From NCBI GenBank assembly GCA_938017905.1, contig CALIKX010000007.1:1-32300 (forward strand): a DNA stretch of 32,300 bases, read 5' to 3'. Below, one piece after another: positions 1 to 32,300 of this stretch; positions within the stretch are counted from its first letter, which is position 1; each line of letters starts with the position of its first letter. Under the pieces are notes generated by a model, which ran no database searches, was not told the origin of the DNA, and saw only the letters and a program-made list of their open reading frames with translations. Source of the stretch: an uncultured Thermoleophilia bacterium (GTDB lineage: Bacteria > Actinomycetota > Thermoleophilia > Miltoncostaeales > Miltoncostaeaceae). Both the position numbers and the translations under genes were made by a program.

Positions 1-278
1 ACCGGCGCGGGCATGTTGACGCCCTCGTCCATCTGGATGTGCCCCACCACGTACGGCTCCTGCCCCAGGAACTCGCGGGGCGGGTAGTACACCACCGTGT
101 AGTTGGTCAGCTCGCCGGTGCCCTTCAGCTCGAACTCGGTCAGCGAGTCATTGCCGCAGTGGTAGCAGTGGTTGCGCTCCCACCACGGGCTGAGCTCGCC
201 GCACTTGTCGCACTTCATGGCGTACAGGTGCAGCTTGGGCGGGCCAAGCCGGGAGAACTCGATCGCGGAGACGGTCAC
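1..278 (-). CDS. DUF35 / OB-fold protein with zinc ribbon (3' end outside window)
   Basis: The last gene of the acyl-CoA operon; its C-terminus lies beyond the left edge, so only about 92 residues are visible. The GTG start lies 3 nt past the stop of the upstream thiolase and has a GGAGGA ribosome-binding sequence inside the end of that gene, so the two are translationally coupled. The N-terminus holds two CxxC pairs (CDKCG and CYHCG), the rubredoxin-like zinc ribbon of DUF35 proteins, followed by the start of the OB fold (GTGELTNYTVVYYPP). DUF35 proteins are non-catalytic partners of thiolase-superfamily enzymes and help shape the acyl-CoA site. Its position directly behind a Cys-containing thiolase suggests it is that enzyme's partner. 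The family call is firm; the substrate is unknown. Confidence 0.85.
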   Translation of the reverse strand, partial: MTVSAIEFSRLGPPKLHLYAMKCDKCGELSPWWERNHCYHCGNDSLTEFELKGTGELTNYTVVYYPPREFLGQEPYVVGHIQMDEGVNMPAP

Positions 279-281
279 CGG

Positions 282-1451
282 CTAGTCCTCCATGCGCTGG
301 TAGATGTGGATGGCGCCCACCGAACCGGGGCCGCCACGGCACGCGGAGATGCCGATCTCGGCACCGTCGCGCAGCATGCCCTCGGGGGCGGTGCCGCGCA
401 GCTGCTCCACCACGTCGACGGCCTGCGTGGATCCCGTGGCGCCGAGTGGGTGCCCCTTGCACAGCAGGCCACCGGAGGGGTTGATGGCCACCTTGCCGTC
501 CAGCCACGTGGAGCCATCGGCGGCACCCTTCCAGCCCTCGCCGCGCTCGGCGAAGCCCAGGCCCTCGATGCCCAGCGGCTCCTGGATGGCGAACGAGTTG
601 TAGATCTCGGCCACGTCGACGTCGTCGGCGGTGATGCCCGCCATCTCGTACGCGCGCTCCACCGGCCGGGCGAACAGGTTGTAGGCGTCGTCCAGCGTGT
701 CGCTGGCCTGATACCAGGTGCCCGAGCCCATTGAGGTGGCCGTGATGTACACCTGAGGGCGGTTGGGCTGCGACTCGAGGATCTCGGGGCGGCACAGCAC
801 CAGGGCCGACGCGGCGTCGGTCATGGGGCACACCTCGTAGAGCTTGAGCGGATCGGCCACCTTGGCGCTCTTCATCACCTCGTCCACGGTGCACTCGAAG
901 CGCAGGTGGGCCGAGGGGTTGCGGGCGCCGTAGTAGTGGTTCTTGACCGACGTGTGCGCGAGGTCCTCCTCGGTCACGCCGTAGGTCTGCATGTACTTGC
1001 GGGCCGTGAGGGCGGTGCCCGACGGGAAGGTCAGCCCGGAGAAGTACTCCTCCTTGCTGTCGGCGGCCTGGGCGATGATGGACGTGCCCTCGACGGTGGC
1101 GAGGTCGTTCATCTTCTCCACGCCCAGCACCATGACCGTGTCGTAGAGCCCCGACTCGATGGCCACGCAACCCAGGTGCAGCGCCCACGCGCCGGTGCCG
1201 CAGGCGGCCTCCACGCGCACGGCTCCGGCCGGCACCACGCCCAGGTGGTGGGCCACCATCAGGCCGGTGGAGTTCTCGTAGTTGAACCCGACCGATCCGA
1301 CGTTGCCCACGTAGAGCATCTGGACGTCCGCGGGTGCCACCCCGGCGTCGTTCATGGCCTTGCGGCCGGCCTCGACGGCGAGGTCCTTCAGCGACTTGCC
1401 GTGCTGGATCTTGTGCGGGGTCTTGCCGATCCCGAGAACGCCGACCTTCAT
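282..1451 (-). CDS. Thiolase family protein (acetyl-CoA acetyltransferase-like), catalytic Cys present
   Basis: A 389-residue thiolase-fold enzyme, about the normal length. The nucleophile is Cys84 in EAACGTG. The C-terminal half has NPSGG (324-328), GHPLGATG with His334, and Cys371 in SACRGGPG, so all three canonical catalytic residues are present; EIYNSFA (283-289) fills the place of the NEAFA motif. The start is preceded by GGGAG about 8 nt upstream. Known family chemistry is Claisen condensation or thiolytic cleavage of beta-ketoacyl-CoA, often with a DUF35 partner. Here it sits between an HMG-CoA-synthase-like subunit and a DUF35 gene, the composition seen in PhlACB-type acyltransferases and in archaeal thiolase/HMGS complexes. 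It may therefore be the catalytic subunit of a three-protein complex. The substrate cannot be read from the sequence. Confidence 0.9.
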   Translation of the reverse strand: MKVGVLGIGKTPHKIQHGKSLKDLAVEAGRKAMNDAGVAPADVQMLYVGNVGSVGFNYENSTGLMVAHHLGVVPAGAVRVEAACGTGAWALHLGCVAIESGLYDTVMVLGVEKMNDLATVEGTSIIAQAADSKEEYFSGLTFPSGTALTARKYMQTYGVTEEDLAHTSVKNHYYGARNPSAHLRFECTVDEVMKSAKVADPLKLYEVCPMTDAASALVLCRPEILESQPNRPQVYITATSMGSGTWYQASDTLDDAYNLFARPVERAYEMAGITADDVDVAEIYNSFAIQEPLGIEGLGFAERGEGWKGAADGSTWLDGKVAINPSGGLLCKGHPLGATGSTQAVDVVEQLRGTAPEGMLRDGAEIGISACRGGPGSVGAIHIYQRMED

Positions 1452-1478
1452 GACTTGTCTCCCGTCTTCCTGCCGTGC

Positions 1479-2471
1479 CTAGTGGGGCTGCTGCTGGCGG
1501 CCCTCGGTCCAGCGATAGTACGTGCCCACGCCGATCGGCTCGCCCGACTCGATCATCTCGCGCGTGCCGGCCGACTTGGGCTTCTTCGTGACCGTGATCT
1601 CCTGCGCCACGGCCTCGCCGCCGCCGTAGGCGAGGGCGAGCAGCGTGGAGCCCTTGCGCGAGGCGTCGAGCCCCAGGCACAGGGCAAGCCCGGACGACGC
1701 CGCACCCACGTTGCCGATGTCGCCGACGAACTGCGTGTTCTCGAGCTGCTTGGGCTGCACGCCCAACTTGGCCAGCCCGCGCAGCACCTGCGGGTGCGGC
1801 TGGCTGGGGCAGATGCTGGTGTACTTGCCGGTGGGCCGCTCGGTGACCTTCTCCAGCCCCGCAGTGGCAGCCGAGGTGGCCTTGGCGTAGGCGTCGAACA
1901 GCACCTCCAGGCGGAACCGGGGCTCCTGCTCTCGACCCAGCATCCAGACGTCGAACACCTCCTCCGCGGCCCGCGCCTGCGGGCCGAGTTCGGCGATGCC
2001 CTCGGCCTTCTTCCGGGGATCGATCACGAACGCCGCGGCAGCGCCTGCCGACAGCACGTCCGCCACGCGGTCGCGGTAGGCGACGAGGTGGTCCGTGGCC
2101 ACCACGAGGGTGGGACCGACGTCCAGGGTCTGCGCGATGCGGAAGGCGTCGAGCAGTCCCGTGGCGTTGGCTCCGAGGTCGATATGCACCGCGCCGTCAT
2201 CAAGCCGGAGCGCGTTGGCCAGCGTCTGTGACACCTTCCTCAACCCAAAGGGCGGGGCCTGGGTGGCCACGATGACCGCCCCCAGGCCCCTCTCACCCTT
2301 CAATGCCCGGCGCGCCGCCTCGTAGGCCATCGTGAGGGTGTCCTCATCGAGACCCGGGGTGGCGAGCCCGCGCGACCGGGGACGTCCCGGCCGCCCGTAG
2401 AACTTCTGGATCTCACCGAGCGGAGCCCGGTACTGGGGTACATAGGCCCCGTAGCTGGTGAGTACGGCCAT
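1479..2471 (-). CDS. HMG-CoA synthase / KAS III-like protein lacking catalytic Cys and His
   Basis: A 330-residue protein of the thiolase superfamily, closest in pattern to hydroxymethylglutaryl-CoA synthase and 3-oxoacyl-ACP synthase III. The nucleophile-elbow segment reads DLGANATG (98-105), where active relatives have D-x-x-A-A-C-T/A-G, so Ala103 sits where the Cys belongs. The segment matching the catalytic His (HQAN or HTPY) reads PSQPH (222-226), with Ser223 at the His position. The Asn region is kept (GDIGNVGAAS, Asn254). The fold looks intact, but condensation chemistry is unlikely. It lies 3 nt after the ligase stop and 27 nt before the thiolase. I infer a structural or CoA-binding partner of the neighbouring thiolase, as PhlA is to PhlC. 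The family call is good; the inactivity is inferred from alignment by eye. Confidence 0.8.
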   Translation of the reverse strand: MAVLTSYGAYVPQYRAPLGEIQKFYGRPGRPRSRGLATPGLDEDTLTMAYEAARRALKGERGLGAVIVATQAPPFGLRKVSQTLANALRLDDGAVHIDLGANATGLLDAFRIAQTLDVGPTLVVATDHLVAYRDRVADVLSAGAAAAFVIDPRKKAEGIAELGPQARAAEEVFDVWMLGREQEPRFRLEVLFDAYAKATSAATAGLEKVTERPTGKYTSICPSQPHPQVLRGLAKLGVQPKQLENTQFVGDIGNVGAASSGLALCLGLDASRKGSTLLALAYGGGEAVAQEITVTKKPKSAGTREMIESGEPIGVGTYYRWTEGRQQQPH

Positions 2472-2474
2472 CGG

Positions 2475-4130
2475 CTAGCGCTTCACCTTCACGCCGGCTT
2501 CCTCGCGGTCCCAGGTGTCCGCCGTGATGCCCTCGTCGCGCAGCTTGTTCTTCTGCACGCGCTCGGTGGGCGTCTTCGGCAGGGCATCCACGAACCGGAT
2601 GTAGCGCGGCACCATGAAGTACGGCATGCGCTCGGCCATGAACTCGGTCAGCTCGACCATGTCGGGCTGATCGCCCTCGGCGATGCAGACGATCATGATC
2701 TCGTCCTCCGAGGAGGCACCCTCGCCGGCCTTCACGCCGATGGCGGCGGCCTCCTTGACGTTCGGGTGCTCGGAGACCTGGCGCTCCACCTCCATGGACG
2801 ACACGTTCTCGCCGCGGCGGCGGATGTAGTCCTTCACGCGGTCCATGAAGTAGATGTAGCCGTTCTCGTCCATGCGGCCGAGGTCACCGGTGTGGAGCTT
2901 CAGGTTCTTGAAGTCCTCCGCGGTCTTCTCGGGCATGCCGTAGTAGGCGCGCATCACGATGTTCGGGATCTTCATGTCCACGACGATCTCGCCGGGGGTG
3001 TCGGCCGGCAGCGGACGGTCCGTGCCCGGCTCGACCACGAACACCTCGTAGCCGGGGTTGGCGACGCCGATGGAGCCCGGCACCGGGTCCCTGGTCGGAT
3101 CCATGTAGGTGGCCATGCCGGTCTCGGTGAGGCCGTACCCCTCAATGAACTTGACGCCGAAGCGCTCCTGGAACTCGTAGTAGATGTCCTTCGGCGTCGG
3201 CGCGGCGAACACGGTGTGCACCTTGTGCGCCTTGTCCAGGTCCGACGGCGGGATGTTCCAGATGAAGTACGACACCGCGCCGATCGAGTTGAAGATCGTG
3301 GCCTCGGCGTCGATCACCTGCTGCCAGAACTGGCTCGACGAGAAGCGCTCCACGTAGGCGATGCGGGCGCCGGCAACCAGGGCCGGGTAGCCCGACAGCA
3401 CCTGGGCGTTACTGTGGAACAGCGGCAGGCACGAGAAGAAGGTGTCGTCCGCGAGCTGCTCGATGGAGCGGCCGGAGGTCTTCGACACGACCTCCATCAG
3501 GCCGCGGGCCGAGAAGTAGTCGGCCGCGTTCTGCTTGATCACGCCCTTCGAGCGACCGGTGGTGCCCGAGGTGAACATGATGCGGGCGTCATCCACCCAC
3601 GAGTACTCGACGTCCGGCTCGCTGTCCGGCGCCTCCATGAGGGCCTCGAGCGGCTCCCACTTGAACGACGGGTCGGGGCCCTCCTGCTTGCCCGTCTTCA
3701 TCACGATGACGTGCTCCAGCATGGGGAGCTCCTTCGCGATGAAGTCCAGGCGGTCCAGGAAGATGTCCGAGATGAACAGCTTCTTGGCCTCGACCAGGTT
3801 GATGGTCCAGGACAGGAAGTCACCCTTGTAGGCGGTGTTGATCGACGACATCACGCCGCCGGCCTTGAGGATGCCGTACCAGACCGGCAGGAACTCCTCG
3901 CAGTTCGGCAGCATCACGCTGACCGACTCGCCCTTCTCCACGCCGCGTGCAAGCAGCGCGTTGGCGATGCGGTTGGCGCGGCTGTTCACCTCGCCGTAGC
4001 TCACCCAGTCGTTGCCTGCGAACTTCAGGTAGTCACGGTCGGGATGGGCCTCCGCCCGATCCCGCAGGACCTTCGCGAGGATCCAGTTGGTGGGATCCTC
4101 CTTGGCGTACCAGTCGCTCCACTCGGCCAT
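2475..4130 (-). CDS. AMP-forming acyl-CoA ligase (acyl-CoA synthetase)
   Basis: A 551-residue ANL-superfamily enzyme that should activate a carboxylic acid as acyl-AMP and pass it to CoA. The phosphate loop is FTSGTTGRSKG (186-196), GYGLTETG (331-338) is the adenine/Mg motif, HTGDLG (413-418) holds the ribose-binding Asp, and DRVKDYIRRRGEN (430-442) is the hinge. The C-terminal catalytic-lysine region reads PTERVQKNK (521-529), with Arg where many relatives have Lys (PTGKVQK); this variant occurs in CaiC-like ligases, so it need not mean inactivity. The start has a GGAGAG ribosome-binding sequence. It sits between the two thiolase modules and probably feeds both with an acyl-CoA. Chain length and substrate are unknown. 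Confidence 0.93.
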   Translation of the reverse strand: MAEWSDWYAKEDPTNWILAKVLRDRAEAHPDRDYLKFAGNDWVSYGEVNSRANRIANALLARGVEKGESVSVMLPNCEEFLPVWYGILKAGGVMSSINTAYKGDFLSWTINLVEAKKLFISDIFLDRLDFIAKELPMLEHVIVMKTGKQEGPDPSFKWEPLEALMEAPDSEPDVEYSWVDDARIMFTSGTTGRSKGVIKQNAADYFSARGLMEVVSKTSGRSIEQLADDTFFSCLPLFHSNAQVLSGYPALVAGARIAYVERFSSSQFWQQVIDAEATIFNSIGAVSYFIWNIPPSDLDKAHKVHTVFAAPTPKDIYYEFQERFGVKFIEGYGLTETGMATYMDPTRDPVPGSIGVANPGYEVFVVEPGTDRPLPADTPGEIVVDMKIPNIVMRAYYGMPEKTAEDFKNLKLHTGDLGRMDENGYIYFMDRVKDYIRRRGENVSSMEVERQVSEHPNVKEAAAIGVKAGEGASSEDEIMIVCIAEGDQPDMVELTEFMAERMPYFMVPRYIRFVDALPKTPTERVQKNKLRDEGITADTWDREEAGVKVKR

Positions 4131-4172
4131 TGCCGTCTTCTCTCCTCGTGCGCTCTACTCGGATTCCCGCGG

Positions 4173-4607
4173 TCAGGCCGCGGGGGTGAACTTGGGCATG
4201 GTGATCTCGTCGGTGACGTCGTCGAAGACGATGCGCACCTTCATGCCGATCGTGACGTCCTCGGGGTCCAGGGACGGGTAGCCATCCTCGTCCTTCACGA
4301 GGATGGTCATCATCCGCGGGCCCTCGTCCAGGTCGACCAGCGCCACGATGTGCGGCGGGTCGCCCTTGTACGCCTTGCTCGGCCCGATGAAGTGAGTCGA
4401 GTAGGTGTAGACGGTGCCGTTGCCGGAGGCGTCGGTCCAGCTGGTGTGGCTCAGGGTGCCCGGCGCGTACTTGCGCGGGTACCAGAAGGGCTTCCCGGCG
4501 TCATCGCAGGGAAGGATGAAGCGGTGCTCCTTGAGCGCTTCCCAGAACGTGGCGTCCTCGGGACGCAGGTCGGGGAGCGGCTTGTTGTATGCGGGCTTCT
4601 CGGACAT
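4173..4607 (-). CDS. DUF35 / OB-fold protein with degenerate zinc ribbon
   Basis: A complete 144-residue DUF35 protein. The family layout is clear: an N-terminal helix (RPEDATFWEALKEHRF), the ribbon region, PRKYAPG, then the OB-fold beta barrel (TVYTYSTHFIG, PHIVALVDLDEG, GMKVRIVFDD). Of the four usual zinc cysteines only Cys34 remains (CDDAGKPFWYPRKYAPG), so it probably does not bind zinc, unlike the DUF35 protein at the left edge. The start has GAGGAG upstream. It directly follows the Cys-less thiolase-fold gene, an order typical of Ltp2/DUF35 aldolase pairs of steroid side-chain degradation. I infer it partners that protein. Confidence 0.85.
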   Translation of the reverse strand: MSEKPAYNKPLPDLRPEDATFWEALKEHRFILPCDDAGKPFWYPRKYAPGTLSHTSWTDASGNGTVYTYSTHFIGPSKAYKGDPPHIVALVDLDEGPRMMTILVKDEDGYPSLDPEDVTIGMKVRIVFDDVTDEITMPKFTPAA

Positions 4608-4642
4608 CTCTCGGTTTCTCCTCGTTCTCGTCGTGACGTGGG

Positions 4643-5881
4643 CTACGCCGCCGACGGCGGCTCGCTGGACAGGACCAGCGCGCTCGTGGCCGCGAGGATG
4701 CCGCCCGAGCCGTTCGTGATCGCGAGCTTGGCGTCCGGCACCTGGTGGTTGCCGCCGTTGAACTCGGTCTTCGCGGAGTCATCGGCCTCGCCGCGAAGCT
4801 GCAGCACGGCCTCCACGATGTGGTGCATGGCGCCGAGGTGCGCCTGGCGGATGAGTCCGCCGTGGGTGTTCATGGGGAGCTTGCCGCCGAGCTTGGCGTT
4901 GCCCTCCATCACCCAGTCGCCCGCCTCGCCCACGCCGCAGATGCCGAAGCCCTCCAGCGCGATGAGCGGGGTGAACGAGAACGAGTCGTAGATCTCGGCC
5001 ACGTCGAGGTCCTGCGGCGTGATGCCGGCGACCTCCATGGCCCGGCGGCCTGCGCGGCCGAGGCCGTCGCGGACCGAGGCAACCGACTCGGCCTCGGAGA
5101 TGTACTGGTGCGAGAAGCCCTCGCCGATGCCGGTGATGTACACGGGCTTCTTCTTCATGTTCTTGGCGCGGGCCTCGGTGGTGACGATGAAGGCCGCGGC
5201 GCCATCGCTCACCAGCGAGCAGTCCATGGCGTGGAACGGGGTGGCGATCCACCGGTCGTTCAGCACGTCCTCCACGGTCACCGCATCGCGGAGCATGGCG
5301 TTCCACTTGAGGGCCGCGTGCTCGGACTGGGTGGCGACGACGGCCGCCAGGGCGTCCTGCGGCACGTTGTGCTCGTACATGTACCGCTGGGCCAGCAGGC
5401 CGTAGCCGCCGATGGTGGTGAGGCCGAACGGGGCCTCGTACGCGCCGTGGCTCATCTCGCGGGCCATGGCGATCATGCCCGACGACGAGATGCCCGAGCG
5501 GGTGTTGTCACCACGCACGCACAGCACGCACTCGGCCAGGCCGGCGTCGATCGCCAGAGCGGCCTGCACGGCCATCAGCGGGGCGGTGGCACCACCCACG
5601 GCGACCGACGCGAAGTACCCGGGCTTCATGCCCATGTAGTCGGCGAGCGTGGTGGAGTGCATCAGCGTCGACTCCACGAAGGAGAACGCGGTGACGATGC
5701 CATCGACATCGCTGAGCTGAAGTCCGGCGTCATCCAGCGTGGTGCGGGTCACCTCGGCGAGCAGCTCGAACGAGCCACGGTCGCTGATGATGCCCTGCTC
5801 GGTCTCGCCGACACCGGCGATGCAGATGCCCTTCGCGAGCATCCTGCGTGCTTCCTTGACGTCGGGCGTTCCCTCGGCCAT
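4643..5881 (-). CDS. Thiolase-fold protein lacking the catalytic Cys (Ltp2-like)
   Basis: A 412-residue protein of the thiolase/SCP-x group and first gene of the operon. I chose ATG 5881 (MAEGTPD) because GGGAGGA lies 7 nt upstream; a further in-frame start at 5935 has no ribosome-binding sequence. The nucleophile segment reads VAVGGATA (94-100), with Gly98 at the Cys position, and the second active-site Cys region reads ITNGSGG. His348 (AHLGAM) and AEIYDSF with Tyr298 are kept. Cys-less thiolase-fold proteins paired with DUF35 include Ltp2, a retro-aldolase that cleaves steroid side-chain CoA esters using tyrosines. An aldolase or scaffold role is therefore more likely than thiolysis. The adjacent DUF35 gene supports a two-subunit enzyme. 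Reaction and substrate are inference. Confidence 0.85.
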   Translation of the reverse strand: MAEGTPDVKEARRMLAKGICIAGVGETEQGIISDRGSFELLAEVTRTTLDDAGLQLSDVDGIVTAFSFVESTLMHSTTLADYMGMKPGYFASVAVGGATAPLMAVQAALAIDAGLAECVLCVRGDNTRSGISSSGMIAMAREMSHGAYEAPFGLTTIGGYGLLAQRYMYEHNVPQDALAAVVATQSEHAALKWNAMLRDAVTVEDVLNDRWIATPFHAMDCSLVSDGAAAFIVTTEARAKNMKKKPVYITGIGEGFSHQYISEAESVASVRDGLGRAGRRAMEVAGITPQDLDVAEIYDSFSFTPLIALEGFGICGVGEAGDWVMEGNAKLGGKLPMNTHGGLIRQAHLGAMHHIVEAVLQLRGEADDSAKTEFNGGNHQVPDAKLAITNGSGGILAATSALVLSSEPPSAA

Positions 5882-6072
5882 TCCGTGTCCTCCCAGAGGC
5901 GTCTTCGCGGTTCCGGGCGCGACGATTGCGGCCACCGAACCCGTGGGCTCCGTGACCGCCTCGGCGACGACCGGCTACCTGGTCGCGCGGCCCTCGTTTC
6001 GGACCGCCGTCTTACCGGCAGGGAAATGTACCCACCACGCCCCGGCCTCGCCTGAGAACGGTCGGCGGGCGC
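5882..6072 (-). promoter_or_regulatory. Upstream region of acyl-CoA operon with candidate operator
   Basis: This 191-bp gap precedes the six-gene acyl-CoA operon and must hold its promoter unless transcription comes from further upstream. On the minus strand TACATT (6028-6023 region) and TAAGAC are possible -10 boxes; neither has a convincing -35. An imperfect palindrome with arms CGACC and GGTCG and 14 of 18 symmetric positions lies at 5968-5985 and could be a TetR-type operator. These are weak signals. Confidence 0.3.
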
Positions 6073-6513
6073 TCAGGCGCCGGTCGCGCCGTGCAGGGGC
6101 AGGCCCGCCCGCGCACGTGCGATGCCCTCTGCGCACACGCCGTACCCGAGCCACGGGCAGCCGCCGCACAGGTCACCCAGGTCGTCGGGAGATACCCGCT
6201 CCGCCACCCGCGCGCGCAGGTCGTCCCACGGCATCTCATCGCCGGACCCCACGCCCAGCACGTCCGCCACGCGGGCGTCCTGGCGCACCACCGACTGCCC
6301 GTACCGCATGCACCCGCCCACGGCGAGCGACGGGCACGCCCGGCACACGGCGTCCGACCCCACGCGCACCCGCACGCGCACCCCCGGCTCGTCACGCAGG
6401 CGCGCGACGATGCCCGCGAGCGAGGCGACGAAGCCCTCGGAGTACCCCATGCCGCGGAACCCATGCACGCACAGGGCGTGGTGCGCGCTGAGCTCGATGA
6501 GGTCACGGTCCAT
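6073..6513 (-). CDS. DUF1284 domain-containing Cys-rich protein
   Basis: A 146-residue protein opening with the DUF1284 signature (ELSAHHALCVHGFRGMGYS). It carries clustered cysteines: CRACPSL and GGC in the middle, and CGGCPWLGYGVC near the C-terminus. The pattern suggests an Fe-S or zinc site, but the family has no established function. The start ATG at 6513 has no ribosome-binding sequence; TACCGT lies six bases upstream, which fits a leaderless transcript. It is downstream of the orphan gene at 6555-7283 on the same strand, 41 nt away. Confidence 0.8.
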   Translation of the reverse strand: MDRDLIELSAHHALCVHGFRGMGYSEGFVASLAGIVARLRDEPGVRVRVRVGSDAVCRACPSLAVGGCMRYGQSVVRQDARVADVLGVGSGDEMPWDDLRARVAERVSPDDLGDLCGGCPWLGYGVCAEGIARARAGLPLHGATGA

Positions 6514-6519
6514 GCCGGC

Positions 6520-6525
6520 ACGGTA
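6520..6525 (-). promoter_or_regulatory. Candidate -10 box of the DUF1284 gene
   Basis: TACCGT on the minus strand ends 6 nt before ATG 6513, the spacing expected when transcription starts at the start codon itself. No good -35 is visible. One of a recurring set in this window. Confidence 0.4.
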
Positions 6526-6554
6526 TTGCACCGATGCCCGCCGGGGCGACCCCG

Positions 6555-7283
6555 CTAGGCGTCGGCGGTGTCCAGGCGCGGCGGCCCGGCCGCCATCAGC
6601 GAGTCCGCGACGGCCTCGGTGAGGAACTGCACCCGGGCCCACAGCAGGGCCGCCTCACGGGCACGCGCCGCCTCCGGCGCACGCTCCCAGAGCGGCGCCG
6701 CCACCTCGGAGCCCGATAGGCCCTCGGGGGTGGTGCGCGCCACGGCGTCATCCACCAGCTCACGGTTGCGCAGCAGGTGCTCGGCCTGCCACTCGGTGAC
6801 GCGGCGGGCGAAGGCCGGGCCGTCGTCCCCGCCCGGGCTGCACGTGGACCCGATCCCCTCGGCATACAGGCGGCCCAAAGCACGCAGCTCCACCTCGCGG
6901 TGATCGTCGTTGGGGTCGGCGGCAAGGCCGCGCTGCTCGGCGCGGGCCTCCTCGTCCAGCCGCAGGGCCTCGAGCCGCTCCTCGCCGCCCACCAGCCACT
7001 TGTCCATGTCGGCCGAGAACGATGCCGGCACCGCGGTCCAATTAACCTGGATGGCCGCCGATAGATGGCGCAGCCATGCGCGCGCCGAGGCCTGCCGCGC
7101 GCGGTCCAGGCGCTGCTCGGGCGATGGCAGCCCCTGGCCGCCCTCCGCGGCCATGAACTCCTGGATGAGGGCCTTGGAGCCCTCCTCCTTCATGCGCTCG
7201 TCCAGCGCCGGGCGGTTGTCGACCATCCACGTGACGAGTGTCTCGCCCAGCGCGGGGCCGCTGTTCTCCTGTCCATCGGGCAT
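6555..7283 (-). CDS. Hypothetical protein, acidic and helical
   Basis: A 242-residue protein I do not recognise. It is rich in Glu, Ala, Arg and Leu and probably mostly alpha-helical, with no signal peptide, membrane span or Cys motif (a single Cys in STCSPGGDD). Recurrent stretches such as RLEALRLDEEARAEQRG and RNRELVDDAVAR suggest helical bundles. Codon use matches the neighbours. The ATG at 7283 lacks a ribosome-binding sequence, but TAGCGT lies six bases upstream, so the mRNA is probably leaderless. It is divergent from the DUF2283-like gene and shares a compact promoter region with it. Confidence 0.65.
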   Translation of the reverse strand: MPDGQENSGPALGETLVTWMVDNRPALDERMKEEGSKALIQEFMAAEGGQGLPSPEQRLDRARQASARAWLRHLSAAIQVNWTAVPASFSADMDKWLVGGEERLEALRLDEEARAEQRGLAADPNDDHREVELRALGRLYAEGIGSTCSPGGDDGPAFARRVTEWQAEHLLRNRELVDDAVARTTPEGLSGSEVAAPLWERAPEAARAREAALLWARVQFLTEAVADSLMAAGPPRLDTADA

Positions 7284-7289
7284 GCGGCG

Positions 7290-7299
7290 ACGCTACCAT
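7290..7299. promoter_or_regulatory. Overlapping divergent -10 boxes (bidirectional promoter)
   Basis: The ten bases ACGCTACCAT contain a minus-strand -10 (TAGCGT, 7295 to 7290), six bases before ATG 7283, and a plus-strand -10 (TACCAT, 7294-7299) serving the gene at 7345. The two boxes share the central T-A base pairs. Symmetric divergent promoters of this kind are known in bacteria. Confidence 0.45.
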
Positions 7300-7344
7300 C
7301 GCCCCCCGGACCCGGAAACCGACATCGGTGGCAAGGAGAGCCTC

Positions 7345-7644
7345 GTGGCCGACGATCCGTATTACGACAAGGAGACCGACACCTACCGCGTGATCCACAA
7401 GGGTCACCCGAGTGCGTCGGCAGTGACGAACACCGAGGGCGTCACGGTCTTCTTCGACCCGGACAACAACGATGTCCTGGGCTTCTCGATCGCGAACTTC
7501 TCGACCTACTACGAGGCCCACGTCACCCCCGAGGGTGAGTTCGAGGTGGTGCTGCCCGCACGCGTGCCGGCGAACCTCGAGGAGGAGATGGACTTCGACG
7601 AGGAGACCATCACCAACAACGTGAGGATCGCCGAGATCTACTAG
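7345..7644 (+). CDS. DUF2283-like small protein
   Basis: A 99-residue acidic protein. The start is GTG 7345, set by AAGGAG six to seven bases upstream. The opening (YYDKETDTYRVIHKG) followed by TNTEGVTVFFDPDNNDVLGFSI resembles the DUF2283 pattern, in which a short beta-sheet protein has a Y-D-x-E-x-D-x-x-Y opening and a D-x-D-x-x-V/L-G-F/I element. No catalytic residues are known for the family. It ends at a stop followed immediately by the first copy of a 26-bp repeat. The family match is by eye and moderately sure. Confidence 0.7.
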   Translation: MADDPYYDKETDTYRVIHKGHPSASAVTNTEGVTVFFDPDNNDVLGFSIANFSTYYEAHVTPEGEFEVVLPARVPANLEEEMDFDEETITNNVRIAEIY

Positions 7645-7668
7645 CACCCCGAAGGGGTGGAACCCGGA
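7643..7668 (+). repeat. 26-bp direct repeat, copy 1, with internal hairpin
   Basis: The unit contains the hairpin CACCCC-GAA-GGGGTG followed by GAACCCGGA. It matches the copy at 7730-7755 in 24 of 26 positions and starts in the stop codon of the DUF2283-like gene. It may act as a terminator or be a REP-like element. Confidence 0.6.
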
Positions 7669-7680
7669 GCCGCATGGCCG

Positions 7681-7697
7681 CGCCGCCTGTGGCGGCG
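7681..7697. terminator. Hairpin in the convergent gap
   Basis: CGCCGCC-TGT-GGCGGCG is a perfect 7-bp GC stem with a 3-nt loop between the converging DUF2283-like and sirtuin-like genes. There is no T run, so an intrinsic terminator is only a possibility. Confidence 0.35.
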
Positions 7698-7729
7698 TGA
7701 CCGGCGCGGGCGGAGGGCGCTGTTGGGTC

Positions 7730-7755
7730 AGCGCCCCGAAGGGGTGGAACTCGGA
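7730..7755 (+). repeat. 26-bp direct repeat, copy 2
   Basis: Second copy of the unit at 7643-7668, 87 bp downstream in the same orientation, differing at two positions (GCCCC for ACCCC and ACTCGG for ACCCGG). It ends 5 bp before the stop codon of the converging sirtuin-like gene. Confidence 0.6.
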
Positions 7756-7760
7756 ACGCG

Positions 7761-8519
7761 CTACCCGGCGGGGGCCAGCAGGTCGGCCACGCCGGGGAGC
7801 ACCTCCGGGGCGGGCCGCGGGATGACCAACTTGGCGTAGCGGTCATAGTGCGTCCGGGTGGTGCCGACGATCGCCACCTTCCCCCCGCGCTTAAGGGGCA
7901 CCGACGGCAGCATTGCCATGGGATCGGTGCGCAGCTGCGTATCGAGCACCAGGAACAGGTCGCACCAGGCGGCCATGTCCCACGCCCGGATGAGGGCCTC
8001 CTCCACCAGCGGCTCGCCCCACAGGGTTCCGGTGGGGCGCAACGGGTAGCCGCAGCCCTCGCGCGTGCAGCGCGGCACGCCGTCGTCTGCGGCGTCGATG
8101 AGGCCCTGCACCTCCGACAGCGCGTAGACGTCGTCGCACCGCGCGCACCGGCACGACAGCACGTTCGCGTGGACCTCGATCAGGTCGCCGTCTCCCGCGC
8201 GGGCGTGCAGGTGATCCACCGCCTGGGTGATGATGGCGTGGATCACCCCGGCGCCCTCCAGCCGTGCGAGGGCACGGTGCGCGGGAGTCACCTCGCGCTC
8301 CGATGCCTCGATCGCCCGGGGCAGCCAGTTCTCCCAGAAGCGCGCGGGCTCGGTCAGCAGCACCTCGAGGCTGGCGAACTCTCCCCACGCGCTGCCCGCC
8401 GCGGCGGCCTCGGTGTCCTCGGTGGCTCCCAGGCGCACGCCCGTCATCGCCACGCATCGCTCCGACCCGGCGAGGAGGTCGGCCAGTCGGCGGATGTCCC
8501 CGTCCAGATCGTCGGCCAT
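7761..8519 (-). CDS. Sir2-family-fold protein with degenerate NAD site
   Basis: A 252-residue protein with sirtuin layout: Rossmann start, small zinc domain, Rossmann end. The zinc site is plausible (Cys125-x2-Cys128 and Cys151-x4-Cys156), the putative catalytic His is kept (His117, EVHAN for the usual ELHG), and RPTGTLWGEPL matches RPxVVxFGE. The NAD motifs are nearly all altered. GAGxS reads GVRLG (27-31), TQNxDxLH reads TQAVDHLH (98-105, Asn to Ala), GTSxxVxP reads DTQLRTDP, and the late Asn region reads IVGTTRTHYD. Known deacetylase chemistry needs the GAG loop and that Asn, so normal activity is doubtful. It may bind another nucleotide or be a regulatory relic. It lies 10 bp after the MFS stop and is probably cotranscribed with it; TAGGCT 7 nt before the ATG could also drive it alone. 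Confidence 0.8.
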   Translation of the reverse strand: MADDLDGDIRRLADLLAGSERCVAMTGVRLGATEDTEAAAAGSAWGEFASLEVLLTEPARFWENWLPRAIEASEREVTPAHRALARLEGAGVIHAIITQAVDHLHARAGDGDLIEVHANVLSCRCARCDDVYALSEVQGLIDAADDGVPRCTREGCGYPLRPTGTLWGEPLVEEALIRAWDMAAWCDLFLVLDTQLRTDPMAMLPSVPLKRGGKVAIVGTTRTHYDRYAKLVIPRPAPEVLPGVADLLAPAG

Positions 8520-8526
8520 GCCGCAG

Positions 8527-8532
8527 AGCCTA
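8527..8532 (-). promoter_or_regulatory. Candidate -10 box before the sirtuin-like gene
   Basis: TAGGCT, 7 nt before ATG 8519 on the minus strand. It includes the MFS stop codon TAG, so the match may be coincidental. Confidence 0.25.
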
Positions 8533-9720
8533 CGAGACCGTCGCCGGGGGGCGGGACGTGAGGGCGTCCACCGCGCGGATGCCCACGATGCCCACCCACA
8601 GCGCCGCCGTGGCACTGGTGATGGCCAGCACCAGCAGCGCAGTGGTGAGGCCCACCAGATCGGCAAGGACCCCCACCGCGAGCAGCGGGATGGAGAACCC
8701 GCCCAGGTAGCAGGCCACGTAGTAGGCGGACAGCAGCTTGCCGCGGTGCTCGACGGGGGCGATCTCGGTGGTCAGGTCCACGCCGCCTTTCATCATCAAC
8801 CCGCATGCCGCCCCGGTGATCGCGACGCTCGCGAGCAACAGCGCCTCCGATTCCAGCGGGGCCGCGGCCACCACCCCGAAGAACGAGACGCCGCCCACCG
8901 CGAGACCGATCAGGATGGCGCGGCGCGGGGCCATGTTGGGAACCAGCGCCTGGCTCACCGCGCCGCTCACCAGCACGAGGAAGCCGGACGCCCCCACCAG
9001 CGCGTAGTTGGTCACCCCCAGCACCCGCACCGTGAACACGGGAACCAGCGACAGCGCCACGCCGTCGAACAGGCTCAGGATCATCCCCGACGGCACGAGC
9101 ACCCGCCAGAACACCGAGCGCTCGCGGGGCGGCACCTCCAGTGCAAGCCGGATGGGGCGGCGGTTGCGCTGCAGCACGGTCTCGGGCAGGAACACCACGA
9201 TGGACGCCGCGATGGCCAGCAGCACGAGGTGCGCGGCGAATGGCAGCCGGAGCGGATCGGGCGCGTACTGGATGAGCACCCCGGCGATCCCCGGGCCGAG
9301 GCCCAGGCCGAGGCGCACGGAGATGGTGGCGAGCGCGGATGAGAACCGCCGGCGATCGGGGGGGCTGGCATCCACCAGGAACGCCGTGCACGTCCCGAAG
9401 AACGCTCCCGTGGCGGCCCCCTGCAGGCCACGGGCGATCAACAGCCCCGTCAGTCCGGGCTCGGCGAGGATGATCACCTGGGCGATTGCCAGCGTGGTGA
9501 TGGCGCCGAGCAGCACGGGGCGCCGCCCCACCTGGTCGGAGAACTGGCCCAGGGTGAGCATGGACGGCACCAGCGCCGCCACGTAGCAGAGCAGGAAGAG
9601 CGTGACGACGGTGTCGTTGAAGCCCAGGTCCTGCTGGTAGAGCGGGATGAGGGGAGTGATGAGGCTGGTGCCCATCGCGAAGAAGAGCAGCACCACCCAT
9701 GTGCGCCATACGCGGCCCAT
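8530..9720 (-). CDS. MFS transporter (drug/proton antiporter-like)
   Basis: A 396-residue integral membrane protein with about 12 hydrophobic spans. The MFS motif A is clear in the loop after span 2 (GQFSDQVGRRP, 58-68), and a Pro/Gly-rich span 5 region (GLGLGPGIAGVL) resembles motif C of DHA1-type exporters. Known relatives expel small hydrophobic compounds using proton influx; the substrate cannot be told. It starts 12 nt after the stop of the PrmA-like methyltransferase gene and is followed within 10 nt by the sirtuin-like gene, so the three may form an operon, though no functional link is evident. Confidence 0.9.
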   Translation of the reverse strand: MGRVWRTWVVLLFFAMGTSLITPLIPLYQQDLGFNDTVVTLFLLCYVAALVPSMLTLGQFSDQVGRRPVLLGAITTLAIAQVIILAEPGLTGLLIARGLQGAATGAFFGTCTAFLVDASPPDRRRFSSALATISVRLGLGLGPGIAGVLIQYAPDPLRLPFAAHLVLLAIAASIVVFLPETVLQRNRRPIRLALEVPPRERSVFWRVLVPSGMILSLFDGVALSLVPVFTVRVLGVTNYALVGASGFLVLVSGAVSQALVPNMAPRRAILIGLAVGGVSFFGVVAAAPLESEALLLASVAITGAACGLMMKGGVDLTTEIAPVEHRGKLLSAYYVACYLGGFSIPLLAVGVLADLVGLTTALLVLAITSATAALWVGIVGIRAVDALTSRPPATVS

Positions 9721-9732
9721 GACCCGGGAAAC

Positions 9733-10515
9733 CTAAGCCGTCACCAGCACGGCCGCCTGCCACCGGCCCATGCCCTCGCGGCGCACCTCGCGCAGCCCAC
9801 GCTGCAACCACGCCGCGGTCACCTCATCCATCGCGTCCGGCTGCAGGCCGGATAGCAGGAGGGCGGTGGGCACCGGGTCACCGGCCACCCCCAGCAGGTC
9901 GAGTTGGGCGGGCAGTGGCGCATTGGCCATCACCACCCGGCCGTCGATGGCCCCCGCTGTCAGCGCCCCGAGGGCGCCGCGCCGCACCGTCACACCGGCG
10001 TCCAGGCCACTGGCCCACGCCGACTCACGCGCCTGCGCCACCGCGCGCGGGTCCAGGTCCACGGCCACCACCGCGCCCCGACCCAGCCGCGCCCACGCCA
10101 GGGCCAGGGTGCCGCTGCCGCACCCGGCATCCAGCGCATGGCCGTCGGGCAGGGCCGGCAGGAGGTCCAGGCACATCCCGGTGGTCGGGTGCTCGGCCAG
10201 GCCGAACCCCTCCCCCGCCACCAGCACGATCTCGGGCAGGCCGGCCGGGGCGGGGGCGTGCCCCGGCGACCGCCGGTACACGCCACCACCCACTGCGGCC
10301 GGGAACGGCAGGGGTGGTGAGGGCCCCGGCTCCGGCTGCCATGGCAGATCGAGCGCCGAGAGGCGTGCCGCCTGCTCACCCTGATCGCGCCCGCCGGCGA
10401 ATGGAGCCAGCACCAGGCCGTCCGGTATCCAGGCGATCGGCTCAAGGCCCGCGAGCACGGGGAAGGCCGCCGCGATGTCCCCGGCATCACCCCGCACCGC
10501 GATGCGCGACGGCAC
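9733..10515 (-). CDS. PrmA-like class I SAM-dependent methyltransferase
   Basis: About 260 residues. The segment GFGLAEHPTTGMCLDLL (103-119) corresponds to the FGTGxHxTTxLCLxxL motif of ribosomal protein L11 methyltransferase. It is followed by the SAM-binding DAGCGSGTLALAWARLG (129-145) and the acidic strand end AVDLDPRAV (151-159). The usual NPP/NIL substrate motif reads MANAPLPAQ, so the substrate could differ from L11. In-frame GTG starts exist at 10557, 10536 and 10515. I chose 10515 because it avoids overlap with the divergent gene starting at 10538, but no ribosome-binding sequence decides it. Family call firm, exact target uncertain. Confidence 0.82.
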   Translation of the reverse strand: MPSRIAVRGDAGDIAAAFPVLAGLEPIAWIPDGLVLAPFAGGRDQGEQAARLSALDLPWQPEPGPSPPLPFPAAVGGGVYRRSPGHAPAPAGLPEIVLVAGEGFGLAEHPTTGMCLDLLPALPDGHALDAGCGSGTLALAWARLGRGAVVAVDLDPRAVAQARESAWASGLDAGVTVRRGALGALTAGAIDGRVVMANAPLPAQLDLLGVAGDPVPTALLLSGLQPDAMDEVTAAWLQRGLREVRREGMGRWQAAVLVTA

Positions 10516-10523
10516 CCCGCTCG

Positions 10524-10529
10524 TAGACT
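10524..10529 (+). promoter_or_regulatory. Candidate -10 box, leaderless start at 10538
   Basis: TAGACT ends 8 nt before GTG 10538. With no ribosome-binding sequence in between, transcription starting at the GTG would give a leaderless message. It lies in the narrow gap between two divergent genes. Confidence 0.45.
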
Positions 10530-10537
10530 CACCCACC

Positions 10538-11863
10538 GTGACCGCCGGCTCCAGCACCCAGATGATCGACGTGGCCCGCTACGCCGTGCAGGAGATCGGG
10601 CGCCTCGACCTGGAGGCCCGCCTCGACCTGATCACCGCCGGGGCGCGGGCGATCGCCTCCGAGGCACAGGCCATCGAGGACGCGGCCGTGGTCGGGGCGG
10701 GACAGGCGCGCAAGTTCGCGCGCCGCGAGATCGGCAGCGCCCTCGATCTGCTGGATGCACTTCCCGCGCTGGCCGAGGCCATCCGCCCGGTGGACGTGCC
10801 GGCGCGGTCGGGTCACACGCGGCTGGAGTTCGCCCCCTACGGCGTGGTCTTCGGTTGGCACTCCGCGAACTCGCCGGTGTGGGTGCCCACGCTGGTGGCG
10901 GCCTCGGCCTTCGCGGGCGGCAACGCCGTGCTGGCCCGCCCATCGCGTCGGGCGGGCACCGCAACGGCCCGCGTGCTCGAGGCACTCACCTACCGGTGGC
11001 CGCTGGGCGCCGTGCAGGTTGTGGACGACCCCCCCGAGCAGGCCGAGGCCCTCATGACGGCCCCGGGGATCGGCGCCGTGGTGGCGCATGCCTCCACGGC
11101 CACGTGCCGACGCCACATGGCCCGGCTGGCGGCGGCATACGCCGACGGCGCGACCATGCGCCCGTACATCCCGGAGGCCTCCGGCAACGACGCGCTGGTG
11201 GTGCTGGACGGCGCCGACATGGATCGCGCCGCCGAGGCCGCGGCGCTGGGTGGTTTCGCGAACGCAGGCCAGCTGTGCATGGCGGCCAAGCGGATCGTGG
11301 TGGAGCGCGCCGCGCGCGACGAGTTCGTCCCACGCCTGATCGACGCCGTCGAGGCCCTCGTGACCGGTCCGGCGGATGATGAGCGCACCGACGTGGCCCC
11401 GATCGCCGCGGGCGCCCGCGCGCGCGCGGTGGCCGACCTCGAGGAGGCCATCGCAGCGGGAGGCCGCGTGCTCACCGGTGGCACGGACGGGTTGGCGCCC
11501 GGCGGCGCACCATCCCCGACCGTGGTGCTGCTGCCCGGCTCCGCCCTGCACGTGCAGCTGTGGCGGGATGAGTCGTTCGCCCCGCTGCGCGGGCTGGCCA
11601 TCGCCGACGACGCCCGGCACGCGGTGGCGCTCGCGAATGACTCGCCCTACGGACTGGGCGCCGCGGTATTCGGCCCGCACGAGCGGGCCATGACGGTGGC
11701 CGCCGCGCTCAAGGGGGCACGCATCACGGTGAACGAGGGGCCGCTGTACCAGGACCCGCACCTGGTGGTGGGCGGGGTGGGCGACTCGGGGCTCGCCGGC
11801 GCGCGCCCCAAGGTGGAGCAACTGGTCTACGCGCGCCGCGTGCACGTGGCCGCGGGCGGCTGA
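10538..11863 (+). CDS. Aldehyde dehydrogenase family protein, divergent active site
   Basis: About 441 residues, shorter than the usual 460-500 because the N-terminus is reduced. The GTG at 10538 is chosen because of the -10 box TAGACT just upstream; an ATG at 10562 is the alternative. The catalytic Cys247 is in GQLCMAAKRI and the general-base Glu213 in PEASGND, replacing the usual ELGGK. The oxyanion motif PWNFP is replaced by GWHSANSPVW (106-115), so the conserved Asn is displaced or lost. ALDHs oxidise aldehydes to acids with NAD(P)+. This one could be a semialdehyde dehydrogenase with altered specificity. It faces a second, canonical ALDH gene tail to tail, 4 nt apart. Confidence 0.85.
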   Translation: MTAGSSTQMIDVARYAVQEIGRLDLEARLDLITAGARAIASEAQAIEDAAVVGAGQARKFARREIGSALDLLDALPALAEAIRPVDVPARSGHTRLEFAPYGVVFGWHSANSPVWVPTLVAASAFAGGNAVLARPSRRAGTATARVLEALTYRWPLGAVQVVDDPPEQAEALMTAPGIGAVVAHASTATCRRHMARLAAAYADGATMRPYIPEASGNDALVVLDGADMDRAAEAAALGGFANAGQLCMAAKRIVVERAARDEFVPRLIDAVEALVTGPADDERTDVAPIAAGARARAVADLEEAIAAGGRVLTGGTDGLAPGGAPSPTVVLLPGSALHVQLWRDESFAPLRGLAIADDARHAVALANDSPYGLGAAVFGPHERAMTVAAALKGARITVNEGPLYQDPHLVVGGVGDSGLAGARPKVEQLVYARRVHVAAGG

Positions 11864-11867
11864 GACG

Positions 11868-13256
11868 CTATGCCAGCACCCGCAGGTGCTGCCACCGGAT
11901 GAAGGCCTCCAGTCCGGGGTGCCCGAGTTCGGCACCGATCCCCGAGCCCTTCCAGCCGCCGTACGGCGCGTAGGGCACCACCACGCGCCAGCCGTTCACG
12001 ACGACGGTGCCGCACTCGATCCGCGCTGCCACCTCGAGGGTGCGGCGCGACTCGCCTCCGCAGAGGTACGACACCAACCCGTAGTCGGGCCGGTTGGCCT
12101 CGGTAATGGCCTCCTCGACGTCGTCGTAGGGCATCACGGCGACCACCGGCGTGAAGGGCTCCTCGTCCACCAGCAGCACGCCCGGGCCGGCGCCCGTCAC
12201 GAGCGCAGGCTCCACGTAGTTGCCGTCGAGCAGCGCGCCACCCTCGACGGTCGCGCCCTTGCCCCGGGCGTCATCCATGAGCATGGCGTGGCGCGCGCGT
12301 CCGCGATCGGTGGCCATCGGGCCGAGCTGCAATGCGGCGATGCCGGGGCGCAGGCGATCCAGCAGGTCCTGCTCCATGTGCCGCGGCACCAGGATGCGAT
12401 TGACCGAGTAACAGGCCTGTCCGCAGTTGGCGAAGCCCTGCACCAGGGCGACTTCGGCCGCCACGTCCAGGTCGGCGTCGTCGAGCACCGCCAGCGCGCC
12501 GTGCCCGCCGAGCTCCAGCGACAGGGCCTTCAGGCGCGGGGACGCCCACGCGGCGATCTGCTCGGCCACGCGGCGCGATCCGGTGAACGCCACCTTGTCC
12601 ACCCCCGGGTGCGTGCAGAGCGCCTCGCCGATCACCGGCCCGTCGCCCGTGATGCACGACACCACGCCGTCGGGCAGGCCCGCCTCGGTCGCCAGGTCAC
12701 ACAGCCGGCGCGCGGCGAGGGGCGCCTCCTCGGCCGGCTTCACGATCATGCAGCACCCGGCGGCCAGGGCCGGACCGAGCTTCCACAGCACCAGCGCCAC
12801 CGGGAAGTTCCATGGGGTGATGGCCGCCACCACGCCGATCGGCGCGGGCCGGACGATCGAGCCGGTCGAGAGGGTCGGGCCCGGCAACTGCATGTTCCAG
12901 AGGCGCTCGGCCTCCCCGGCGAAGTGGTGCATCACCTCGCAGGCGCGGGCCACCTCGGCCTGCGCCTCGCCGAGGGGCTTGCCCTCCTCGCGGTGGATCG
13001 TCTCGGCCAACTCGGGCTGGTGCTCATCCAGCGCCGCGGCGTAGCGCCGGATGGCCTCGGCACGCCCCAGCGGTCCGAGCGCCTCCCAGCCGGGCAGGGC
13101 GGCGCGGGCGCGTGCAACCGCGGCATCGACGTCCTGCGGCCGGCCGGATGCGACCTCGGCGATCACCTCGCCCGTCGCCCGGTCGTCCACGGCGATCCAG
13201 TCGGGGGTCTCGACGCGCGAATCGCCGATGACAAGCGAATACCGGGGAGCGCTCAT
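11868..13256 (-). CDS. Aldehyde dehydrogenase (canonical active site)
   Basis: A 462-residue NAD(P)-dependent aldehyde dehydrogenase of normal length. All hallmark residues are present: TPWNFP with Asn150, cofactor Lys173 in KPAEEAP, FTGSRRV (224-230), LELGGHG with Glu248, and GQACYSVNRI with Cys282. The pattern resembles succinate-semialdehyde or broad-range aldehyde dehydrogenases, but the substrate cannot be fixed. ATG 13256 is chosen because TAGGGT lies 7 nt upstream and no ribosome-binding sequence is present, which suggests a leaderless start; reading further upstream has no support. It ends tail to tail with the divergent ALDH homologue. Confidence 0.92.
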   Translation of the reverse strand: MSAPRYSLVIGDSRVETPDWIAVDDRATGEVIAEVASGRPQDVDAAVARARAALPGWEALGPLGRAEAIRRYAAALDEHQPELAETIHREEGKPLGEAQAEVARACEVMHHFAGEAERLWNMQLPGPTLSTGSIVRPAPIGVVAAITPWNFPVALVLWKLGPALAAGCCMIVKPAEEAPLAARRLCDLATEAGLPDGVVSCITGDGPVIGEALCTHPGVDKVAFTGSRRVAEQIAAWASPRLKALSLELGGHGALAVLDDADLDVAAEVALVQGFANCGQACYSVNRILVPRHMEQDLLDRLRPGIAALQLGPMATDRGRARHAMLMDDARGKGATVEGGALLDGNYVEPALVTGAGPGVLLVDEEPFTPVVAVMPYDDVEEAITEANRPDYGLVSYLCGGESRRTLEVAARIECGTVVVNGWRVVVPYAPYGGWKGSGIGAELGHPGLEAFIRWQHLRVLA

Positions 13257-13263
13257 GGCGCGC

Positions 13264-13269
13264 ACCCTA
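13264..13269 (-). promoter_or_regulatory. Candidate -10 box of the canonical ALDH gene
   Basis: TAGGGT on the minus strand, 7 nt before ATG 13256. No clear -35. Confidence 0.4.
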
Positions 13270-13306
13270 CCCCGGCGGTGCCCGGCGCGTCGGCGCCGGA
13301 AGGCCC

Positions 13307-13714
13307 TCAGGCGGTGTCGGGCACGCGCACCACATGGCGCACGCGCCAGGCCGGCTGGTAGCCGGGCACGTCCTGGATATCGGCGTGCGACAGGCGGCGC
13401 GCGTCCTGGGCATCGGCCGCCCACACCTCGAGCTCGTGCACGTCGCGGCGCTCGAAGAAGTCGTCCACGGCCTCCCACACCGCGTACACCACACGGTACC
13501 GGTGGGTTCCCGGGGCGCTCGGGGTGAGCGGCTTCAGCACGCCGAGCGACCACTTGTCCTCGCCCGACTGGCGCTCCTCCAGGTGCCTGCGCGCGGCCTT
13601 GCGCGCGCATGCCAGATCCGGCGCCTCAAAGACGACGCGGCCCGCCACGCGCGGGCGGCGCGCCCCGGGCGGGCGGCGAAGCAGGGTGATCTCCCAGGAG
13701 GGGGCGGTACCCAT
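13307..13714 (-). CDS. Hypothetical protein, 135 aa
   Basis: A basic protein I do not recognise. It opens MGTAPSWEITLLRRPP and has an ACARKAARRHLEER helix, a beta-rich centre (HRYRVVYAVWEAVDDFFERRDVHELEVWAADAQ) and a Trp/Arg-rich end. No signal peptide or cysteine motif is seen. The middle looks like a small alpha/beta fold in which two similar 'value + index' halves might repeat (RVVFEAPDLACARKAARR and ELEVWAADAQDARRLS). The start has TATGTT 9 nt upstream and no ribosome-binding sequence. It is divergent from the TsaC/Sua5 gene with a 130-bp gap. Confidence 0.6.
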   Translation of the reverse strand: MGTAPSWEITLLRRPPGARRPRVAGRVVFEAPDLACARKAARRHLEERQSGEDKWSLGVLKPLTPSAPGTHRYRVVYAVWEAVDDFFERRDVHELEVWAADAQDARRLSHADIQDVPGYQPAWRVRHVVRVPDTA

Positions 13715-13811
13715 GGCCGCGGAAACATACCCCTGCGGGGCGTGCTGCGCCACGGCAACGCACACACCTGCAATAGCAGCCGGGCACGGGCGGGGGCGAC
13801 GAGGCGGCGGA

Positions 13812-13817
13812 TAGGGT
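13812..13817 (+). promoter_or_regulatory. Candidate -10 box of the sua5/tsaC gene
   Basis: TAGGGT followed by 7 nt and GTG 13825. Transcription starting near 13825 would give a 20-nt leader before ATG 13845, with GAGGA at 13831-13835 as ribosome-binding sequence. A 7-codon frame from that GTG ends in a TGA overlapping the ATG. Confidence 0.45.
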
Positions 13818-13844
13818 CGCGGCCGTGCCCGAGGACCGCACCCG

Positions 13845-14828
13845 ATGACCGCGCACCGCGCCCCCCGCACGCCGGACACGGATGCCCTCGGCGCCGCCGC
13901 ATCTGCGCTTCACGACGGGGATCTGGTGGGCTTCCCCACCGAGACCGTCTACGGCCTGGGCGCCGATGCGCGCGACCCCGCGGCCGTCGCCCGCGTGTTC
14001 GCGGCAAAGGGCCGGCCCAGCGACCACCCGCTGATCTGCCATGTGGCATCGGCCGACGATGCGCGCGCCCTGGTCGCCACGATGGGCCCGGCAGCCCAGG
14101 CCCTGGCCACGGCGTTCTGGCCGGGCCCCCTCACGCTGGTGATGGCGCGCTCGGCCGCCGTGCCCGATGCCGTCACGGGCGGGCGCGACACGGTGGCGGT
14201 GCGCGTCCCCGCGCACCCCGTGGCGCTGGCCCTGCTCCGCGCATTCGGTGGCCCCATCGCCGCGCCATCGGCCAACCGCTTCGGCAGGCCCTCGCCCACA
14301 TGCGCCGATGACGTGGTGGACGAACTGGGCGACGCCGTGGCCATGGTGCTCGACGGCGGCCCCTGCGACATCGGCATCGAGTCCACCGTGGTGGACATGA
14401 CCACCGACCCACCGCAGGTGCTGCGCCCCGGGCGCATCTCCGCGTCCCAGTTGTCGCAGGTGATCGGTGCTCCCGTCAGCGCCGAGGCATCGGGCCCGGC
14501 CCGCGCGCCCGGCATGCTCGAATCGCACTACGCACCCGGAGCACACGTCCGGGTGGTGGATGCGCCTCACGCCGCACAGGTCGCCACGGAGCTCGCCGGG
14601 GATGGACCGGTGGCGATCATGGCGCCCGACGAGGTGCCCGGCCTCCCCGCGGATGCACTGGTGCTCGGCCCCATGGGCGCCGCCGACGACTACGCCGCCC
14701 GCCTCTACGCGGCCTTCCGCCGCGCCGATGCCCACGCGGCGCGGTGGATCGTTGCCGTGCCGCCGCCCGCCGAGGGCATCGGCGTCGCGGTGCGCGACCG
14801 CCTGGCCCGGGCGTCCGCCGGGCGCTGA
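13845..14828 (+). CDS. tsaC: L-threonylcarbamoyladenylate synthase (Sua5/YwlC type)
   Basis: A 327-residue cytosolic enzyme that makes threonylcarbamoyl-AMP from threonine, bicarbonate and ATP, the first step of the t6A37 modification of tRNAs reading ANN codons. The YrdC domain fills roughly residues 10-200, with FPTETVYGLG (30-39), KGRPSDHPL (55-63), FWPGPLTLV (91-99) and PSANRFGRPSPT (141-152). A C-terminal Sua5 domain (about 210-327) joined by the linker ARAPGMLESHYAPGA makes this the long Sua5/TsaC2 form. The ATG is preceded by GAGGA, 9 nt away, and overlaps the stop of a 7-codon frame. The exported peroxidase-like gene follows 44 nt later. Confidence 0.93.
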   Translation: MTAHRAPRTPDTDALGAAASALHDGDLVGFPTETVYGLGADARDPAAVARVFAAKGRPSDHPLICHVASADDARALVATMGPAAQALATAFWPGPLTLVMARSAAVPDAVTGGRDTVAVRVPAHPVALALLRAFGGPIAAPSANRFGRPSPTCADDVVDELGDAVAMVLDGGPCDIGIESTVVDMTTDPPQVLRPGRISASQLSQVIGAPVSAEASGPARAPGMLESHYAPGAHVRVVDAPHAAQVATELAGDGPVAIMAPDEVPGLPADALVLGPMGAADDYAARLYAAFRRADAHAARWIVAVPPPAEGIGVAVRDRLARASAGR

Positions 14829-14860
14829 CCGTTCCCACCCACGCCATGCCGGGACGGGCA

Positions 14861-14866
14861 TACCAT
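14861..14866 (+). promoter_or_regulatory. Candidate -10 box of the exported peroxidase-like gene
   Basis: TACCAT ends 6 nt before ATG 14873, giving a leaderless configuration. No clear -35 is present. Confidence 0.4.
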
Positions 14867-14872
14867 GGGGAT

Positions 14873-15451
14873 ATGCTCATCCGGGCAGCAGCCGTTGTGC
14901 TCATCGCCGCCTTCGCACCCGCCGTCGCGAACGCCGCTGCACCCGTGGTGCCCGCCTCCGAGCGCGGCCGCCCCGTGCTGTCGGGGACCTACATGACGCT
15001 GAACGGCAAGAAGATCGACCTGCGGCGCTTCCGCGGACGCGTGGTGATGGTCGTGAACACCGCGAGCCACTGCGGGTACACCGACCAGTACGAGCCGCTC
15101 GAGGCCATGTGGCGCGCCAACCGCCGCAAGGGCCTTTCCGTGGTGGGCGTCCCCTCGCGCGACTTCCAGCAGGAACTGCGTACCAATCGCCAGGTCGCGC
15201 GCTTCTGCAAGCGGAACTTCGGCGTGTCGTTCCCCATGCTCCGCATCTCCCGCGTTACCGGGCCCCGTGCCATCCGCCTCTTCCGCGGCCTCGCCCGCCC
15301 CTCCTGGAGCCGTCCACCCCAGTGGAACTTCGCCAAGTACCTGATCGACTCACGCGGCCGACCCGCCATGTACTTCCCGTCGTCTGAGGAGCCTGACTCG
15401 CCGGCGGTCCGCAGTGCCATCCGGGCCCTGCTCGCCGAGCGCCGCACCTGA
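14873..15451 (+). CDS. Exported glutathione peroxidase-like thiol peroxidase
   Basis: A 192-residue protein. Residues 1-22 form a Sec signal peptide (basic start, LIRAAAVVLIAAF core, ending AVANA|A), so it acts outside the membrane. The rest is the thioredoxin-fold glutathione peroxidase family: VNTASHCGYTDQYEPL (61-76) with the peroxidatic Cys67, a Cys-containing second helix (RFCKRNFGVSFPM) and PQWNFAKYLID with the conserved Trp-Asn. The usual FPCNQF motif, which carries the catalytic Gln, reads VPSRDF, so the tetrad is incomplete. Bacterial homologues usually use thioredoxin rather than glutathione. The start at 14873 is set by the -10 box spacing. Converges with gmk across a 268-bp gap. 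Confidence 0.85.
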   Translation: MLIRAAAVVLIAAFAPAVANAAAPVVPASERGRPVLSGTYMTLNGKKIDLRRFRGRVVMVVNTASHCGYTDQYEPLEAMWRANRRKGLSVVGVPSRDFQQELRTNRQVARFCKRNFGVSFPMLRISRVTGPRAIRLFRGLARPSWSRPPQWNFAKYLIDSRGRPAMYFPSSEEPDSPAVRSAIRALLAERRT

Positions 15452-15501
15452 CCCCGACTGACGTCGATGGGTGCTCCCGGGACGGCAGGGGTCGGGTGTT
15501 G

Positions 15502-15676
15502 CCCCCGGCGATAACCACAGCAGTGCGGATGGCCCCGCTGTATCGGTTGGCGACAACTCGCCGACGCCACCGCGTGCGAACGGGCTCCGCCCGTGCGCTC
15601 ACGCGGGTGGCCCGCCTGCGGTAGTCGCCAACCGATACACCGGCGCCATCCGCCTCTCGCGCTTTTTCGCCGGGGG
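15502..15676. repeat. 175-bp foldback (inverted-repeat) element
   Basis: The gene-free gap 15452-15719 between the convergent peroxidase and gmk genes holds two inverted composite arms. CCCCCGGCGA (15502-15511), 13 nt, then a 30-bp block (15525-15554) is mirrored by a 30-bp block (15624-15653), 13 nt, then its partner (15667-15676). The 30-bp blocks pair at 28 of 30 positions, and spacing is identical on both sides. The centre contains a further near-palindrome (15566-15611) and the perfect hairpin ACGGGC-TCC-GCCCGT (15580-15594). No open frame of interest lies inside. TTTTT at 15663-15667 could serve termination. It looks like a MITE or REP/BIME-type element. Confidence 0.7.
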
Positions 15677-15719
15677 TAATGCCCGGTCCGGGGGCATCCA
15701 AGCGGGGACCCACGGCGGA

Positions 15720-16265
15720 TCAGGCGGTCTCGGCCTCGATGAGCGAGACGAGGGCCGCGGTGGCCCGCGCCGCCCGGTCGTTGAGGATGACATGGTCGAA
15801 CTCGTCCCGGGCGGCCATCTCGGTGCGCGCGACCTCGAGGCGGGCGGCGATCTCCTCCTCCGCGTCGGTGGCACGGGCGCGGAGCCGGCGAGCGAGCTCA
15901 TCGAGGGACGGTGGCTCGATGAACACCGACACGCAGTCGGGGCGGACCCGGCGGACGTTGCGGGCCCCCTGCAACTCGATCTCGAGGATCACGGAGCGGC
16001 CCGTCTGCATGATCCGGTCGAGCTCGCTGTTGAGCGTGCCGTACCGGTTGCCGGCGAACTCGGCGTGCTCGAGGAAGGCGCCCGCCTCCACGAGGCGCGC
16101 GAACTCGGCCCGGCTCATGAAGTGGTACTCGCGCCCGTCGGCCTCGCCGGGGCGCTTGGCGCGGGTGGTGGCCGACACCGCGACGGCCAGGTCCGGCGTG
16201 CGCGACAGCGCGCCCCGGATGAGGGTCCCCTTGCCGGCGCCGGAGGGTCCCGACACCACGAACAC
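15720..16265 (-). CDS. gmk: Guanylate kinase
   Basis: Phosphorylates GMP to GDP with ATP in the cytosol. The P-loop reads SGPSGAGKGT and is followed by the GMP-binding set: TTRAKRPGEADGREYHFMS, GAFLEHAEFAGNRYGT, and ILEIELQGARNVR, with the lid arginines in RLRARATD. I place the start at GTG 16265 (VFVVSGPSG), giving 181 residues. The in-frame upstream sequence holds no usable start until one that would run about 85 nt into mihF, and the codon at the mihF junction is GTA. No ribosome-binding sequence precedes the GTG, so translation is probably coupled to mihF, whose stop is 14 nt upstream. Function certain, start uncertain. Confidence 0.92.
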   Translation of the reverse strand: MFVVSGPSGAGKGTLIRGALSRTPDLAVAVSATTRAKRPGEADGREYHFMSRAEFARLVEAGAFLEHAEFAGNRYGTLNSELDRIMQTGRSVILEIELQGARNVRRVRPDCVSVFIEPPSLDELARRLRARATDAEEEIAARLEVARTEMAARDEFDHVILNDRAARATAALVSLIEAETA

Positions 16266-16279
16266 GCGGGTGCGGCGGG

Positions 16280-16612
16280 CTACCGGAGGCGCAGGAGTTC
16301 GACCAGCTCGCCCCGCTGCCGCTCCGACAGGCCCCCGAGGGTCTTGCCCTGGGAGATGCGGCACTGGTTGAGCAGGCGGGTGGCCTTGACCTTCCCGTAC
16401 TTCGGCGCCGCCACGATCATGTCGAACACCTTGGCGGTCAGCACGTAGTCCGGCGGCGACGCGATCACCTGGTCCACCGAAAGGGCGCCGGACTTGAGGT
16501 CCTTCTTCAACTGGGCCCTCAGCGACCGGATCTCATTCGCCCTGCGGAGGGCGTCCATCCTCTGGTCGAGAGATCGCTGGGGCGTCTGCCCGGCCTTTGA
16601 GGGACTCGCCAT
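16280..16612 (-). CDS. mihF: Actinobacterial integration host factor (mIHF)
   Basis: A 110-residue basic nucleoid-associated protein. It has the family layout: an N-terminal helix (RSLDQRMDALRRANEIRSLRAQLKKDLKSG) and an S13-like helix-two-turn-helix with PPDYVLTAKVFDMIVAAPKYGKVKATRLLNQCRIS, where AAPKYGKVKATRLL is the DNA-binding signature. It bends DNA and was first known as an integration factor for mycobacteriophage L5; it also supports chromosome organisation. mIHF next to gmk is a typical actinobacterial arrangement. The ATG at 16612 has no ribosome-binding sequence and sits 7 nt behind a -10 box of an unusually complete promoter, so the message is probably leaderless. Confidence 0.93.
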   Translation of the reverse strand: MASPSKAGQTPQRSLDQRMDALRRANEIRSLRAQLKKDLKSGALSVDQVIASPPDYVLTAKVFDMIVAAPKYGKVKATRLLNQCRISQGKTLGGLSERQRGELVELLRLR

Positions 16613-16619
16613 CGCGGCG

Positions 16620-16648
16620 ACTGTACCCCGCGCACCGGGCCGTGCCAA
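16620..16648 (-). promoter_or_regulatory. Promoter of mihF-gmk
   Basis: On the minus strand TTGGCA (16648-16643), a 17-nt spacer and TACAGT (16625-16620) form a good sigma-70-type promoter. ATG 16612 begins 7 nt after the -10 box, so transcript and coding sequence probably begin together. Confidence 0.65.
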
Positions 16649-16666
16649 CCGTGCCCGCACCACGGA

Positions 16667-16682
16667 CTGACACGGGTGTCAG
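16667..16682. promoter_or_regulatory. 16-bp perfect palindrome at carB stop / upstream of mihF promoter
   Basis: CTGACACGGGTGTCAG is a perfect 8+8 palindrome that includes the carB stop codon and lies 18 nt upstream of the mihF -35 box. It could be an operator for mihF or a short terminator-like hairpin for carB; no T run follows. Confidence 0.4.
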
Positions 16683-19600
16683 GGCGTGGCCAGATCCTGC
16701 AGTGCCACGGGTGGCACGACGGCCGGGTCCACGGCCAGACTGTGCGCGGCCGCCTCGGCGGCCTCGATCGTGGTGATGCAGGGCACCCCCGCGCGCACCG
16801 CGGCGCGCCGGATGGTGGCCCCGTCCGCCCGGTCGCCGCGGCCACTGGGCGTGCACACGACCATCGCCACATCCCCGCCCAGGATCAGGTCGGCAACGTG
16901 CGGCGGGCCATCGGACACCTTGTTGACCTCGCTCACCGGCACGCCGGCCGCACCCACCGCGGCCGCCGTGCCCGCGGTGGCCACGATGTCGAGCCCCGCG
17001 GAGTGGATCTCGCGGGCCAGGCCCCCCACGCGGTCCTTGTCCTCGTCCCGCACCGACAGGAACACCGTGCCCGTCCGGGGCAGCGCCTGCCGCGCGCCGC
17101 GCTGGGCCTTGGCGAACGCCTCGGCGAAGTCGGCGCCGATGCCCATGACCTCGCCGGTCGACCGCATCTCGGGACCGAGCACCGGATCCGCCCACGGGAA
17201 GCGGGCAAAGGGCAGGACGGCCTCCTTCACGGCCACGTGGCGCATGGACCCGGCGCCGGGCAGGCCGAGGTCGGCGATTTGCTCGCCCAGCATCAACCTG
17301 ACCGCATGGCGCACCACCGGCACGCCGGTGGCCTTCGCCACGAACGGCACGGTCCGTGACGCCCGGGGGTTGGCCTCGATCACGTACGCGACGCCGTCGC
17401 GCAGGGCGAACTGCACGTTGAGCAGCCCGCGCACCCCGATGGCCTCGGCGAGCAGCGCCGCCTGGCGACGGACGTCCGCGTCCGCGTCGGGCCCGATCCC
17501 CTGGGGCGGGAGCACGCACGCGGAGTCGCCCGAGTGAACTCCGGCCTCCTCCACGTGCTCCATCACGCCCGCGATCCACGTGGACGAGCCATCCGACAGG
17601 GCATCCACGTCGATCTCGGTGGCGCCGGCCAGGAAGCGGTCCACCATCACGGGGCCGCGCGGGTCCTCCCGCACCATCCACGCCCGCAGCTCCTCGGGGC
17701 CGGACACGATCGCCATGGCGCGTCCGCCCAGCACGTAGCTGGGCCGCACCAGGGCGGGGTAGCCCACCTCCTCGGCCGCCGCCAGCAGGTCGTCCTCGCC
17801 CTCCGCCATGGCCCACGGCGGAGCCTTCAGCCCCAGGTCGCCCAGCAGCGCCCCGAAGCGTCCGCGGTCCTCGGCCATGTCGATGCGGTCGGCCGGGGTG
17901 CCCAGCACCGGCACGCCCTCGGCCTCCAGCGGCGCAGCCAGGCGCAGCGGGGTCTGCCCGCCCAACTGGGCGATGACGCCCACCGGCTTCTCGGCGCGGC
18001 AGATGTCCAGCACGGCGTCGAGCGTCACCGGCTCCATGTACAGCCGGTCGCTCACGCCATGATCGGTGGAGACCGTCTCCGGGTTGCAGTTGACCATGAT
18101 CGCCGCGTAGCCCAGTTCCTGCGCCGTCTGGGCCGCGTGGACGCAGCAGTAGTCGAACTCGATGCCCTGCCCGATGCGGTTGGGGCCGGACCCCAGCACC
18201 ACCACCGACGGCCGGTCGAGCGGCGTGGCCTCGCCCTCGGTGCCGAACGTGCCGTAGTAGTACGGCGTCACGGCGGCGAACTCCGCGGCGCAGGTGTCCA
18301 CCGCGCGATACGAGGGCACCACGCCCAGCGCGTGGCGGCGCTGCCCCACCTCGGCCTCGGTCGCCCCCGTGCGCGCGGCGATGTCGCGGTCAGTCATGCC
18401 GGTGCGACGGGCGCCCAGCATCGCATCACGGTCGATGTCGTCCAGGCGATCGGGCAGGGCCTCGCCCGCCGTGGCGAGCGCCACGATCTCGCCGGTGAAC
18501 CAGCGGTGCACACCGGTGGCGACGTGGAGGTCCTCCGCCGACGCGCCCCGGCGGGCCGCCCACATCATCAGGTCGAAGCGGTCCCATGAGGGCTTCGCGA
18601 GCCGCTCCAGCGCCTCCGCAACCGATCCGGGCTCATCCAGCCGGGCGTCGAGCTCACGTGCCGACAGGGCCTTGCCCAGCGCCTCCCCGAACGTGCGCCC
18701 GAGCGACAGCACCTCCCCCACGCTCTGCATGTACGTGGACAGCGGCACGCGGGCCTCAGTGAGCTTCTCGAAGGCGAAGCGGGGAACCTTGACGGCCACG
18801 TAGTCCAGGGTGGGCTCGAACGATGCCGGCGTCACCTTGGTGATGTCATTCGGCAGTTCATCGAGCGTGTAGCCCACCGCGAGCCGTGCGGCGATGCGCG
18901 CGATGGGGAACCCGGTGGCCTTCGAGGCGAGCGCCGATGAGCGCGACACGCGGGGATTCATCTCGATCACGACCATGTCGCCGGTCGCCCGGTTCAGCGC
19001 GAACTGCACGTTGGCGCCGCCGGTCTCCACGCCCACCGCCCGCACCACCTGGATCGCTGCATCGCGGAGCAGCTGCTGCTCGCGGTCATCCAGGGTCATG
19101 GCCGGGGCGACGGTCACCGAGTCCCCGGTGTGCACGCCCATCGGGTCGAGGTTCTCGATGGTGCAGACGATCACCGCGTTGTCGTTGCGGTCGCGCACCA
19201 CCTCGAGCTCGATCTCGTCCCAGCCGGTCACCGACCGCTCCATCAGCACCTGCGAGATCGGGCTCGCGGCCAGCGCGTTCGACACCACCGGCTCGAGGTC
19301 GTCGGGGGTCAGCGCAACCCCTCCGCCCTCTCCGCCCAGCGTGAACGCGGGGCGGAGGATGATGGGGTACCCCAGGGCATCGGCCGCCGCCCGGGCGGAC
19401 TCCGGATCGGTGGCGATACGGCTCTCCAGCACCGGGACCCCCACCTCGCGCATGCGGTCCTTGAACAGGTCGCGGTCCTCGGCCCGCCGGATCACGTCCA
19501 CGTCGGCACCGATCAGCTCGACGCCGTGCCGCTCAAGCACGCCGGCCTCGGACAGGTCGATAGCCAGATTCAGCGCGGTCTGGCCCCCGAGGGTCGGAAG

Positions 19601-19858
19601 AAGCGCATCGGGCCGCTCCGCCTCGATGATGCGCTCCGCGGCCGCCACGTCGAGCGGCTCCACGTAGGTGCGGTCGGCCACTCCGGGGTCGGTCATGATC
19701 GTGGCCGGGTTTGAGTTGACCAGCACGATCCGGTAGCCCTCGTCGCGCAGTGCGCGGCAGCCCTGGGTGCCCGAGTAGTCGAACTCGCCGGCCTGACCGA
19801 TGACGATGGGCCCGCTGCCGAGCACCATGATCGTCTGGATATCCGTGCGGCGCGGCAT
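16679..19858 (-). CDS. carB: Carbamoyl-phosphate synthase large subunit
   Basis: A 1059-residue enzyme subunit that makes carbamoyl phosphate from bicarbonate, ammonia (from CarA) and two ATP, feeding both pyrimidines and arginine. Two tandem ATP-grasp halves are visible: [19 protein letters not shown] near the N-terminus with [20 protein letters not shown], and the second copy [19 protein letters not shown] with [20 protein letters not shown]. An oligomerisation region lies between them. The last 130 or so residues are the MGS-like allosteric domain ([26 protein letters not shown]). Length is normal. The start ATG overlaps the carA stop by one base (TGATG), so the two subunits are coupled. 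Confidence 0.98.
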
Positions 19859-20940
19859 CAGGCGGCCACCCTCTCCCGGAATGCGGCGAACAGGTAGGCG
19901 GCATCATGCGGGCCAGGCCGCGCCTCCGGGTGGTACTGCACCGACGATGCCCGGAGATCGGGGGCGGCGATCCCCTCGACGCTGCCGTCGAACAGGCTGG
20001 TGCGCGTGACCTCCACGCCGTCGGGCAGGGAGTCCGCCACCACCGCGTATCCGTGATTCTGCACGGTGATCTCCACCACGCCATCCTCCGCCCGTTGCAC
20101 CGGATGGTTGGCACCGCGGTGACCGAAGGGCAGCTTCTCGGTGCGCAGGCCCAGCGCGTGGGAGAGCAACTGGTGCCCCAGACAGATGCCGAACACCGGC
20201 ACCTGGCCGAGCACCCCGGACAGGGCGTCGATCACCCGCGCGCACGCCGCCGGGTCGCCGGGGCCGTTCGAGATGAAGACGCCATCGGGGCCGAGCGCGA
20301 GGATCTCATCGGCGCCGGTGCCTGCCGGCACCACCTCCACGCGCATGCCCGCACCCGCGAGGCCGCGCAGGATCCCCTCCTTCATGCCGCAGTCGACGGC
20401 CACGATGCGCGGTCCGTCGTCTCCGAGCGTCCGGCGCGCGCCCGCGGCCTCCTGCGACAAGTCGCGGCCATCCAACACCGGGTGCGCCCGCACCAGCGCG
20501 AGGAGCTCTTCGGCCCGCATCTCCGTGCTGACCCCGCCCCGCATGGCGCCGTGATCGCGCAGGTGACGCACCAGGCGCCGGGTGTCAGCGTCCTCGACCG
20601 CCACTACGCCCTGCGCCGCCAGCCATGAGCGGAACCCCACCGGGCCGGCCACCCCGGGGCTGTCCCCGATGCGCGTGGCGATGACCGCGGACGGCCACAC
20701 GCGGCCGCTCTCCATCGCCTGCTCGCCCGTGCCGTAGTTGCCGATCATCGGGGCACTGAACGCCAGCACCTGCCCGAGGTACGAGGGGTCGGTGACGGCC
20801 TCCTGGTAGCCGTTCATCCCGGTGGTGAAGACCATCTCGCCGAGCGCCGTCCCCGGCGCACCCGCAGCCCGGCACGGCAGCACCATGCCGTCCTCCAGCA
20901 CGATCACCGCATCGCCCGCCGCACCGCTCGCACCGCTCAT
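19858..20940 (-). CDS. carA: Carbamoyl-phosphate synthase small subunit
   Basis: A 360-residue glutamine amidotransferase subunit that hydrolyses glutamine and channels ammonia to CarB. The N-terminal CPSase domain starts at [16 protein letters not shown] and contains [21 protein letters not shown]. The C-terminal class I GATase domain has the nucleophile Cys in [10 protein letters not shown], the QNHGYAV loop, and the His-Glu of the triad in [10 protein letters not shown]. Length is slightly below the usual 370-390. ATG 20940 overlaps the preceding hydrolase stop by 4 nt (ATGA), showing that carA is read within the pyrimidine operon. Confidence 0.97.
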
Positions 20941-21500
20941 CGCACCAACCCCGATATCGCTTTGAATTCCGGCCCCCCGGCCTGCCCGAGCATCTCGAAC
21001 AGCACCATCTCCGCCGTTGTCACGTGCGCGCCCGCGCGTGCCATCTTGTCCAGCCCCGCCTGCCGGTTGGCCGCGGTGCGTGAACTCACGGCATCGGCAG
21101 GCACGTGCACCGAGGCCCCGCGCGACAGCAGGTCATGCACCGTCTGGTTCACGCACACATGCGACTCGATGCCGCACACCACCCAGGCGCCGCACCGGGC
21201 GTCGTCGTAGGCCTCTTCGAAGCCCTGCACCCCGCAGGCCGAGAAGCGCGTCTTGTCGATGACCGGGGTTCCCTCCGGAAGGCGCGAGGCCACACCGGGA
21301 ACGGTCTCCCCCAGCCCCTTCGGGTACTGGCGGGTGCTGATGACGGGCCTGCCCATAACCCCGAACCCCTCGGCCAGCAGTCCGCATGCGGCCACCAGGT
21401 CGTCAAAGCCATCGATCACGGGGGCGAACGCCTCTTGGACGTCGACAATGACCAGCCCGGTGTCCTCCCGCGTTGCGAGTGCGGGATGCCGGCTGCTCAT
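20937..21500 (-). CDS. Isochorismatase-family cysteine hydrolase (ISOC1/2-like)
   Basis: A 187-residue alpha/beta hydrolase of the isochorismatase/nicotinamidase superfamily. The catalytic triad is Asp20 (VIVDVQEAF), Lys83 (VIDKTRFSACG) and Cys116 (CGIESHVCVNQT). The segments ADAVSSRTAANRQAGLDKMARAGA and TTAEMVLFEML closely follow the eukaryotic ISOC1/ISOC2 and bacterial YcaC-like pattern, whose substrates are unknown. GGAGGA lies 6 nt before the ATG, and both ends overlap the neighbours by 4 nt (ATGA) between pyrC and carA. It is thus tightly built into the pyrimidine operon. Relatives act on carbamates, amides and ureidoacrylate (RutB), so a pyrimidine-intermediate damage-control role is conceivable, but this is only inference. 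Confidence 0.88.
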   Translation of the reverse strand: MSSRHPALATREDTGLVIVDVQEAFAPVIDGFDDLVAACGLLAEGFGVMGRPVISTRQYPKGLGETVPGVASRLPEGTPVIDKTRFSACGVQGFEEAYDDARCGAWVVCGIESHVCVNQTVHDLLSRGASVHVPADAVSSRTAANRQAGLDKMARAGAHVTTAEMVLFEMLGQAGGPEFKAISGLVR

Positions 21501-22828
21501 GCGGTCCTCCGGTAGACGTCCTGCCCACCCGCGATGGTCATCACGACCCGGCCGGTGAGGTCCATCCCGGTGAACGCGGCGTTGATGGACTTGCTGGCGT
21601 ACGGACGGTCGCCCACGCGGTCGACGGCTGCGGTGTCGATGACCGCCAGGTTGGCTGGTGCGCCCTCTGCAAGGGTGGGCACGGGCAGCCCGAATACCTG
21701 CGCCGGAATCGTGCTCATGCGCACCACGAGGTCGGAGAGCGGCATGTGCCCACCCTCCACCAGTTCGGTGTTGCACGCCGCGAATGCCGTCTCCAGCCCG
21801 ATCACCCCGAAGGGTGCCGCGGCAAAGGGGTTCTCCTTCTCGTCGGCCGGGTGCGGCGCGTGATCCGTGGCGATGCAATCGATGGTGCCGTCGATGAGGC
21901 CCTCGATCAGCGCCTGGCGGTCGTCCTCCGACCGCAGGGGCGGATTCATCTTGAAACGTGCCGGGTCGGGGTCGCCGTCGATGACGTCCTCGGTGAGCAG
22001 CAGGTGGTGGGGGGTCACCTCGGCGGTGACCTGCACGCCGCGCTCCTTCGCGCGGCGGATCTCCTCCACCGTCTCGCGGGCGGAGACGTGGCAGATGTGG
22101 ATACGGCCGTCCTCGTAGCCGGCGAGCGCGCAGTCGCGGGCCACCTGCACGGCCTCAGACACGCCGGGGATGCCGGAAAGCCCGATGCGTGCCGACACGA
22201 CGCCCTCGTGCATCACGCCATCCCCGGACAGGCTCATGTCCTCCTCGTGCAGGGTGAACAGCAGCCCCGTGGCGCGCTGGTACTGCAGCGCGCGGCGCAT
22301 CACCAGAGCACTCTCCACCGGCACGCCGTCGTCGGATAGCGCAGCCGCGCCGGCCTCTGCCAGGTCGCCGTGCTCGGTGAGCGCATCACCCTGCTGCCCC
22401 ACCGTGATGGCCGGGATGAACCCCGTGGGCACCACGGCCTCCTGCGCTGCCCGCTGCAGCAGCGACCCGAGGATGCTCGGGTTGTCGGTGGGCGGCTGGG
22501 TGTTGGGCATGGCGAGCACGGTGACCACGCCGCCCGCGGCCGCACTGGCGGTGCCGGACGCGATGTCCTCGGCGTGCTCCTTGCCCGGGGTGCGGAGGTG
22601 CACGTGCACGTCCACAATGCCGGGGATCACCGTGAGGCCCGCGGCGTCAACCTCCTCGAGGCCCGCGGCGTCCCCACCGATCACGCCGTCGCGCACGACG
22701 AGGTCGCCGACGGCATCGATGCCCGCGGCCGGGTCGAGCAGCCGTGCACCCCGCAGCACCACGTTGGCCAGGTCGCCGGGCCGCTGGGGCAGCCGGACCC
22801 GGGGGTTCGCCCCCGCTGCCGTCGTCAT
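21497..22828 (-). CDS. pyrC: Dihydroorotase
   Basis: A 443-residue amidohydrolase that cyclises carbamoyl aspartate to dihydroorotate, step 3 of pyrimidine synthesis. It is the long class I type. Metal-binding DVHVHLR (73-79) is followed by GGVVTVLAMPNTQPPTDNP, then LHEEDMSLS, ICHVSARET, EVTPHHLLLTED and DCIATDHAPH with the catalytic Asp. NPPLRSEDDR, which contacts substrate, is present. GGGAGG lies 5 nt before ATG 22828, and the start overlaps the pyrB stop by 4 nt (ATGA). Class I enzymes often work alongside aspartate transcarbamoylase, consistent with the adjacent pyrB. Confidence 0.97.
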   Translation of the reverse strand: MTTAAGANPRVRLPQRPGDLANVVLRGARLLDPAAGIDAVGDLVVRDGVIGGDAAGLEEVDAAGLTVIPGIVDVHVHLRTPGKEHAEDIASGTASAAAGGVVTVLAMPNTQPPTDNPSILGSLLQRAAQEAVVPTGFIPAITVGQQGDALTEHGDLAEAGAAALSDDGVPVESALVMRRALQYQRATGLLFTLHEEDMSLSGDGVMHEGVVSARIGLSGIPGVSEAVQVARDCALAGYEDGRIHICHVSARETVEEIRRAKERGVQVTAEVTPHHLLLTEDVIDGDPDPARFKMNPPLRSEDDRQALIEGLIDGTIDCIATDHAPHPADEKENPFAAAPFGVIGLETAFAACNTELVEGGHMPLSDLVVRMSTIPAQVFGLPVPTLAEGAPANLAVIDTAAVDRVGDRPYASKSINAAFTGMDLTGRVVMTIAGGQDVYRRTA

Positions 22829-23769
22829 GCGGCCTCCCGGACAGCGCTGCCGTGCGCGGCCGCCTCGGTGAGGACGTCGTAGAGAACTGCCATTCGCACC
22901 ACCAGTCCGTTGGCCGCCTGGGCCTCGATGAGTGAGCCGGGGTCGTCCACGACGGCCCCGCTGATCTCGACCCCGCGGTTGACGGGGCCCGCGTGCATCA
23001 CCCGCTGCCCGGGGCGAAGCCGCGCGTGGTTCACCTGGTACATCCGCGCGTATTCCTCGAGCGACGGGACGAATCCGCCATCCCCCATGCGCTCGAGTTG
23101 CATGCGCAATACGTACACGATGTCGGCGTCGGCGATGTCGCGGATGTCCGCGGACACCTCGGCGCCCAGGCCGGTGGCCAGGTCGCGGGGCACCAGGGTG
23201 GGCGGAGCGACCACGCTCACCCGCGCCCCCATCCTCAGGAACGCCTGGATGCCCGACCGCGCCACGCGCGAGTGCAGCACGTCCCCCACGAACGCCACGT
23301 GCCGGCCCGCGACGGGACCGATCTCGCGTTGCACCGTGTAGAGGTCGAGCAGGGCCTGCGTGGGGTGCTCGCCCGTGCCGTCGCCGGCATTGACCACTGC
23401 GGCGTCCGTGTACCGCCCCGCCAGGGCGCACGCGCCCACCTGCGGATGGCGGATGACGAACACGTCCGGGTCATAGGCCTCGAGGGTGAGGATGGTGTCC
23501 TTGAGCGTCTCGCCCTTGTCCATGCTGGTGCCGGCGCCCTTGATGCCCACCACGTCGGCGGACAACCGCTTTGCCGCCAGCTCGAACGAAGTGCTGGTAC
23601 GCGTCGACGGCTCCAGGAACAGGTTCACCACCGTGCGACCCCGGAGGGTGGGCACCTTCTTGATGTCGCGGTCCATCACGGACCCGAACCCCTCGGCCGT
23701 GGAGAGGATGCGCCCGATGTCGTCGGCCGGGAGGTCCGCGATGCCGAGCAGCGATCGCGCGCTGCTCAT
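22825..23769 (-). CDS. pyrB: Aspartate carbamoyltransferase catalytic subunit
   Basis: A 314-residue enzyme that joins carbamoyl phosphate and aspartate, step 2 of pyrimidine synthesis. The carbamoyl-phosphate signature FLEPSTRTSTSFELAAKRL (51-69) is complete, followed by GDGTGEHPTQALLDLYT, the VAFVGDVLHSRVARS strand and the MHAGPVNRGVEIS aspartate loop. There is no pyrI regulatory gene nearby, so allosteric control as in E. coli is not expected. ATG 23769 overlaps the pyrR stop by 4 nt (ATGA). Confidence 0.97.
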   Translation of the reverse strand: MSSARSLLGIADLPADDIGRILSTAEGFGSVMDRDIKKVPTLRGRTVVNLFLEPSTRTSTSFELAAKRLSADVVGIKGAGTSMDKGETLKDTILTLEAYDPDVFVIRHPQVGACALAGRYTDAAVVNAGDGTGEHPTQALLDLYTVQREIGPVAGRHVAFVGDVLHSRVARSGIQAFLRMGARVSVVAPPTLVPRDLATGLGAEVSADIRDIADADIVYVLRMQLERMGDGGFVPSLEEYARMYQVNHARLRPGQRVMHAGPVNRGVEISGAVVDDPGSLIEAQAANGLVVRMAVLYDVLTEAAAHGSAVREAA

Positions 23770-24314
23770 GCAGCGTCCTCCAGCAACACCTCGTCACTGC
23801 CGTCCACCTCGGCCAGGTGCACGGTGACGCGCTGCCCCATGCTCGTCGGCAGGTTGCGGCCCACGTAGTCCGGCCGGATCGGGAGTTCGCGGTGCCCGCG
23901 ATCCACCAGCACAGCGAGCTCCACCTTCGGCGGGCGGCCATAGTCGAAGACGGCATCGATGGCCGCCCGGATCGTGCGCCCGGTGAACAGCACGTCGTCC
24001 ACCAGGATCACCGAGTGGCGGGTGATGTCGAAGTCCAGGACGGTCTCGCCCACCACGGGCACGACGCCCTTCCTACCCCCACCCACCCCGACGTCGTCCC
24101 GGTAGAGCGCGATGTCTACCGTGCCGATCGCCGGCGCCACCCCCGAAAACTGCTCGATGTGCCCACGCAGCCGTTCGGCCAGAGGCACACCACGGGTGTG
24201 GAGACCGACCAGGGCGACGGTCGACGGGTCGGGGTGGTGCTCCGCGATCTCGTGGGCGATGCGCGCCACGGTACGGCGGCACTGATCGGAATCGATCAGG
24301 ACCTGGGACCCCAT
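23766..24314 (-). CDS. pyrR: PyrR: pyrimidine operon RNA-binding regulator / uracil phosphoribosyltransferase
   Basis: A 182-residue protein of the PyrR family: a UMP/PRPP-sensing RNA-binding repressor that also has uracil phosphoribosyltransferase activity. The PRPP-binding motif is VILVDDVLFTGRT (102-114); LVGLHTRGVPLAERL (35-49) and VDIALYRDD (66-74) match the family. The start has AAGGAGAG 8 nt upstream. A PyrR-type RNA loop lies immediately before this ribosome-binding sequence, so it probably controls its own translation and that of the coupled operon, as reported for mycobacterial PyrR. It begins 36 nt after rnz on the same strand. Confidence 0.97.
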   Translation of the reverse strand: MGSQVLIDSDQCRRTVARIAHEIAEHHPDPSTVALVGLHTRGVPLAERLRGHIEQFSGVAPAIGTVDIALYRDDVGVGGGRKGVVPVVGETVLDFDITRHSVILVDDVLFTGRTIRAAIDAVFDYGRPPKVELAVLVDRGHRELPIRPDYVGRNLPTSMGQRVTVHLAEVDGSDEVLLEDAA

Positions 24315-24330
24315 GTGAATGCTCTCCTTC

Positions 24331-24348
24331 CCGGCCTCACGGGACCGG
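24331..24348 (-). promoter_or_regulatory. PyrR-binding RNA hairpin in the pyr operon leader
   Basis: The minus-strand sequence CCGG-TCCCGTGAGG-CCGG is a short stem-loop whose loop fits the PyrR recognition consensus UCCnGnGAGG exactly. It ends just upstream of the pyrR ribosome-binding sequence (AAGGAG). No terminator follows, so translational repression is more likely than transcription attenuation. Confidence 0.7.
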
Positions 24349-24350
24349 TC

Positions 24351-25367
24351 TTAAAGGCTTGCGTCGACCACAGTAGCAGGGCCGCCGGAACCGCCCGCGG
24401 ACTCACGCGGCGCACGCCCGAGGCGCTCCTGCACCGGGATCAGGCGGGGGGCTCCGCGCTCGCGCAGCGGGATCTCCACCTGGTCGAAGTCCCGCGGCAC
24501 GATCACCCCCGGGAACGCCGCCTCGGCCTCACGACGTGCCTCGCGCGGCTGCACGCGGGTGGACACATGCGTGAGTGCGAGCATCGCGACGCCCGCACGA
24601 GCCGCCAGGTCCGCGGCCTCGCGCGCGGTCGAGTGGCGCGTCTCCACGGCGCGGTCGGCGTCCTCGTCGCAGAACGTGGCCTCGTGCACCAGCAGATCGG
24701 CACCGCGCGCGGCATCCTCCGTCCCCGCGCACGGACGCGTGTCGCCGGAGAACACCACGACCCGCCCCGGGCGCGGGTCCCCCATCACCTGATCCGGCGT
24801 GACGGTGACCCCCGCGGGGTTCACCACCTCTCCACCGCGCTGCAGCACCCCGAAGTCCGGTCCGGGTTGCACGCCGAGCGCCCGCGCAGCATCCACGTCG
24901 AATGCCCCGGGGCGCGGATCCTCGACCAGCGCATACCCCAGGGAGCGCACCCCGTGGTCGGTGTGGAAGGCCCGGACCACGACATCGTCATCCCGGAGCA
25001 CGTCACCGGCCCCCGACTCCTGCACCTCCAGGTGGAATGGCAGCCGCCCTACCAGCGGATGCAGGATGCGCATCAGGTCACCCAGGCCGTCCGGCCCGAC
25101 CAGGAGCAGGGGTTCGTCGCGACCACGGAGGGCAAACGTCTTGAGCATGCCCGGCAGGCCCAGGATGTGATCCCCGTGCAGGTGGGTGACCAGCACCGCA
25201 TCGAGGTCCACGAGGCCCACGCCTGACCGCAGCAGCTGACGCTGGGTGCCTTCGCCGCAATCCACGAGCCAACGGCGCCCTCCGCGGCTGATGAGGGTGG
25301 CAGAGGTGCCCCGCGCGGCGCTCGGCACCGATGCGGAGGTCCCGATGAACGTGACGACGAGATCCAC
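24351..25367 (-). CDS. rnz: Ribonuclease Z (tRNA 3' processing endonuclease)
   Basis: A 338-residue metallo-beta-lactamase-fold nuclease that removes 3' trailers from tRNA precursors. The zinc ligands are HLHGDH (62-67), His138 (HTDHG), Asp209 (FSGDTRPC) and His267 (LTHVST); VHEATF and the GTSASVPS opening are also typical. The start is GTG 25367, 6 nt after TAGAGT with no ribosome-binding sequence, which suggests a leaderless message. Residues 300-338 form an extra, probably disordered tail. A tRNA gene without an encoded CCA lies nearby on the opposite strand, the type of precursor this enzyme processes. Confidence 0.94.
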   Translation of the reverse strand: MDLVVTFIGTSASVPSAARGTSATLISRGGRRWLVDCGEGTQRQLLRSGVGLVDLDAVLVTHLHGDHILGLPGMLKTFALRGRDEPLLLVGPDGLGDLMRILHPLVGRLPFHLEVQESGAGDVLRDDDVVVRAFHTDHGVRSLGYALVEDPRPGAFDVDAARALGVQPGPDFGVLQRGGEVVNPAGVTVTPDQVMGDPRPGRVVVFSGDTRPCAGTEDAARGADLLVHEATFCDEDADRAVETRHSTAREAADLAARAGVAMLALTHVSTRVQPREARREAEAAFPGVIVPRDFDQVEIPLRERGAPRLIPVQERLGRAPRESAGGSGGPATVVDASL

Positions 25368-25373
25368 CCCCCG

Positions 25374-25379
25374 ACTCTA
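25374..25379 (-). promoter_or_regulatory. Candidate -10 box of rnz
   Basis: TAGAGT on the minus strand lies 6 nt before GTG 25367; no convincing -35. Confidence 0.4.
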
Positions 25380-25430
25380 CGTGGTACCCGTGTGCAGGCC
25401 ACCCCGGCGGGCCCGTGCGGCGCGCCCGTC

Positions 25431-25436
25431 TACACT
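25431..25436 (+). promoter_or_regulatory. Candidate -10 box of tRNA-Arg
   Basis: TACACT ends 10 nt before the mature tRNA 5' end. No clear -35 hexamer. Confidence 0.45.
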
Positions 25437-25446
25437 GCGGGGGCGA

Positions 25447-25519
25447 GCGCGCGTAGCTCAGTGGATAGAGCACTGGCCTCCGGAGCCAGGGGTCGCAGGT
25501 TCGAATCCTGCCGCGCGTG
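25447..25519 (+). tRNA. tRNA-Arg (anticodon CCG)
   Basis: A 73-nt cloverleaf. The acceptor stem GCGCGCG pairs with CGCGCGT (first pair G-U), with discriminator G. The D arm GCTC..GAGC, anticodon stem CTGGC/GCCAG with loop CTCCGGA (anticodon CCG, reading CGG), and T arm GCAGG-TTCGAAT-CCTGC are all complete. CCA is not encoded (CTG follows), so it must be added after trimming by RNase Z. Confidence 0.97.
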
Positions 25520-25550
25520 CTGTCCCGCCCGGTCTCCCGGATGCCGCGGG

Positions 25551-25556
25551 TACCAT
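25551..25556 (+). promoter_or_regulatory. Candidate -10 box, leaderless start at 25564
   Basis: TACCAT followed by 7 nt and ATG 25564, with no ribosome-binding sequence in between. Confidence 0.4.
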
Positions 25557-25563
25557 CCCCCTC

Positions 25564-25875
25564 ATGACTGACGACGTCTGGAGCGTGGCGCTGCCCAAAG
25601 GCGCTGAACCCCCCTTCCAGGTGTGGGTGAACGGCGAGCCGCGCGAGGAGGGAAGCGACTACGCCGTGGAGGGCCGGTGGCTCCGGTTCTCCTCCCCGCT
25701 CCGCCCCAAGGTGCGGCGCAGGGGCCTTGGCGGGCGCATGATGATGCTGGCCGGGATCGGCGTGTACGGCGACCAGAAGGCCGACACGGTGGACCTTCGG
25801 TACCACGTCGGGGGGCAGGTGAAGCACGCGACCGAACTGCCGATAATCCCGCCCGCGCCCGGCGACCCCTCCTAG
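25564..25875 (+). CDS. Hypothetical protein, 103 aa
   Basis: A small basic protein I do not recognise. The first 45 residues look like a compact beta domain (VALPKGAEPPFQVWVNGEPREEGSDYAVEGRWLRFS), reminiscent of a small immunoglobulin-like or receptor-binding fold with a 'V-x-V-N-G' turn. Next comes a basic patch (RPKVRRRGLGGRMMM) and a beta end (VDLRYHVGGQVKHATELP). There is no signal peptide. The start is set by TACCAT 7 nt upstream. Its stop codon shares the palindrome CTAG with the stop of the converging EAL gene. Confidence 0.65.
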   Translation: MTDDVWSVALPKGAEPPFQVWVNGEPREEGSDYAVEGRWLRFSSPLRPKVRRRGLGGRMMMLAGIGVYGDQKADTVDLRYHVGGQVKHATELPIIPPAPGDPS

Positions 25876-27686
25876 GACGCCCGCTCGAGCACCGGGGCAG
25901 GCCGCCCGAAGAGGAAGCCCTGCGCGAGCCGGATGCCGCAGCTGATGACCGCCGAGCGCTGCGCCGGCTCCTCCACTCCCTCTGCGACGACCTCCATCCC
26001 GAGGTTGCCCGCCAGGTCCGCGAGCGTCCGCAACACCATTCCGGCACGCTCGGCGTCCGCGCCGCCGGCATCGGCGACGAGCGTCCGGTCGATCTTCAGC
26101 CGGGATATCGGGAGCTGCCGCAGGTGCGCCAGCGAGGTGGTGCCGGCGCCGAAGTCGTCGATGGCCAGCCGCACCCCGACATCAGCGAGGCGGTGCAGCA
26201 CCTCCGCCGCACCCGGCTGGCGGTCGAAGCTGACCCGCTCGGTGACCTCGAGGGTGAGCGCGTCCGGCCGCACGCCGGCCTCACGCAGGTCCGCCGCCAC
26301 CGTGTCGGCGAGGCGCGGCAGCAGGCTCGCAGGCGAGACGTTCACGCTGACCGTCCGACCGCGCACCCTCCCCGCCGTGAAGTCGCGGAGTGACCGCCGG
26401 AGGACGTAGCGGTCAATCTCCTGAACGATCCCCATGTCCTCCGCAAAGGGTATGAACTCCCCCGGCGACAGCAGGCCGAGCGTGGGATGGCGCCAGCGGA
26501 CGAGACCCTCCTCCCCCACCACCTCCCCGGCGGGGAGCTCCACGATCGGCTGGTAGAAGACCGAAAGCTGGCCGTTCGTCACCGCGCGGGCGAGATCATC
26601 ACGGATCGTGTCCGTCCGTGCGCGACGGGCGATGACGGCCTCGTCCAACAGGATGCAGGTGAGGCTGAACATCTCGGTGCGCAGGAGGGCCGCCTCAGCG
26701 GACGCCAGCAGGTCGTCTGCCGAGGCACCGACCCCCGGCCCGGTGGTCGCGACGGCCGCCGTGAGGCCCGTGTGAACGCTCTGGCCGGACTCCAGGACGA
26801 TGGGTCCGCGCAGGCGGTTTCGCACCTCGGCGACGACCGCGCGCGCTCCCGCCCCGTCGACGCCGGGGAGGAGCATGACGAAGTTTCCGTGGGCACGGCC
26901 GATCTCTGCGGACGCGGGCACGGAGCCGACGACGGCGTGCGCGACCGCCCGCAGGGCTCCCGGCGCGAGAAGCCCCCCGTGGGATCCCGCCGCGTCGATC
27001 TCCTCCACCCGCAGCGCGATGGCGGACCACACACCCGGGGTGCCGTCGCCGCCCGACGCGCGCTGCACCACCACGTCACGACGCGGGAGGCCTGTCTCGT
27101 CGTCCACGTGGGGCTCGCCGCCGACGGCCTCGCGCCCGGCACGCCTTTCGATCACGCCCGCCACATGGCCGGCAAGCCGCGACAGGGCGGCGACCTGGCG
27201 ATCGGAGATGTCGCGGGGGTGGTCATCGACGACGCAGAGTGTCCCGATCGCGTGGCCATGCGAGGTGAGGATCGGGACACCGGCGTAGAAGATGACGTTC
27301 GGGGTGCCGGTGACCATCGGGTTGTCGGCGAAACGGGGGTCCTGCCGGGCATCGGTGACGACCATCGGCTCCGGGCCATCGGCGATCGCATGGCCGCAGA
27401 ACGAGATGTCGCGTGGCATGCGCCCGGCATCGAGGCCCACCGCCGCCGTGAAGACCTGCTCATCCTCCTCAACGATGCTGACGAGGGCGATGCGCGACCC
27501 GGCGACCAGGGCCGCGAGGTCTGCGAGGGAATCCAATTCGGGGTCGGACCCGCGCCCGATGGCGCCGAGCGCGCGCAGGTCGGCTAGCCGGGCAGCCTCG
27601 TCGGGCGGCCGCGGGGGCGCAGCGCCACCGGGAACGGCGTCGCCGATCATGCGCCCGTCATCCTCGTCGTGCGGGGGATTCGCCAC
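25872..27686 (-). CDS. GAF - degenerate GGDEF - EAL domain protein (c-di-GMP signalling)
   Basis: A 604-residue cytosolic signalling protein. A GAF domain (about 35-180) has the FCGHAI, DARQDPRFADNPMV and YAGVPI markers. A GGDEF-like region (about 195-345) reads AHGNF (265-269) in place of GG[DE]EF, so cyclase activity is not expected. The EAL domain (about 355-600) reads EGLVRW (393-398) for EALVRW and keeps the metal and catalytic residues: Asn449 (SVNVSP), LEVTE (479-483), DDFG (510-513), KID (531-533), AEGVE (568-572) and QGFLFGRP (589-596). It is therefore plausibly an active c-di-GMP phosphodiesterase tuned by the GAF ligand. The GTG start has GAGG 5 nt upstream; TACCGT at 27724-27719 may be its -10 box. 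Confidence 0.9.
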   Translation of the reverse strand: MANPPHDEDDGRMIGDAVPGGAAPPRPPDEAARLADLRALGAIGRGSDPELDSLADLAALVAGSRIALVSIVEEDEQVFTAAVGLDAGRMPRDISFCGHAIADGPEPMVVTDARQDPRFADNPMVTGTPNVIFYAGVPILTSHGHAIGTLCVVDDHPRDISDRQVAALSRLAGHVAGVIERRAGREAVGGEPHVDDETGLPRRDVVVQRASGGDGTPGVWSAIALRVEEIDAAGSHGGLLAPGALRAVAHAVVGSVPASAEIGRAHGNFVMLLPGVDGAGARAVVAEVRNRLRGPIVLESGQSVHTGLTAAVATTGPGVGASADDLLASAEAALLRTEMFSLTCILLDEAVIARRARTDTIRDDLARAVTNGQLSVFYQPIVELPAGEVVGEEGLVRWRHPTLGLLSPGEFIPFAEDMGIVQEIDRYVLRRSLRDFTAGRVRGRTVSVNVSPASLLPRLADTVAADLREAGVRPDALTLEVTERVSFDRQPGAAEVLHRLADVGVRLAIDDFGAGTTSLAHLRQLPISRLKIDRTLVADAGGADAERAGMVLRTLADLAGNLGMEVVAEGVEEPAQRSAVISCGIRLAQGFLFGRPAPVLERAS

Positions 27687-27750
27687 GAAACCTCACGATC
27701 GGTGGCTCAGCCGCCGGGACGGTACCAGCCTGCCCACCGGATCCTGGGGG

Positions 27751-28608
27751 CTAGGCCGACGCCACCGGGACAAGCGCGTCCAGGAGATCCGCGTCCCAGC
27801 GCTGCGCGCACGCGAAGCCCGGCGGTGGCGCCCCGGAGTCCACGGGGAATGCAGCGAGCGCCTCGGACATCACGCCGCCCATCGACAGCGCCGCCAGGCG
27901 CGGAGGGGCGTGATCCGGCCGGGGTGCGCCCCGGCCCGCGCAGAGGTGATGCACCAGGGCGATCTGGGTCGGAACGGACGGCTCGCGCACGGCATAGGTC
28001 CCAGCGGACGCGGCGGCGGCGGCCAGCACGCCGTCGGCAGCATCCCGGGCACCGACAAGGGGCATGGGATTGGTTCCCGGCCCGACGATGCGCAGGCGGC
28101 GCATCTGCACGCCACGCGACATGTCGCGCACCACTCCTGCGGGCCCATACACCCAGGGCACGCGGACGACGCGGGTCTCCGGCCCGCGCAGCGCATCCTC
28201 CGCGCTGCGCGAGGGGATGGCGATGCGCAGGGGGCCGGCGTCGTCAGCGAGGCCACATGTGACGGCGACAATCACGCCGCCCTGCGCGGCGTCGGCCAGG
28301 CCCGCGGCCTGCTCGGCGGCGAGCCGGGCCAGCCGCCGGACGTGGCGTCCGCGCACCGGAGGCGCCATGCGCGGAAGGCCTGCGTGGATCACCACATCGG
28401 CCTCCCCGGCGCTCCGCGCCCACGGGCCGGGTGCGGACAGGTCGCCCCGCACCACCTGGGCACCAGCCGCCCGCAGGGCCGCGGCCGCAGCGTCGGACCG
28501 GGCGAGCGCCGTTACCAGCGTGCCACGGGCCAGCAGCATCTCGACCACCGGGGTACCGACGAGCCCGGCACCCCCGGTGACGAATGCCGTCGCGGGGGGC
28601 TCACCCAC
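27751..28608 (-). CDS. NAD(P)-binding epimerase/SDR-type protein
   Basis: A 285-residue Rossmann-fold protein of the extended SDR group. The dinucleotide-binding loop is TGGAGLVG (10-17), followed by RGDLSAPG and DVVIHAGLP (the usual D-V-V-x-H-x-A strand) and VVRVPWVYGPAG (the R-P-x-x-V-Y-G-P motif). The usual active-site YxxxK is not visible; the corresponding region reads IPSRSAEDALRG, so oxidoreductase or epimerase chemistry is uncertain. The GTG start overlaps the end of the CysO-like gene by 8 nt, placing it in the SAM-riboswitch operon. A role in sulfur or methionine metabolism is suggested only by that position. Confidence 0.8.
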   Translation of the reverse strand: MGEPPATAFVTGGAGLVGTPVVEMLLARGTLVTALARSDAAAAALRAAGAQVVRGDLSAPGPWARSAGEADVVIHAGLPRMAPPVRGRHVRRLARLAAEQAAGLADAAQGGVIVAVTCGLADDAGPLRIAIPSRSAEDALRGPETRVVRVPWVYGPAGVVRDMSRGVQMRRLRIVGPGTNPMPLVGARDAADGVLAAAAASAGTYAVREPSVPTQIALVHHLCAGRGAPRPDHAPPRLAALSMGGVMSEALAAFPVDSGAPPPGFACAQRWDADLLDALVPVASA

Positions 28609-28873
28609 CGGCGACGGCCGGCAGGATCGTCACCTCCTGGCCATCGGGCACGGGCGTGTCGATTCCCTGCTCGAAGCGCACGTCCTGCCCAGCCACGAAC
28701 ACATTGACGAACCGGCGCAGCGCGCCGTCCTGGGTCACGCGATCGCGGAACCCGGGGTGGGCGCCGTCGAGCTCGTCGATGATGGCCCCGACGGTCCCGG
28801 GTGCGCACTCGACGGTGGCCGCCCCGCCGGTGAGCGGGCGCAGCGGGGAGGGAATGCGGACGGTCACGCTCAT
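28601..28873 (-). CDS. cysO: CysO-like (MoaD/ThiS family) sulfur-carrier protein
   Basis: A 90-residue beta-grasp protein ending in the free diglycine needed for thiocarboxylation (VTILPAVAGG). The start MSVTVRIPSPLRPLTGG, the RRFVNVFVAGQDVRF centre and the C-terminus match Mycobacterium CysO much more closely than MoaD or ThiS. CysO is adenylated and sulfurated at its C-terminal Gly, and the thiocarboxylate is the sulfide donor for cysteine synthase CysM. Here there is no CysM; the gene is joined by a 4-nt overlap (ATGA) to a threonine-synthase-fold PLP enzyme under a SAM riboswitch. This suggests that the sulfur goes to a methionine-pathway intermediate. No Mec-type JAMM protease gene is in view. 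Confidence 0.88.
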   Translation of the reverse strand: MSVTVRIPSPLRPLTGGAATVECAPGTVGAIIDELDGAHPGFRDRVTQDGALRRFVNVFVAGQDVRFEQGIDTPVPDGQEVTILPAVAGG

Positions 28874-30138
28874 CGGACGGTCTCCAGGGTCGTCGTGCCG
28901 GCGACGGCGTCCTCGAACGCCGCCACGGTGGGTGCGATGGTGACGGGCTCGACGCGCTCAGCCACGGCATCGAGGGTCTTGAGTCCGTCCCCGGTGATGT
29001 AGATGACCACGCGCTCATCGGCGCCGATGTCGCCCCGCTCCGCGAGACGCCGCAGCACGGCCGTGGTGACGCCGCCGGCCGTCTCGGTGAAGATGCCGGT
29101 GGTCTCGGCGAGAAGGGCGATGCCCTCCGTGATCTCGGCCTCGGTGACGGCGTCGATGCCGCCGCCGGTGCCGCGGGCGACATCCAGCGCGAAAAGGCCG
29201 TCCGCCGGGTTCCCTATGGCAAGGCTCTTGGCGATCGTGTCGGGTCGCACGGGAGCGACGAAGTCGAGCCCCGCGTCATAGGCCGCGGCGACCGGCCCGC
29301 AGCCCTGGGCCTGCGCGCCGTTCATGGCGGGTACGCGTCCGTCCACCAGCCCGAGGTCCAGCAACTCCGTGAACCCGCGGTGGATCTTGGTGTAGAGCGA
29401 CCCCGAGGCGATCGGCACGATGCAGCGATCCGGCAGGGTCCACCCCAGCTGCTCGGCGGTCTCGTACGCGAGGGTCTTTGACCCCTCGCTGTAGTACGGC
29501 CGCACGTTCACGTTGACGAATGCCCACGGCCGGTCGGCGGCGAGCTCCATGCACAGGCGGTTGACGTCGTCGTATGTGCCGTCCACGGCCACCAGCGTGC
29601 AGCCGTAGATGCCCGTGGCCACGATCTTCTGGTGCTCCAGGTCGGCGGGCACGAATACGTAGGACTGCATGCCCGCGGCGGCCGCGTGGGCCGCGACCGA
29701 CTGCGCAAGGTTGCCGGTGGATGCGCATGCCGCCACCTGGTAGCCGAGTTCCCGCGCCTTCTGGAGCGCCACGCTCACCACGCGGTCCTTGAAGGAGTGG
29801 GTGGGATTCGCCGTCTCATTCTTCACCCATACCTCACCCAGCCCCAGGCGCTCGGCGAGGCGCGGCGCGCGCACCAGAGGGCTCAGCCCCACCGGCAGCC
29901 CCGCGAAGGGGTCGGCCGGGGCGCAGGGCAGCAGGTCCGCGTAGCGCCAGATCGATGGCGGGCCCGCCTCGATGGACTCGCGCGTCACATCCCGGCCCAG
30001 CGCGTCGCGGTCGTACACGACCTCCAGCGGCCCGAAGCAGAACTCGCACGCGTACGACGCGCCGAGCGGCAACTCCTCGCCGCATTCCTTGCAGCGGAGA
30101 CCCCGGGCCCCCGTTGCACGTCCCTCACTGCTCGTCAT
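28870..30138 (-). CDS. thrC: Threonine synthase-like PLP enzyme with N-terminal zinc ribbon
   Basis: A 422-residue fold type II PLP enzyme annotated by similarity as threonine synthase (O-phosphohomoserine to threonine). An N-terminal ribbon has two CxxC pairs (Cys16/19 and Cys31/34). The PLP lysine is Lys117 in NPTHSFKDRVV, with His where many threonine synthases have Gly (NPTGSFKDRG). ASTGN (139-143) binds the cofactor carboxylate, ASGSLYTKI (244-252) the phosphate, and ETAGGVT lies late. ATG 30138 is chosen because AAGGAG lies 6 nt upstream; an earlier in-frame start lies inside the riboswitch. A SAM-I riboswitch precedes it and a CysO-like carrier gene follows with an ATGA overlap. The context suggests that it, or a paralogous activity, makes homocysteine from O-phosphohomoserine and thiocarboxylated CysO; ordinary threonine synthase is the conservative alternative. 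Confidence 0.88.
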   Translation of the reverse strand: MTSSEGRATGARGLRCKECGEELPLGASYACEFCFGPLEVVYDRDALGRDVTRESIEAGPPSIWRYADLLPCAPADPFAGLPVGLSPLVRAPRLAERLGLGEVWVKNETANPTHSFKDRVVSVALQKARELGYQVAACASTGNLAQSVAAHAAAAGMQSYVFVPADLEHQKIVATGIYGCTLVAVDGTYDDVNRLCMELAADRPWAFVNVNVRPYYSEGSKTLAYETAEQLGWTLPDRCIVPIASGSLYTKIHRGFTELLDLGLVDGRVPAMNGAQAQGCGPVAAAYDAGLDFVAPVRPDTIAKSLAIGNPADGLFALDVARGTGGGIDAVTEAEITEGIALLAETTGIFTETAGGVTTAVLRRLAERGDIGADERVVIYITGDGLKTLDAVAERVEPVTIAPTVAAFEDAVAGTTTLETVR

Positions 30139-30170
30139 CCTCGTCTCCTTTCGTCGCCGGGAGTACGAGG
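30139..30170 (-). promoter_or_regulatory. SD-sequestering hairpin (riboswitch expression platform)
   Basis: On the RNA, CCUCGU-A-CUCC pairs with GGAG-ACGAGG (6 bp, one bulge, 4 bp) across an 11-nt loop. The GGAG is the core of the ribosome-binding sequence of the threonine-synthase-like gene. A second hairpin GCUUCG-GAUA-CGAAGC (30188-30173) lies between it and the aptamer. This arrangement suggests translational control by SAM. Confidence 0.6.
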
Positions 30171-30198
30171 GCGCTTCGTATCCGAAGCCTTGCCCCGT

Positions 30199-30298
30199 GC
30201 ATCTCCCAGGCACGAATGCCTGCAGGAATTGGCACCTGGCGCTCTTGCGCTGGTTGCCGCGGTTTCACAGGGCCATGTCCCTCCACCGCTCTTGATGC
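30199..30298 (-). ncRNA. SAM-I (S-box) riboswitch aptamer
   Basis: The minus strand carries the S-box core in order: GCATCAAGAG, GGTGGAGGGAC, TGGCCCTGTGAAACC, CGGCAACC, then AGGTGCCAATTCC, closing with GATGC. The first and last GCATC/GATGC form the basal stem P1. Key elements are the kink-turn and pseudoknot region (GAGGGAC...GGCAACC) and the AATTCC junction strand, all at the expected spacing. Family consensus binds S-adenosylmethionine and switches genes of methionine and SAM supply off when SAM is high. It stands 60 nt upstream of the threonine-synthase-like ATG and should govern the three-gene operon. Confidence 0.93.
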
Positions 30299-30312
30299 GT
30301 AAAGCGCCGTGG

Positions 30313-30341
30313 ACGCTAGCCGACGACCCGGCGGTCGTCAA
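30313..30341 (-). promoter_or_regulatory. Promoter of the SAM-riboswitch operon
   Basis: TTGACG (30341-30336), exactly 17 nt, TAGCGT (30318-30313) on the minus strand: the best sigma-70-type promoter in the window. Transcription would begin near 30306, just ahead of the aptamer. Confidence 0.75.
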
Positions 30342-30407
30342 CGGGCGCGTCCCGTGGCAGGCGCGAAACACGAAAACCCCTGCGGCGGACCGTCCGGGCC
30401 GCGCAGT

Positions 30408-30413
30408 TACGAT
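30408..30413 (+). promoter_or_regulatory. Candidate -10 box of the zinc-ribbon gene pair
   Basis: TACGAT, 9 nt before GTG 30423 and 12 nt before ATG 30426. No ribosome-binding sequence lies between, so a leaderless or near-leaderless message is possible. It is divergent from the riboswitch promoter, about 67 bp away. Confidence 0.35.
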
Positions 30414-30425
30414 GCGACGACCGTG

Positions 30426-31067
30426 ATGACCGAGCCCTCTCCCGACACGGACGCCGACGGGGGCGCCCCGACGCAGCCCTCGCGCTTCCTGTTCCTGCGC
30501 CGACGCCCGCCCGCGCAGGCGGACGCCCCGGCGGACGGGGCCGACGCGTCCGGGGGTGCAGTCGACGGCGCGACGGAGGACGCCGGATCGGCTCCGGACC
30601 GCGCGAGGCCGGGCGTGCTGCGCCGACGTCGGCGCCAGTTGACCGCCACGTACGAGCAGGCCGTGTTCGATCTGGGCGGGCTGGCGATGGAACTGCACGG
30701 CCGCGGCCTGTTGGCCGAGGCGGTCATGCGCCGGAAGGCCGCAGAGGTGGCCGACATCCGCACCCAGATCGAGGAGCTCGACGCCCGCCTGGAAGACGTC
30801 CGGCGCGACCGCCGCGAGCGACGTCAGGCCGGCCGCGGAGGCGGCATCACCTGCCCCCAGTGCGGCACGCGGTCGCAGGCGGGCGCGAACTTCTGCGCGT
30901 CATGCGGCACGGCCCTGGCGCTTGCGGCAGGCGCGGCCGATGCACCGGATGACGCCCAGGCGACGACGGTGATCGTGGACGAGCAGGTGACGACCGTAAT
31001 CGTCGACGCGGAGGCCGATCCGCAGCCGACGACGGCTATCCCGCCGCAATCCGGCGGGGACGGCTGA
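30426..31067 (+). CDS. Zinc-ribbon and coiled-coil protein with C-terminal TTVIVD repeats
   Basis: A 213-residue soluble protein (ATG 30426; GTG 30423 is the alternative start). Residues 1-65 are acidic and disordered, interrupted by a basic FLFLRRRPP patch. A helical coiled coil follows (about 70-135, QLTATYEQAVFDLGGLAMELH to RRDRRERRQ). A C4 zinc ribbon comes next (CPQCG at 143-147, CASCG at 157-161), then a tail with three Thr-Thr motifs: TTVIVD at 180-185 and 189-194, and TTAI at 202-205. No known family is recognised for the whole. The Thr-Thr-hydrophobic pattern resembles FHA-binding phosphothreonine tails in actinobacteria, which is only a suggestion. Its stop overlaps the start of the next zinc-ribbon gene by one base (TGATG). 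Confidence 0.75.
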   Translation: MTEPSPDTDADGGAPTQPSRFLFLRRRPPAQADAPADGADASGGAVDGATEDAGSAPDRARPGVLRRRRRQLTATYEQAVFDLGGLAMELHGRGLLAEAVMRRKAAEVADIRTQIEELDARLEDVRRDRRERRQAGRGGGITCPQCGTRSQAGANFCASCGTALALAAGAADAPDDAQATTVIVDEQVTTVIVDAEADPQPTTAIPPQSGGDG

Positions 31068-31954
31068 TGCCGGAGAGCCCATACCCGGGCCCTCCCCCGC
31101 CCGGCCCGGACGGCGGCGCCGGCCCCGCGGACGGCGATGCACCGGCGGAGTCCAGCGCACCGCCGCCGCCGACGTCCTGCACCGTCTGCGGCGCCGAGCT
31201 CGACCCCGGGCAGGCGTACTGCCTGGAGTGCGGCTCGCCGACCCCCGCGGCCCCGCGTCTGCGCCGGGGTGCAGGGGGCCTCGCGCTCGTGGCGGCCGGA
31301 CTGGCGCTGCTCGGGGCAGGTGCGGGTGCACTGGCCTACGTGGCCTCGTCGGACGGTGACTCCACCGCCGTGGCCCCCGCGCCCGCGCCCGAGACCACGT
31401 CGATCATCACGGTGCCGACCATGCCCACACCCACCACCGAGACCGACTCGAGCCTGCCCGGCGACGACACCGCCACCACAGGCACCCTGCCGATGGACAC
31501 CACGTTCACCACGCCGCCCGTGGACACCGCGTCGTCCCTTCCCGTGGATACCACCGCAACCCTCCCGGACTCCGGGATCATCACCGAGACCGGCCCCACG
31601 GGTGGCGGCCAGACCACGGATGAGTTCCCCACCGACGATGGGGACTTCGTGGATCCGGGCGATGACGGAACCGGGGGCGGCACGGGAACGGACGATTGGC
31701 CGGCCGGCACATCGGGCTGGACGGTGATCGTCGCCAGCGACCGCACCGAGTCGGGCGCGCAGTCCGCGGCCAGCCGCCTGCAGTCACAGGGACAGCCCGG
31801 CGGGGTGCTGTGGAGCTCCGACCACCCGCCGCTGAACCCCGGCTACTGGGTGGCCTTCTCGGGCACGTTCACCACGCGCTCCGAGGCCCTCTCGCACGCA
31901 CGCGCACTGGTGGGCAGCTGGCCCGGCGCGTACCCGCGGCAGGTCGACTCCTAG
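31067..31954 (+). CDS. Zinc-ribbon, single-span membrane protein with SPOR-like C-terminus
   Basis: A 295-residue protein in four parts: a Pro-rich start; a cytosolic C4 zinc ribbon (Cys38/41 and Cys52/55); one transmembrane helix (about 70-93, GGLALVAAGLALLGAGAGALAYV) after a positive patch RLRR; a long Thr/Ser/Pro/Asp-rich linker (95-212) that would span the cell wall; and a SPOR-like alpha/beta domain (about 216-293, GWTVIVASDRTESGAQSAASRL, GYWVAFSGTFTTRSEALSHARAL). SPOR domains bind denuded septal peptidoglycan. By the positive-inside rule the ribbon is inside and the SPOR domain outside. Translationally coupled to the upstream zinc-ribbon protein, so the pair may connect a cytosolic coiled-coil factor to the division site. 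Confidence 0.8.
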   Translation: MPESPYPGPPPPGPDGGAGPADGDAPAESSAPPPPTSCTVCGAELDPGQAYCLECGSPTPAAPRLRRGAGGLALVAAGLALLGAGAGALAYVASSDGDSTAVAPAPAPETTSIITVPTMPTPTTETDSSLPGDDTATTGTLPMDTTFTTPPVDTASSLPVDTTATLPDSGIITETGPTGGGQTTDEFPTDDGDFVDPGDDGTGGGTGTDDWPAGTSGWTVIVASDRTESGAQSAASRLQSQGQPGGVLWSSDHPPLNPGYWVAFSGTFTTRSEALSHARALVGSWPGAYPRQVDS

Positions 31955-31973
31955 GACCGCCCGCCGCTCCCCA

Positions 31974-32300
31974 TCAGCCCGGCAGGCGCACGTACACGTC
32001 GTCGCCGGTACTGCCGGCATCGGGGAGCAGGACGAGGCGCGCGGGGCCGGATCCGCTGGCCCGCACCGATATGCGACCCGACGCATTCACGATGCCGCGA
32101 CCCACCACGCGCCGGCCGATGCGGACCTCCGCCTGGGCTCCCGGCGCGGGCGGTCGGGTACGCGCCCGCACCAGGGCGCGCCCGCCCGACGGGCGCGCCG
32201 ATGCCCCGGAGAGCCGCACCAGCCGAACCGGCGTGCCGACGTCGGCTACCACGAGGCGCCGCCCCGGCCGGGGCGCGGCGGTCACGTCCATCACCACACC
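31974..32300 (-). CDS. C-terminal part of an unidentified protein (5' end outside window)
   Basis: About 108 codons are open to the right edge; GTG and ATG codons at 32297-32289 could be starts or internal codons, so I treat it as partial. The visible sequence is basic and rich in Val, Arg, Gly and Ala, with alternating hydrophobic beta-strand patterns (RRLVVADVGTPVRLVRLSG, AEVRIGRRVVGRGIVNASGRISVRASGSG, ARLVLLPDAG, DVYVRLPG). That fits a beta-sandwich domain such as those at the ends of secreted actinobacterial proteins. No family is recognised. Converges with the SPOR-like gene, 19 nt apart. Confidence 0.55.
   Translation of the reverse strand, partial: GVVMDVTAAPRPGRRLVVADVGTPVRLVRLSGASARPSGGRALVRARTRPPAPGAQAEVRIGRRVVGRGIVNASGRISVRASGSGPARLVLLPDAGSTGDDVYVRLPG

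Follow-up and report, generated by a model that had tools for sequence, protein, structure and literature searches.

Three solved complexes provide the closest described comparisons for a locus encoding an HMGS-like protein, a thiolase and a DUF35 protein. PhlACB of Pseudomonas protegens (PpATase, PDB 5M3K/5MG5) has this same set, with an HMGS-like subunit (PhlA) that lacks the catalytic Cys and His and a thiolase that retains its nucleophile Cys, and only residues of the thiolase subunit PhlC act in catalysis (PMC6392133). The enzyme is a Friedel-Crafts acylase of DAPG biosynthesis. MucABC of Streptococcus macacae (PDB 9VBO/9VBT), listed as a multi-component acyltransferase complex, is the acylase of a natural-product pathway, and its HMGS-like chain is vacant too, with Glu at the Cys position and Gln at the His position. 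The archaeal acetoacetyl-CoA thiolase/HMGS/DUF35 complex of Methanothermococcus (6ESQ) is encoded by the same gene set but differs in having a catalytic HMGS (Cys114, Glu82) that feeds the mevalonate pathway. DUF35 proteins are also the partners of the steroid aldolases Ltp2 (Ltp2-ChsH2) and Sal (Sal-Shy) (6OK1/9MYR), which have a thiolase fold and a YDxF motif and lack the nucleophile Cys. Our literature search on bacterial HMGS-DUF35 genes found only PhlACB, Sal, Trf and one sterol-operon paper.

Organization of the locus

The window analyzed here, 32,300 nucleotides, is the whole of contig G000:C7 from a 1.54-Mb genome whose closest relatives, going by organism name, are Miltoncostaeales/Thermoleophilia MAGs. 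The first-pass annotation described three consecutive HMGS-like, thiolase and DUF35 genes, and we confirmed these as three minus-strand ORFs with gaps of 3 and 27 bases, the DUF35 gene being cut by the contig end. It did not note that these genes make up the 3' half of a longer minus-strand operon of six genes, in the order Thl2, DUF35_2, acyl-CoA ligase, HMGS-like, Thl1, DUF35_1, listed here by position.

3-278, minus strand: DUF35_1, Zn-ribbon/OB-fold protein, first 92 aa (Pfam OB_ChsH2_C, 43 bits)
282-1451, minus strand: Thl1, SCP2-type thiolase (residues invariant in 11 orthologs; best PDB matches 7yvy and 6ESQ chain A)
1479-2471, minus strand: HMGS-like pseudoenzyme, very likely, 330 aa (alignment to 6ESQ chain I; AF2 model)
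2475-4130, minus strand: AMP-forming acyl-CoA ligase (Pfam AMP-binding, 221.5 bits)
4173-4607, minus strand: DUF35_2, Thl2 partner (best PDB match 9myr_B, the DUF35 chain of the CtSal complex)
4643-5881, minus strand: Thl2, Ltp2/Sal-type thiolase-fold protein (best PDB match 4u4e, then Ltp2 6ok1 and CtSal 9myr)

An upstream GTG at 5935 is a possible alternative start for Thl2. The ligase scored 456.8 bits against NCBIfam PRK06155, under the cutoff of 722. Because base 1 is the end of the contig, DUF35_1 is incomplete and only its N-terminal 92 aa lie in the window; full-length orthologs (in L004, L009 and others) have 133 to 145 aa and four zinc-ligand cysteines, and their top PDB match is 6ESQ chain E (E 9e-20). 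The genome contains two matches each to Pfam OB_ChsH2_C (DUF35) and Thiolase_C_1, all of them within the operon.

The carriers of the operon are small freshwater and marine actinobacteria. Gene order is identical in every genome where the contig permits a view, including genera other than that of the window, and it is kept in more than 10 genomes from several genera. An apparent separation of the trio from Thl2 in one genus, suspected from its contigs, turned out to reflect contigs that end within the ligase gene. The cultured marine Miltoncostaea oceani carries the operon on a plasmid of 46.6 kb, which encodes the trio proteins WP_217925196, -195 and -194; the annotation there gives the HMGS-like gene as a hypothetical protein. 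The closest relative carries one in-frame TAG in its Thl2 gene (L002/G005:C27:14794-16026), either an assembly error or a recent loss. Operons 87 to 90% identical, of Miltoncostaeales type, occur in three MAGs titled Nanopelagicales, Acidobacteria and Bifidobacterium breve (L005, JAURME010000102.1; L007, JAGWYY010000008.1; L009, CAMAVU010000003.1); the titles clash with the operon, and these bins are likely mislabelled or contaminated.

The HMGS-like subunit is vacant

The HMGS-like protein aligned to archaeal HMGS (6ESQ chain I) across almost its full length. The reported replacements were borne out by this alignment, which places Ala103 (codon 2163-2165) at the HMGS Cys position and Ser223 (codon 1803-1805) at the His position, and the catalytic Glu of the archaeal complex is lost as well, with Gln71 in its place. 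Across orthologs position 103 is Ala, Ser, Pro or Gln, position 223 is Ser in every sequence aligned and the Glu position is variable; the catalytic Cys and His are absent from all orthologs aligned. From the Cys-His-Asn triad of KAS III, Asn254 alone is retained. The vacancy also survived a check for another Cys or His at the site. The 12-row ortholog alignment contains no invariant Cys in the HMGS-like protein, which rules out another Cys as the nucleophile, and the sole invariant His near the site, His226, takes the place of Asn in the HQPN motif of HMGS.

The best NCBIfam match was the archaeal HMGS family PRK04262 at 110.7 bits, below the cutoff of 244; the score against TIGR00748, which has a curated cutoff of 353.35, was 65.4 bits, and no Pfam family matched the protein. 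An AF2 model built from 12 sequences had a mean pLDDT of 78.4 and a pTM of 0.83, with poor loops near residues 27-35, 75-77 and 130-140. Its top PDB match was 6ESQ_I (Z 34.9 over 298 residues), with PhlA at about Z 34, MucABC at Z 31, at only 15% identity in the structural alignment, and KAS III and other HMGS chains near 29-30. A search of the genome, which is 95% complete, turned up no HMG-CoA reductase, and the mevalonate pathway context of the archaeal complex is therefore missing. With the catalytic residues gone, the scores far under the cutoffs and no reductase found, a genuine HMG-CoA synthase was ruled out. The protein is very likely a pseudo-HMGS subunit.

A protein that is remodelled rather than dead would also fit some of these observations: His226, Asn254 and Glu286 are all invariant in the 12-row alignment, an alignment to HMGS and KAS III puts Glu286 next to the former oxyanion loop, and together with the SQPHP motif the three residues could form a new site, for instance for hydration, proton transfer or hydrolysis. 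However, the combination of SQPHP and Glu286 is absent from PhlA, MucA and the HMGS-DUF35 fusions described below, and the surroundings of the former active site vary (A/S/P/Q at 103), making this the least probable of the readings that we considered.

The HMGS-like and Thl1 genes were found in an identical set of 24 of the 42 family genomes, a match that reflects linkage as well as co-occurrence since the two genes adjoin. Median dN/dS values were 0.17 for HMGS-like, 0.10 for Thl1, 0.08 for Thl2 and 0.14 for DUF35_2. The HMGS-like protein thus evolves faster than its catalytic partners yet is clearly constrained, the pattern expected of a scaffold. A decaying pseudogene was ruled out, given this dN/dS and a frame that is open in all genomes seen. 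The same value, together with a gene order kept in more than 10 genomes, argues that the trio is not a chance arrangement, and the loss of the residues in all orthologs while the gene is kept under purifying selection argues for a pseudo-HMGS complex.

Two thiolase-fold proteins of different kinds

The complete triad ascribed to the thiolase stood up: Cys84 (1200-1202), His334 (450-452) and Cys371 (339-341) of Thl1 are invariant in 11 orthologs, Cys371 being the CxG-type Cys. Thl1 carries the motif Tyr284-Asn-Ser-Phe (YNSF) at the place where 6ESQ, SCP2 thiolases and fusion-partner thiolases have HDCF. By score it is nearer to archaeal thiolases (7yvy, 270.8 bits; 6ESQ chain A, 230.8 bits) than to PhlC. 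The 6ESQ complex provides the best PDB match for both HMGS-like and DUF35_1 and the second best for Thl1. The curated cutoff for BbsB, of the benzoylsuccinyl-CoA thiolase BbsAB, was not reached (NF053628, 171.9 versus 750 bits).

Thl2 lacks the nucleophile Cys and has a YDSF motif and His348, all conserved in 8 orthologs. It shares with Ltp2 and Sal the thiolase fold, the missing Cys, the YDxF motif and a DUF35 partner, and the PDB matches of DUF35_2 were 9myr_B of the CtSal complex (E 1e-18) and then 6ok1_B of the Ltp2 complex. It differs in the catalytic acid, which is Tyr344 in Ltp2 and Cys304 in Sal (PMC12329534): His348 occupies the place of Tyr344 and Ser300 that of Cys304. The operon also has no hydratase.

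Vacant HMGS domains are widespread

A profile search of Actinomycetota returned many distant HMGS-like relatives that are HMGS-DUF35 fusions of about 470 to 530 aa. All aligned fusions, dozens of them in Actinomycetota, lack the HMGS Cys and His, and both residues are kept in that alignment only by archaeal HMGS and one ordinary KAS III. The rarity of such a vacancy, implied by the first-pass annotation, was therefore wrong, as PhlA, MucA and the fusions are equally vacant. Judging from the sequences, a dead HMGS domain is the rule and not the exception among these bacterial relatives.

A thiolase gene directly follows the fusion on the same strand in 20/20 loci fetched, versus 0/15 control stretches, and these thiolases keep their own Cys, as well as HDCF and GHP wherever the sequence extends that far. 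Catabolic neighbors are enriched around randomly sampled fusions, if only modestly, with CaiB at 7/20 versus 0/15, enoyl-CoA hydratase at 6/20 versus 1/15 and acyl-CoA dehydrogenase at 4/20 versus 2/15. Fusion-thiolase pairs from Actinomycetota, Proteobacteria and haloarchaea share with our locus the vacant HMGS, the DUF35, the adjacent thiolase and the acyl-CoA context, but differ in that HMGS and DUF35 are fused, the thiolase has HDCF and no CxG Cys, and they occupy a separate branch of the tree.

In that tree the standalone HMGS-like clade forms one group (100/100) on a long stem (2.1 changes per column) and is separate from the fusions, and this distance means that the role of the fusions may not carry over. 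PhlA groups with catalytic archaeal HMGS at 99/97. Descent shared with PhlA, apart from catalytic HMGS, was not found for the HMGS-like clade, which stands separate, the deeper fork in the tree being open. The topology suggests, with the deepest forks open, that catalysis was lost at least twice.

Genomic context favors a catabolic thiolase complex

Annotated fusion relatives lie near acyl-CoA dehydrogenases, hydratases, SDRs and CoA transferases in Rhodococcus DK17, Diaphorobacter and Natrialba plasmids. In Novosphingobium ES2-1 a fusion and its thiolase cluster with a P450, an OB-fold protein, a lipid-transfer protein and a FadD3 ligase, and the order of these genes matches the estrogen edc OpA operon of N. 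tardaugens. The fusion pairs would thereby include the edc "HMG-CoA synthase" EGO55_13555, a link made by gene order and annotation. The edc authors could assign no step to this protein and pointed out that a condensing enzyme makes no sense in estrogen degradation (PMC7793797).

Further genes of the window travel with the operon:

7761-8519, minus strand: SIR2-family protein (Pfam SIR2, 80 bits; block conservation)
10502-11863, plus strand: ALDHa, aldehyde dehydrogenase family protein, GQxC site kept (operon-linked across genera)
11868-13265, minus strand: ALDHb, aldehyde dehydrogenase, GQAC and ELGG kept (operon-linked across genera)

These three and an MFS transporter accompany the operon, with relative orientations that differ between genera. 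As a block, SIR2-MFS-PrmA-like-ALDHa-ALDHb (7761-13265) adjoins it across genera with varying orientation and side (L122, L126, L040, L121, L133), on MAG contigs here and on the plasmid in M. oceani. The motifs of the SIR2-family protein appear altered by eye (TGVRLGAT, TQAVDHLH, EVHAN), and it may be a degenerate sirtuin; acyl-CoA ligases can be deacylated by sirtuins. At 7282-7644 on the plus strand, a small acidic protein of no Pfam family is conserved beside the operon, on the opposite strand to it, in the genera examined. Several genera have nearby a ThDP acetolactate-synthase-like enzyme, a CbbQ/NorQ AAA protein, a 364-aa protein of no known family and a VWA protein (L004:16459-20990, L133:7679-13647). 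On the M. oceani plasmid (NZ_CP064358.1) there are also two neighboring genes of the acetoacetate decarboxylase family, along with the F420 genes cofG and cofH.

The first-pass annotation suggested a multi-subunit acyltransferase or condensing enzyme, possibly with phenolic or keto acceptors. Its PhlACB-like and archaeal-like architecture with a noncatalytic HMGS is supported by sequence, predicted fold, conserved order and co-occurrence, and the trio shares with PhlACB and MucABC three genes encoded together and the lost Cys and His. For a C-acyltransferase of the PhlACB/MucABC type, in which Thl1, on an HMGS-like and DUF35 scaffold, would acylate phenolic, tetramate or keto compounds as part of a biosynthetic pathway, one may add that the motif with Tyr284 is the one in which Ltp2/Sal have Tyr294/Tyr302, and PhlC perhaps Tyr298. 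Yet the conserved block contains no polyketide, tetramate or other natural-product genes, the operon brings an acyl-CoA ligase, an aldolase pair and linked ALDHs, Thl1 has the second catalytic-type Cys371, and PhlA joins archaeal HMGS and not the clade of the window. The trio is probably not a phenol acylase, and we regard the wider acylase reading as quite unlikely. A catabolic thiolase is likelier because of the ligase, the Ltp2/Sal-type pair, the linked ALDHs and the relatives in beta-oxidation-type clusters.

A biosynthetic, condensing direction appears a little less improbable, though still unlikely. Thl1 would make a beta-ketoacyl-CoA to which Thl2-DUF35_2 adds an acyl-CoA enolate, so that the net reaction would resemble that of HMGS but proceed without its chemistry. 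Archaeal thiolase/HMGS complexes work in this direction, a retro-aldolase can in principle run backward and both DUF35 pairs sit in one operon; against this, HMG-CoA reductase was not found, relatives lie in catabolic clusters and the linked aldehyde dehydrogenases fit a retro-aldol product. The annotated relatives in acyl-CoA catabolic clusters, the Ltp2/Sal-like Thl2, the ALDHs and the missing reductase thus lead us to lean toward the catabolic direction for Thl1.

Our preferred reading, which we hold at slightly better than even, is that the trio is a catabolic beta-ketoacyl-CoA thiolase complex with a pseudo-HMGS scaffold and PhlACB-like architecture. It is favored by the co-occurrence of HMGS-like and Thl1, the fold close to 6ESQ_I, PhlA and MucABC, the vacancy of PhlA and MucA with only PhlC residues acting, and the vacant fusions with their adjacent thiolases. 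What we see directly is the sequences, the residue losses, the conserved order and co-occurrence and the predicted fold, and from these we infer the physical complex, its direction, its substrate and all reaction steps.

By analogy with the three solved complexes, HMGS-like, Thl1 and DUF35_1 likely form a complex in which DUF35_1 would clamp the Thl1 dimer onto a dimer of the HMGS-like protein. The latter could no longer form an acyl-enzyme and would give half of the CoA/substrate cavity and hold the assembly together. Chemistry would take place in Thl1 only, where Cys84 would accept the acyl group and Cys371, His334 and probably Tyr284 would act as acid/base residues, resulting in thiolytic (retro-Claisen) cleavage of a beta-ketoacyl-CoA. 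The ligase of the operon would make the CoA ester, and Thl2-DUF35_2 would make a retro-aldol cut whose aldehyde could be oxidized by the linked aldehyde dehydrogenases. Bile-acid side chains are processed by such a set of CoA ligase, retro-aldolase and aldehyde dehydrogenase (PMC12329534). The substrate that the whole block would shorten is, as our guess, a carboxylic acid with a branched or cyclic structure. The operon contains no hydratase, hydroxyacyl-CoA dehydrogenase or acyl-CoA dehydrogenase and therefore does not show a complete route of degradation.

Implications for bacterial HMGS-like proteins

The architecture of the trio is already known as a kind, and the most useful lead is the generality of the dead HMGS domain. 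We tentatively propose, at a little under even chances, that a DUF35-tied thiolase with a dead HMGS domain represents a large, unrecognized class of bacterial catabolic beta-ketoacyl-CoA thiolases, of which the standalone clade would be a second, divergent lineage with a two-cysteine/Tyr thiolase and a coupled retro-aldolase. The cultured host M. oceani makes the trio testable.

These genes are currently annotated as HMG-CoA synthase, KAS III-like, OB-fold or hypothetical proteins. Should the proposal hold, orphan "HMG-CoA synthase" genes, among them the estrogen edc gene to which no step could be assigned, would have an explanation. If the HMGS domain is a noncatalytic partner of the adjacent thiolase, many annotations would be corrected, an estrogen-degradation gene would be given a role, and one subunit of a conserved complex would have lost catalysis repeatedly, in PhlA independently according to the tree.
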